DNA of 42,632 nucleotides, taken from IMG/VR virus record IMGVR_UViG_3300046777_000789, positions 1 to 42,632 of that record, one strand, 5' to 3'. The stretch comes from a virus. The notes under the pieces were generated by a model, which was given only the letters and a program-made list of their open reading frames with translations, was not told the DNA's origin and made no database searches. The stretch's first letter is position 1; each line of letters opens with the position of its first letter. The translations under genes and the position numbers were made by a program. Below are positions 1 through 42,632 of the stretch, piece after piece.

Positions 1-73
1 GGTCTTTGGCTCTGACCGGCGTGGCTTTCTCCAGCGCCTCCAGCGCCAGCTTCATTGCTTCACGTTCATTCAT
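1..73 (-). CDS. EPVAW/WVGLT family protein, N-terminal part, cut by window edge
   Basis: An open frame begins with ATG at 73 (ATGA overlap with the stop of the upstream gene) and runs off the left end. The visible 24 residues contain AMKLALEALE, the opening block of a paralogous family found repeatedly in this window. Only the N-terminus is present. If the molecule is circular, its C-terminal half could be the partial gene at the right edge, but the two ends do not join in frame directly. Function of the family is unknown. Confidence 0.7.
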   Translation of the reverse strand, partial: MNEREAMKLALEALEKATPVRAKD

Positions 74-219
74 GATTGCTCCTTAATGCCGTGCGCGGCT
101 TTGATTGGTTTGTAGTTTGTTGGCGGCTTTGCAACCCGCGCAACACAACTCATACAGCGCAGGACACGCTCAACAGTGTTTTCATGGGACGCGTTGCAGC
201 TCTTGCAGTAGTTTTTCAT
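70..219 (-). CDS. 49-aa cysteine-rich mini-protein (copy 1)
   Basis: A 49-residue ORF with ATG at 219 and TGA overlapping the next ATG (ATGA coupling). It holds C5, C8, C22 and C25 as two CxxC knuckles (YCKSC and CMSC), the spacing of a small zinc ribbon. It is nearly identical to the gene at 41284-41433 apart from the last three residues, so both copies arose by a recent duplication. A zinc-binding role is inferred from the cysteines only; no specific function is recognised. Confidence 0.7.
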   Translation of the reverse strand: MKNYCKSCNASHENTVERVLRCMSCVARVAKPPTNYKPIKAAHGIKEQS

Positions 220-378
220 GCTTCGTCCTTACTCTTTTCGGTGCATGTCAGCGAGTTTGTCAATGCCCTCACCCGTCAGCCCCTGCCACGACTTGCTTGC
301 TGGTGGGGATGTGTGAAGTAGCGTTCCTTTTGCTGGCACAGTTTCCAAACGACATTTTTCCGCTATGTCTTGATATGC
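87..378. repeat. Long direct repeat, left copy
   Basis: About 292 bp that match 41301-41592 at a constant offset of 41214 with only about five differences seen by eye. It covers most of the 49-aa Cys-rich gene and the shared C-terminal end of the neighbouring EPVAW-family gene. Similarity stops abruptly at about 379. Confidence 0.9.
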
Positions 379-888
379 CACCGGCTCCTGCACGGGTGCT
401 GTGGGTGGGGTGGTGTAGAGGGGATGAGAGTGATACGCGGTAGGCGTTTCTGACCATGAGTGTGTATCGCCTTGGCCTCCTCTGTTGCGCGTTACTGCTG
501 CGCTTTGAAGGTTGGCGTAGTTCACCCACGCCACCGGCTCCTGCTTCTCAGTTTCTTCAATCGCGGTGCGGAGTGCTTCCGTCCTGCGGTACAGAGATTC
601 AAGAGGCTCGTTCATCACGCCAGCTTTTGGGATTGGAGCTGTCAATGCCTCTTCCCACCGCTTGGCTACACCACGAACTGCATCGTCATGTCCTTTCCAG
701 TATTCGGCCGAATAAAATTCGGCGTCCTCAAGTTGCTCGATGGCGGTGCGGAGGGATGTGATGGCTTGTCGTGTCGCTGAATCTATTTCTCGTGACCCAG
801 TAAACCCAAGCGTGTTTTCCAACGCCTCCAGCGCCTGCTTTATTGCCGCCAACGGCGATACAACATTCTGTTGTGCTTCTATGCTCAT
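229..888 (-). CDS. EPVAW/WVGLT family modular protein
   Basis: A 219-residue protein starting MSIEAQQN at an ATG preceded by AGGAA. Modules in order: an IKQALEALE block near residue 17, an AITSLRTAIEQ block, a second TALRTAIEETEKQEPVAW block, HPLYTTPP, another EPVAY block, and a C-terminal segment ending LADMHRKE that is shared almost exactly with the protein at 41443-41754. It therefore looks like a chimera of family modules. No catalytic motif or membrane segment is visible. Function unknown; the family is, to my knowledge, typical of accessory regions of Burkholderiales phages. Confidence 0.75.
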   Translation of the reverse strand: MSIEAQQNVVSPLAAIKQALEALENTLGFTGSREIDSATRQAITSLRTAIEQLEDAEFYSAEYWKGHDDAVRGVAKRWEEALTAPIPKAGVMNEPLESLYRRTEALRTAIEETEKQEPVAWVNYANLQSAAVTRNRGGQGDTHSWSETPTAYHSHPLYTTPPTAPVQEPVAYQDIAEKCRLETVPAKGTLLHTSPPASKSWQGLTGEGIDKLADMHRKE

Positions 889-896
889 TTCATTTC

Positions 897-1127
897 CTAT
901 ACATGGTCATCAATCAATCTCTGAACTCCTGCTTGGACATCTCCATCTCCAAGTTCTTCTAAGTTCATTCGCTTTATCCTATTCATCTTTACGACTATTG
1001 TCAAGCGGTCTAATTGTTTTTTTCTGCCAGCTCCCTCCCTCTTACCGCCCCATCCCTTGTAGTCGCCTCTTTTCTTCTTCTGATCTTTGATCTGATCTTT
1101 GATCCATTGAGGTAAGGTTTCACTCAT
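897..1127 (-). CDS. Small basic protein with GAGRK motif and RHH-like C-terminus
   Basis: A 76-residue basic protein. It carries GGKREGAGRKK around residues 27-37, a motif seen in many small phage DNA-binding proteins. This is followed by a strand (LTIVVKM) and helices ending GVQRLIDDHV, a pattern that fits a ribbon-helix-helix fold. Its start overlaps the end of rusA by four bases, so it is translationally coupled. A DNA-binding or regulatory role is inferred, not shown. Confidence 0.7.
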   Translation of the reverse strand: MSETLPQWIKDQIKDQKKKRGDYKGWGGKREGAGRKKQLDRLTIVVKMNRIKRMNLEELGDGDVQAGVQRLIDDHV

Positions 1128-1552
1128 CGTAGATCCTCTTTAAGCAATACCTCCACTCCAGGTTCGGTCGCATAGACCTTTGTCATGTGAACATTGGTTA
1201 CTTGATTGTCGTCTTTGTAAACAGTGCCGTTTAGACCATCCATGACGGATTTCAGGATATTGTCGATATCTGGCTTCTTAGAAGGCCTCTCCAAGCCACT
1301 TAAACAGGCTTCTGCGCGCTTTTTGGAGTAGGACTTAGGAATGGGTAGCTTGATGTACAAATAGAGGCTTATGGGAGTTTCCAGGATGTCTGTGTCTCCA
1401 AAGACTTCTTTGGCAGATTGTTTGACCAAGGCTTCATAAGTCTGGGTTTTTTTGTCCGTGTAAGTTGAGACAAAGCTTCCAAACTTTCTGAATCTTGGAC
1501 GCCCTTTGCCATGAGGTTCTCCAGGGATCTCAAACATCATCTGGAAAGTCAT
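1124..1552 (-). CDS. rusA: RusA-family Holliday junction resolvase
   Basis: A 142-residue protein that fits the RusA endodeoxyribonuclease family in length and motifs. There is an N-terminal IPGEPHGKGRPR segment (residues 9-20), and the acidic active-site set KKPDIDN (D95, D97), K101 and D114/D115 in VYKDDNQV. RusA dimers cut four-way DNA junctions symmetrically, which helps resolve recombination and replication intermediates before packaging. It sits in the leftward early operon with ATGA overlaps on both sides, next to a probable DNA-binding protein. It would complement the annealing protein encoded at 5583-6209. Confidence 0.92.
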   Translation of the reverse strand: MTFQMMFEIPGEPHGKGRPRFRKFGSFVSTYTDKKTQTYEALVKQSAKEVFGDTDILETPISLYLYIKLPIPKSYSKKRAEACLSGLERPSKKPDIDNILKSVMDGLNGTVYKDDNQVTNVHMTKVYATEPGVEVLLKEDLR

Positions 1553-1728
1553 AGTTCCCTCACATAGACTGCTATTGATGCTGCTGTGTCTCCTGGCATC
1601 TTTGCGATTAGGATTGAGATGTTTTTTCTTTCGTAAGCGCGAATCATTTTTGCAAACTCTTGAAGATCTTCAAGATAAGCCTGAATGCCGCATTCAGTCG
1701 CAAAGTCAACCAACAATTCTTCATCCAT
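1549..1728 (-). CDS. Hypothetical 59-aa protein
   Basis: A 59-residue ORF with ATG at 1728 behind a good GGAGATTGA ribosome site, and a stop that overlaps the rusA start (ATGA). It is acidic at the N-terminus (MDEELLVDF) and mostly helical, with EDLQEFAKMIRAYERK in the middle. No family recognised. The coupling and the ribosome site support it as real. Confidence 0.7.
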   Translation of the reverse strand: MDEELLVDFATECGIQAYLEDLQEFAKMIRAYERKNISILIAKMPGDTAASIAVYVREL

Positions 1729-1729
1729 T

Positions 1730-1834
1730 TCAATCTCCTTTGTAAGTTATCAGTAAGACGAACAAGGTAAAAGCCATGCCTACCAATGCAATTAGGCTTA
1801 ACAGGGTTATCAGTCCTTCTGTTGATTCAGACAT
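1730..1834 (-). CDS. Small single-span membrane peptide
   Basis: A 34-residue ORF with ATG at 1834 behind GAGGAGATGAA. Residues 8-30 (GLITLLSLIALVGMAFTLFVLL and following) form one hydrophobic helix with a short charged C-terminus. It overlaps the end of the upstream gene by 25 bases. A small inner-membrane peptide of unknown role; confidence is moderate because of its length. Confidence 0.55.
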   Translation of the reverse strand: MSESTEGLITLLSLIALVGMAFTLFVLLITYKGD

Positions 1835-1947
1835 TTCATCTCCTCAATCAATGCTTGTGCAATACCAGTGAATAAGTTGGAAGGGTCTTTCTCAAGTTCC
1901 TTCGCTCGATACCACGAGTGAGCCTTGGCTCCAGGTATCTTTGCCAT
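1810..1947 (-). CDS. Hypothetical 45-aa protein, start uncertain
   Basis: The reading frame is open from a TTG at 2052, but the part that looks like protein begins at MAKIPGAKAHSWYRAKELE (ATG at 1947). That segment, with a following LFTGIAQALIEEM, resembles short phage proteins of the 'W/RAKELE...L..I' type. The ATG has a weak ribosome site. The frame overlaps the neighbouring MNLEQ gene by 56 bases, so it could also be its C-terminal continuation after a frameshift. Function unknown. Confidence 0.45.
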   Translation of the reverse strand: MAKIPGAKAHSWYRAKELEKDPSNLFTGIAQALIEEMKCLNQQKD

Positions 1948-2080
1948 CCAGACCAAGTGGTTCAGGTTCGTTTTGTAAATCTCCTGTGATGAAAAGGGCT
2001 CTTGAGATGGTGAGCAAGGAGTAGACACTACTTCCCTCTTTGTGTTGGTCAAGGATTCGATTTGCTTGCTCTAGATTCAT
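1892..2080 (-). CDS. Hypothetical 62-aa protein beginning MNLEQANRILDQHKEG
   Basis: A 62-residue ORF from ATG at 2080. The first 35 residues (MNLEQANRIL, then a turn and ISRALFITGDL) look like a recognisable phage early-gene pattern. The last 25 residues are low in conserved features and lie opposite another open frame. It overlaps the end of the gene upstream by 32 bases. No function is known. The C-terminus may be altered by a frameshift. Confidence 0.5.
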   Translation of the reverse strand: MNLEQANRILDQHKEGSSVYSLLTISRALFITGDLQNEPEPLGLDGKDTWSQGSLVVSSEGT

Positions 2081-2288
2081 GTTTTTTATTCCATTGAACG
2101 GTTGTTTTCTCAAGTTGCTTGACAGCTTGTACAAGCTCTTTAAGCGCTTCCAATGTCATAAACATCTCTGAAGTACCTTGCTCAATGGTGTACAAAGGAG
2201 GTTTGTCAGAAGTGCTGTTGATGTCCACACGAACATAAACTTGCTCAAAAGGTTCGTTAGTCACCATAAGTTCAAAGGGTTGAATCAT
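2049..2288 (-). CDS. Hypothetical 79-aa protein
   Basis: The frame is open from 2309, but ATG at 2288 is chosen: it follows AAAGGAAAAAC and overlaps the upstream stop as ACATGA. The 79-residue product begins MIQPFELMVTNEP, has a strand-rich first half, and ends with a helix (LEALKELVQAVKQLEK) and a basic tail. No family recognised. Confidence 0.65.
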   Translation of the reverse strand: MIQPFELMVTNEPFEQVYVRVDINSTSDKPPLYTIEQGTSEMFMTLEALKELVQAVKQLEKTTVQWNKKHESRASKSNP

Positions 2289-2503
2289 GTGTTTTTCCTT
2301 TTCAAACATTGTTCAATCGCTCTAGCAAAGTCATCAAAACCACCACCTTCTTGAGTGTCATCAAAGGCAATGTCTATGTCTTGTTGAGTCAAACCAATCC
2401 ATTCACGTTGTTCTGCAAGTTTTAGTTGCTGATCGTGAATCACACCCCATAGTTTTGTTATCTCTGCCAATAAATGATCTACTGGCTCAATTTCATCGCT
2501 CAT
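2285..2503 (-). CDS. WVGLT-family protein, short form
   Basis: A 72-residue protein that carries only the C-terminal module of the window's modular family: REWIGLTQQDID around residues 33-44, then FARAIEQCLKRKNT at the end. This matches the end of the gene at 41024-41287 (IRAIEAKLKEKNT). The codons are more AT-rich than in the right-arm copies, suggesting an older resident member. It is coupled to both neighbours by ATGA overlaps. Function unknown. Confidence 0.7.
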   Translation of the reverse strand: MSDEIEPVDHLLAEITKLWGVIHDQQLKLAEQREWIGLTQQDIDIAFDDTQEGGGFDDFARAIEQCLKRKNT

Positions 2504-2808
2504 TCAAATTCCTTAAGAAGTTTTTGACAAGCACTTATTTCATTAATTAATTGTTCTTTTGTAAGCATTTTTAGATCTCTTGTTTTTTGTTCAATCGGCT
2601 CAGTAGCACCAAGTGCTTTTGCCATTTCAATCGCCGCCGAATGAGTTCCAGCATTGCTTGTGTAAGCATAGTCATAGCCAAAAGAACAATACTGAAATTC
2701 ATGGCATCCTTGATGTTGCATCATCACATGACGCCCACCAAATAGATCGTTTTCAATCCAAATTTTTGTTGGAAGAATTTCCACGATGGTTGCTTTTTCA
2801 ATGTTCAT
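2500..2808 (-). CDS. Hypothetical 102-aa protein
   Basis: A 102-residue protein. The N-terminal half is strand-rich with an aromatic/His patch (GGRHVMMQHQGCHEFQY); the C-terminal half is helical (LTKEQLINEISACQKLLKEFE). Four-base overlaps link it to both the DUF1376 gene and the WVGLT gene. No family is recognised and no membrane segment is seen. Confidence 0.6.
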   Translation of the reverse strand: MNIEKATIVEILPTKIWIENDLFGGRHVMMQHQGCHEFQYCSFGYDYAYTSNAGTHSAAIEMAKALGATEPIEQKTRDLKMLTKEQLINEISACQKLLKEFE

Positions 2809-3533
2809 GCTGATTTCCTTAGTGCTGCCATGCGAGCCAACATCTCCAAAGAAGGAGGCTTGGTCTTCTCACGGTCTTGGTCTAGTTTGACCAGGGCTGG
2901 GTCACGTTCGGTGCTACCAGGGACTGTAGTTCGGATGATGTCGGCAGGGCTCTGTTTGCCAGCAACCCATTCAGCCTTGAACGATTGCCAACCACGAACT
3001 ACACATTCTTTGATTACGTCATTCAAGGACATCTTGGCGATCTTGGCCTCACTACGCAATCCATCAATCACGCGCTCAGTGATCGGTGCTTTGCGCTTCT
3101 TACGAAACTCAACGTAATCTTTCCAAACAAGATCATCAACACCGTCAGGTGTATCTATATGGTTTATGGTTCTTGGTTTATGGTTATTGGTTGCTATTGG
3201 GGTAGCATTAGGGGGGCTATCGCCTCCCTTTAGCCACCTTTTAGCCGCCCCACGTTTACCATCTTCTGCAAACTTCCTGAACTTGGCTATTTCAGCGTCT
3301 GCACGAGGATGTGTGTAACCACTTTCTGTTGACACAAAGAACTCGTTTAGGACCGTCAAAACTTCTTGCTCATACTCTCTCATGCCTATTTGACGAGCAA
3401 CATCACGCTGCTTGATCGGCAACTCATGAAGATAGTAATGGTCCAGAAGACGCCTGAACGCAAGGTCTTCCATCAACGAAAGATGATGGGTATGGGACTT
3501 ATAGTCCCCAATGTGGAAATGATAAAAGTGCAT
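2805..3533 (-). CDS. DUF1376-domain replication protein
   Basis: ATG at 3533 is chosen over the upstream frame start because it follows a GAGG site and begins the domain (MHFYHFHIGDYKSHT). The 242-residue protein has an N-terminal DUF1376 (YdaU-like) domain with LMEDLAFRRLLDHYYL. A low-complexity linker follows, then a C-terminal helical region (ITERVIDGLRSEA ... GWQSFKAEWV) as in phage replisome organisers. DUF1376 proteins commonly sit where lambda O-type initiators are expected, so it probably helps load the host replication machine. There is no helicase or primase gene next to it. Confidence 0.8.
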   Translation of the reverse strand: MHFYHFHIGDYKSHTHHLSLMEDLAFRRLLDHYYLHELPIKQRDVARQIGMREYEQEVLTVLNEFFVSTESGYTHPRADAEIAKFRKFAEDGKRGAAKRWLKGGDSPPNATPIATNNHKPRTINHIDTPDGVDDLVWKDYVEFRKKRKAPITERVIDGLRSEAKIAKMSLNDVIKECVVRGWQSFKAEWVAGKQSPADIIRTTVPGSTERDPALVKLDQDREKTKPPSLEMLARMAALRKSA

Positions 3534-3592
3534 GGCACATCCTCGCAAAGCCTCCTGAATGGAACCCACGGCAGACGGGAGGTACGCTTTTC

Positions 3593-3614
3593 GGAAGGGT
3601 AGCTACTCCCTTCC
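3593..3614 (-). promoter_or_regulatory. Perfect 7-bp stem-loop between the Cro-like gene and the replication gene
   Basis: GGAAGGG pairs with CCCTTCC around an 8-nt loop in the leftward transcript. No run of U follows, so it is not a simple intrinsic terminator. It could be an attenuator or an RNA-processing or stabilising element in the 100-base gap between the regulator and the DUF1376 gene. Confidence 0.5.
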
Positions 3615-3636
3615 TAGCCGGGTTTCCAAAACTATA

Positions 3637-3810
3637 TCACTGCTGAGTTTCGTTGGCAAACCATTGAGGCCGCTTCTCACGCAGTTGGTACAAACGAAGA
3701 GGAGGAATCTTCCCTTTCTCTTTCCATTTGTAAGCACTCGGAGGAGATAGATCCAGGATCTTGGCAATCTCGTACAGAGTGGTGAACTCCATCAGTTTTT
3801 CTAAAGTCAT
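3637..3810 (-). CDS. Cro/YdaS-like transcriptional regulator
   Basis: A 57-residue protein from ATG at 3810 (AAAGGA about seven bases upstream). Residues 10-35 form a helix-turn-helix (TLYEIAKILDLSPPSAYKW), followed by KIPPLRLYQLREKRPQWF, the layout of Cro- and YdaS-type regulators. It is the first gene of the leftward operon, divergent from the rightward early operon, the classical place for a Cro switch. No CI-like partner was found, so it may simply time early transcription. Confidence 0.8.
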   Translation of the reverse strand: MTLEKLMEFTTLYEIAKILDLSPPSAYKWKEKGKIPPLRLYQLREKRPQWFANETQQ

Positions 3811-3831
3811 AGCATTATCCTTTCCATGACT

Positions 3832-3860
3832 ATCATACACGCTAATCTCTTTGATGCCAA
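3832..3860 (-). promoter_or_regulatory. Leftward early promoter
   Basis: On the minus strand a -35 box TTGGCA (3855-3860) and a -10 box TATGAT (3832-3837) are separated by exactly 17 bp; each differs from the sigma70 consensus at one base. Transcription would start near 3825, just ahead of the Cro-like gene. This is the best promoter for the whole leftward operon. Confidence 0.75.
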
Positions 3861-3961
3861 TAACCCTTCAATCGACTCAGGTTTATTATCCCATAGTTGA
3901 CTAGGTTGTCGAGAAGGATAACAATCCACTCGCTCCATCACGGAGTTTGAAAGGAAACAAA
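3861..3961 (+). promoter_or_regulatory. Divergent control region with candidate rightward promoter
   Basis: The stretch contains TTGACT (3897-3902), followed 16-17 bp later by a weak -10 (TAACAA/AACAAT, 3919-3925), pointing toward the rightward operon. An inverted pair TCGAC (3872-3876) and GTCGA (3908-3912) flanks it and could be an operator for the Cro-like protein. AAGGAAAC just before 3962 is the ribosome site of the first rightward gene. Confidence 0.45.
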
Positions 3962-4168
3962 ATGGGAATGAGAAAGACAGACATGACTCCAGAGCAGCAG
4001 ATCAGCTATCTGGAAGGACGACTCAGAAGTGCCAAGTATCAGCTTGAGTCTTGCAAAGACCGTCTTGGCAACGAATGGACTGAGGACGATCAAGATAGCC
4101 TAGATTGGATCATCAGCTATCTAGATGTTGGCTATGCAGCCCTGATGCCTTTCAAGGAGGTCGCATGA
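3962..4168 (+). CDS. Hypothetical 68-aa protein
   Basis: First gene of the rightward operon. ATG at 3962 follows AAGGAAACAA and is preferred to the in-frame ATG at 3947. The product is helical and charged (MTPEQQISYLEGRLRSAKY), probably a short coiled coil, and ends in an acidic stretch and a hydrophobic helix. It overlaps the next gene by four bases. Function unknown. Confidence 0.65.
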   Translation: MGMRKTDMTPEQQISYLEGRLRSAKYQLESCKDRLGNEWTEDDQDSLDWIISYLDVGYAALMPFKEVA

Positions 4169-4377
4169 AGCTACCAACACCTGCTGAACTACAACAGTTC
4201 ATTGACTACATCGACAAATCCAACAATGACTACATCCATATTGCTGTTCGTCAAATTGGACACAATGACAAGCTCTTTGATGATGCCAAAGAAAACACAG
4301 GAAATCTAGCCAAGATTGCTGGTTGTATGATGTATATGAAGAAATGTCTGGAGGAACAAAATGAAATGGTGGACTGA
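4165..4377 (+). CDS. Hypothetical 70-aa protein
   Basis: A 70-residue product from ATG at 4165 (ATGA coupling; AAGGAGG lies just upstream). It is rich in Asn and Asp and mainly helical (AELQQFIDYIDKSNNDYIHIA, cut here). No family recognised. Its end overlaps the next gene by 17 bases. Confidence 0.65.
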   Translation: MKLPTPAELQQFIDYIDKSNNDYIHIAVRQIGHNDKLFDDAKENTGNLAKIAGCMMYMKKCLEEQNEMVD

Positions 4378-4570
4378 TCTCTTTTCTGGTCACTCTTATA
4401 CAAATACTGACAGCTCTATCCAGCGTGATGATGGCAAGATGTTCTACAAAACTGGTGACTCATACTTTGATGACCAAGGCCACATCATTCAAAAGGTTGG
4501 CGATTCCATGATGAACACCAGCACTGGAGTCCATAGTTTCTGGGGCGACCCGTTTGGAGATGAACAATGA
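4361..4570 (+). CDS. Hypothetical 69-aa protein
   Basis: A 69-residue product starting MKWWTDLFSGHSY, with ATG at 4361 behind GGAGGAACAAA. It is polar and aromatic with short strands (DDQGHIIQKVGDSMMN), like a small surface-exposed beta protein. It has a 4-base overlap with the following gene. No function recognised. Confidence 0.65.
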   Translation: MKWWTDLFSGHSYTNTDSSIQRDDGKMFYKTGDSYFDDQGHIIQKVGDSMMNTSTGVHSFWGDPFGDEQ

Positions 4571-4785
4571 CTAGAGATGAAGTTATGCAATTGGCATCCG
4601 ATAAAGGGCTTGTCGTTAAACCATGTGCAATGGAAAGTTTGATTGGAATCCGCGCATATCAATCAGACAGCAATGAAGCTATGCGAATGGGAAGCAATGG
4701 AGCTTTTTATACCCGTGGCGATGATGGATGGATGTATCAGATAGGCACAGTTGAAGATGTTGAAAACTATGTGAAAACACTATGA
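4567..4785 (+). CDS. Hypothetical 72-aa protein
   Basis: A 72-residue product with an N-terminal helix (TRDEVMQLASDKGL), then strands and GDDGWMYQIGTVEDVENYV. Coupled by ATGA at both ends. No family recognised; probably one of the phage's small early host-interaction proteins, inferred from position only. Confidence 0.65.
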   Translation: MTRDEVMQLASDKGLVVKPCAMESLIGIRAYQSDSNEAMRMGSNGAFYTRGDDGWMYQIGTVEDVENYVKTL

Positions 4786-4952
4786 AATCCTCACACTTCA
4801 AAACACCCAGAACAATGAATGAAGGCGAATGGCATTCCTGGGGACAAGCAATCTTCATCGATGAAGAACACTACAGCAAAATGGATCGAGCTGTAATTTT
4901 GGTGTCAGTTTGGGCGTTTATAGTCTTAACTCTGATCTACATTGCATCATGA
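4782..4952 (+). CDS. Small C-terminally membrane-anchored protein
   Basis: A 56-residue ORF (ATG at 4782 overlapping the previous stop). The first 35 residues are soluble and charged; residues 36-55 (RAVILVSVWAFIVLTLIYIA) make one transmembrane helix. The stop overlaps the next ATG as ATGA. Role unknown. Confidence 0.65.
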   Translation: MKSSHFKTPRTMNEGEWHSWGQAIFIDEEHYSKMDRAVILVSVWAFIVLTLIYIAS

Positions 4953-5215
4953 GCCAACAACAGTTTTTTGAAACAGTTCAACGTCAAGAAGAGTGGGAGA
5001 ACGAGATGAAGTTGAAGACATTTGCACAACAAGTGCGTGAAGAGTTTATGGAGTCATCACAACAGTATTGCCTGTACTGTCTAACGCCTAAAGATGACAA
5101 GTTTCATTGCTGCAAAGAGAACCATTTTGGCGAGTTCAAATATATGAGCGATGAAGACCAGAAGTTCCTGATTCAAGAAGCAATTGATGGATATGAGACA
5201 TGGAGTAAACAATGA
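4949..5215 (+). CDS. Hypothetical protein with Cys/His cluster
   Basis: ATG at 4949 (ATGA coupling) is preferred over an upstream in-frame ATG at 4910, which lies inside the membrane-protein gene. The 88-residue protein has a charged helical N-terminus and a cluster CLYCLTPKDDKFHCCKENH that could bind one zinc ion, then an acidic helix. No family recognised. Confidence 0.65.
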   Translation: MSQQQFFETVQRQEEWENEMKLKTFAQQVREEFMESSQQYCLYCLTPKDDKFHCCKENHFGEFKYMSDEDQKFLIQEAIDGYETWSKQ

Positions 5216-5586
5216 AAGCATATAACAACTTCTTGAACATGCTACAGACTCTTCCAAGTCCTAAGCATTTCACTGATCAACCACAAGGGGCTGAGATGGC
5301 AGCAAAAAGTCCATTCATTATTGTCAAAGGTATGCAACCTTGTCTAACAAGAGGATTTGACAAACTTCGAGGAAAGAAAGGAGTAGAGGTCAAGACGGTT
5401 AGAACTCTGGCTGGCGAAGTAATGGAAAGGAAAATGAAGATCGTATTTGTCCAGCAGTATGATCCTGTAGATCGTATCTATGAGGACTTTGGAGAATTCT
5501 GGGCAGACATTGATACTGGAACGTTGTATAGACCGTTTGATGGCGTTTGCATGTCAAGCACAATGATTTGGATGGAGTTGGAATGA
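5212..5586 (+). CDS. Hypothetical 124-aa protein
   Basis: A 124-residue product just upstream of the annealing-protein gene and coupled to it (5583-5586). The middle is basic (KLRGKKGVEVKTVR) and the C-terminal half is strand-rich and aromatic (YEDFGEFWADIDTGTLY). The position hints at a recombination-linked role, but no family is recognised. Confidence 0.65.
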   Translation: MKAYNNFLNMLQTLPSPKHFTDQPQGAEMAAKSPFIIVKGMQPCLTRGFDKLRGKKGVEVKTVRTLAGEVMERKMKIVFVQQYDPVDRIYEDFGEFWADIDTGTLYRPFDGVCMSSTMIWMELE

Positions 5587-6209
5587 GCATTGAAAAGTTA
5601 TTGAAGACCAACGTTAATGAGCACGTTGAAAAGAAAAACAATCTTTCTTATCTTTCGTGGGCATGGGCATGGGCAGAAGCATTAAAAGCAGATCCAGCAG
5701 CATCTTTCAAAGTAGAGATGTTTGACAATAAACCCTTCATTGACATCAATGGAACTGCAATGGTATTTGTCACAGTCACTGTGTTTGGCAAACCAATGAC
5801 TTGTCAATTGCCTGTGATGGACTATCGCAACAAGGCAATTCCTAAGCCAGATGCTTTTGCAGTCAATACAGCCATCATGCGTTGCATGACCAAAGCACTT
5901 TCATTGCATGGTTTGGGACTTTATATTTATGCTGGAGAAGACATTCCAGAAGAAGGAGATGTTCGCCGCAAAGGGGACGCCCCCATCATTACACCCAAAG
6001 GCAGCACAGGAGAAGATCTGCCTGACGAGGAAAAAGAGTTCCTAAGTGAGATGGCAGCATCTTGCGAGGAATTGGTTAACAAAGGACAAGCTGTTGACGC
6101 CTATCAATTGGTTCAATCGGCTGCTCTGGAGTCTGACCAACAAGTGTGGCTGTGGAGTTTGCTGACAGCATCTACACGAGCCGCAATCAAGAAAGCAAAA
6201 GGAAACTGA
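5583..6209 (+). CDS. Sak3-like (DUF1071) single-strand annealing protein
   Basis: A 208-residue protein from ATG at 5583. Residues 21-32 (LSYLSWAWAWAE), then LKADP, are the signature of the DUF1071/Sak3 annealing family. Next come conserved core strands (VFVTVTVFGKPMTCQLPVMD) and a helix region DAFAVNTAIMRCMTKALSLHGLG (first 20 only are core). Such proteins form rings on ssDNA and pair complementary strands in phage recombination. The C-terminal 70 residues are acidic and divergent. It lies directly upstream of an SSB-like gene, its expected partner. Confidence 0.85.
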   Translation: MSIEKLLKTNVNEHVEKKNNLSYLSWAWAWAEALKADPAASFKVEMFDNKPFIDINGTAMVFVTVTVFGKPMTCQLPVMDYRNKAIPKPDAFAVNTAIMRCMTKALSLHGLGLYIYAGEDIPEEGDVRRKGDAPIITPKGSTGEDLPDEEKEFLSEMAASCEELVNKGQAVDAYQLVQSAALESDQQVWLWSLLTASTRAAIKKAKGN

Positions 6210-6210
6210 G

Positions 6211-6528
6211 ATGAAAGTAGATCTTGAAGTAAAAATTGAGTGGAAAGACGGCAAGTACCCGTCATTCAATGTGATGCTGTTGACAGGGCCTGATAAAGAT
6301 CCGTTCATGACCATTCGAGGATGCAAGATCATCCAAGGTCAAAAAGGAGAGTTTGTTAGCTACCCCGCCCGTAAACAAGAAGACGGTAAGTATTTCAACT
6401 ACGTCTATTGTGCAGATGTGTTTAACAGGATTGTGCTTGAGAAAGCCAATGCTGCCAAACCTGCGGAGTCAAAGCCTTCTAAAAGTGGATCTGGTTTTGA
6501 TGACATGGACTCGGATGTCCCTTTTTGA
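6211..6528 (+). CDS. SpoVG/SSB-like ssDNA-binding protein with acidic tail
   Basis: A 105-residue protein. The segment DPFMTIRGCKIIQGQKGEF ... SYPARKQEDGKYFNY resembles the compact SpoVG-type nucleic-acid-binding fold. A low-complexity linker (AAKPAESKPSKSGSG) follows, then a tail DDMDSDVPF like the protein-docking tip of bacterial SSB. I infer that it coats ssDNA and recruits partners for the annealing protein. A true OB-fold SSB motif is not obvious, so the SpoVG likeness is the better guess. Confidence 0.65.
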   Translation: MKVDLEVKIEWKDGKYPSFNVMLLTGPDKDPFMTIRGCKIIQGQKGEFVSYPARKQEDGKYFNYVYCADVFNRIVLEKANAAKPAESKPSKSGSGFDDMDSDVPF

Positions 6529-6539
6529 GGAGTAATAGC

Positions 6540-6719
6540 ATGGAATTTGTAATGACTATCAAAACTGATGCAATGAGCGTTACGGTGGAATGCCCCACTT
6601 TAACTAACTTCCATCAGATTCAAGAGATCTTTAATAACCTGACGACAAAGGCTATTGAAGAAGTTCGTCCCACGGTAAAACGTGGTCGTGGTCGTCCCCG
6701 TAAAGGAGAGAAGAAATGA
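6540..6719 (+). CDS. Small AT-hook protein
   Basis: ATG at 6540 follows GAGGAGTAATAGC and is preferred to the upstream frame start. The 59-residue protein has a strand-rich N-terminus, a helix NFHQIQEIFNNLTTKAIEEV, and a basic end KRGRGRPRKGEKK holding the GRGRPRK core of an AT-hook that inserts in the minor groove of AT-rich DNA. Likely a DNA-binding accessory factor. Confidence 0.7.
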   Translation: MEFVMTIKTDAMSVTVECPTLTNFHQIQEIFNNLTTKAIEEVRPTVKRGRGRPRKGEKK

Positions 6720-6841
6720 AGAAACTGATTGCTATTGCCCTGCTGGTTGCTTCTGGTATCGCCAGCGCCTCCTGCCCTATTGGTACTCGTTACGATTGCC
6801 AATCAACATTCAATGGGAAACTTTCCTGCGGGTGTCGTTAA
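6716..6841 (+). CDS. Cys-rich secreted mini-protein
   Basis: A 41-residue ORF (ATG at 6716, ATGA overlap with the AT-hook gene). It begins with a signal peptide (MKKLIAIALLVASGIASA) with a probable cleavage after ASA. The mature 23 residues hold four cysteines in SCPIGTRYDC ... GKLSCGCR, likely two disulfides. I recall similar CPxGTxxxC...CGC peptides from Burkholderiales phages. A periplasmic role is inferred; function unknown. Confidence 0.65.
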   Translation: MKKLIAIALLVASGIASASCPIGTRYDCQSTFNGKLSCGCR

Positions 6842-7020
6842 GTTAACGGGGGAAAGCGGATGCTGTGTTGTAGGCGACAGATCCAGTGCTCGGCTTCCAA
6901 GCAGACCGCACAGACGTAGCGAGTACCCCACCAATTACGGGCGGGAAAACGGGTTAGCGCCGTGGTCACTTTTATAAAGTGTTGTTCAGCCAACGCTGCT
7001 TTATGCGACCCGTCCACCAA
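6842..7020 (+). ncRNA. Candidate structured RNA or leader, tRNA-like 3' half
   Basis: This 190-base gap has no gene but clear pairing potential. In the first half GCGG (6856-6859) and TGCT (6861-6864) pair with AGCA (6900-6903) and CCGC (6906-6909). In the second half GGGCGGG (6939-6945) pairs with CCCGTCC (7009-7015, one G-U) and is followed by ACCA. It encloses hairpins ACGG/CCGT (6949-6963), CACTTT/AAAGTG (6967-6981) and CAGC/GCTG (6988-6999). The 81-nt second half imitates a tRNA outline, but lacks a T-arm TTCRA loop and a 7-nt anticodon loop on a 5-bp stem. It abuts the ribosome site (AAGGACT) of the next gene, so it may be a cis-acting leader. Confidence 0.5.
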
Positions 7021-7032
7021 TAAGGACTCAAA

Positions 7033-7329
7033 ATGAAATTGATTGAACTGTATAGAGCCCTGTTTCGCAAAACAGACCCAGAAACGTCTAAAGAAGCAGC
7101 TGAGTCTGTACCTGTCGCCAGACTGGAAAAGATTGTCTACGAGGCCATTAAAGCCTCTCCCAATGGCCTGACAACTGATGAGATAGAAAAGAGCCTGCCT
7201 GGTGTAAAGCTAAATAGTATCTCCCCACGCATTGCACCACTCATCAAGAAGGGATATATTTATGACTCCGGTGAGCGCAGAAAGGCTAGCTCTGGACGTT
7301 CTCAGCGGGTCTTGAAGGTTGTCATGTGA
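7033..7329 (+). CDS. Winged-helix DNA-binding protein
   Basis: A 98-residue protein, ATG at 7033 behind AAGGACTC. It has RKTDPETSKEAAESV, common in phage regulators, then a winged helix-turn-helix: VYEAIKASPNGLTTDEIEKSL, a recognition helix (SISPRIAPLIKKGYI) and a wing (GERRKASSGRSQRVLKV). As the last gene of the rightward early operon, before a strong terminator and facing the late operon, it is a candidate late-gene activator or early repressor. Confidence 0.7.
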   Translation: MKLIELYRALFRKTDPETSKEAAESVPVARLEKIVYEAIKASPNGLTTDEIEKSLPGVKLNSISPRIAPLIKKGYIYDSGERRKASSGRSQRVLKVVM

Positions 7330-7340
7330 TGTCTCCTCTT

Positions 7341-7366
7341 AGCCCTCCTTAGCGGGGGCTTTTTTT
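7341..7366 (+). terminator. Intrinsic terminator of the rightward early operon
   Basis: A 7-bp stem (AGCCCTC with GGGGGCT, one G-U pair) and a 6-nt loop are followed by TTTTTTT. It lies between the convergent rightward early and leftward late operons. The last T overlaps the stop codon of the lysozyme gene. Confidence 0.9.
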
Positions 7367-7872
7367 CAGGACAAAAACATGGCTCTCTCGTCTTTCCTAC
7401 GGTTTACCAATCCCTGATAAACCTTGCCGCCAGCCATGGTGTACTTCATGTACCCATCTGCCGCAGCTTCTTTATCGCCTCGAAGTAACGCTTGACGCAC
7501 GCAAGAACGTTGCAATCCACCCAAGCCGATATTAAAGCTAAAACTAACAAGGCTATCAAACATCCCTTGTGTAAGAGGAACATTACAGAGGCGCTCCACT
7601 CCACGCTCAAACCCTGCAAGATCGTTTCTGAGAATCCCATCGACTTCTTCTTTACTAAAAGTTCTATTATCCTGTGGGCGTAGTTCGTAATCTTCTCTAA
7701 ACATACCGGTGTAACCAGTAGGAGCCTTTGCTCGATTAGGAAGCTTGGCTTGGTCTGGATACATCAGATGTCCAACACCCACAGTCCATAGCCCTACAAC
7801 GTCCCTATAGGGCTTATAACGCACGCCCTCATGATGGCGAAGCATCTCTAGGGCTTTATCGCTGACTTTCAT
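7366..7872 (-). CDS. GH24 endolysin (T4/P22-type lysozyme)
   Basis: A 168-residue muramidase of glycoside hydrolase family 24, matching the usual family length. The catalytic layout is visible: E15 in HHEGVRYKPYRD, D24, and T30 in GLWTVGVGH. Near the C-terminus are FDSLVSFSFNIG and LVNRRKDERAMFL, typical of the family. It cleaves peptidoglycan at the end of infection. There is no signal-anchor at the N-terminus, so it needs the holin encoded just upstream. Last gene of the late operon. Confidence 0.93.
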   Translation of the reverse strand: MKVSDKALEMLRHHEGVRYKPYRDVVGLWTVGVGHLMYPDQAKLPNRAKAPTGYTGMFREDYELRPQDNRTFSKEEVDGILRNDLAGFERGVERLCNVPLTQGMFDSLVSFSFNIGLGGLQRSCVRQALLRGDKEAAADGYMKYTMAGGKVYQGLVNRRKDERAMFLS

Positions 7873-8384
7873 TTCCCAAAGGCTCTGCCGCCAAAGTGGA
7901 AGCTGATGATTGCAGCAAACAGTGCTTGGGTTTCATCATCCCATAGTTGGTTAGACAAAGTAACGAAATCAACATTCTGTTGGTATCCATGCCAGAACAA
8001 CATGGCATCAATTGCTACCAACAGGGTAAAAAATCCATAGGTAATCAAGGGGCGAACCAAAGCACGAAGGTTCTTAACCCACTGCGATGTACCCTCATTC
8101 AAACTCATGTCATGTGCATACAAAGCCTGCATCTCAGCTTGTTGAGCGCCAATAATGGCTTGTTGGGTAGATGCTGAAGTCTCGGTCTGTATCTGCTCAG
8201 TCTGGATATGAGCGATACGTTCTTGAGCTTCTAGTCCTGCTTTCTTCAATTGAAGTTCACGTTCAATCTGCATTCCAGCCAAGGCTAGTTCATGCTTTTT
8301 GTCAGCCCGATCTTGGAAAAACTCCAGAATCTTTGGTAGACCACCCATCAAAAAAGAGATGAAGGTTGATAGAAGAGTAAGCAT
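7869..8384 (-). CDS. 3-TM holin (GTA-holin-like)
   Basis: A 171-residue protein with hydrophobic segments at about 1-18, 112-131 and 152-165. A long charged coiled coil (residues 24-90, rich in Glu, Gln and Ala) lies between the first two. The segment WVKNLRALVRPLITYGFF is characteristic of the 3-TM holin family described for gene-transfer agents (PF11351). It sits immediately upstream of the lysozyme with a four-base overlap, so it probably forms the membrane lesion releasing the enzyme. Confidence 0.8.
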   Translation of the reverse strand: MLTLLSTFISFLMGGLPKILEFFQDRADKKHELALAGMQIERELQLKKAGLEAQERIAHIQTEQIQTETSASTQQAIIGAQQAEMQALYAHDMSLNEGTSQWVKNLRALVRPLITYGFFTLLVAIDAMLFWHGYQQNVDFVTLSNQLWDDETQALFAAIISFHFGGRAFGK

Positions 8385-8393
8385 GCTATTTCC

Positions 8394-8669
8394 TTAGTTA
8401 CATTGAATCATTCGACTAACAATCTTTTTCTGGAGAATTCGATTGATGTCTTTTTCGGTCTTGAGATCAAGAATCAGAGCAACACAAGCAACAACCAAAA
8501 CCAATACAACGCCCATCAAGAGGACCATGGCAACCATGAGAGCTGCCTGTTCAGTTGATGCGACTGGATCGTCATAATCAGTGCGATTATTTCTATTGTT
8601 ATAACCAGGAACACCACGCCCCATAGGATATTGGACTTGATTGCGTTTTTGATTCTGGTTCGTCGCCAT
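8394..8669 (-). CDS. Small single-TM protein of the lysis region
   Basis: A 91-residue protein with a Asn/Arg-rich polar N-terminus (residues 1-40), one long transmembrane helix (42-68, rich in Val, Leu and Met), and a basic C-terminus ending SRMIQCN. ATG at 8669 is preceded by GTGAAGAAAA. Its first half is encoded inside the end of the upstream gene in another frame (154-base overlap), a layout reminiscent of overlapping spanin genes. No lipobox is present, so a spanin role is only a possibility. Confidence 0.6.
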   Translation of the reverse strand: MATNQNQKRNQVQYPMGRGVPGYNNRNNRTDYDDPVASTEQAALMVAMVLLMGVVLVLVVACVALILDLKTEKDINRILQKKIVSRMIQCN

Positions 8670-9214
8670 TTTTCTTCACGATCCTTCATCAATTGCAACC
8701 GTCTGGCTTCCTGTTGCTCTTCAAGAGTTTGAGCCCACATCTCGGAAAACCTAGTCCATAGGTCGCCAAGTTCTGCGGGGGTGTTCCATGTCATCTCTTG
8801 TCTAATCTCAGCTTCCATCTTTTGAAGCCGGGTCCGTATAAGGACTCTATTCAATGCCATACGCCTAAGAGAACCATCACTATCGCTATGTATTTCTAAA
8901 GCCTTCCTTTCTTGTTCGTGAAAGACTCTTTCTATCTTGTCCATCGCATCAAAGAAATCTCCCAATCTTTGACCAATCTGGGTTAATGCGTCACCAGGAT
9001 CAGTCTTGGCTATTTCTTTGACTTCCTTTTTCTTTTCTTCTATCTTTTCAGCCTGAGCCTTGGAAACTTTCTTTCCAGCAAACTGTTTATTAATGTCCTT
9101 GAGAACCTCAGAGACTTCACCAGCAGCACCCTTGATGTCTTTGTATAACTGACAACCCTTCTTAACCGCTGCTACCGCGCTATTAGCAAGCGCAAGTAAG
9201 GTGAAGGGATCCAC
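8516..9214 (-). CDS. Coiled-coil protein with C-terminal TM anchor
   Basis: A 232-residue protein starting with GTG at 9214 (MDPFTLLALANSAVAAVKKG). Residues 45-70 and 90-190 are highly charged coiled coil. Residues 194-216 form one transmembrane helix followed by a short tail ending SWLPWSS. The N-terminus MDPFTLLALA is one I associate with conserved podovirus proteins of unknown role. It sits between virion and lysis genes, so it may act in lysis or DNA delivery. Confidence 0.65.
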   Translation of the reverse strand: MDPFTLLALANSAVAAVKKGCQLYKDIKGAAGEVSEVLKDINKQFAGKKVSKAQAEKIEEKKKEVKEIAKTDPGDALTQIGQRLGDFFDAMDKIERVFHEQERKALEIHSDSDGSLRRMALNRVLIRTRLQKMEAEIRQEMTWNTPAELGDLWTRFSEMWAQTLEEQQEARRLQLMKDREEKWRRTRIKNAIKSNILWGVVFLVITIEIIALIMTIQSHQLNRQLSWLPWSS

Positions 9215-9217
9215 ACA

Positions 9218-9445
9218 TCACTTCTTCCAAAAGTTCTGCCAAACAATAGCAATAGTGCCTGCTGTGGCAGTTAGAAAAAGAATTGGCTTTGCAAGTTTGC
9301 CAAGAAACTCAAGTACAACAAAAGCACCAGAAGCAGCATTAAACGCTGCAACCATGCCTTTAGTATTTGTATCAATCTCATCTACCTTTGCTTCAACAGC
9401 AACTAGACGATCATAGATTTGCTTATGGGTGACTTCTTCCATCAT
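9218..9445 (-). CDS. Small coiled-coil/TM protein, possible second holin
   Basis: A 75-residue protein. Residues 6-30 form a short coiled coil (YDRLVAVEAKVDEIDTNTKG). Residues 32-48 are moderately hydrophobic and 52-72 (AKPILFLTATAGTIAIVW) form a clear transmembrane helix, with a basic end FWKK. This size and layout are usual for holins or antiholins. Two start codons (ATGATG) lie at 9445, overlapping the upstream stop. Confidence 0.6.
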   Translation of the reverse strand: MMEEVTHKQIYDRLVAVEAKVDEIDTNTKGMVAAFNAASGAFVVLEFLGKLAKPILFLTATAGTIAIVWQNFWKK

Positions 9446-10749
9446 TGCCTCGGAGGAACTGAACGATAAGGACTACCAAGCTTTTGAGCTTCTTGGAATG
9501 CTCTCAATTGTGCATCAGTAAGTGTTCCAGGAGCAAGTTCCCCAGGAGTCATCCCGATAGGCAACATCGCTTCACCAATGTTTCTCATAGCTTCTTTGGC
9601 ATTAGCAGCATTAGCAGCAGTCATTAGAAGACCTGCAATACCGCCAACTTTCATAGCTTTGCCAAGAGGACCATGAGATTCAGGACTTGGAACTCCAACG
9701 GCTTTACGTTCTGCTTTGTTGAGAGTTTGAACAGGAATGTTTTCTTTCAACCACTGCTCATACTTGCCGACATCAGCATAAGCTTTTTCCATGGCAGCTT
9801 GACCACCACCATAAGGTTTGCCAGCATTAAACTCATCTTTAATAAACCGGCGAATATCATGACCTACTTGTGATTGCAGCCAATTGTCAGCGCCACCAAA
9901 ACCTTCTTTGAAAACACCGCCTGCAACTTGTGCTTCTTTAGCTGCTTTTGTTGGACGACCACCTTTGTTTTTCTTAGGTTCTACAGGTGCTGTTTTTGTT
10001 TCAACAACAGGTTCAGATGTGACTACAGGTTCAGCAACGGGCGGTTGAACAGCAGCAGCAGGTTGAACAACGGCAGGAGGCTCAACAGGAGCTGGAGCAG
10101 GTTGTACGGGTGCAGCAGGCGGTTGAACAGGAGCAGCCTGATACTGTTTCATGCTTGCTTCTGATTGCTTAGCAAGACGATTGGCTTCGCTTTGCTCAAG
10201 CATCTTCAACTCAGCTTCTGAATAAGGAGAAACTGGAGGCTTTTCAGTAGGAGCAGCTTCAAATGAAGGCTCTTTAACTTCTCCCAATAACATCCGATCA
10301 CGAATGGATTTCGTTTCTTTAGGAGGTGGAGGAGGATTATCAGGAGGTACTGTAGATGGTGTTTTTTCACCCAACAACTTATATGCTCCATAAGCAGCCA
10401 ATCCAACAGGCAACAGCCAATTCTCCATCAAAGTGTCACCAAGACTTTTGCCTACCTGTTTAACTTCTTTACCAAGTTCTTTAACTGAGGATAAAGCTTC
10501 AGGAATCGGAAGTCCTTGTTGAATTTGCTGATTGGCTTGAGTAACAGCGTCAGTAACAGCTTTTACATTTGGATCAGGTGCAACCGGCGTATTGTTTAAT
10601 GGAAGTTGCATCGTATTCAAAGGAGCACGAGCAGTTTCAGCAACTTCTTTTTTCTTCTTTGGTTGTTCAACAGGTTGAGTTGATCCTTCGAAATGAGGAA
10701 TCATTGAACTCATTTCATCAGAGGAAAACTCTCGAAATTCAGAAGCCAT
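9442..10749 (-). CDS. Proline-rich probable virion/ejection protein
   Basis: ATG at 10749 follows AGGAGAATAAT and is preferred to the frame start 24 bases earlier. The 435-residue protein has an acidic N-terminus, a glycine/alanine hydrophobic helix (LLPVGLAAYGAYKLLG) near residue 120, and a long Pro/Ala/Val repeat (APVQPPAAPVQPAPAPV type) near residues 205-255. A basic KNKGGRPTKAAKEA motif and a globular C-terminal part with a second hydrophobic helix follow. Its place after the ejection-like genes suggests a virion protein. No family recognised. Confidence 0.6.
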   Translation of the reverse strand: MASEFREFSSDEMSSMIPHFEGSTQPVEQPKKKKEVAETARAPLNTMQLPLNNTPVAPDPNVKAVTDAVTQANQQIQQGLPIPEALSSVKELGKEVKQVGKSLGDTLMENWLLPVGLAAYGAYKLLGEKTPSTVPPDNPPPPPKETKSIRDRMLLGEVKEPSFEAAPTEKPPVSPYSEAELKMLEQSEANRLAKQSEASMKQYQAAPVQPPAAPVQPAPAPVEPPAVVQPAAAVQPPVAEPVVTSEPVVETKTAPVEPKKNKGGRPTKAAKEAQVAGGVFKEGFGGADNWLQSQVGHDIRRFIKDEFNAGKPYGGGQAAMEKAYADVGKYEQWLKENIPVQTLNKAERKAVGVPSPESHGPLGKAMKVGGIAGLLMTAANAANAKEAMRNIGEAMLPIGMTPGELAPGTLTDAQLRAFQEAQKLGSPYRSVPPRQ

Positions 10750-10750
10750 A

Positions 10751-12217
10751 TTATTCTCCTGGCGAACGACCAATTTCGTTGCGTTTGTTAACCATCAATG
10801 CTCCTTTAGGAGGAACAACTCTGGTTCCAGTTTCAAAAGATTTCATCTTTGCGCCATAAGTATTGTTAATAGCTTCAAAGATTTGAGACTTTTGGAAATT
10901 TTCTGATAGTTGCTCTAAATCAGGTGAAACTCCAGTTTTAGCAGCTTCTCTTTGAGCTTTATATAGTTCTTTCGACCAAGCAGCCATTAGAGCATTGTTG
11001 CGTTGCTGATTAATCCGATTAACCTGCATAGCTTTAGAGCCGCCCATCAAAGGATCAGTTTCAGAAACATCTCTCCAAGTCGGCGGTTTAACATGTTCAG
11101 GTATCTCTTTATAAGACTGATCGTTCACTGCATTCAATGCTTGCAAGCGCATGAAATCCGTAAACTGTTGCCCAGATTTAATCACGCCTTGCAGCTCTTC
11201 CATGATGGCTGATTGCAATGTTTGTGATTCTTGATCTAGTGCAGCGCGATTGGCTTGAGAAGTTGCAGCCTCTCTCCCAGTAGCACTTCCGTATGTAGTA
11301 GCCGAACCAGAAGCGCCTAACGAACCACCGCCAGAGATCCCAACGCCAGGAGGAGCAATGCCACCAGCAGCCCCTTCAGCAGGAACTGCTCCAGCTTTGC
11401 CAGCGCCAATAGAACCTTGCAGTCCAGCAGTATTTCCAGCAGTCGTCTGACCGCCTGCAGTAGCACTCAGACCTTTCTCAGTCGTAGTTCCTTTGCTGGT
11501 ATTAATTTGGTTTAATCGATTGACATAACCGAGGATCTTTTGACGACGCTCTGGAACCAATGTGGCAATATGGTCCAAAACTCCAGCCAATCCAGAAGAC
11601 AACTTTAATTGCTCATCAATGTTGTCATTAGCCCCACCAGCAGTGCGAGCAGCTTGATAGGCATCGGCCTGAGCTAAGCGCAAAGGATTGGCTAGACCTT
11701 GATTAGCAAGCTTGGAAATGTTTTGTGAATTAGACCAACCAGCAGTTTGAATGGCATCTTGGTCATTGCCGGTAATAATGCCACCACGTTTAAACAATTC
11801 ATCACGCTGTTTAGGCGTTAGATATTTGCCGTTAGCATCTTTGATTTGACCGGTAAAGCCTAAGTCATTCGTTTCTTTATAAAACAAATTACCCAACGCA
11901 TCAACAGCCTTTTCTTCTTTTACGCCGCCGCCGTTATACCACTTCAAAGCTTCGTTGTAATTCCGGCTAAGAATGTTTACAAGAACTTTATCCCATTGTG
12001 TTTTTTGATTGGGACGATATTCTTTGCTTTCTGAATCATGTGCAGAAACATTGTCAGCAATACGCAAACGAGCTTCTGGAGATTCAGGTTGTTGGATATC
12101 CTTAACAATTTGTGTAAATCGAGGAGGATAATCAAGAGTAATATTTGCAACAGGACGAGTTCCGACACCAGGAGTGACGGTTTCTGTCATTTGAGGAGGA
12201 GCAATCGGATCAGCCAT
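10751..12217 (-). CDS. Probable internal virion/ejection protein
   Basis: ATG at 12217 (after TGAGGACTGAT) is chosen over an upstream TTG. The 488-residue protein has a helical N-terminal half (DKVLVNILSRNYNEALKWY ... GLAGVLDHIATLVPERRQK), a glycine/alanine/serine-rich linker around residues 250-330, and a helical C-terminal part. Together with the two Gln/Ala-rich neighbours it fits the set of internal proteins that short-tailed phages eject to build a conduit through the envelope. Assignment rests on composition and position. Confidence 0.55.
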   Translation of the reverse strand: MADPIAPPQMTETVTPGVGTRPVANITLDYPPRFTQIVKDIQQPESPEARLRIADNVSAHDSESKEYRPNQKTQWDKVLVNILSRNYNEALKWYNGGGVKEEKAVDALGNLFYKETNDLGFTGQIKDANGKYLTPKQRDELFKRGGIITGNDQDAIQTAGWSNSQNISKLANQGLANPLRLAQADAYQAARTAGGANDNIDEQLKLSSGLAGVLDHIATLVPERRQKILGYVNRLNQINTSKGTTTEKGLSATAGGQTTAGNTAGLQGSIGAGKAGAVPAEGAAGGIAPPGVGISGGGSLGASGSATTYGSATGREAATSQANRAALDQESQTLQSAIMEELQGVIKSGQQFTDFMRLQALNAVNDQSYKEIPEHVKPPTWRDVSETDPLMGGSKAMQVNRINQQRNNALMAAWSKELYKAQREAAKTGVSPDLEQLSENFQKSQIFEAINNTYGAKMKSFETGTRVVPPKGALMVNKRNEIGRSPGE

Positions 12218-12218
12218 A

Positions 12219-12536
12219 TCAGTCCTCAATTCCTTTTGTGTAATCGTGAATATCTGGCATTACTGGGGCAGCTTGAGGCTGAACACCACGCAATGTATTG
12301 ATACCTTGTAAAACATTTCCTTGCGACATTTGAGCCATAGCTGGCGCAATACCAACAAGCGTGCTTTTAGTTTTAGCAAGTTTTTGATTTACTAGCTGAC
12401 TAAAATCTTCAGGAGGTTTTACGCCTTCTGCCAATTTGCTCGATTCAATTTCGCCACTTTTGCGATCAAAACCAGCATAAGTTGCCCAGTCACTATAACC
12501 ACTAGGACTGGCGAAATCAAACTTCATCGAGTTCAT
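12219..12536 (-). CDS. Small probable virion protein
   Basis: A 105-residue protein, ATG at 12536 behind AAGGTGACGTT. It starts MNSMKFDFASPSGYSDWATY, with a helical, Gln/Met-rich middle (AMAQMSQGNVLQGINTL). It lies between two ejection-like genes with one-codon spacing, so it is probably packaged in the virion. No family recognised. Confidence 0.55.
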   Translation of the reverse strand: MNSMKFDFASPSGYSDWATYAGFDRKSGEIESSKLAEGVKPPEDFSQLVNQKLAKTKSTLVGIAPAMAQMSQGNVLQGINTLRGVQPQAAPVMPDIHDYTKGIED

Positions 12537-12545
12537 AACGTCACC

Positions 12546-13280
12546 TTAGATCTTAAATCCCATGCCTTTGCCTGACGTTCCACCTGTAGTCGTTTGACCT
12601 TGTGTACCAGCAAAGTTGGGAGTCGTAGAAGCCTGAGGAACGCCAAAGATGACTGAGGCATATTTGCCATAAATGTCTTGAGGCGTCTGAGCATAGCCAA
12701 TACGAGCAGCGGCAGACTGTTGAGCACCAGTAAGTCCCTGTTGACCAAGAGCCGCCAACTGTTGAGCAGCAGCAGCCTTGTTGGCCTGAACTTGAGCTTG
12801 AGCACCGGCAGCAGCAGTGGCTTGACGTTGTGCATTCAAAGATGCAAGGTTCTTGTCAGCCAAAGCCATACGAGAAGATCCCAAACCACCAGCAGCTCCA
12901 TACATAGCATTCTGACCGGCTTGAGATTCACGAGCAGACTCACGACCGGCTTGCAAAGCAGCTTGGATCTGGTTTTGTTCATATTGAGGGCTAAAAAGAC
13001 TTTGTAGACCCTGAACACCGGTTAGCAAAGAACCAGTGCCAACAGCTTGTTGGAGCGCCCCTGTTTGACCAGAAACGTCCATGGCAGTCTGTGCAGCCTG
13101 AGTAGCAGCAGGAGAAGTTTGCGCCAAAGCCTGAGCAGCACCACCAACCGTTTGTTGGTAAGCTGGAAGAAAGGTTTCTTTTAAAGCTTTAGATTGGGTC
13201 GCCAGAATATCCCGTTGTTCAGGAGTTAATTCTGGAGATGTATATTGGGTTGTAGACCCAGATGATTTTCCGCCGCCCAT
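12546..13280 (-). CDS. Ala/Gln-rich probable ejection protein
   Basis: A 244-residue protein beginning MGGGKSSGSTTQY, then TPEQRDILATQSKALKETFLPAY and a long Ala/Gln-rich helix region (residues 45-200). It ends in a Gly/Thr-rich tail. The GGGKSS opening followed by a PE(Q)R segment recurs in internal or tail-tip proteins of podoviruses. I infer a virion role, perhaps at the tail tip or ejected with the DNA. Confidence 0.55.
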   Translation of the reverse strand: MGGGKSSGSTTQYTSPELTPEQRDILATQSKALKETFLPAYQQTVGGAAQALAQTSPAATQAAQTAMDVSGQTGALQQAVGTGSLLTGVQGLQSLFSPQYEQNQIQAALQAGRESARESQAGQNAMYGAAGGLGSSRMALADKNLASLNAQRQATAAAGAQAQVQANKAAAAQQLAALGQQGLTGAQQSAAARIGYAQTPQDIYGKYASVIFGVPQASTTPNFAGTQGQTTTGGTSGKGMGFKI

Positions 13281-13282
13281 GA

Positions 13283-13573
13283 TCAGCCTTTACCCTTTCC
13301 GCCAAAACCTTGGTTTGGTCTTTGAATGGAAGCATTATCCCATTGACTAATTGTATTTGCATAGCGATTTGGTTGGCCCATCGCCGGTTGTCCAGATGTC
13401 GGTGAATATGTGAATCTTTGCCCACTAGAAGCTTTGCCCTGGGGCGTATTCTGCTGTGCAGGCAAAGAAACTGATTGGTTGGCAACAGAATCTGGCGTTT
13501 CAGAAAAAGTGGCAGGAGATTGACCTTTGCCACCAGAAGTCTGAGGAGATTGAACTTGTGCTGAGAACCCCAT
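13283..13573 (-). CDS. Low-complexity 96-aa protein
   Basis: A 96-residue protein made almost wholly of Gln, Ser, Gly, Pro and Asn, with a glycine-lysine end (GFGGKGKG). ATG at 13573 follows GGAGTAAATT. Likely disordered. It sits between the tail-fibre assembly gene and the Ala/Gln-rich protein, so it could be a minor virion or assembly factor. Unknown. Confidence 0.5.
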   Translation of the reverse strand: MGFSAQVQSPQTSGGKGQSPATFSETPDSVANQSVSLPAQQNTPQGKASSGQRFTYSPTSGQPAMGQPNRYANTISQWDNASIQRPNQGFGGKGKG

Positions 13574-13576
13574 AAT

Positions 13577-14029
13577 TTACTCCGGCTTATTAGGCCAAAC
13601 AACATTAAAAGGATACCCCGATTGTTCAGGAATATCTCTTAAAGATTGACGATATGCAACCCATTGATCTCTGTTAGTCAAAGTAACGTCACTTAATTGA
13701 GTCCAATCTGATGAAGCAAGAAGACTTTCTCTTTTTTGCTTTACTTGAATAACAGTTTCATTATATTTTTCTTGTTCTGATCTTGGATCTATCCATTCAA
13801 ATGTTTCATTACTCCATTTGTAGAACCAATCAGGTTGATTTGCTTTTTTCTTTGCTTGATCTTCTGTGTAAGCAATTAAAGTATTGTTTTTTACATAATG
13901 AGTGAATGCTGTAACGTTTGCTTCCAGCACTCCTTTTCCATTACCAGCTTTATATTGAAAATCTTGTTCAGGACATTCTCCACTGACTTCGATTTCACCA
14001 GTATTTATATTGAAAATAATGTAATACAT
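13577..14029 (-). CDS. Tail fibre assembly/attachment chaperone-like protein
   Basis: ATG at 14029 (MYYIIFNINTGEIE) is chosen because the upstream extension lies inside the fibre gene. The 150-residue protein has an N-terminal strand-rich domain and a C-terminal segment with LLASSDWTQLSDVTLTNRD, then WVAYRQSLRDIP. That segment is the signature of the tail-fibre assembly/tail-attachment chaperone group (PF16778-like). It lies directly downstream of the large fibre gene, the usual place for a fibre chaperone. Confidence 0.8.
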   Translation of the reverse strand: MYYIIFNINTGEIEVSGECPEQDFQYKAGNGKGVLEANVTAFTHYVKNNTLIAYTEDQAKKKANQPDWFYKWSNETFEWIDPRSEQEKYNETVIQVKQKRESLLASSDWTQLSDVTLTNRDQWVAYRQSLRDIPEQSGYPFNVVWPNKPE

Positions 14030-14031
14030 GA

Positions 14032-16950
14032 TTAAACGATAGCCTCGTATGAATATACCCAACCACCACTAATACTTGCGCCTGATCCAGAACCATCAAT
14101 AACTATGACAGTATATGTATCAACTGGTATATTATTCCAAATTGCAACGAATTGAAAAAAATTACTAGCACCATTCATTCCTCTTTGTAATCCATAAGTT
14201 GATCCAGAACTTCTTACTAGTTGCAATGCTAAAGTTGTACCGCCAGCATTTATTCTTCCGTTCCAAACAACCATTAACATGGAACCTTTAGAAACAACTA
14301 ATCCAGTAATCAAATCATAAGTACCTGCTGCTGGAACAACTATTGGAAAAGATGAGTTTGCTGTTGTTGTTTTTTGAAATCCATTTAGATATACATTGGT
14401 TCCATTAAACACCATGTTGGTGGTTGAATTGCCAAATGCAAAGTTCCCAGTGCTATATAAATGAGAGCCAGTGCCAGTCATGGTCGTGCCACTAATGGCA
14501 GGACTAGAACCAATCTGAAGATCACCAGCAGTTATATTGCCAAGGTTGGCAGATATGGCTGAAAGCTGACTGACGCTTAATTTACTGGCAGTGATCGTAT
14601 TCTCAACAATCAGTGAACCAGTAATATATGTCGTCTGCAATATCCAACTGGTGGTATAACGATAAACAATCGCGTTGTTGTAACTGTTATATGACACAGT
14701 GACAATATCGCCAGCAACAGGATTTCTGCCGATTACTGCATTAACTTCAGAGTTTGTTGGAGCCGAACTATCGTTAGCCGTCCTGGTAACTAGGAATGTT
14801 GCAGAACCAGGACTTCCATCAGTACCATTGGTTCCGTTAGTTCCATTGGTCCCATTTGTACCATTGATGCCAGCATAAGACTTAGAAATGGAATAGATTT
14901 TGTCGATAGTAACAGAGCCATAAACGGCACGAAGAGTTGCAGATCCTTGTGCGGCAGCTAATGAAGCAACTGTATATACGCCAGTGGTACTGTTGATACT
15001 GATTGTCAGCCCAGACGTTGCAGAAACAACAGAGAACGTAGACGATGTGGTGACATCAGTCGTGCCGTTGTACATTTTGAATGTACCACCGGCATTTGTA
15101 TAAACGCCACCTCCACCAAAACTATCTGTTTGGACAGTGACAGATTCGTTGGTCAACAATCCAGTCGTGGTGTTTAAGCCATCTTGCAGCTTAACAACCG
15201 TCATTACATCGGTGTATCCAGACAAAGTAGCCTGAACTACGCAATATGCAGCAACTCCAAAGTCTGCAATTGCCAATGTCCGGGTGTTGCCAGATCCACC
15301 AAGAGTTGGGCTACTGATGGCAGTACCAGATGAGTTGTAGTTAGTCGCTGTAAACGATGCAGTTCCAGACAAGTTCTGCAAGTTTGCACTGAACGTAATT
15401 GTCTGAGAAGTTGGGCTTGGATTCCCAGCTTGATCGTATGTAAAGGTTTGAGCAGTTGATGCCAGTGTCAGAACACTTGCAGCACTACCAGCAGCGCCAT
15501 TGGTTCCGTTATAGGCAATACAACGGATGGGATATGCAACATCAGTCCAGTCCAGCGTTGATGTCAACGTTGTGGCTGAAGTATTTAAAGGAATCGTAAT
15601 CTGCCAGAGATAGTTCCCAGGAGTTGTGTTTGTAGGAGCTGTTGTGCTCCATCCTGTTGGCGCTGTATATGACCCGCTTGACCATGTATAGGTCGAAGTG
15701 GTTGTCGGGCGAGTTGGAACTGAGGAAGATCCAGTCCATATAAAAATACTTGGAAAAGCAGATTGAACGCCATTAGCACCAGCAACACCAGGAGTTCCAT
15801 CAAATGTGACTGGCATGGAAATCGTCTTGCTCAAAGGAGACAAAAGATTGGTTCCATTAACCGTCAAAGTGACAGAAACAGATGTCACCGCAGAATTGGG
15901 CGTTATGACAACTGATGAATTGGTAGAGCTAGTTGGCGTTGCGTTTGTAATCGCCCAAGAATAAGTAGGCGAAGTAACGGCAGTCGTGATAGCTGTCAGC
16001 GTTGCAGTTGACGGCGTATATGCGCCGCCAGAGCCAACAACAAACCCTGTATAGCCAGAAATATCGATGTAAGGTGAATCTTGTCCAGCAGCACCAGGAT
16101 CAGAAAACAGATACTGAATTGTTGCTACACCAGCTTGGCTGACAACACCACTAGAGTTCTTGTATCTGACAGGAACTGATATATATGCAGGGCTGCTAGA
16201 CATGGCAGTCGGAGCAGGCCAAACAGCATAATCACCACCATCAGTAGGAGAACCAACAGTAATGTTCGTGTATGAAATATCGCCATTACCAGTGGTAGAC
16301 GAGTTACCAATACGCCAACTATTGTTTACAAAAGCAACGTTGCTGTCGGTTTGAGCATCAGTAAACGGAACAATAACACCGGCATCGGTTGCATACAGGC
16401 TGGCAATAACTCCAGTAAAAACAGGAGCTAAAGGACCACCAGAACGAGGAACCTGCAATGTCGACGGAGCAAAGTAAGGAATAAATGACTCAGCAATAAC
16501 TGGAGTCGTTCCAGACGTTACGTTGTCCAGGTCAATAGATGTTCCAGGATCAACCAGCCAAGCAGTATCAGGAGCAGTAGAAGACACTGCAAATTGAATC
16601 TGACGACCGCCAGTGGTGATATACCAAAGGTACTTAGTTGTGCCAAAACCGCCGGTTGCCTGATACCAAATGTAATCAGCAGGATTAGACGATTCAGCAG
16701 CAAAGTTAGAGTTGTTTACGCCGTAATAACTTTTGTTGGTCGGAGTATTGCTAAAGCCAGTTCCAAACTGGTCATCAGCATATTTGACGGCTATATATTG
16801 ATATATATAACCAACGACAGTTCCACCGGGAGCAACAACTTGTCCTGTGACGGGATTAACTGTATTGCCAATAGAGAAGTTATTCAGCAAATAGTTAATC
16901 GCATCAGAAATCTCTGACTGCGAAGGATTTGAATCAAGTGCGAATGGCAT
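14032..16950 (-). CDS. Large tail fibre / host-specificity protein
   Basis: A 972-residue structural protein. The first 250 residues hold repeats of 'YLWY...GG' beta modules. An Ig-like domain follows near residues 300-385 (TYSWAITNATPTS ... SVTLTVNG), then more beta sandwich domains to about 690. A short collagen-like stalk (GTNGTNGTNGTNGTDGSPG) lies near residue 705. The C-terminal part has VENTITASKLSVSQLSAIS, as in the C-terminus of lambda J-type proteins (DUF1983-like), and a receptor-like tip. It probably binds the host surface. Thr/Ser content is very high. Confidence 0.8.
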   Translation of the reverse strand: MPFALDSNPSQSEISDAINYLLNNFSIGNTVNPVTGQVVAPGGTVVGYIYQYIAVKYADDQFGTGFSNTPTNKSYYGVNNSNFAAESSNPADYIWYQATGGFGTTKYLWYITTGGRQIQFAVSSTAPDTAWLVDPGTSIDLDNVTSGTTPVIAESFIPYFAPSTLQVPRSGGPLAPVFTGVIASLYATDAGVIVPFTDAQTDSNVAFVNNSWRIGNSSTTGNGDISYTNITVGSPTDGGDYAVWPAPTAMSSSPAYISVPVRYKNSSGVVSQAGVATIQYLFSDPGAAGQDSPYIDISGYTGFVVGSGGAYTPSTATLTAITTAVTSPTYSWAITNATPTSSTNSSVVITPNSAVTSVSVTLTVNGTNLLSPLSKTISMPVTFDGTPGVAGANGVQSAFPSIFIWTGSSSVPTRPTTTSTYTWSSGSYTAPTGWSTTAPTNTTPGNYLWQITIPLNTSATTLTSTLDWTDVAYPIRCIAYNGTNGAAGSAASVLTLASTAQTFTYDQAGNPSPTSQTITFSANLQNLSGTASFTATNYNSSGTAISSPTLGGSGNTRTLAIADFGVAAYCVVQATLSGYTDVMTVVKLQDGLNTTTGLLTNESVTVQTDSFGGGGVYTNAGGTFKMYNGTTDVTTSSTFSVVSATSGLTISINSTTGVYTVASLAAAQGSATLRAVYGSVTIDKIYSISKSYAGINGTNGTNGTNGTNGTDGSPGSATFLVTRTANDSSAPTNSEVNAVIGRNPVAGDIVTVSYNSYNNAIVYRYTTSWILQTTYITGSLIVENTITASKLSVSQLSAISANLGNITAGDLQIGSSPAISGTTMTGTGSHLYSTGNFAFGNSTTNMVFNGTNVYLNGFQKTTTANSSFPIVVPAAGTYDLITGLVVSKGSMLMVVWNGRINAGGTTLALQLVRSSGSTYGLQRGMNGASNFFQFVAIWNNIPVDTYTVIVIDGSGSGASISGGWVYSYEAIV

Positions 16951-18563
16951 TAGAACGCATCCTCAACAACAATTGCTTGCCAGTTAAGAGCAGTCAGATT
17001 CCATGTATCTGTTGCATCGTTTGACTGTACCTTAACAGAGTCTGTTCGACCATTGTTTTGTTGAGTTGTAACCCAAGGAGTGTCAGTCACTACACTGACA
17101 ATTCCAGTTTGACCATATACTGGAGTTTGAGCAGTAGAGTTAGCAGTTCCAACTGTAATACTGATCCTTCCAGAACCAGCAACTTCTGGCAAAAGCCTAT
17201 GAGCATAGACTTTAGACGAGAAAGGAACTGGACCGTCTTTAGTTTGGAACGTGATGTTATTACGTTCAAACAAAGCAGGAATCGGGGCGTTATCAACAAA
17301 AGAATTGCCAATAGCAGTCTGAATCAGCTTCTTGTTGGAGACGCCTCCACGGGCATATGCAACTACCCTAGAAGCCAGATTAAACGCCCCAGAAACAACT
17401 TTAGGACCTTCTGTAGCCATACAGGCATTGGCAATGTCCTTGGGTGCATTCCAGATCTGCAAATCATAGCGATATGACAACATCTTGTTACACCAACCAG
17501 TAGAGTTCAAGTCGGGGTAGTAAATCTCGATCTGATACTTCTGGGTATTGTTGACCATAAATAAACGGTCATAGTAAGACGGATTCAGATTACTAAAGAA
17601 GTAATCTTTGACTCGTTGATTGCCAATAGAGTTGAAGCTAGAGCCATCAAATACCCAAATATCTCGGCTGTCGATGCCATAGACATTCTGGTCAGTATTT
17701 GTCCAACAGTTGTTATTCAACAGTCCACGACCTTGGTTAAACAGGCGAACGCCAAAGATTGGTGCAGTCGTGTTTTGGTAGGCAATCGGAGAAAAAATAA
17801 CAGTATCCCAATATGAGCAGACATAAAAGTTTGCTCCTAAAAAGAAACCATCAATAATCGGGCCACGCAAAGGAATCTCTTGCTCGTTAGCCACGTTAGA
17901 AAGAGTAGGCTCCCAAGTATCAGGAATCCCAGTATTAGCAAAAGCCTGTGACCAACGAACTGTGGTTGGATAGTTATAGGTTGTGCCGCCAATAACCTTG
18001 CTGATATTCCCAGCAATCAGGATGTTTCCAACGTTAGGAGAACAGAAGTTTCTAACAAATCCAGCAGTAGTTTTAGTTACTCCAGGGTCATAGTTCCATT
18101 CAGCATCAGGCGTAATTGCAATTTCATTTGCAGTCGGCAACAGATACATTGGGTTATTTAATGTGTCATTGATAAAAAACACATTACCAACCCATGACGT
18201 GGTGATATTCAAATCAGCCGTATATCCAGTCAAATAAGCAGCAGGATTAGCACCATATCCAGGGGTGATATTGGTAATACCTGCTTGATTGACCAAATAC
18301 CATTTGCCATGACTGCTGGAATCTCTAGTTGCGACAATATATGCCCAGCTAGTTTCAGATCTAAACCCGCCTTCCATAAAAATGGATTCAGCGGGAATGG
18401 CAGTCAGAATCTCTTGTTCGCCATTGATCTTTTTTACACCCCGAACATCCGACTCCACATTTAGACCAGAGTTGTACTCATTTGCACCAAGAGCATTACT
18501 TGGTACATCTGGCGTAAAACTCATGTTCGCAAATGGAGTGCGGAGTGGGGTATAGCTACTCAT
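16950..18563 (-). CDS. Tail nozzle/stabilisation-like beta-propeller protein
   Basis: A 537-residue beta-rich protein without signal or membrane segments. Repeated blades with W and YxxD patterns (SWAYIVATRD, WVGNVFFIND, GIDSRDIWVFDG, YDRLFMVNN) suggest a propeller like those of tail nozzle or DNA-stabilisation proteins in short-tailed phages (the P22 gp10 role). It is located in the tail block between the glycosyltransferase and the large fibre, sharing one base with the latter. The exact family is not certain. Confidence 0.6.
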   Translation of the reverse strand: MSSYTPLRTPFANMSFTPDVPSNALGANEYNSGLNVESDVRGVKKINGEQEILTAIPAESIFMEGGFRSETSWAYIVATRDSSSHGKWYLVNQAGITNITPGYGANPAAYLTGYTADLNITTSWVGNVFFINDTLNNPMYLLPTANEIAITPDAEWNYDPGVTKTTAGFVRNFCSPNVGNILIAGNISKVIGGTTYNYPTTVRWSQAFANTGIPDTWEPTLSNVANEQEIPLRGPIIDGFFLGANFYVCSYWDTVIFSPIAYQNTTAPIFGVRLFNQGRGLLNNNCWTNTDQNVYGIDSRDIWVFDGSSFNSIGNQRVKDYFFSNLNPSYYDRLFMVNNTQKYQIEIYYPDLNSTGWCNKMLSYRYDLQIWNAPKDIANACMATEGPKVVSGAFNLASRVVAYARGGVSNKKLIQTAIGNSFVDNAPIPALFERNNITFQTKDGPVPFSSKVYAHRLLPEVAGSGRISITVGTANSTAQTPVYGQTGIVSVVTDTPWVTTQQNNGRTDSVKVQSNDATDTWNLTALNWQAIVVEDAF

Positions 18564-19609
18564 GTTGTCATTTGCTCTAGGTTAGATAGAAGTCGTGGGT
18601 CTTTAGGGTTAAATTCTAGGGCTTTTTTGCATAAATCAACAGCCTGTTCTTTCAATCCTAAATTCCATGCAGCAATCGATGCCAAGTCATAAGGTTTTTC
18701 AGTCCATACGCTTGGGTCCATCGTATATACAGCTTGTTTATCCTTGATCATCAAAGCAGATAAAGCCGCTGAATAACACTCTGACCACAATCCATGTCGG
18801 TAAGTAATCATGGATAGATCAACCCAAGGTTCTCTTGTCCACGAACACTCAGCTACCGCCAACCTATACCATTTCAATGCCTGATGCCAATCTCCCAGTT
18901 CATCGTGGCATTTACCAAGTAACCGCATGGCATAACAACGTTCTGTCTCCCATGTGGCTCCTGGCAAATCCAGATATCGCTTCAATTCGATAATGGCATC
19001 AGCCCAGCGATAATGAAAGGTCAATTCTCTTGCATAGTAGAAGCCATTTCTGGGACACGCAGGGTCTTCAGTAACAGCTACTTTCAGCAGATCAAGATAT
19101 TGCCCTCGGGACTTTGTCGGATCAGGATGATGGCTCACCAGAAGCATATCTGTATGAGCCCACACCTCTGTTATCCGAGAGTCAGCACGAGGCCATTCAT
19201 GAGCCGGGTGATGCCAATGGTATCCAATACGATGATGGATCTTTTCGTAATAAAAAGAAATCCCACAACCCCAATCAAACTTGTACTTCAGTCTGGTTGT
19301 TTCAGGCATCCATACTCGTTCAATTTCATCTCTCCATCCTGGTTCTAAGACTTCATCTAGATCCAAGGATATACAGACATCAAAGTCTCCAGGAATCAGG
19401 TTTAAAGCCGTATCCCGAGCCTTGTCAAACCTCCAAGGGCGGACACTGATGTTGTAGACGGCAGCGCCACATTCCTCGGCTAGTTCTACAGTGTTATCCG
19501 TAGAACCAGTATCGGCAATCAGAATCAGATCAGCTTCTTTGGCAGACTCACAAAATCGCTTTACAAACTGACCTTCATCTTTCGCTATAGCGTAAACCGC
19601 TATCTTCAT
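18560..19609 (-). CDS. Family-2 glycosyltransferase with TPR-like C-terminus
   Basis: ATG at 19609 (MKIAVYAIAKDEGQFVKRF) begins a GT-A fold: DTGSTDNT at residues 33-40 and DLDE at 83-86, the metal/nucleotide-sugar motif. Residues 200-349 form helical pairs of TPR type (CYAMRLLGKCHDELGDWHQAL; SIAAWNLGLKEQAVDLCKKAL). Such GT2-TPR proteins transfer sugars to proteins or polysaccharide. Lying inside the tail block, it may decorate fibre proteins or alter host glycans. The target is inferred only. Confidence 0.8.
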   Translation of the reverse strand: MKIAVYAIAKDEGQFVKRFCESAKEADLILIADTGSTDNTVELAEECGAAVYNISVRPWRFDKARDTALNLIPGDFDVCISLDLDEVLEPGWRDEIERVWMPETTRLKYKFDWGCGISFYYEKIHHRIGYHWHHPAHEWPRADSRITEVWAHTDMLLVSHHPDPTKSRGQYLDLLKVAVTEDPACPRNGFYYARELTFHYRWADAIIELKRYLDLPGATWETERCYAMRLLGKCHDELGDWHQALKWYRLAVAECSWTREPWVDLSMITYRHGLWSECYSAALSALMIKDKQAVYTMDPSVWTEKPYDLASIAAWNLGLKEQAVDLCKKALEFNPKDPRLLSNLEQMTT

Positions 19610-19761
19610 TGCACAGCTTCGGGCTGTTTCTGTTGTTCTTGGATTTGTGCTTTTAGTTTTTGAACCAAAGGCCAAGCATTCGCCCCGGTAGGCAATTGCT
19701 CAAGCACTTTGATAATGTCAAAAGCTTCGGCTTCCAGCAGGTTCAACGATACTTCTTTCAT
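19606..19761 (-). CDS. Hypothetical 51-aa protein
   Basis: A 51-residue ORF, ATG at 19761 behind AAAGGAAATAGC, with a stop overlapping the glycosyltransferase start. Helical; ends with a Gln-rich stretch (QIQEQQKQPEAVQ). The pattern of a short helix followed by LPTGANAWPLVQKL suggests a phage tail-linked micro-protein. Function unknown. Confidence 0.65.
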   Translation of the reverse strand: MKEVSLNLLEAEAFDIIKVLEQLPTGANAWPLVQKLKAQIQEQQKQPEAVQ

Positions 19762-19788
19762 TGCTATTTCCTTTCATTAAACAATGGC

Positions 19789-20085
19789 TTATTGTACCCA
19801 AGGAAGGCCCTGAGATACGGGCGGATTCTTCTGGTTCTCAATGTTTTGCGCCAGCGCGGCCTCAGTAGCGTCTTTGTCAACGCCAGAAGCCCAACACCAA
19901 GCAAGCACCTCTTGCTGAGTCACTTGAGCATACGGAATGGTGGGTTGACCAGGAGCCCATGAGCAGGTGGAGTAGATAGAAGATGAATAATCCCCATCCA
20001 CCGCAGCGGCAGTCCAATGGGCGCAGGTGATGAAACCGTCAGCAGTGATGTAGTCGGTTTGGGTGATTGTCCAGGTTACGTTCAT
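19789..20085 (-). CDS. DUF7936-like tail-associated protein
   Basis: A 98-residue protein. ITQTDYITADGFITCAHWTA, then YSTCSWAPGQPTIPY and VTQQEVLAWCWASGVDK, are typical of a small family that follows tail fibre genes in many phages and cyanophages (DUF7936 as I recall). Probably a fibre-associated or assembly protein. It follows the S74 fibre gene with a two-base gap. Confidence 0.65.
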   Translation of the reverse strand: MNVTWTITQTDYITADGFITCAHWTAAAVDGDYSSSIYSTCSWAPGQPTIPYAQVTQQEVLAWCWASGVDKDATEAALAQNIENQKNPPVSQGLPWVQ

Positions 20086-20087
20086 TT

Positions 20088-21881
20088 TTACTTTCCTTCA
20101 AGTTGTGCCACGCGCTTGCGCAGCGATTGCAATTCAGCCACCAAGTCAGCAATAACTTCTGATGTGCTGGCTTGCATGTTTTGATACACGGGCTTGCCTT
20201 CAGCGTCTACAGCGTCTTTCTCGCCAGTAACACTGCCAGGGTACACCTCTTGGAACTTGTGCGCCAGGAATCCACGAGTGCGCTCACCGCTGGATTTCCA
20301 TTCATACTCAACTGGCTCCAGAGCATCAATGCGAGCACCAGAACCTGTCACGTCACCAATAACGGTTTTCAGGCGATAGTCGGAGGTGGTGTTGTATAGT
20401 GTGATTGATCCATTAGTTGAGATTGAACCAACTTGCGTTGCAAAACTTCCAGAAAAGAAAGTGAGCAGCGTAGATGTGCCGGAGGCTTGGTTCAAAAACC
20501 CTGCAACCTCTTGACTTGAAGAATTATTTAAAAAAGCACCAGCAGGACTTCCCGTTCCCCCTCCAACAGAGACAAACCGAGCATATGACGTAGTAGTCCC
20601 CACCAGCAAATTCCCACTGCTGTCAATACGGGCGCGTTCGGTGCCGTTGTTAAAACACAGCGGAGCACCAGAACGCTGATTTTCGATGTACCAGTTACCG
20701 CCTTGAGAACCAAGCGTTAATCGAGTAATAGCTGCTGCATCAGCTGATGTGTTTTGCCCGTTGAATACTTCTAAAGCCCCTGCTACAGCACCCTGTGAAT
20801 CAATCTTTGCGCCTGTGGCACTGGTTGTTCCTACCAACAAACGCCCACTCTCATCCAGCGTCATCGCCTGGGTGAAGGAGATAGCGGTGCCGGCGGTTCC
20901 GGAGGGGGCGATATTCCATTGATGCTGACCGTTGACGATGTTGTAGCTGCCAGCGGCATTACTGGCTTTGTACGTCATTGCCGTGCCGTTCCAGTACGCA
21001 TTCTGGAACATGGTCATTTGGGTGCTGGTGGATGCAATAGAACCCTGCGTCCCAAGGTCAAACGCCTTGTAGGTAGCCCACGCACTCGGCGTCACCCCCA
21101 GGCCGAGGTTGCCGGAGGCGTCAATACGCATGCGCTCGGTGTCGCTACCGACGTTAAACGTCATGTAGTCGTTGCCATACACCGCCGCATTGATAGATGC
21201 TTTGGTTACACCAGAACTGGAGAACCCAAGTTTGACGGCTTGTGTTCCAGCGGTGGTGTCACTATTGTTGAGTTGTAAAACCTGCTGAGTTCCAGCCGCG
21301 CTCAAGCTCAGTTGGCTGGTTCCAATAACCTGCAATTTGAAACCCGGCGAACTCGTCCCGATCCCCAGCCCGGTGCTGGTGAGGCGCATTTGTTCGGAGC
21401 CGCTGATGTAAAAAATGGACGACCCGCTTTGGTTATTGATATAAAAATCATTTCCAAATAATGCGATATTTACCCCGTTGTTACTTGCTGTTCCAGTAGT
21501 GCTGTTTGTTAGCCGAAGCGTTGATTGAGTTGCGTTATTGATGTGCAGTGCATTGCCTTGATTGACCGTCGGCGTGGCGATGCCTAATCCAAAATTCGTC
21601 CCATCAAACGTCAGCGCAGAACCAGTCGTGAACTGCTTGCTACCGTTCAGGTAGCCAACGCCGTTGGCTGTGCCGCCTGTCAAAGTAATACTGGTATATG
21701 TACCAGAAGTAGCAACTTTGGTCGCAAGTGTTTGAACAACACCGGCATTGTCTTTATAAAACAAAATACCATCAGTGATGTTTAAAGCTAATTCACCACT
21801 CACCAAATTACCAGCAGAAGGAGCGGCAGAAGCAGTCGTCGAGTAATAAAGCGAGATGGGGCTGTACCCAGTTTGTGCCAT
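20088..21881 (-). CDS. Tail fibre with C-terminal S74 intramolecular chaperone
   Basis: ATG at 21881 follows AAGGAAAAATC and is preferred to the frame start 42 bases upstream. The 597-residue protein has an N-terminal attachment part (SPISLYYSTTAS; LVSGELALNITDG) and repeated beta modules with 'ERMRIDASGNLGLG' and 'ERARIDSSGNLLVG' turns. The peptidase S74 domain begins with SDYRLK at about residue 500. S74 domains trimerise the fibre and then cut themselves off at that serine. It ends in a coiled coil (LVAELQSLRKRVAQLEG). A receptor-binding or host-adhesion fibre. Confidence 0.88.
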   Translation of the reverse strand: MAQTGYSPISLYYSTTASAAPSAGNLVSGELALNITDGILFYKDNAGVVQTLATKVATSGTYTSITLTGGTANGVGYLNGSKQFTTGSALTFDGTNFGLGIATPTVNQGNALHINNATQSTLRLTNSTTGTASNNGVNIALFGNDFYINNQSGSSIFYISGSEQMRLTSTGLGIGTSSPGFKLQVIGTSQLSLSAAGTQQVLQLNNSDTTAGTQAVKLGFSSSGVTKASINAAVYGNDYMTFNVGSDTERMRIDASGNLGLGVTPSAWATYKAFDLGTQGSIASTSTQMTMFQNAYWNGTAMTYKASNAAGSYNIVNGQHQWNIAPSGTAGTAISFTQAMTLDESGRLLVGTTSATGAKIDSQGAVAGALEVFNGQNTSADAAAITRLTLGSQGGNWYIENQRSGAPLCFNNGTERARIDSSGNLLVGTTTSYARFVSVGGGTGSPAGAFLNNSSSQEVAGFLNQASGTSTLLTFFSGSFATQVGSISTNGSITLYNTTSDYRLKTVIGDVTGSGARIDALEPVEYEWKSSGERTRGFLAHKFQEVYPGSVTGEKDAVDAEGKPVYQNMQASTSEVIADLVAELQSLRKRVAQLEGK

Positions 21882-21891
21882 GATTTTTCCT

Positions 21892-22382
21892 TCAGAACGT
21901 GCCGCCGCTGATACCACCAGCAACAGTTAAATAAATGTTACCAGTTTGTTGTGTCCAAGTACCACTTTCCTTTAACCACATGGTTTGAGGAGTTGTGTTT
22001 GTTTGAAAATACAATTGATTATCTTGTCCATCTCCAGAGCCAGGAGCAACTGATCCAATCAGAATAGGCAAACCAGCCCCGCTGGAATATGCCATCTGAC
22101 CAGGAGTTGACCAAACTAAAGCGGCGGTATCTTTTGAGTTAACAACCGCGATAGACACCCATACAAGGTTTGTTGGGTTAGACGGCGGATTAACTGACCA
22201 GCCTGTGGGCGGAGTTCCACTGTTTGTTGTGAAATCCCAAGATCCTCCGGTTGGAGTTGCTGGTTGGGAGCCTGAGACTTGGAAGATGTACCACTCAAAA
22301 TATGTTCCTCCAAGTTGACTAGCAGCATTCCCGTAAAGACCAACTGTCTCTCCAGCAGATCCATAAAAACTTGCTGTCATCA

Positions 22383-22383
<1 letters not shown>
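21892..22383 (-). CDS. Fibre-module protein, paralogue of the collagen-like fibre
   Basis: A 163-residue protein. Residues 10-95 (ETVGLYGN ... GGTYFEWYIF ... TPTGGSWDF ... [20 protein letters not shown]) closely match residues 20-105 of the next protein, so the two arose by tandem duplication. The C-terminal part (GDGQDNQLYFQTNTTPQTMWLKESGTW, a typical fibre motif, first part only) replaces the collagen stalk. Both proteins end GGTF. Start at the ATGATG that overlaps the upstream stop as TAATG. Probably a fibre adaptor or short fibre. Confidence 0.7.
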
Positions 22384-24035
<1,652 letters not shown>

Positions 24036-24044
24036 TTTGTGCCT

Positions 24045-25031
24045 TTATTTGAAGCTGTAGCGATAATCACGGGGCTGGAATTCAGAGGTCAAGTGCTGGT
24101 CTCCACCTTTCCACTTTCCTTTGTAATTCTGGTCTTCAATAACGCCATAAGCATCATCAAAACGAGCCAACCATTTCTGAGACTCATCTGTGTTTTTGTT
24201 CTTGTCATAAAACGCATACAGAGTGCCGTAGAAGTAGCCTTCAGGAAATGACGACAATGCAGCATTATTTTGGACCAAAGGAACCAAAGGATCTCCAGTC
24301 GGACTAAACAAGAACGGAAAAGTACGTAGATAGTACGCTTTTATGTTTACGTTTTCACCAGGATTAGGTGTAAAGACGTAGTTGGGTCCAACTTCAGAGA
24401 AAGAAGCACGGATAACCCGAGGAACACCAAACGGCTTGACGTACAACTGGTCGATCATTCGACGACGAATAATCTCTCGGTCGCCGACACGATCATAAAT
24501 AATCCAAGGACCCATAGAGGAAGCAGGAGTTCCTGGTTCAACAGAACTATTGGGAGTTTCTTGGAAAAACAGAATGGGCGAATTCATGTCGGCAGGAATT
24601 GGAGCCAAGCCTTGTGAATTAGTGACCAACACAGTCGGGTCATCGCCGTATGGATTTGTACGCAGAGCAGGCAGCTCAATAGTACGCATCTTTAGTTCTG
24701 CAAACTGAATGCAAGACTGAATTTCGATAGAAGACTGGGTAGGAATCTTCAAAATGGCGGTTGGCAGAGTTGCACCACTCCACATGCCATCAGGATCATC
24801 AACAGTAATTGAAGAACTGCCTACAGCCACAACAACGGTAAACGTACCAATTGCAGATGGTCCAACAAAGTCACCAACAGTAATTTGAGATCTTGGGTCA
24901 GCAGAAGTTGTGATGACGCCGGTACTGCTACTAAAAGCAGTAGCGTTAATCTCAATGCTGAAGGGAACGGCCCCAACCCACTGTGCGACTCGACTAACAA
25001 GAACGTTAGCAGATTGGATAAATAAGGCCAT
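24045..25031 (-). CDS. SU10-type head-tail adaptor protein
   Basis: A 328-residue protein. The N-terminal 90 residues form a beta insert (ITTSADPRSQITVGDFVG). The helical C-terminal part has SSFPEGYFYGTLYAFYD, then WLARFDDAYGVIEDQNYKG, which fits the SU10 adaptor family that plugs onto the portal. It lies downstream of capsid and upstream of fibres, as expected for a head-tail connector. ATG at 25031 behind AAGGGTAAGTC. Confidence 0.7.
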   Translation of the reverse strand: MALFIQSANVLVSRVAQWVGAVPFSIEINATAFSSSTGVITTSADPRSQITVGDFVGPSAIGTFTVVVAVGSSSITVDDPDGMWSGATLPTAILKIPTQSSIEIQSCIQFAELKMRTIELPALRTNPYGDDPTVLVTNSQGLAPIPADMNSPILFFQETPNSSVEPGTPASSMGPWIIYDRVGDREIIRRRMIDQLYVKPFGVPRVIRASFSEVGPNYVFTPNPGENVNIKAYYLRTFPFLFSPTGDPLVPLVQNNAALSSFPEGYFYGTLYAFYDKNKNTDESQKWLARFDDAYGVIEDQNYKGKWKGGDQHLTSEFQPRDYRYSFK

Positions 25032-25040
25032 GACTTACCC

Positions 25041-25547
25041 TTACTTGGTGGCTATTAGAGGATTATAAGGAATTGGTATTTTTCCGCTAGGGTGACAGAC
25101 AAAATCAGAATAGTGCTGATTAACAATAGCGTAAAACTTAATCTTGTCTTCTTTGTCCCGTTTGATCAATTCCCAAGGACGGTTATTAAACCATTTTGAA
25201 CTGATTTCGTGAGCAAAGCATTTTGGCAAATTCATCATGTGAGCCGTACCAGCAAAAAATGGATTATCCGTTCCATGCTCTTTATAGAACTCTCGTAGAT
25301 TCTTGCATTCTTGGCGAATGGCTTCTACGTTCTTTTGCTCATACTGCACATAACGCTCTCCATCCTGAGCGCCAACCTTATACCGCATATTCCCGGTATC
25401 AAAGGTTTGCGACCAAGTACCAGATTTAACTTCATTAAACAGTTTGTCATTCTGACGGAAAACACCATCCACGCCAGCTTCGAGAATACCGTTTTTGTAG
25501 TAATCCTCGTTGATAACTGCTTCTTCGTTATTAGCGTTCAATCCCAT
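25041..25547 (-). CDS. Hypothetical head-region protein
   Basis: A 168-residue soluble protein (MGLNANNEEAVINEDYYKNG) with an amphipathic middle helix (NVEAIRQECKNLREFYKEHG) and an aromatic, basic C-terminal half. Its place between the major capsid and adaptor genes suggests a head completion, decoration or connector role. The family is not recognised. A clean AAAGGAGT ribosome site precedes ATG at 25547. Confidence 0.6.
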   Translation of the reverse strand: MGLNANNEEAVINEDYYKNGILEAGVDGVFRQNDKLFNEVKSGTWSQTFDTGNMRYKVGAQDGERYVQYEQKNVEAIRQECKNLREFYKEHGTDNPFFAGTAHMMNLPKCFAHEISSKWFNNRPWELIKRDKEDKIKFYAIVNQHYSDFVCHPSGKIPIPYNPLIATK

Positions 25548-25567
25548 ACTGCTCTACTCCTTTCCAA

Positions 25568-25589
25568 AGGAGCCCCTTTCGGAGCCCCT
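25568..25589 (-). promoter_or_regulatory. Strong stem-loop with GAAA tetraloop after the capsid gene
   Basis: In the late transcript a 9-bp stem (AGGGGCTCC with GGGGCTCCT, two G-U wobbles) is capped by a GNRA loop GAAA. It lies between the capsid stop and the next ribosome site. No U-tract follows, so it likely protects or partly limits readthrough from the capsid message rather than fully ending transcription. Confidence 0.6.
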
Positions 25590-25610
25590 TCAGAAAGACA
25601 CTTAAGTCAA

Positions 25611-26768
25611 TTAGGTCAAGTAACGAGCGCACTGGGCGGCAGGACGGGGGCCCGTCACAGCAGCGCCAGTGGACGAAACACCAGCCAGAACAGCCACACC
25701 GGCGGGGTTACGCACAATCAGCGTACCTTCCATAATGTACTGGTCCAGCGAAGCGTCAGCGTTGCTGTACACCTCGTTGTTCGGGCCCAGTTCACGCAGG
25801 CTACCCCACTGAATAACGTCAGGGTTCAGGAACAGAACGGAGGTGTTATCAGCACCGGTCTGGTCCATGATCCAGTCGTCATCGATCTGGTAGGTGTAGT
25901 TGAAGTCACCTTCGTAGGTGCTGATCGTGTCGCCCTTGTCAGCCGGGTTGAAACGGTTGATAGAACGGCTCGTGGGCATCATATCGGAGATATGAGTACG
26001 CATCGAGGTCGGCACCACCATGTTGGTGATCTTGGCGTTGAAACGTTGTTCAGCGGTAGTCACCAACTGCTTGTACAGGTAGGGACTGAATTGCTGAAGC
26101 GTTTGACCCGTAGAGAACGAGAAGTAGCCCAGACCAGAGTTAGCCAAGTTGCCGTTGAAAGGCGTGTTAGTGCTCGTGGTGCTGGTGGTGTCGTTGCTAT
26201 CAGAAGCAGCCAAGTTCAGGACAGCCGTACCAGAGGTCGGGTTGCCAGAACGGGTGCCAGCAAAAGCATACAGCGAACCAAAGCGACGACCGTTGTTAGG
26301 CGTTGTGCCTTGGGTAGCGGCTTGACCGGAGTACTTGATAGAAGCACCGTCAGCGCGAACCATTTGCAGTTCAACGTCAAACATGATTTCGGTCAATTGC
26401 TTGACTTCTTGGTAGGCTTGGGGATCGCCACCAGCCTGCTCAACCGCACGGGCCGTACCGGTTGCACCAATCACGGTCGTGAAAATCTGGGTGTAGTTGC
26501 CCAGGTTCGAACGGGTGTTGGAAGCAGCGGTCGTGGAATCGACAGAAGCGCCTTCCAGCTTGGCGTTCAGGCTGGGGGTGCGGAAGTAGTCGTTAGGCCA
26601 AATGTGCAGAGTCGAGTTGACTTTGCGCTTTTTGCTCATAGCCATGTTCGTGATCGGGGTACGATCCTTCACATAGTTAGAGACGGTCATATCGAGGTCT
26701 TTGACCACGATGTCGGTGGCATAGGCACCATTGCCGTTGCCAAGGGAGGTAGAGGTAATCGTTGCCAT
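25611..26768 (-). CDS. Major capsid protein (DUF5309/SU10-type)
   Basis: A 385-residue HK97-fold coat protein of the DUF5309 group. Visible segments: KDRTPITNMAMSKKRKVNST near residue 34 and TARAVEQAGGDPQAYQEVKQ near 104. LVTTAEQRFNAKITNMVVP and FNYTYQIDDDWIMDQ then follow in the core. The GC content is higher and codons more biased than in neighbours, as usual for a very highly expressed gene. It follows the scaffold gene and has a strong AGGAG ribosome site. Confidence 0.88.
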   Translation of the reverse strand: MATITSTSLGNGNGAYATDIVVKDLDMTVSNYVKDRTPITNMAMSKKRKVNSTLHIWPNDYFRTPSLNAKLEGASVDSTTAASNTRSNLGNYTQIFTTVIGATGTARAVEQAGGDPQAYQEVKQLTEIMFDVELQMVRADGASIKYSGQAATQGTTPNNGRRFGSLYAFAGTRSGNPTSGTAVLNLAASDSNDTTSTTSTNTPFNGNLANSGLGYFSFSTGQTLQQFSPYLYKQLVTTAEQRFNAKITNMVVPTSMRTHISDMMPTSRSINRFNPADKGDTISTYEGDFNYTYQIDDDWIMDQTGADNTSVLFLNPDVIQWGSLRELGPNNEVYSNADASLDQYIMEGTLIVRNPAGVAVLAGVSSTGAAVTGPRPAAQCARYLT

Positions 26769-26785
26769 TTCAAAAACTCCTAGAG

Positions 26786-27898
26786 TTAGCGGCGGCGTTT
26801 ATTAGACGCCAACAAAGTTGCTAGAAAATCACGCTGGGCACTCTTGTCGCCAGAATCAGCTTTCTTTTTCAAGGAACTCATTTCATCTTCCGGAGCAGTC
26901 TTGCTCTTTGCAGTCGGTTTATTAGCCGCAGCCAATGAACCACCAGCATTTCGCACTTTAGGACCTTCACGGAACTTCATCCCATCACGGATCAAGCCCA
27001 GAAGGTATTCATCACTGCTGACCAAATCAAGATTCGGCACACCAGGAATGAACGTGCTATTCGCACCCTTCCACTCTTTAGACAGCTTGTCACGGAGTTC
27101 CGTAAAAGCCGCCTTGTTGCTCAGTTCCTTGTCGGAAAAACTCTGACGAGCCGTTTCCAACTGTTGCTGTACAAATTGAGTACGCGCTTGGTAGAACTGT
27201 TCAACTTTCGGACGATTCGACTGGATAAACTTGGACCGCTCTTCAATCAAACTAGCGTTCTGTCGGATAGCCGCTTCAGCTTCGCTTCGTTCGGTTTCAT
27301 TAGTAGCCCGATCTCTGATTTGCGTCCATTGCTGGTTGTATTGCTGAAGAGTAACCAGTTCATCAGCAGCAGATTGCAACTGAGGAACAATGGTCAACTC
27401 TAGACCAATTTGCAAACCATCGAGTTCATTTCGTCGTTTTTGAACTTCCTCTTCAAAATCAGCCTTTTCAAGCTTCAGTTTCCGAGCGTTTTCATCGATG
27501 TCGCTAGTTTGACCAAGAAGAGTAGCCGCCTTCTTTGCCGTAACCTCTACAAAACCACCATCGGCGTTCTTGTTCGGGATGCGGAACTTAAAGTCCGGGT
27601 TTTGCTCTGCAAACTCAAAGAAATTAACCGGGTCACTATCGCCTTTGGCGGGTTCTTCGGCTTCTTCCTGATCTACAGGCTCTTCAGTCTCACTATTAAC
27701 ATTTTCAGGTTCAGCATCTTCAGACGCTGCCTCCGGGGATTTGGCTTTCGCCTCTTCTTGTCCGGCTGGAGGTGGATTAGACCCATCAGGCTGTTGAGTG
27801 TTACGCCGATTGGCGGCAATCATTGCAGCGATTTGATCTTCCGGAGCAGCTCCAGTTTGCTCTGTGACGGTCGGGTTAGCGATAACGTCATTTTCCAT
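26786..27898 (-). CDS. Scaffold protein
   Basis: A 370-residue, highly charged protein directly upstream of the coat gene. The first 100 residues are acidic and disordered (Glu/Pro/Ala). A helical coiled-coil centre follows (residues 130-270), and the C-terminus is short and very basic (ATLLASNKRRR), which typically contacts the coat protein. All of this fits the scaffolds that shape procapsids and then leave. No protease domain is seen. Confidence 0.75.
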   Translation of the reverse strand: MENDVIANPTVTEQTGAAPEDQIAAMIAANRRNTQQPDGSNPPPAGQEEAKAKSPEAASEDAEPENVNSETEEPVDQEEAEEPAKGDSDPVNFFEFAEQNPDFKFRIPNKNADGGFVEVTAKKAATLLGQTSDIDENARKLKLEKADFEEEVQKRRNELDGLQIGLELTIVPQLQSAADELVTLQQYNQQWTQIRDRATNETERSEAEAAIRQNASLIEERSKFIQSNRPKVEQFYQARTQFVQQQLETARQSFSDKELSNKAAFTELRDKLSKEWKGANSTFIPGVPNLDLVSSDEYLLGLIRDGMKFREGPKVRNAGGSLAAANKPTAKSKTAPEDEMSSLKKKADSGDKSAQRDFLATLLASNKRRR

Positions 27899-27915
27899 AA
27901 TCTTATCTCACTTGG

Positions 27916-28236
27916 TTAAGTTTCGGCTCTTTTTTGAGCCACTTTCCCGAGATATTCCATCTTTTCGACAAAAGTAAGAAAATCCCGGACCCCAGCAACC
28001 ATATATGCGTTGCCAATTCTTTTTGAGTCATCATCAGAATCTTCTAATGCGCTCAATAGGTCAAACCTGTACAGGTTGAACATCAATGCAAAATCTTCAT
28101 TCCTAAGTAGGCGTGAAGCACATTCACCATTCTGTATTGCTAGAACCCTTCTTTCTGTACTTGCCTCCTTTTCGGTGTCTCGTGCGCTTGTTCGGCGGTT
28201 AAAGTAATCTCTGATGTCATTCAATATCGATACCAT
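27916..28236 (-). CDS. Hypothetical 106-aa head-region protein
   Basis: A 106-residue helical protein between portal and scaffold, ATG at 28236 behind AAGGAGATTGC. It contains NDIRDYFNRRTSAR and an acidic middle (LLSALEDSDDDSKRIG). No family is recognised; the position suggests a role in head assembly. Confidence 0.6.
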   Translation of the reverse strand: MVSILNDIRDYFNRRTSARDTEKEASTERRVLAIQNGECASRLLRNEDFALMFNLYRFDLLSALEDSDDDSKRIGNAYMVAGVRDFLTFVEKMEYLGKVAQKRAET

Positions 28237-28245
28237 GCAATCTCC

Positions 28246-30393
28246 TTAATCAATTTCGACGGCGCTCAACTTTCCTCGTTTTGCAGCCATCGCTTCAAAC
28301 ATATTATCCATGTCAATATCTTCGGCTTTCTTGATATTCAAAGCTGCCACAGTTTGTGATTCCTGTGTCTTGGCATTGTTCAAATCAACCTTAGATTGAA
28401 CTTCTTTTTCCGCCACGCCAGGACCTTTGGTAGCTTGAGCTTGGACCAATTTGGCAGCTTCTTCAAATGTCGGCAAATAAGCATCGACATCCTTCACGCC
28501 CAAGACACGCAAAGTATCTTCATAGGGGCGACGAACCTTGGCAAACAATTCAGGCACTTCAGGAGGAACCTGCATCATGGCTTGGCTAAACTGGACCTGG
28601 GTTTGCAGGATCAGTTGCTGACGGGTCAGGCGATTTTCTTCGGACAAGAAGCCCAAAGCCAGATCTACGTTGATCAACTTGCGGTCGATAAACTCAAAGT
28701 TCTTGACAGACTCTGCATCCATAAAAGGCATACCTTTACCGCAGGTATTTGCCAGTTGCTGGATGTTGTAGTCATCAGAATACTGAACCATCGTCTTCCA
28801 GGTGATGTAGATCAGGTCTGCCAAACCAATAGCGCAGTTCTTGACGGTATCGTCTTGAACCAATTGGTTGGGACCCATAGCAAGTTGCAGCTTGTAGCCG
28901 CTGTTGCCATCCTTCATCACTTCAGGATTCATGGTGTCGGCAGGATTGGACATGCCAACCATTGCCATGCGGTCTGCTTCCAAACGCTCCATCGAATCTT
29001 GGATGTATCCAATGTTTCCTTGCAGCGGAGCAAATTCGAAAACGTGCTTGCCCGGATCAAACTTGCGATCCAAAACAAACATGGCAGACACACCACGTTG
29101 GATTTCTTCGGCATCCATGAACTCTGGGTTGACACCAATGCGCGGGGTAGACGCTTGCATGGCAAACGACTGTTCTGCACGGCGCATGGACGTTGCATAT
29201 TCTTGAATCGGAACCAGTCGCTCACCCAATGAGTAACCAAAGAAGTTACCAACAATAGGTTTCGGACACAGGTTAGCCAGAGGAATGTATTCGACTTCCT
29301 TGGCGTACAGAATGTACGAGCCAGAAAAGCAAACCTCTACGATCTCTTCTTCGCCATCGTTATCGATGTCTTTGCGTAGCCAAGCAGTCGTAAGCATGAC
29401 CACACGGCTGTAGCGATCAGCGCCTTGAGATGCAATGACGCCCTGACCAGGAACGGGAGTTGAGTCACGCGCATGGAGAGCCAGATCGTTTTCCAAAGCG
29501 CCAGCCTGATAGGCACCAGCAGGACCATACGCTGCATGGTCTGCAAACTTTTCCATGTCGATATAAGGATATTGTGCTTTTGCTTCATGGATCGTCATTG
29601 GATCATAGAAGCCACAGAAATCCTGGTCTTGAATGCGCTGGATTGTGGGATTGCACACAAAGTAGTGTTGAGCAACATGACGCACACGCATCGTAGTTGA
29701 GTAACCAGTCAGTTTGTACTTAGCGCGATAGATGGTGTTGGCTTTTAGCGCCTCTTCCACACCTTCGCCAGTCTCATCTTGCATGGATTCGACCATTGCG
29801 CCTTGCAGATCAACGTCAACACGGCGCATGTTTTGGCGCTTGGCAGTCAGACCTTTTTCAGCCGCCATAATCTCAAAGGAACGCAGTTGATCGCGGGTTC
29901 CTTCGACTTCTTTGTATTGGGTAATTGGATCTCGCAAAGGAGAAACCATCACAATACCGTTTTTATGCAGCAGGCCGTCTTGCACCCATGCGCGGACAAA
30001 CTGATACGGGTCGTTTTTGCTGTTCAGCATGTACTTGACCATCTCAGTTGCTTGCCGAGATTGAACGTCATCCATCTCAGAAAAACGCTCAAACTCAAAG
30101 TTGATTTTGCCGTTGGGCAGCAAGCATTTTGTAACAACAGCGGTTACATAATCAATGCCAGAAGAAACGATTGGCTGAATATAGTCAAGACCACGGATAG
30201 GCTCAGTGCTGTTGGCAACCGGGATATTCAGGTAGTGGTAATCAGTAAAGCGGTTATAGGTATTCTTGGACTGCGTAAGCCGCAAGTAATCCACCATCTT
30301 TACATAGACTTCGTGGCCCAATTTCTCGACTAGACTGCGATGTCCCTCGCCGCTTGCAAGGTTTTCAACAACCACATTTTGTTTGTCTAGCAT
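28246..30393 (-). CDS. Portal protein (SU10-type)
   Basis: A 715-residue protein of the size and position of the SU10/podovirus portals. Early motifs TYNRFTDYHYLNIPVANST and FVRAWVQDGLLHKNGIVMV belong to the portal body. A later stretch around ATSMRRAEQSFAMQAS, then MVGMSNPADTMNPE, corresponds to stem and wing helices. A C-terminal barrel-like helix is rich in Gln/Ala. Twelve copies form the ring through which TerL pumps DNA. It lies between terminase and scaffold. Confidence 0.85.
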   Translation of the reverse strand: MLDKQNVVVENLASGEGHRSLVEKLGHEVYVKMVDYLRLTQSKNTYNRFTDYHYLNIPVANSTEPIRGLDYIQPIVSSGIDYVTAVVTKCLLPNGKINFEFERFSEMDDVQSRQATEMVKYMLNSKNDPYQFVRAWVQDGLLHKNGIVMVSPLRDPITQYKEVEGTRDQLRSFEIMAAEKGLTAKRQNMRRVDVDLQGAMVESMQDETGEGVEEALKANTIYRAKYKLTGYSTTMRVRHVAQHYFVCNPTIQRIQDQDFCGFYDPMTIHEAKAQYPYIDMEKFADHAAYGPAGAYQAGALENDLALHARDSTPVPGQGVIASQGADRYSRVVMLTTAWLRKDIDNDGEEEIVEVCFSGSYILYAKEVEYIPLANLCPKPIVGNFFGYSLGERLVPIQEYATSMRRAEQSFAMQASTPRIGVNPEFMDAEEIQRGVSAMFVLDRKFDPGKHVFEFAPLQGNIGYIQDSMERLEADRMAMVGMSNPADTMNPEVMKDGNSGYKLQLAMGPNQLVQDDTVKNCAIGLADLIYITWKTMVQYSDDYNIQQLANTCGKGMPFMDAESVKNFEFIDRKLINVDLALGFLSEENRLTRQQLILQTQVQFSQAMMQVPPEVPELFAKVRRPYEDTLRVLGVKDVDAYLPTFEEAAKLVQAQATKGPGVAEKEVQSKVDLNNAKTQESQTVAALNIKKAEDIDMDNMFEAMAAKRGKLSAVEID

Positions 30394-30402
30394 GATGAGC
30401 CT

Positions 30403-31995
30403 TTAAATCCGTTGTACTTTGCCTTCAAGCGTCGGAATACGCTTAAAAGAAAAGGAGTTTGCACGACTAACCACCGATTCGCCGTGTCCCTGAATTAGCG
30501 CCAAAATGCCAATCCTCGCAGAATCAATGTGATCGTCAGGATCAGAAAATCGTCCAGAATCGTCAATAGCATAGTTTCTGGCCTCGTCCAGGAATTCCTT
30601 ACATGATTCGTTAATCATAAAGGTTTTACGTTCCATACCCAAGCGCATTATATTTATTCCATACGATTTGTGGTTCGTAACTTTACCCTGCTCATTTGGC
30701 GGGTTGAGAATAGCGCCAGGAATACAGTTCAACCCATATTTATCTTCAAAGACTTCGCGCACAGATTGTTCAGTCAATGTGTACCGGCCTGCCGTTGCAG
30801 CATCGTGCGGAAGTGCAATCGGAACGCTACGCGACTCCTTGTCCAAGAGATAGTGGACATATTCGTCGGGCGTTTCCCCCGAAGCAATCTTGATCTGCCG
30901 ATGTAGATAGATAACCTCCGTGACTGGATCTCTAAAAAAGAACGAAATAACGGTCGGGTCATTCTTAATTCCCAAGTCAAAGCTAATCAAACGTTCTAAA
31001 TTAGGATCTTCAAGTAAGTCTAATTGGTTAGCTTTATATGTAGGCCATTCAAGTAGCGGAAAAACAACACCTTTGCCAACCAGGGGAATGCCTTTCATCC
31101 GACACTCTCGTTCCCAGGGCATGTAATCCCGCATCAATTGATCACGTTCTTTTTGGGTAAAGAAGTCCTCTCCCCATTCGTTCTTGAAGGGCACGTCATC
31201 CCATCCTACTCGAACATGAGAGTATCCGTCTACGTTATCCCAAAACTTTCTGACTAATCCTGACATTCCCTTAAGCGGGGTAAATGAGCAGATCACTTGT
31301 CCATTTCTGGCGGCGGTACGAGTCACCAGTTCGGAGAAAGTGTCGTCAGGAGGTTGTTCGTCAAGGACAACTAGGTCAAGTTCAAAGCCCTGAAGATGGC
31401 GGCTTTGCTGTGTGTAGTTGGAGAAGTACAGCTTGGACTTCCCACCAGATTTATGCCAAACCTCAATTGCCAGGACGTTAGCTCCATCGGAACGGATTGA
31501 CTTCACATCAATACATTCACGGGGAATTGAGCCGCTTCCAAGCCGATAGGTCTGTTTAATGTCATCGCAACCCAGGAGTTTGGATTGCAGAGTTTTGGCT
31601 ACCTGTTCCCAGGATTCGCCAGTACACATGGCAGTAATTGGGTAGTCCCAGACTTTGCCGTCCCAGTCATCAGGGTATCTGCCAGTCAGGTGCATGGCAG
31701 TTTCGTAGGTAGACGCAATGGTCTTACCGGAACGGTTAGCCGCCAGCATTCCTCGACGGACATAATCTTTGCCGGTCTTGAAGAATTTCTTTTGATAGGG
31801 AAAAGGACGAAACCATTTCAGAGCATTGAATTGCATGTCATGTGCAATCTTGCTCCGAGCAACTTGCATTTTTTTAAGCTGCTCTTTGTCTAGTTTTTCG
31901 ACTTCTTTTTTGCCGCCAGACAGATGAACTAAATACTTCAGCGCCCGTTGTTTATAAATGGGCTGTATATAGTCACTGGCTTCACTTTTTGCCAT
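30403..31995 (-). CDS. terL: Terminase large subunit
   Basis: A 530-residue packaging motor. The ATPase part has Walker A AANRSGKT (85-92) and Walker B LVVLDEQ (208-214, with D212 and E213). A coupling-type motif CSFTP follows near 236. The nuclease part has the RNase H-like acids D340 (ISFDLGIKNDP), D398 (LPHDAA) and D491 (DDHIDSARI). It cuts concatemers and drives DNA into the procapsid. It overlaps a 62-aa gene upstream by 14 bases. Confidence 0.95.
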   Translation of the reverse strand: MAKSEASDYIQPIYKQRALKYLVHLSGGKKEVEKLDKEQLKKMQVARSKIAHDMQFNALKWFRPFPYQKKFFKTGKDYVRRGMLAANRSGKTIASTYETAMHLTGRYPDDWDGKVWDYPITAMCTGESWEQVAKTLQSKLLGCDDIKQTYRLGSGSIPRECIDVKSIRSDGANVLAIEVWHKSGGKSKLYFSNYTQQSRHLQGFELDLVVLDEQPPDDTFSELVTRTAARNGQVICSFTPLKGMSGLVRKFWDNVDGYSHVRVGWDDVPFKNEWGEDFFTQKERDQLMRDYMPWERECRMKGIPLVGKGVVFPLLEWPTYKANQLDLLEDPNLERLISFDLGIKNDPTVISFFFRDPVTEVIYLHRQIKIASGETPDEYVHYLLDKESRSVPIALPHDAATAGRYTLTEQSVREVFEDKYGLNCIPGAILNPPNEQGKVTNHKSYGINIMRLGMERKTFMINESCKEFLDEARNYAIDDSGRFSDPDDHIDSARIGILALIQGHGESVVSRANSFSFKRIPTLEGKVQRI

Positions 31996-32170
31996 ATTTG
32001 TCCCTTAGAGACAAAAGAATCTCTGCTGCACAAGCCAAGTAATATACGCCTTTAGGGTCCAACTTGGAATGTTGCTGAAGGTCTTTCTGCAACCATTCCA
32101 GAGTTTTTCTAGCGCATATCTCGGCTTGTCCAGACAGTTTATCTCGAAAGATAACTGCTAGGTCTTCCAT
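31982..32170 (-). CDS. Small 62-aa protein upstream of terL
   Basis: A 62-residue helical protein (LSGQAEICARKTLEWLQKDL ...) ending in a basic tail. Its start is coupled by TAATG and its end overlaps terL. The position would allow a packaging cofactor, but it is short for a terminase small subunit, and the gene at 33631-34035 is a better candidate. Confidence 0.6.
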   Translation of the reverse strand: MEDLAVIFRDKLSGQAEICARKTLEWLQKDLQQHSKLDPKGVYYLACAAEILLSLRDKYGKK

Positions 32171-32811
32171 TATGCCCAGGGGTTAGCAATGTTCTTCTGG
32201 GAGATGCTGACAATTTCTCGATCAATCAGCGTCCAAATACCAGCGCCTTTTTCGCCCACGCAATATGTGTACAGGCCACGACCTTTCTCAGTGAAAGATC
32301 CATCAGCACGGCGGCAAATAGTTTCAGGAGTGCGGGGGTCAATCCAAGAGTATTTCTCGGGCACACGCTGACCATACTTGTTGAGTTTTTCACCAACGGC
32401 GTATTGCTCAACAGGACCAACGATTTGGAATGTAATGATGCCATTGTCGTATTTGCGGAAATCAATAGCCACCTTACGATCCGACTGAGGGTCGTCAGGA
32501 TGAGGCATATTGGTTGCGCCAAAGTAATGGACTCGACTTTCTTCGGGGGGCAATCCTTCTTGCCGTCCGGGCATAGGAGGCAGAGGGTCTTCAGGAATGA
32601 TTTCCTTACGGTCCATGTACGGGTTATCAGCCGTCACAAACTCGCTAGGAACTTTCTTTCCTTCCAAAGCATTACGAGCAACTTGGTATTGCTCATCTTT
32701 GGGTTTGCCAATGAGATCTAGCGAAATCCCTGTTCTGTCGAACACGAACTGCGCCAGATCTTTAGCCGTGGGAAGGTCTGCCTTGAGGGCATCAATGTCA
32801 TACGTTGCCAT
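32170..32811 (-). CDS. Hypothetical 213-aa late protein
   Basis: A 213-residue protein. The N-terminal 60 residues are helical (LPTAKDLAQFVFDRTGISL). A Pro-rich linker PEDPLPPMPGRQEGLPPEES and a beta-rich C-terminal domain (IDFRKYDNGIITFQIVGPV) follow, ending SISQKNIANPWA. ATG at 32811 behind AAAGGAAATAGT. It resembles terminase-proximal proteins of other podoviruses, but I cannot name a family. Confidence 0.65.
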   Translation of the reverse strand: MATYDIDALKADLPTAKDLAQFVFDRTGISLDLIGKPKDEQYQVARNALEGKKVPSEFVTADNPYMDRKEIIPEDPLPPMPGRQEGLPPEESRVHYFGATNMPHPDDPQSDRKVAIDFRKYDNGIITFQIVGPVEQYAVGEKLNKYGQRVPEKYSWIDPRTPETICRRADGSFTEKGRGLYTYCVGEKGAGIWTLIDREIVSISQKNIANPWA

Positions 32812-32825
32812 ACTATTTCCTTTAG

Positions 32826-32969
32826 TTACTCAGATTCAACTTCGATTTCATCGCCAACTTGCGGCTTATTTTCAGCCACGTAATCAAACGAAAGGGTTTT
32901 CGCCTGACCATCTTCCAGGATTGCGACAATATTATTGCTCTCATCGCGTTCAAAACCAACGATTTTCAT
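32826..32969 (-). CDS. Small 47-aa beta protein
   Basis: A 47-residue ORF, ATG at 32969 and TAA at 32826. It is strand-rich (MKIVGFERDESNNIVAILED ... VGDEIEVESE). Located between two small late genes with normal spacing. Function unknown. Confidence 0.6.
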   Translation of the reverse strand: MKIVGFERDESNNIVAILEDGQAKTLSFDYVAENKPQVGDEIEVESE

Positions 32970-32971
32970 AA

Positions 32972-33196
32972 TCACACCTTTGAGGGGACACGACCAACTT
33001 TGAACTTGTCGCCATCATGCACATCATTGATGTTCTGATTGGACAGTTCACGCACTTTATAAGCGTCAACAACTTTGCCAGCCACCATATCGCGGCGAGC
33101 ATATTCCTTTTCGCGGCTAGCAACTTTATCGTTGATGCCTTTAGTAACGCCTTTACGCATTGAAGCGCCACCAGAGATTACACGACCATAGGACAT
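32972..33196 (-). CDS. Small basic late protein
   Basis: ATG at 33196 follows GTGAGGCAATC and is preferred to the frame start 36 bases upstream. The 74-residue protein is basic and polar (MSYGRVISGGASMRKG ... DGDKFKVGRVPSKV). Probably a minor head or DNA-associated protein, judged from charge and location only. Confidence 0.6.
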   Translation of the reverse strand: MSYGRVISGGASMRKGVTKGINDKVASREKEYARRDMVAGKVVDAYKVRELSNQNINDVHDGDKFKVGRVPSKV

Positions 33197-33203
33197 GATT
33201 GCC

Positions 33204-33488
33204 TCACTTAAGGTAGTTAGTACGATCAGCATTGCGGTAGCTGTCGTTGTTGCAGTAATCAGCAGAAGGACGGCTCACAGCAACTTTCTGACCGCGACCA
33301 GTAGTAGCATCTTTACCAGTTGCAGGAGCGCCTTGGCGACCAGGAGCGTAAGCTGTACTACCTTGGGGACGAGTAACAGCAGTAACACCACCAGATTGCT
33401 TAGGACCATCTTTAGAAATGTTCCCACGGCGATTCGGAGCTTGAGCCATAAGAGTTGGAGCATTGTTACCAGAGGTGTAAGCACTCAT
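33204..33488 (-). CDS. Low-complexity basic 94-aa protein
   Basis: A 94-residue, likely disordered protein rich in Gly, Thr, Arg and Asn ([19 protein letters not shown]). ATG at 33488 overlaps the stop of the upstream gene. Similar Gly/Arg-rich small proteins occur next to terminase genes in podoviruses. Unknown role. Confidence 0.55.
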
Positions 33489-33628
33489 TTCTTACCTTTC
33501 TTGTGCTGGGCAGCACGCTTGGTTGAATAAGCAATAGCCACTGCTTGTTTTTGCGGCTTACCCGCTTTCATCTCAGTGGCAACATTTTTCTTGAAAGCCT
33601 TTTCAGACTTCGATTTAACCAGAGGCAT
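33485..33628 (-). CDS. Small basic MPLxKS...[11 protein letters not shown] protein
   Basis: A 47-residue ORF (ATG at 33628). It contains [20 protein letters not shown] and [17 protein letters not shown], a very common small phage protein pattern, with a lysine-rich end. Probably binds nucleic acid; the exact role is not known. ATGA overlap with the next gene. Confidence 0.75.
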
Positions 33629-33630
33629 TA

Positions 33631-34035
33631 TTACACCTTTTTAAGTGCATTGAGGAAATCATCAAGAGCTTCGTTAGCATCCACTTCTTCATCTTTCTTC
33701 ATGTTCTGGACATGCTCGATGGAGATAACGGGAGCCCGGCTAGATTCAAAAGGAGCCAGTTTGTCAGCAATACGGGCCTTAGCCTGAATATCCATCTCAT
33801 CAGACTGCATGGCTTCAATCAGGACTTCCATAGCCGTTTTCAAAGGCTTCTGGCCTTTTGCCACACGCTCTTCATTCAGCCTGTTAAACAAAGCACCATA
33901 TTCAGTGACATTATTAACAACAGACTTAGGACGCAATTCTTTAGGGACAGTCTTCCCAGTAGCCAATTTCATGGCCTTTTGCTCTGCCCGGTAAGCTCTA
34001 CGTTTAGCCTTTACTTCAGCATCATCGAGATTCAT
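33631..34035 (-). CDS. Putative terminase small subunit
   Basis: A 134-residue protein with a basic helical N-terminus ([14 protein letters not shown]). A middle segment [21 protein letters not shown], then [20 protein letters not shown] (20 residues), resembles the core of short terminase small subunits that carry an 'A..AAPY.HP' type motif. The C-terminal tail is acidic. It would choose the packaging start on DNA. The position near the start of the late operon and the gene-free control region supports this, but the identification is tentative. Confidence 0.55.
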
Positions 34036-34549
34036 TCAATCTCTCCATACCCTTTTCAGTACGAATCCAGGCATACGATCCATTCACTACAAACCCACGC
34101 TTTTGATGGATTCTCATAAAAGCATCATTATCCGCCCTAATAGAAGTAGAGCAAATAACAGGAATGCCCCAAGTATGCGCCCAAAGAATATGTTGGTCAA
34201 TCATCTGATTAATCAGCCTTACCCTGGTCTTTACAGGAAGCCCAAGATCAACATGGTGGAACTTTGCATTTGAGATTTCCTCATTAGAGTAAGTCGTATA
34301 CCCACCACGGTCGAACCAGCAAAACCCTAGTAGGTCGCCAAAAATATCTGTTTCAGGCGTATTCCTACAAACCGCCAAGAACTCTTTGCCCTTGTCAAAC
34401 AGTTGGACAGTAGAAGCAATCGTCACGTTCTTTCGGAACACAGCCCTGTCCCGAGTCAAAACCCCATCGACTTCAGGACCATAGTTCTGGTCTGCCAACA
34501 AAACAATGTCTTCAACATCCTGCAAAGGATGCGCCAATGTCCATTCCAT
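34022..34549 (-). CDS. GNAT-like acetyltransferase near terminase
   Basis: First gene of the late operon. The 175-residue protein has strands (EFLAVCRNT; GDLLGFCWFDRGG), a helix (RVRLINQMIDQHILWAHTWG) and an ending IHQKRGFVVNGSYAWIR. This is the GNAT layout in which residues near RADNDAFMRIHQKRGF bind acetyl-CoA. Similar proteins occur beside terminase genes of aquatic podoviruses. Its substrate is unknown; one possibility is modification of a host or virion protein. Confidence 0.7.
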   Translation of the reverse strand: MEWTLAHPLQDVEDIVLLADQNYGPEVDGVLTRDRAVFRKNVTIASTVQLFDKGKEFLAVCRNTPETDIFGDLLGFCWFDRGGYTTYSNEEISNAKFHHVDLGLPVKTRVRLINQMIDQHILWAHTWGIPVICSTSIRADNDAFMRIHQKRGFVVNGSYAWIRTEKGMERLNESR

Positions 34550-34574
34550 ACAAACTCCTATTCAATCTGTCGCT

Positions 34575-34603
34575 AGTATACCCCGGGAAAGAAAACACAA
34601 CAA
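34575..34603 (-). promoter_or_regulatory. Candidate late promoter
   Basis: On the minus strand TATACT (34575-34580) lies 17 bp after TTGTTG (34598-34603). The -10 is good and the -35 poor, as expected for an activated late promoter. Transcription would begin about 20 bases before the GNAT gene (ATG at 34549, AGGAG upstream). Confidence 0.55.
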
Positions 34604-34624
34604 TCCCAGCAAAGTATCAATCCC

Positions 34625-34690
34625 CCGAGAGAGAGGATAGACAAGGGTGTCATTTGTCCGAGAGAGAGAGTAGATACAAATATGGGATGT
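34625..34690 (-). repeat. 33-bp imperfect tandem with GA tracts upstream of the late promoter
   Basis: CCGAGAGAGAG begins at 34625 and again at 34658, each followed by a similar (G/T)ATAGA(C/T) element. The pair lies just upstream of the late promoter, where activator sites would be expected. A 67-aa open frame over this stretch is low-complexity and not credible. Confidence 0.6.
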
Positions 34691-35238
34691 ATTAGCGTAA
34701 GGGTAAAAAAGTTTTTGTAAAAATTTTGGGAATGGGGGAGTGGGCCCCCTCTTTTTCCCTACCAATCCCAGCCTACCCCCTCCGCTTTCCCTCTGAAAAT
34801 AGCCTAGGGGGGGTGGTTTGAATGGGTGGGGCGTGATTTATCTGTGAGTGAGGGCCCTAGCATTTCGGTGTTTTTCGCTGATGACTGGGGATGAGCTAGG
34901 CTTGTCTCTCTCCCTCTCTCTCTGTTCTCTCTCTTATGTTTTTTCCCTCTGTAGAACCATCTTTTGGGTTGTCTGTTTTTCTTTTTGCGCGACCCTTCAA
35001 ATAGTTGTATGCAGCCGATAACTTGGCACGCTTTTTGTCTTGATGTTTGTCATCACTTGAAATGAGGGAAATTCAAGACAGAGGACTGGCTGCAGCCGAT
35101 CAGCTATCAATCCATTACCTATCGCTTAAGCTTTAAACTGTTTATAGTTAAACGATCAGGGCTTTTTTGTTGTCCGGGTTTATTAGCTTTTAACTATCAA
35201 ACAAGCTATCCCAATGAAAATATATTTTGTTTAACCTG
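34691..35238. other. Gene-free control region, candidate origin or packaging site
   Basis: No convincing gene from 34550 to 35305. Contents: a GGGGG/CCCCC hairpin (34734-34749) followed by CTTTTT; an inverted pair AGCCTAG (34801-34807) and CTAGGCT (34896-34902). A CT tract (34904-34934) is complementary to the GA tracts at 34.63-34.67 kb. Exact TGCAGCCGAT words lie at 35010-35019 and 35091-35100. An AT-rich stretch carries ATAGTTAAA near 35144 and its reverse complement TTTAACTAT near 35192. Repeats plus AT-rich DNA beside the terminase end and between divergent units suggest an origin or pac/cos-type site; this is inference. Confidence 0.4.
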
Positions 35239-35266
35239 TTGACAATGTTGTCGGTTGTGCTAATAT
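35239..35266 (+). promoter_or_regulatory. Rightward promoter with operator-like palindrome
   Basis: A perfect -35 TTGACA (35239-35244) lies 16 bp before TAATAT (35261-35266). Within the promoter, GACAATGTTGTC (35241-35252) is an inverted repeat GACAA/TTGTC, well placed for a repressor. It would drive the gene at 35306. Confidence 0.7.
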
Positions 35267-35305
35267 TCATATACGCCAATCACGGCGCATGAATGAGAGG
35301 TCAAT

Positions 35306-35506
35306 ATGTACGTCCCCACCACAATCCAACTATCACGCGAACGCAAGATCAGCGAGATGATTCAGGACACCGGCTGCAGCCGAGACGAAGCCATCTCCTA
35401 CTTGTTCGCAGAATCATGGTTCTTGACAGACGCCGTTCTGTCCTATCGCATCGACAAACGGGCTGCAGCGGAAAAGTCGAGTGCAGCCGATCACATTGGG
35501 GCCTGA
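35306..35506 (+). CDS. Hypothetical 66-aa protein
   Basis: First gene behind the strong rightward promoter, ATG at 35306 with GAGAGG upstream. The 66-residue protein has TTIQLSRERKISEMIQDTG and CSRDEAISYLFAESWFL, a helical pattern that could be a small DNA-binding or antitoxin-like fold. Two GCAGCCGA-type words lie within its coding sequence, at 35375 and 35482. No family identified. Confidence 0.65.
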   Translation: MYVPTTIQLSRERKISEMIQDTGCSRDEAISYLFAESWFLTDAVLSYRIDKRAAAEKSSAADHIGA

Positions 35507-35507
35507 A

Positions 35508-35588
35508 ATGAAAACCACCTTGCTTGATATAGCCACTGCCATCGCCGTGGGTTTAATGCTGGCTTTCTTTCTTTTCTATCGGGGATGA
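35508..35588 (+). CDS. 26-aa membrane peptide
   Basis: A very short ORF, ATG at 35508 and TGA at 35586. After MKTTLLDIA the remaining residues (TAIAVGLMLAFFLFY) form one hydrophobic helix with an RG end. The one-base spacing after the preceding gene supports it, but the ribosome site is weak. Tentative. Confidence 0.4.
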   Translation: MKTTLLDIATAIAVGLMLAFFLFYRG

Positions 35589-35658
35589 CCTTTCAACCTA
35601 TTGCCTAGCGTGCTGGGCAATGGGGTGCAATGTCGCACCTACTAGCGGAGAATTGAAA

Positions 35659-36039
35659 ATGGTTAATGTTTTTTCTTTGTCTGATGACATCATTGATGTG
35701 CGCGAAATGATCGAGCGCATTGAGGAGCTTGAAGAGCTTCAAGAGCTGGGCGAATACACGGAAACCCCAGACTGTGAACTGCAACTATTAAATGCCATCA
35801 TGGAAGAACTCAAAGGCTATGGCGGCGACGAGCAATGGCGCGGCGATTGGTATCCGATCACCTTAGTGCGCGATAGCCATTTTCAAGACTATGCCCAAGA
35901 AATAGCCGACGAATGCGGATTGACTGACAAGCCCGTGGAATGGCCTTTTACATGCATCGACTGGCAGCAAGCTGCGCGTGAGCTTCGCATGGATTACTCG
36001 TGCATTGACATTAACGGCGTAACTTATTGGTATCGCTGA
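35659..36039 (+). CDS. Acidic protein, possible antirestriction-like
   Basis: ATG at 35659 follows GGAGAATTGAAA and is preferred to the earlier frame start. The 126-residue, very acidic protein has IIDVREMIERIEELEELQEL and QWRGDWYPITLVRDSHFQDY. Its C-terminus, CIDWQQAARELRMDYSCIDI then GVTYWYR, is a pattern I know from plasmid and phage proteins. That C-terminus loosely recalls the DNA-mimic antirestriction proteins (ArdA-type), and the high acidity agrees. This is a guess from resemblance; no function is proven. Confidence 0.7.
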   Translation: MVNVFSLSDDIIDVREMIERIEELEELQELGEYTETPDCELQLLNAIMEELKGYGGDEQWRGDWYPITLVRDSHFQDYAQEIADECGLTDKPVEWPFTCIDWQQAARELRMDYSCIDINGVTYWYR

Positions 36040-36040
36040 A

Positions 36041-36163
36041 ATGATTCCGCAGACGCCTAATTGGCCCTTTCCCGGGCCCGGTGGCCCTATTCCCTGGACG
36101 CCAGCGCAAGTGCGAGAGTACGAGCAGCGCCGATTCGATCAGGTGCCTGATTCGCCTATTTAA
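36041..36163 (+). CDS. Proline-rich 40-aa protein
   Basis: A 40-residue ORF (ATG at 36041, TAA at 36161). The first half is Pro/Gly-rich (PQTPNWPFPGPGGPIPWTP) and the second half is a charged helix (QVREYEQRRFDQ). It follows the acidic gene by one base and ends inside an intrinsic terminator, as a last gene would. Function unknown. Confidence 0.55.
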   Translation: MIPQTPNWPFPGPGGPIPWTPAQVREYEQRRFDQVPDSPI

Positions 36164-36184
36164 GCCCCTGAGTGGGCTTTTTTT
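36162..36184 (+). terminator. Intrinsic terminator of the short rightward unit
   Basis: AAGCCC (36162-36167) pairs with GGGCTT (36174-36179) around a 6-nt loop and runs into TTTTTTT. It closes the unit that starts at 35306. Confidence 0.88.
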
Positions 36185-36625
36185 GTTTTCTTTTGTCGCT
36201 CACGGGTGACACGGATTAACACGTCATAACGGGCCATTGTGCCCGGTGGATCGGTTCGGCTATGCCATTGGTGCGCCATTGGTAGGCGGTAGCGTGCGCG
36301 GGCTCTCAGGGCTCACGCTGGGTTGTCCATGCTATCGCGGGAGACGCGCGCGGGAGACGCGCTATACACTCACACCGGGCGACAATGCGTGCATGCCATT
36401 ATCGGGAAAGCCTATATAAATCAAGGACTTGCGTGCGGATTCTCATGCCGATTCGAGCCTCAATCCCCTTGGGTTTTTCCCGCCGATCCCCTTCGGTTAG
36501 GGTTTTCCCCTATCCGTTCGTCGCTGTCGATAGAAATTTTCTATACGCGACCCCCTCCCCCCCATAAAAATCTTTGGGTGCCCTATTTTTTTAGACCCAT
36601 TTCCCAGATTTTGCTGGAGCAGAAA
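36185..36625. other. Gene-free intergenic region with short repeats
   Basis: No gene is credible here. It holds GCCATTGGT twice (36264-36272, 36275-36283) and a perfect 13-bp tandem (36337-36349, 36350-36362: GCGGGAGACGCGC). The segment is GC-rich up to about 36530, then has a palindrome and a C-rich run (36553-36573). On the minus strand TGGGT/ACCCA (around 36576-36599) followed by ATTTTT may end the leftward operon. Meaning otherwise unknown. Confidence 0.45.
36520..36551. promoter_or_regulatory. Composite palindrome
   Basis: ATAGAAA and TTTCTAT flank a single T (36530-36544). Outside this, GTCGC (36520-36524) pairs with GCGAC (36547-36551). It could be an operator or a transcript-end hairpin between two convergent units. 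Confidence 0.5.
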
Positions 36626-37000
36626 TTAAGGAGCGCGTAGAAGGTATCTGGTTTTGTTGATCAGATCCTGAATCTCATCAATCAAGTTTTGGATTTCACT
36701 ATCAGGCGGCAAAGTTGTTCGTGCTTCAGTTACATAGTCTGACAGCATATGTAGCTCTTCCTTGGGGTCGTCCAATGGCGGATAGTAGTTAGGCTGAATA
36801 GGTAACTGACATTGATATTTACCCATGATGTTCTCAACCACTGCATCTACCTTTTCTTGCAATCCCTCGTAGAACGCGCCTAGAGTCCTGTGAGCAGGTT
36901 CAGACTTGTCAATGATCCTCCAATGAAGGATGTGAGTGTTAGTGACTGCGTGTAGTAGCGTTTGTGCAAACTCACCCAGGGCTGTTTCAAGGTTGTCCAT
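36626..37000 (-). CDS. DUF5856-like ferritin-fold protein
   Basis: A 124-residue all-helical protein. The segment NTHILHWRIIDKSEPAHRTL, then GAFYEGLQEKVDAVVENIM, matches the DUF5856 family, which looks ferritin/Dps-like (H in HILHW, H in AHRTL, E residues in a helix). Last gene of the leftward operon. Iron handling or DNA protection is possible but unproven. Confidence 0.65.
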   Translation of the reverse strand: MDNLETALGEFAQTLLHAVTNTHILHWRIIDKSEPAHRTLGAFYEGLQEKVDAVVENIMGKYQCQLPIQPNYYPPLDDPKEELHMLSDYVTEARTTLPPDSEIQNLIDEIQDLINKTRYLLRAP

Positions 37001-37367
37001 AGGGTACTCCTAGATGGTCAAGGACGTTCCTGGCGGCTTCGACCTTCCAGGGCTTTAGACATATATTTTCCGCTATTTTCTTCCATTCCTCAATCTGACG
37101 TTGATATGCCACATCCCAGAGTTTTTTCTTTTTTTCTTTTGTCGCCATTCCCTGATCTAGCCAATGGTGGCATGAGTAACACCCCCACACTGTTTTTGCG
37201 TCTGACGCCTTCAGTGCTTTCGCCTTCCCATCCTCCATCAAATTGGAGTGGCAAGGTACGGTTGTCGATCCCATCGTCCCCTGACATCTCGGAGTCGATT
37301 GCAGTAAGCATCTCTCCCCTGCTGCAAGTTTGAGGAGATTGGCATCCCTGTAATTGTTGGAGCGCAT
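36987..37367 (-). CDS. DUF1364 (YbcO-like) putative nuclease
   Basis: ATG at 37367 starts the domain (MRSNNYRDANLLKLAAGERC). The 126-residue protein has C20, C28, C39-H40, C63 and C66-H67-H68, the Cys/His pattern of DUF1364/YbcO, a metal-bound HNH-like fold found among lambdoid nin-region genes. It may act in recombination or replication-fork processing. An overlapping frame on the same strand (37090-37473) shares 278 bases with it. Confidence 0.75.
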   Translation of the reverse strand: MRSNNYRDANLLKLAAGERCLLQSTPRCQGTMGSTTVPCHSNLMEDGKAKALKASDAKTVWGCYSCHHWLDQGMATKEKKKKLWDVAYQRQIEEWKKIAENICLKPWKVEAARNVLDHLGVPYGQP

Positions 37368-37473
37368 ATTTGTATCCAGCCGTCCATTGTTTGTTGTGCG
37401 TATGGCAGTAACCACTAATGTGCTTAGTGATTGCTCCACAAGCTTTGTATTTGCAAAATTCACCTTTCCTCAT
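37090..37473 (-). CDS. Zinc-finger-like protein, overlapping frame
   Basis: Its start at 37473 overlaps the upstream stop (ATGA), which supports translation. The first 42 residues (MRKGEFCKYKACGAITKHIS, then GYCHTHNKQW) have C7, C12, C23 and H26, the layout of a small zinc-binding phage protein. Beyond about residue 45 the frame is shared with the DUF1364 gene and has no visible pattern. The true product may be shorter, or fused by a frameshift to DUF1364. Confidence 0.5.
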   Translation of the reverse strand: MRKGEFCKYKACGAITKHISGYCHTHNKQWTAGYKYALQQLQGCQSPQTCSRGEMLTAIDSEMSGDDGIDNRTLPLQFDGGWEGESTEGVRRKNSVGVLLMPPLARSGNGDKRKKEKTLGCGISTSD

Positions 37474-37790
37474 AGTGTCTTCATCTCAGTTCGTTTTGTG
37501 AATTCGTTTGTCTTCCAAATTTCCACGCGCAACTTTGCTGCTTCCAACATATACCGCAAATGCTCCTCTTGCTGGACAGCTTCACGCAATCCAAGCAACT
37601 GAGTCTCATAGTCTATGTGGGCATAAGCATAAGCTTCCTTGGCTCCAAGCGTTCCTTCTTCTTTGTTCATCAGCTTGGCTTTAACAACCCGTAGATTGTT
37701 TTCAATGAACACTCGTGCTGCCTTTGCCTTTGCGTACTCAATTGAGTTGAGTTGTATGTATTCAATGGCCTTGTTTGGATCGATGTCCAT
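37470..37790 (-). CDS. Conserved phage coiled-coil protein
   Basis: A 106-residue helical protein. AKAKAARVFIENNLRVVKAKL, cut here, then KEAYAYAHIDYETQLLGLREA and a final LEAAKLRVEIWKTNE resemble a widely spread phage family of about 100 residues found near recombination genes. The exact role is unknown. Confidence 0.7.
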   Translation of the reverse strand: MDIDPNKAIEYIQLNSIEYAKAKAARVFIENNLRVVKAKLMNKEEGTLGAKEAYAYAHIDYETQLLGLREAVQQEEHLRYMLEAAKLRVEIWKTNEFTKRTEMKTL

Positions 37791-38206
37791 TACGATTCCT
37801 TGATTGCATTGAAATAATTTTTTAATGCTCTAGCATCTGCCAAAGCGTTATGAGGATCATCTGAAACAGTATCAATTCTGACAATTTCCATTGTTAATGG
37901 AGGAGTATTGATACGCATACCCGCACCAACAATCAGACACCTACAAAACCACTCAATATCTTCAGGCCAATCTGCAATTATGTGAATGCTTTCAAACTGC
38001 ATTAGATATTGCATTAATTTGGATTTGAAAGTAACAAGATTTATTGAATCTTTATACAGTTTTGGCATGACATTTTCAATAATCCAAGGCTCTGGATTGT
38101 TGCATCCAAGAACTTCGTAAAATTCATGTCCTTTTTCAGATACAAGAGCCAATGAAATCAGTTCTCCACCGAAACTATTCCATTCACAATCAATAAATAA
38201 TTTCAT
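37790..38206 (-). CDS. DEDD-type 3'-5' exonuclease
   Basis: A 138-residue protein with MKLFIDCEWN (D6, E8), IIADW (D79) and PHNALADA (H119, D124): the four acids plus histidine of the DEDDh exonuclease fold. It is close in size to small 3'-5' exoribonucleases of the Rv2179c type. It may trim RNA or DNA ends. Overlaps its neighbours by one and four bases. Confidence 0.8.
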   Translation of the reverse strand: MKLFIDCEWNSFGGELISLALVSEKGHEFYEVLGCNNPEPWIIENVMPKLYKDSINLVTFKSKLMQYLMQFESIHIIADWPEDIEWFCRCLIVGAGMRINTPPLTMEIVRIDTVSDDPHNALADARALKNYFNAIKES

Positions 38207-38514
38207 GTCATCTCCTTCACAAAGATTCCATCCTTAGTCAACGTGCCTTTGCGGTCCTTGATGACTCTGTATGCCTTGTTCAAGCAGTCAACCAGATCAA
38301 CGTCCATCAGGGCAGATCCAATGATGAGCGTTACCAGGATGTCTCCATAAGCGTCTACAGCTTCATCCTTGTCACCCTTGCTCAGTGCCTTCAAAAGTTC
38401 AGCCACTTCTTCAGTGGTCTTAATAGCTTGCGCTAACGGCGTGCTATTAGGAATGATGCGTCTTTGTTCTGCCCAACGAATGATGTCTAGTTCAACAATA
38501 CGATAGCTATCCAT
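38203..38514 (-). CDS. MazG-like nucleotide pyrophosphohydrolase
   Basis: ATG at 38514 (after GAGGTAATT) is preferred to the frame start. The 103-residue protein has KTTEEVAELLKAL (E35, E36, E39) and DEAVDAYGDILVTL (E51, D54, D58), the EExxE...ExxD metal-binding helices of MazG. It hydrolyses nucleoside triphosphates to monophosphates. In phage it may adjust nucleotide or alarmone pools. Confidence 0.8.
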   Translation of the reverse strand: MDSYRIVELDIIRWAEQRRIIPNSTPLAQAIKTTEEVAELLKALSKGDKDEAVDAYGDILVTLIIGSALMDVDLVDCLNKAYRVIKDRKGTLTKDGIFVKEMT

Positions 38515-38516
38515 AA

Positions 38517-39014
38517 TTACCTCATTAGTGAAAGAAAAGGATGATTGGTGTCTACCCAAGTTTTGTTGCGTCTTACCCTGCTAACCAAGCTTTTGCTAAC
38601 GTTGTATTTTCTCGCCAACTCTGCGCCTGATTCATTAGACGTTCTAAATTCTTGAGCAATTTCTTCGTTAATCTTGCTGGTGTTTTCTCTTCTGTATTTC
38701 TGGAGCTTGGCAATCCTTGTTTTAGATTGATGAGCTTTTTTTCTCAAGACATCCATGTGTTGTTTGACAGTGTAAATCTTTAAATGCTCTGGATTAATGC
38801 ACCCTTTGTGTCCACATGCAGAATGAATGTGTGACTTTTCAGGATAAATCTTTCCTAGTAAATCAAGAATATATCTTTTGACATACACCATCTTTTCTGG
38901 ACCTTGAACACTTGGTACTGAGTTTTGATAGTAACCTTGCCAGATCCAGCATCCTGCATCATCTATTGTTTTGGCTTTTAATGATTCAATAGTATGAATT
39001 GTTTTTTTCTTCAT
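38517..39014 (-). CDS. HNH endonuclease with C-terminal HTH
   Basis: A 165-residue protein with CWIWQG at 22-27 and CGHKGCINPEHL at 67-78, an HNH_3-type zinc/catalytic site. The C-terminal helix-turn-helix NESGAELARKYNVSKSLVSR reads DNA. This composition is typical of a free-standing homing endonuclease. AT-rich compared with the DNA to its right, which suggests separate acquisition. Confidence 0.8.
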   Translation of the reverse strand: MKKKTIHTIESLKAKTIDDAGCWIWQGYYQNSVPSVQGPEKMVYVKRYILDLLGKIYPEKSHIHSACGHKGCINPEHLKIYTVKQHMDVLRKKAHQSKTRIAKLQKYRRENTSKINEEIAQEFRTSNESGAELARKYNVSKSLVSRVRRNKTWVDTNHPFLSLMR

Positions 39015-39220
39015 TCATTACCCCTTGCGCGGATGGCGGCGGCGCATCGCCTAGCCTCCATGTCTTCACGGTTGTTGTCGCCCATGTATCGAGCCTCACA
39101 CACCTTCGCACACGCCTCATGTGCTGCTTCCCAAGCCTCTTGCGCCGCAAGATAGGCAGGATGGTCTGTTGTGTATTTGGCTCTATGCGATGCGTTATAA
39201 AACCATTCTTTAAAGGTCAT
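39011..39220 (-). CDS. Hypothetical Ala-rich small protein
   Basis: A 69-residue protein. HPAYLAAQEAWEAAHEACAK, then RREC-like ARRCAAAIRARGNE, is a pattern I associate with small accessory proteins of Burkholderiales phages. Helical. The start overlaps the second HNH gene by 11 bases. Function unknown. Confidence 0.6.
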   Translation of the reverse strand: MTFKEWFYNASHRAKYTTDHPAYLAAQEAWEAAHEACAKVCEARYMGDNNREDMEARRCAAAIRARGNE

Positions 39221-39698
39221 TTTTTATCCTTTGAATTGCGGCTTTGCGCCCCCTGGCGGCATCAAGAATGTCGGCGCAAGCCTTGCATCGCCGATGACCT
39301 TGCGTTGTGAATCTGGTGTTCTCTGGTGAAAACTCATGGCCGCGATGACAGTGCGTCATTCTTGATTTGCCAATAGTGCAGATGCGCCTTTTCTTTGCCG
39401 CATCTTTCATGTTGTCTGCTCTGTCACCAAGAAACAAATGTTCAGGATTGACGCAAATTCTGTTGTCGCACTTGTGTAAAACCCATAAGCCATTTGGGAT
39501 TGGGCCATGTTTAAGCTCCCATGAAAAACGATGAGCGCCATGACACTTGCGTCCTTCTTCAATCAAATGGGTAAAAAATGCTCCATACCCATTTCCTCGA
39601 ATTGCGCTTCTCCATTCCCAACAATCATTAGCAGCGGTCTTGTCAACCTTCTCCCAGAAACGCTGATCAATTGGTTTCATTGCTCTTTGCTTTTTCAT
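39210..39698 (-). CDS. HNH_3-type endonuclease
   Basis: ATG at 39698 follows AAAGGAGTTTGTC and is chosen over a long upstream extension. The 162-residue protein has CWEW (26-29), GAHRFSWELKHGPIP near 55, and HKCDNRICVNPEHL (75-88), then NMKDAAKKRR. This is the HNH_3 fold of homing-type endonucleases. A second Cys/His cluster (THCHRGHEFSPENTRF, then CKACAD) probably binds zinc. It overlaps the upstream reading frame by 32 bases, so it may have been inserted there. Confidence 0.8.
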   Translation of the reverse strand: MKKQRAMKPIDQRFWEKVDKTAANDCWEWRSAIRGNGYGAFFTHLIEEGRKCHGAHRFSWELKHGPIPNGLWVLHKCDNRICVNPEHLFLGDRADNMKDAAKKRRICTIGKSRMTHCHRGHEFSPENTRFTTQGHRRCKACADILDAARGRKAAIQRIKNDL

Positions 39699-39957
39699 GA
39701 CAAACTCCTTTGTGTTCGCACATTCTAAAGCACTCTGCTGCGGGCTGCAATCTATCACGCTCTGCTGCGGCAATACTACGTTCATACTCTGTCCAGTGGT
39801 CTTGCGTCCAGGTGCGGTTGCGCTCTGCGGCGGCGACAAGGGCGGCAAAGCGTTCAAGTTCTTTCTGGTCAGCAGTCCAAAAATTGTTGTACATGACCTC
39901 TTGAGGTTCTGCCATGCCAGCCTCCCGCGCCATGCGGATGATGTCATCTCTGTTCAT
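39667..39957 (-). CDS. MNRDDIIRMAREAG-type accessory protein
   Basis: ATG at 39957 overlaps the stop of the small TM gene (ATGA). The 96-residue protein has DDIIRMAREAGM, then ELERFAALVAAAERN, a common accessory protein pattern. The C-terminus (CEHKGVCHEKAKSNETN) overlaps the HNH start and may be altered by its insertion. Read directly, this frame is fused to the upstream gene because of a frameshift near 40086. Function unknown. Confidence 0.65.
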   Translation of the reverse strand: MNRDDIIRMAREAGMAEPQEVMYNNFWTADQKELERFAALVAAAERNRTWTQDHWTEYERSIAAAERDRLQPAAECFRMCEHKGVCHEKAKSNETN

Positions 39958-40055
39958 AGCCAATCCACAATCAACGCCACCAGGCACAGGCCCAGCACCA
40001 GAACCAAGGGCGCGCCCAGGCACAGCAGTATCAGCATGGTGATTTCGGGGGTCAT
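39954..40055 (-). CDS. 33-aa single-TM peptide
   Basis: ATG at 40055 overlaps the restored stop of the upstream gene (ACATGA) and the TGA overlaps the next ATG. The product MTPEITMLILLCLGAPLVLV, then a further hydrophobic stretch and a DWL end, is almost wholly one membrane helix. It is in a different frame from the long fused ORF covering it, so it is a separate gene. Confidence 0.6.
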   Translation of the reverse strand: MTPEITMLILLCLGAPLVLVLGLCLVALIVDWL

Positions 40056-40470
40056 GTGTTTCCCCCGTTCTTCTCGCGCAACTTGGTTCTGTTTCAAGCA
40101 CAGCAATCATTTTTGATACGCTATCGTCTGAGATTTGTAGTCTCTCCTCGCCCGTCAGCCCAACCCATTCACGCTGTGGTTGTGGGGTGGTGTAGAGGGG
40201 ATTCCATGCGCCACGTTCTGCGTCTTTTGGCAATTTTTTTCTATAGTGCGCCGTGTTTAACCATTGCCATGCCACCGGCTCCATTTTCTCAGCCTGCTCT
40301 ATGGCGGCGCGGATGGTCTTTGCTGCGTCATGGCACATGCGGCCCACCGGGATGTAGCGCGTGCCCATGCCGTCTGCGTCATCAATCACCAACCTTGCGT
40401 CAGCCGGTACGCTTTCAAGTTGCTCAACCAGCGGCACTTGGTGCGCCTGCTTCATTGCTTCGATGCTCAT
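40052..40470 (-). CDS. EPVAW/WVGLT family protein with frameshift
   Basis: ATG at 40470 (MSIEAMKQAHQVPL) has AAAGAAGAA upstream. Modules: TIRAAIEQAEKMEPVAW, a short linker to LYTTPQPQREWVGLTGEE, then SVSKMIAVLETE. Next, a family-type ending KLREKN(GGN)T-stop is found only after restoring one base (a G before CC, at 40086/40087). Without it the frame runs on into the neighbour and gives a 267-residue fusion. It could be a true mutation or a sequence error. Function unknown. Confidence 0.65.
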
Positions 40471-41027
40471 TTCTTCTTTCCTGTGATGCCGTGTGCGGCT
40501 TCGATGGCACGGGTAAAGCTGATGATTTCGTGGTTTTCTGGCCCATCGCTGCGCGGCCCCCACAACTTCAATGCCTGCTCTCTTGTCAGCGGCTCACGCT
40601 TTGGCTCGTCTTTGGAGTTACACACAGGGCAAACACCCGAGTTCCACGCCTCGTTCTTCAAGGCGTTTAATTGTTGCTCTGGCGCGGCTGGCTGCGGGCC
40701 ACGGTAAAGTGGTACTGTGTATTCGCCTTCAACTCTTGCGTGTTCTTCTGGAGTGATGCAGTCATAGACTTGCCCAGAATCGTTTTCCATACCCCAAGCC
40801 ACCGGCTCATCGGCTGGCTGCTCAAGGGCTTGGCGCAGGGCGGTGATGGCGGCATCAATTTCCCTGTTAGCTTCATCTGCTCCGCAGTTGCATTCATCGC
40901 CAGCGTAATCATTAGCGCAACCGCCTTCCTCTTGCGGGCATGAGTACCAAGTATCCTCACAGTAATAGTGCTTTCGCTTGTTGTTCTCCAACGCCTCCAG
41001 CGCCTGTTTCATTGCTTCTATGCTCAT
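40467..41027 (-). CDS. EPVAW family protein, Cys-rich variant
   Basis: A 186-residue protein. Opening block MSIEAMKQALEALE, then a unique Cys-rich insert (YYCEDTWYSCPQEEGGC; CNCGADE), followed by AAITALRQALEQPADEPVAW. A middle part contains VYDCITPEEHARVEG and VPLYRGPQPAAPEQ, then CPVCNS. The end FTRAIEAAHGITGKKK matches another family ending (AIEQAHGIKE at 41757). Zinc binding is possible. Coupled to both neighbours by ATGA. Confidence 0.75.
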   Translation of the reverse strand: MSIEAMKQALEALENNKRKHYYCEDTWYSCPQEEGGCANDYAGDECNCGADEANREIDAAITALRQALEQPADEPVAWGMENDSGQVYDCITPEEHARVEGEYTVPLYRGPQPAAPEQQLNALKNEAWNSGVCPVCNSKDEPKREPLTREQALKLWGPRSDGPENHEIISFTRAIEAAHGITGKKK

Positions 41028-41033
41028 GTGTTC
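40987..41033 (-). repeat. 47-bp identical repeat, copy 1
   Basis: Identical to 42397-42443. It covers the ribosome site, the start codon and the MSIEAMKQALEALE codons of two family genes. A substrate for homologous exchange. Confidence 0.85.
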
Positions 41034-41287
41034 TTCTCCTTGAGTTTGGCTTCGATGGCGCGGATTGCCCCTTGCAAAGTGCCGTGTTCGTCGGCGATGA
41101 CGTCTATTTCCTCATCCGTCAGCCCAACCCATTCACGCTGTGGTTCTCGTTTGTCAAGTTCTTTGAGCGCATCGATTGCATCGCAAATACCTTCGTTTTG
41201 AGTTAGCCAAGATTCAAAATGCGATTCTTGACCTCTTGCGTCATCCATAGTTGTACGCAATTTTTGGATGATTTCTTTGATGTTCAT
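41024..41287 (-). CDS. WVGLT-family protein, compact form
   Basis: An 87-residue protein with a different N-terminal helix (MNIKEIIQKLRTTMDDARGQ) joined to the family's C-terminal module REPQREWVGLTDEEIDVIAD, ending IRAIEAKLKEKNT. This gives a clear view of the stand-alone module. Its start overlaps the Cys-rich mini-gene's stop. Confidence 0.7.
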   Translation of the reverse strand: MNIKEIIQKLRTTMDDARGQESHFESWLTQNEGICDAIDALKELDKREPQREWVGLTDEEIDVIADEHGTLQGAIRAIEAKLKEKNT

Positions 41288-41433
41288 GCTTCCCCCTTAA
41301 TGCCGTGGGCGGCTTTGATTGGTTTGTAGTTTGTTGGCGGCTTTGCAACCCGCGCAACACAACTCATACAGCGCAGGACACGCTCAACAGTGTTTTCATG
41401 GGACGCGTTGCAGCTCTTGCAGTAGTTTTTCAT
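41284..41433 (-). CDS. 49-aa cysteine-rich mini-protein (copy 2)
   Basis: The second copy of the two-knuckle CxxC peptide at 70-219, identical for the first 46 residues; only the last three differ (GEA). ATG at 41433. It is followed by a gene of different type than copy 1, so the duplication has been recombined into a new neighbourhood. Confidence 0.7.
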   Translation of the reverse strand: MKNYCKSCNASHENTVERVLRCMSCVARVAKPPTNYKPIKAAHGIKGEA

Positions 41434-41592
41434 GCTTCGTCCTTACTCTTTTCGGTGCATGTCAGCATGTTTGTCAATGCCCTCACCCGTCAGCGCCTGC
41501 CACGACTTGCTTGCTGGTGGGGATGTGTGAAGTAGCGTTCCTTTTGCTGGTACAGTTTCCAAACGACATTTTTCCGCTATGTCTTGATATGC
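41301..41592. repeat. Long direct repeat, right copy
   Basis: The partner of 87-378 with about five visible differences. Both copies lie in the same orientation and end at nearly the same point in an EPVAW-family gene. Confidence 0.9.
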
Positions 41593-41754
41593 CACAGTCT
41601 CCTGCTCTGGTTGTGCCAAGGCTTCTCGGATGGCGGTAATGGCTTTGTTTGTTAATACATGGTCATATTCAGCATGACCATATCCCCCGTCATCAACCCA
41701 GTTACAAGATTCCAACGCCTCCAGCGCCAGCTTCAATGCTTCGTCTTTGGTCAT
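41443..41754 (-). CDS. EPVAW family protein, short chimera
   Basis: A 103-residue protein. MTKDEALKLALEALESCNW, then KAITAIREALAQPEQETVAY, is a family N-terminus. From QDIAEKCRLETVPAKGTLLH to the end ADMHRKE it is shared with the protein at 229-888. The exchange point lies in the T/P-V-A-Y codons. Function unknown. Confidence 0.75.
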   Translation of the reverse strand: MTKDEALKLALEALESCNWVDDGGYGHAEYDHVLTNKAITAIREALAQPEQETVAYQDIAEKCRLETVPAKGTLLHTSPPASKSWQALTGEGIDKHADMHRKE

Positions 41755-41756
41755 GC

Positions 41757-42437
41757 TTACTCCTTAATGCCGTGTGCTTGCTCAATAGCGCGGGCAAATA
41801 CATAGGAATCAATCTCGTGATGTACTACCCTAACGCCAGTGTAAATAGCGTCAATCTCCTCATCCGACAACGGCTTGCGATGGGGTGGGGTGGTGTAGAG
41901 GTCAACGATGCGCCGGGCCAGTTCTCTGCGGCTGCGTTTTCCCCCACCTTCATCCCAGTGGATGATGGTTTCGTAGACCGTCTCCAAAGCCACCGGCTCC
42001 TGCTTCGGCATTTCCATCAAACGCTCGTCAGATACGCCTACCCACCCACGCTCTTTTGCGGCCTCATACGCTTCCATTCCTCGCTCGCCAATGCCTACAT
42101 TGGTCTGTGTGAGGGTAAAGTGGCAAAGGCCAGTGCTACAGACAAACTCCTGTGGTTGTGGGGTGGTGTAGAGGGGCCTCAACTTGCGTGACTGCTCAGG
42201 GTATGCCGTATTTAGTCGCTCAAACTCCATCGTTGCCTCGTCTTTGTTCATAAAGACCAGCACAGGGCCATGCGTCCAGATCATCCACGCCACCGGCTCC
42301 TGCTTCTCAGCCTGCTCTATGGCTTGGCGTAGGGAGGTGATTTCTTCATCAAAACAGCCGTCCCATCGTGTTGGTGATTTCCACGACTTAACTTCTTCCA
42401 ACGCCTCCAGCGCCTGTTTCATTGCTTCTATGCTCAT
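41757..42437 (-). CDS. EPVAW family protein, double-module form
   Basis: A 226-residue protein. MSIEAMKQALEALEEVKSW, EEITSLRQAIEQAEKQEPVAW, a unique stretch, RPLYTTPQPQ, a WVGVSDERLMEMPKQEPVAL module, then a second DLYTTPPHRKPLSDEEIDAIY and the end FARAIEQAHGIKE. It therefore carries two copies of the middle/end module, as if by internal duplication. Function unknown. Confidence 0.75.
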   Translation of the reverse strand: MSIEAMKQALEALEEVKSWKSPTRWDGCFDEEITSLRQAIEQAEKQEPVAWMIWTHGPVLVFMNKDEATMEFERLNTAYPEQSRKLRPLYTTPQPQEFVCSTGLCHFTLTQTNVGIGERGMEAYEAAKERGWVGVSDERLMEMPKQEPVALETVYETIIHWDEGGGKRSRRELARRIVDLYTTPPHRKPLSDEEIDAIYTGVRVVHHEIDSYVFARAIEQAHGIKE

Positions 42438-42443
42438 GTGTTC
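42397..42443 (-). repeat. 47-bp identical repeat, copy 2
   Basis: Identical to 40987-41033, again spanning the start region of an MSIEAMKQALEALE gene. Confidence 0.85.
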
Positions 42444-42632
42444 CTTCCTTTAAGTAACGCCTCAACCGCCCGCGCCTTGGCGATGGACAGCCCCAGCGCG
42501 TCAATGTCGTCATAGTCAAGCCCAACCCATTCACGCTGTGCTGCGGGTGGGGTGGCGTGAATAGCTGTGTTGTGCTTCTCCACAATCAAGCTCGCCAGAC
42601 GCTCCGCGAATTCACCCTCCCCGATATATGCG
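42434..42632 (-). CDS. WVGLT-family protein, C-terminal part, cut by window edge
   Basis: The frame is open to the right edge. The visible 65 residues are EGEFAERLASLIVEKHN, then HATPPAAQREWVGLDYDDID, and the end VEALLKGRNT, the C-terminal module of the family; its stop overlaps the next ATG (ACATGA). If the genome is circular, the N-terminal half could be the fragment at 1-73, but the ends do not join in frame. Confidence 0.7.
   Translation of the reverse strand, partial: AYIGEGEFAERLASLIVEKHNTAIHATPPAAQREWVGLDYDDIDALGLSIAKARAVEALLKGRNT

Follow-up and report, generated by a model that had tools for sequence, protein, structure and literature searches.

The stretch of DNA analysed here, hereafter the window, is a phage record of 42,632 nt (42.6 kb) from IMG/VR, where it is classed as linear. 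At both of its ends, and always on the minus strand, it contains small genes built from the same few blocks, referred to as N, M and C, which meet at short conserved anchors (ALEALE, EPVAW, LYTTPP, WVGLTDEE and the C-terminal tail). The nine reading frames of the original prediction are all present on this strand, although not all of them stand as complete and separate genes. The gene at 40052..40470 (degenerate N, then M and C), whose open frame extends to 39667, is not one intact frame, as its canonical tail LREKNGGNT-stop, which ends at 40052, is out of frame with the gene start, and this may represent either true decay or a sequencing error. The frames at 42434..42632 (the 3' portion of an N-C gene that the record end truncates) and 1..73 (a 5' part with the N block MNEREAMKLALEALEK) had been listed separately, and would be the two ends of a single gene if the record is circular. 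A circular join gives the whole N-C gene, but one base off frame, and positions 1 and 42632 probably adjoin, despite the linear class of the record.

Among the other members, the gene at 40467..41027 consists of N and M blocks with a variant C block (RAIEAAHGITGKKK-stop) and has an ATGA overlap with the next gene, while 41024..41287 is a short C-block gene that ends in LKEKNT-stop and whose tail codons contain both AAGGAG and the ATGA at which the next gene starts. The arrangement N-M-insert-M-C is found at 41757..42437, and here the claim that one gene has two middle modules was borne out. At the other end of the window, 229..888 is an N-M-M gene, and 2285..2503 joins an unrelated N-part to a C block (REWIGLTQQDID...FARAIEQCLKRKNT-stop) with a tail that encodes AAGGA and ATGA. 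A further recurrent block, DDIIRMAREAG...LERFAALVAAAERE, which can be joined to M modules and may be another N-type block, is found at 39667..39947 of the window and in two other loci (L019, 5773..6342; L033, 4931..5327).

Exact DNA repeats had been noted at the block edges, and the largest of these is a recent duplication in which positions 69..397 (plus-strand coordinates) are 96-97% identical to 41283..41611, and which is bounded by the HGIKE and EPVA anchors. The 329 duplicated nucleotides start at EPVA in one gene, cover the whole of the next gene and stop at its HGIKE tail, so that one 3' cassette now stands behind two different N parts, i.e., as the 3' half (E(P/T)VAYQDIAEK...MHRKE) of the N-M gene at 41443..41754 and as the 3' part of 229..888. 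The gene spanned by the duplication encodes a 49-aa CxxC...CxxC protein ending in AAHGIKGEA (41284..41433, minus strand; second copy at 70..219, also minus), and this pair was absent from the original prediction, as was the ribosome-binding site within the C block that is described below.

Distribution of the family

Profile HMMs of the N, M and C blocks, trained on the relatives and then run on every frame, recognised eight frames in the window and none of its reversed frames, in agreement with the claim that these frames share common blocks. Across 122 loci, at least one block was found in 222 frames and in no reversed frame, and the window has the highest member number (8), in part because it is the longest sequence compared. 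A search for relatives with the C block returned at least 366 in IMG/VR, of which 80 were retained. A scan with the gene at 41757..42437 reached 33 loci, mostly through partial matches to proteins of which the remainder differs (e.g., 91% identity over 53 residues, or 93% over 46). Many of the loci compared are metagenome fragments, and their sampling sites possibly overlap.

Outside IMG/VR, members occur in 10 contigs from MAGs of uncultured organisms, mostly labelled Comamonadaceae or other beta-proteobacteria, and in a few freshwater phages among 50,697 GenBank records, including complete records from Manatee Spring (Florida) and Dishui Lake (China) with the same anchors and the same tails. 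A search of phage DNA records with 25 kb of the window gave no match, nor did a search of plasmids. The Pfam, PHROGs and NCBIfam libraries gave only chance-level matches to the window proteins, and a family frequent in freshwater viromes is missing from the protein libraries searched. The profile phrog_60 matched 9 of 66 members weakly, with E values no better than 2.3e-4 and, wherever the range was seen, across the M-block region; it is itself an unnamed family, of 461 positions, and has no match in the window. Among genomes belonging to the same family as one host MAG, phrog_60 was found in 0 of 150 and the C-block model in 1 of 299, so that these genes are seldom seen as prophage in that host family.

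Block order and predicted structures

In all 112 of the 112 multi-block frames among the 122 loci, the blocks follow the order N, M (zero to two copies) and C, with the C block doubled in one frame, and it is their number and content that vary. A fixed order in relatives had been named beforehand as one of two grounds for refutation, and given this result the proposal that blocks are joined in different orders and numbers was retained for number, and the shuffled order was dropped. The C block also occurs as the sole block in 82 frames, with varied N-parts ahead of it.

The structure prediction that had been proposed was performed with AlphaFold on the protein of 41757..42437 (66 alignment rows, mean pLDDT 76), and this whole-protein model, which is also the basis for the fold of the M block, has a confident N hairpin, two C helices and loose joints. 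The N block would thus be a helical hairpin, the C block a helix pair, and the M block a small beta-alpha domain, the first copy of which is modelled as a helix flanked by strands, which lie at its EPVAW and its LYTTP end. No significant solved or viral counterpart emerged, given that neither a profile search of the PDB nor a Foldseek search with the model against the PDB and BFVD gave a match at E <= 0.001, and VIA-align returned nothing beyond helical hairpins of a common type, the highest Z being 6.5 for the N block.

Exchange of blocks between genes

The independent recombination of the blocks was examined by comparing block distances, and those of N and C are uncorrelated (Mantel r = -0.09, p = 0.94, 85 genes), with values of 0.09 for N-M and 0.01 for M-C. 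None of the 15 gene pairs with an N identity of at least 0.8 reached this identity in C, and none of the 12 pairs with a C identity of at least 0.8 reached it in N. Exchanged segments, defined as stretches that span 60 nt or more, share 85% identity or more and link genes otherwise unalignable, numbered 139 in a first count and 236 in a wider one. In the wider count, 232 of 329 segment ends lay within 12 nt of an anchor, while 1000 runs with shifted segments placed 90.3 ends at anchors (sd 7.7, maximum 119), although part of this clustering is built in, because BLAST alignments tend to extend into conserved anchors. High-identity segments thus run across otherwise unalignable proteins of different genomes and the block distances disagree, which is the pattern of mosaic genes, and the claim of ongoing recombination at the block edges is strongly supported. 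Agreement between the trees of the blocks, the second ground named for refutation, does not count against it, as the blocks are uncorrelated.

Within the exchanged cassettes, 88 ungapped pairs gave a pN/pS of 0.13 outside the anchors and 0.22 within them, and silent change is lower in the anchors (pS 0.24, compared with 0.31 outside). The proteins are thus under purifying selection, from which it follows that the variety of the family arises by swapping, and this selection on the cassettes argues against mutational diversification.

A mosaic of this kind might also be produced if assemblers had joined unrelated genes at short repeated anchors, a concern that arises because the relatives are mostly metagenome contigs and because misjoins at anchors that are repeated and in frame would preserve open frames. 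It is, however, very improbable that the mosaics are such artefacts, as misjoins would give near-identical copies, whereas the cassettes are mostly 85-97% identical between samples and their pN/pS of 0.13 marks them as old. In addition, complete circular GenBank records of other projects contain these mosaic proteins with identical anchors and tails, and the same cassette is found in two different genes of one contig, the window itself.

Anchors conserved as DNA

The anchors are conserved not only as protein words. Codon choice in EPVAW, LYTTPP, WVGLTDEE and ALEALE is much more uniform than for the same residues elsewhere in the family genes, with ACC in 26 of 26 cases in LYT, GTG in 44 of 47 in EPVAW, and GAG in 27 of 27 in ALEALE. 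A codon-blind scan for WVGLTDEE, in which every synonymous codon was allowed, found 114 distinct sites, of which 63 read TGGGT(T/A)GGGCTGACGGATGAGGA(A/G), and the commonest 24-mer occurred 21 times, compared with 0.03 expected from codon usage. When pairs no more than 75% identical are aligned, their matching residues are encoded by the same codon at 68% of the anchor sites and 48% of the sites elsewhere. Both constant exchange, which would keep the anchors alike, and direct selection of the anchors as recombination substrates fit this conservation.

Constant short anchors with variable inserts had been said to suit host-counter proteins that must diversify, a view in which the anchors would be structural and the inserts would mutate fast to escape or hit host targets. 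The constancy of the anchors was upheld, and extends to their DNA, but the inserts vary by swapping rather than by mutation, given that their point changes are under purifying selection. Diversifying selection of this type would account for the strong variety of the M and C inserts, the several paralogues per phage, the early-operon position and the anti-restriction-like gene that the genome carries at another place, but it would not account for the silent-site conservation of anchors, which protein structure does not require, and it is considered unlikely.

The C-block tail as a ribosome-binding site

The C-terminal tail is read as protein and also carries the signals of the next gene. The tail LKEKNT-stop is encoded by CTC AAG GAG AAG AAC ACA TGA, with the Shine-Dalgarno sequence 8 nt ahead of an ATG that overlaps the stop, and the HGIKE-stop variant, as in 41757..42437, is encoded by ATT AAG GAG TAA, the Shine-Dalgarno of the next gene, followed by GCATG. 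The next ATG overlaps the stop at -4 to -14 in 132 of 170 distinct C-ending genes (at -4 in 92 and at -8 in 29), compared with 426 of 1171 control genes of the same contigs, and AAGGAG is found in 89 of the 170 and 79 of the 1171, respectively. Shine-Dalgarno matches lie inside the C-block codons in 133 of 136 cases, and AAG and GAG are favoured in the last six codons over the interior (p about 2e-28 and 2e-23). A stop that overlaps the next start, together with a Shine-Dalgarno within the upstream gene, is the sequence pattern of translationally coupled genes, and the best reading of these tails is that the family genes form a translationally coupled early operon.

The selection of tail codons as a Shine-Dalgarno and the conservation of anchors as DNA might also be explained if the pieces persist chiefly as a portable ribosome-binding site with recombination homology, the proteins being selfish or neutral passengers, and the 82 frames with C as the sole block behind varied N-parts are in line with this. 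The pN/pS of 0.13-0.22 over all blocks means, however, that the protein sequence matters, and the N and M blocks are kept despite having no ribosome-binding site, which leaves the passenger explanation with a rather low probability.

Genomic setting and a proposed mechanism

In the window, the family genes form one co-directional run with a Cro-like regulator, a primosomal/DUF1376-type gene, RusA, HNH endonucleases, an RNase H-like gene and MazG, and the neighbours across the family are nucleases, polymerases, DUF1376-type replication genes, RusA, MazG and, by eye, Erf-like proteins, the putative Erf-like cluster being recognised by eye in 14 loci. The RusA-like Holliday junction resolvase is encoded in this run (1124..1552, minus strand), and a Sak-like (Rad52-type) single-stranded DNA annealing protein, the candidate recombinase, is encoded at 5547..6209 on the plus strand (phrog_659, 2.4e-51). 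Genes for HNH endonucleases adjoin the array at 36987..37463 and 38517..39014 (by PHROGs) and at 39210..39947 (by eye), and homing-type cutting by these endonucleases could favour exchange. Elsewhere in the window, the protein of 35620..36039 has a modest match to the anti-restriction phrog_2059 (3.1e-9) and a strong match to phrog_25535, of unknown function, and the tail-fibre gene at 22491..24035 contains long arrays of 9-nt repeats (three-residue, collagen-like).

Given these observations, it is probable, to judge from the sequences compared, that gene pieces reassort in an early operon by recombination at DNA anchors. In this scheme, the early (replication and recombination) operon of a freshwater phage would hold reassorting gene pieces, each gene giving a small protein in which up to two M mini-domains stand between the hairpin of the N block and the paired helices of the C block, and the pieces would be swapped between phages, and between the paralogues of one phage, by homologous recombination at the short anchor DNA around ALEALE, EPVAW, LYTTPP, WVGLTDEE and the tail. 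As the position and frame of the anchors are fixed, each exchange would preserve the frame and the N-M-C order, and as a Shine-Dalgarno and an overlapping next start close the C block, it would also preserve the translation of the next gene. The early regions of phages abound in small uncharacterised genes that differ in every genome, and this family would exemplify how they may be remade without breaking their frame, their order or the translation of their neighbours.

It is somewhat more likely than not that the recombinase is the phage's own Rad52-type annealase, a reading drawn from one scanned genome and the neighbours of the family, and recombinases of this type promote mosaicism in phages where the homology is short or diverged (PMC3945230). 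The fixed short DNA words found at each junction would also be expected if the shuffling were done by a dedicated site-specific system (integron-, shufflon- or DGR-like), but such systems usually change order or orientation, whereas the block order is constant here, and a dedicated recombinase or reverse transcriptase was not seen among the scanned subset of window genes, so that this origin of the shuffling is the least credible of those considered.

Within the anchor-based scheme, a more far-reaching and speculative possibility is that the anchors are upheld as recombination sites themselves, with combinatorial gene assembly through a general annealase and no dedicated recombinase. If this is true, it would be an assembly system in which the order is fixed, the parts are freely chosen and the ribosome-binding site is built in, and a conserved C-terminus, in Ea22 and in other early phage genes as well, would be the encoded ribosome-binding site of a swappable gene.

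Comparison with known phage systems

The closest parallel is provided by the Ea22 proteins of lambdoid phages, which are early, mosaic and present in multiple variants (PMC10834534). Like the present family, the Ead/Ea22-like proteins (PF13935; phrog_250 and phrog_368) are early-operon accessory proteins in which the N-terminal part is kept and the C-terminal domains are swapped, with several variants per genome (PMC10834534, PMC7093339), and they share a conserved C-terminal tail that encodes the Shine-Dalgarno of the next gene, as found in the present analysis. By analogy with lambda Ea22, it may tentatively be suggested that the family proteins act early in infection as adaptors, either by binding host targets or by regulating the infection decision, although the balance of probability lies somewhat against this role. 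The family differs from Ea22 in its N-M-C plan, its DNA-conserved anchors and its many more combinations.

Homology to Ea22 was considered and dropped: the PF13935 profile matched none of the 66 members at E <= 0.01, nor any window protein, while lambda Ea22 itself matched at 1.1e-28; the family does not fall within the PHROGs of lambda Ea22 (250 and 368); and the N, M and C block HMMs found nothing in the lambda and mEp460 regions. In the phage DSL-LC05 (L143, 4306..4653), an N block and an EPVAW junction are followed by a tail that resembles, by eye, DUF551, a domain that adjoins Ea22 genes in lambdoid phages.

The significance of the C-terminal (K/R)GE of Ea22 has been stated as unknown (PMC7093339). 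In lambdoid laboratory phages, the Ea22 tail is AAAGGAGAGTGANATG, and in 9 of 11 lambdoid records the C-terminus is KGE or GGE, encoded within AAAGGAGAG, AAAGGAGGTGAG or AAGGGGGA(G/A), so that AAAGGAG or AAGGGG lies a few bases ahead of the next ATG (loci L281, L282, L284-L287 and L289-L291). This ATG begins 1 nt downstream of the Ea22-like stop in seven cases, six of them annotated and one (HK022) unannotated, and in two others it overlaps the stop; mEp460 has KGK with the same layout, and lambda has the motif but no ATG at the corresponding place. As the DNA coding for (K/R)GE stands just before the next ATG, the motif looks like the encoded ribosome-binding site of the next gene, read as protein, which would explain the tripeptide, and no earlier paper making this connection was found in the part of the literature that was searched.

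Other parallels are found in the domain mosaicism of phage proteins, in which protein fragments are still exchanged between unrelated phages, and Smug et al. (2023) expected a further reservoir of mosaicism among proteins of unknown function (PMC10684548). The family is such an expected case, with shared DNA anchors and no detectable linkage between its blocks. Finally, homologous recombination at short conserved junction sequences has been proposed as a cause of phage mosaicism, although boundary sequences are reported not to be identifiable at most mosaic boundaries (PMC3029335). The anchors described here differ in that they lie inside genes and at most of the junctions, and the family thus makes the old idea of boundary sequences directly testable.
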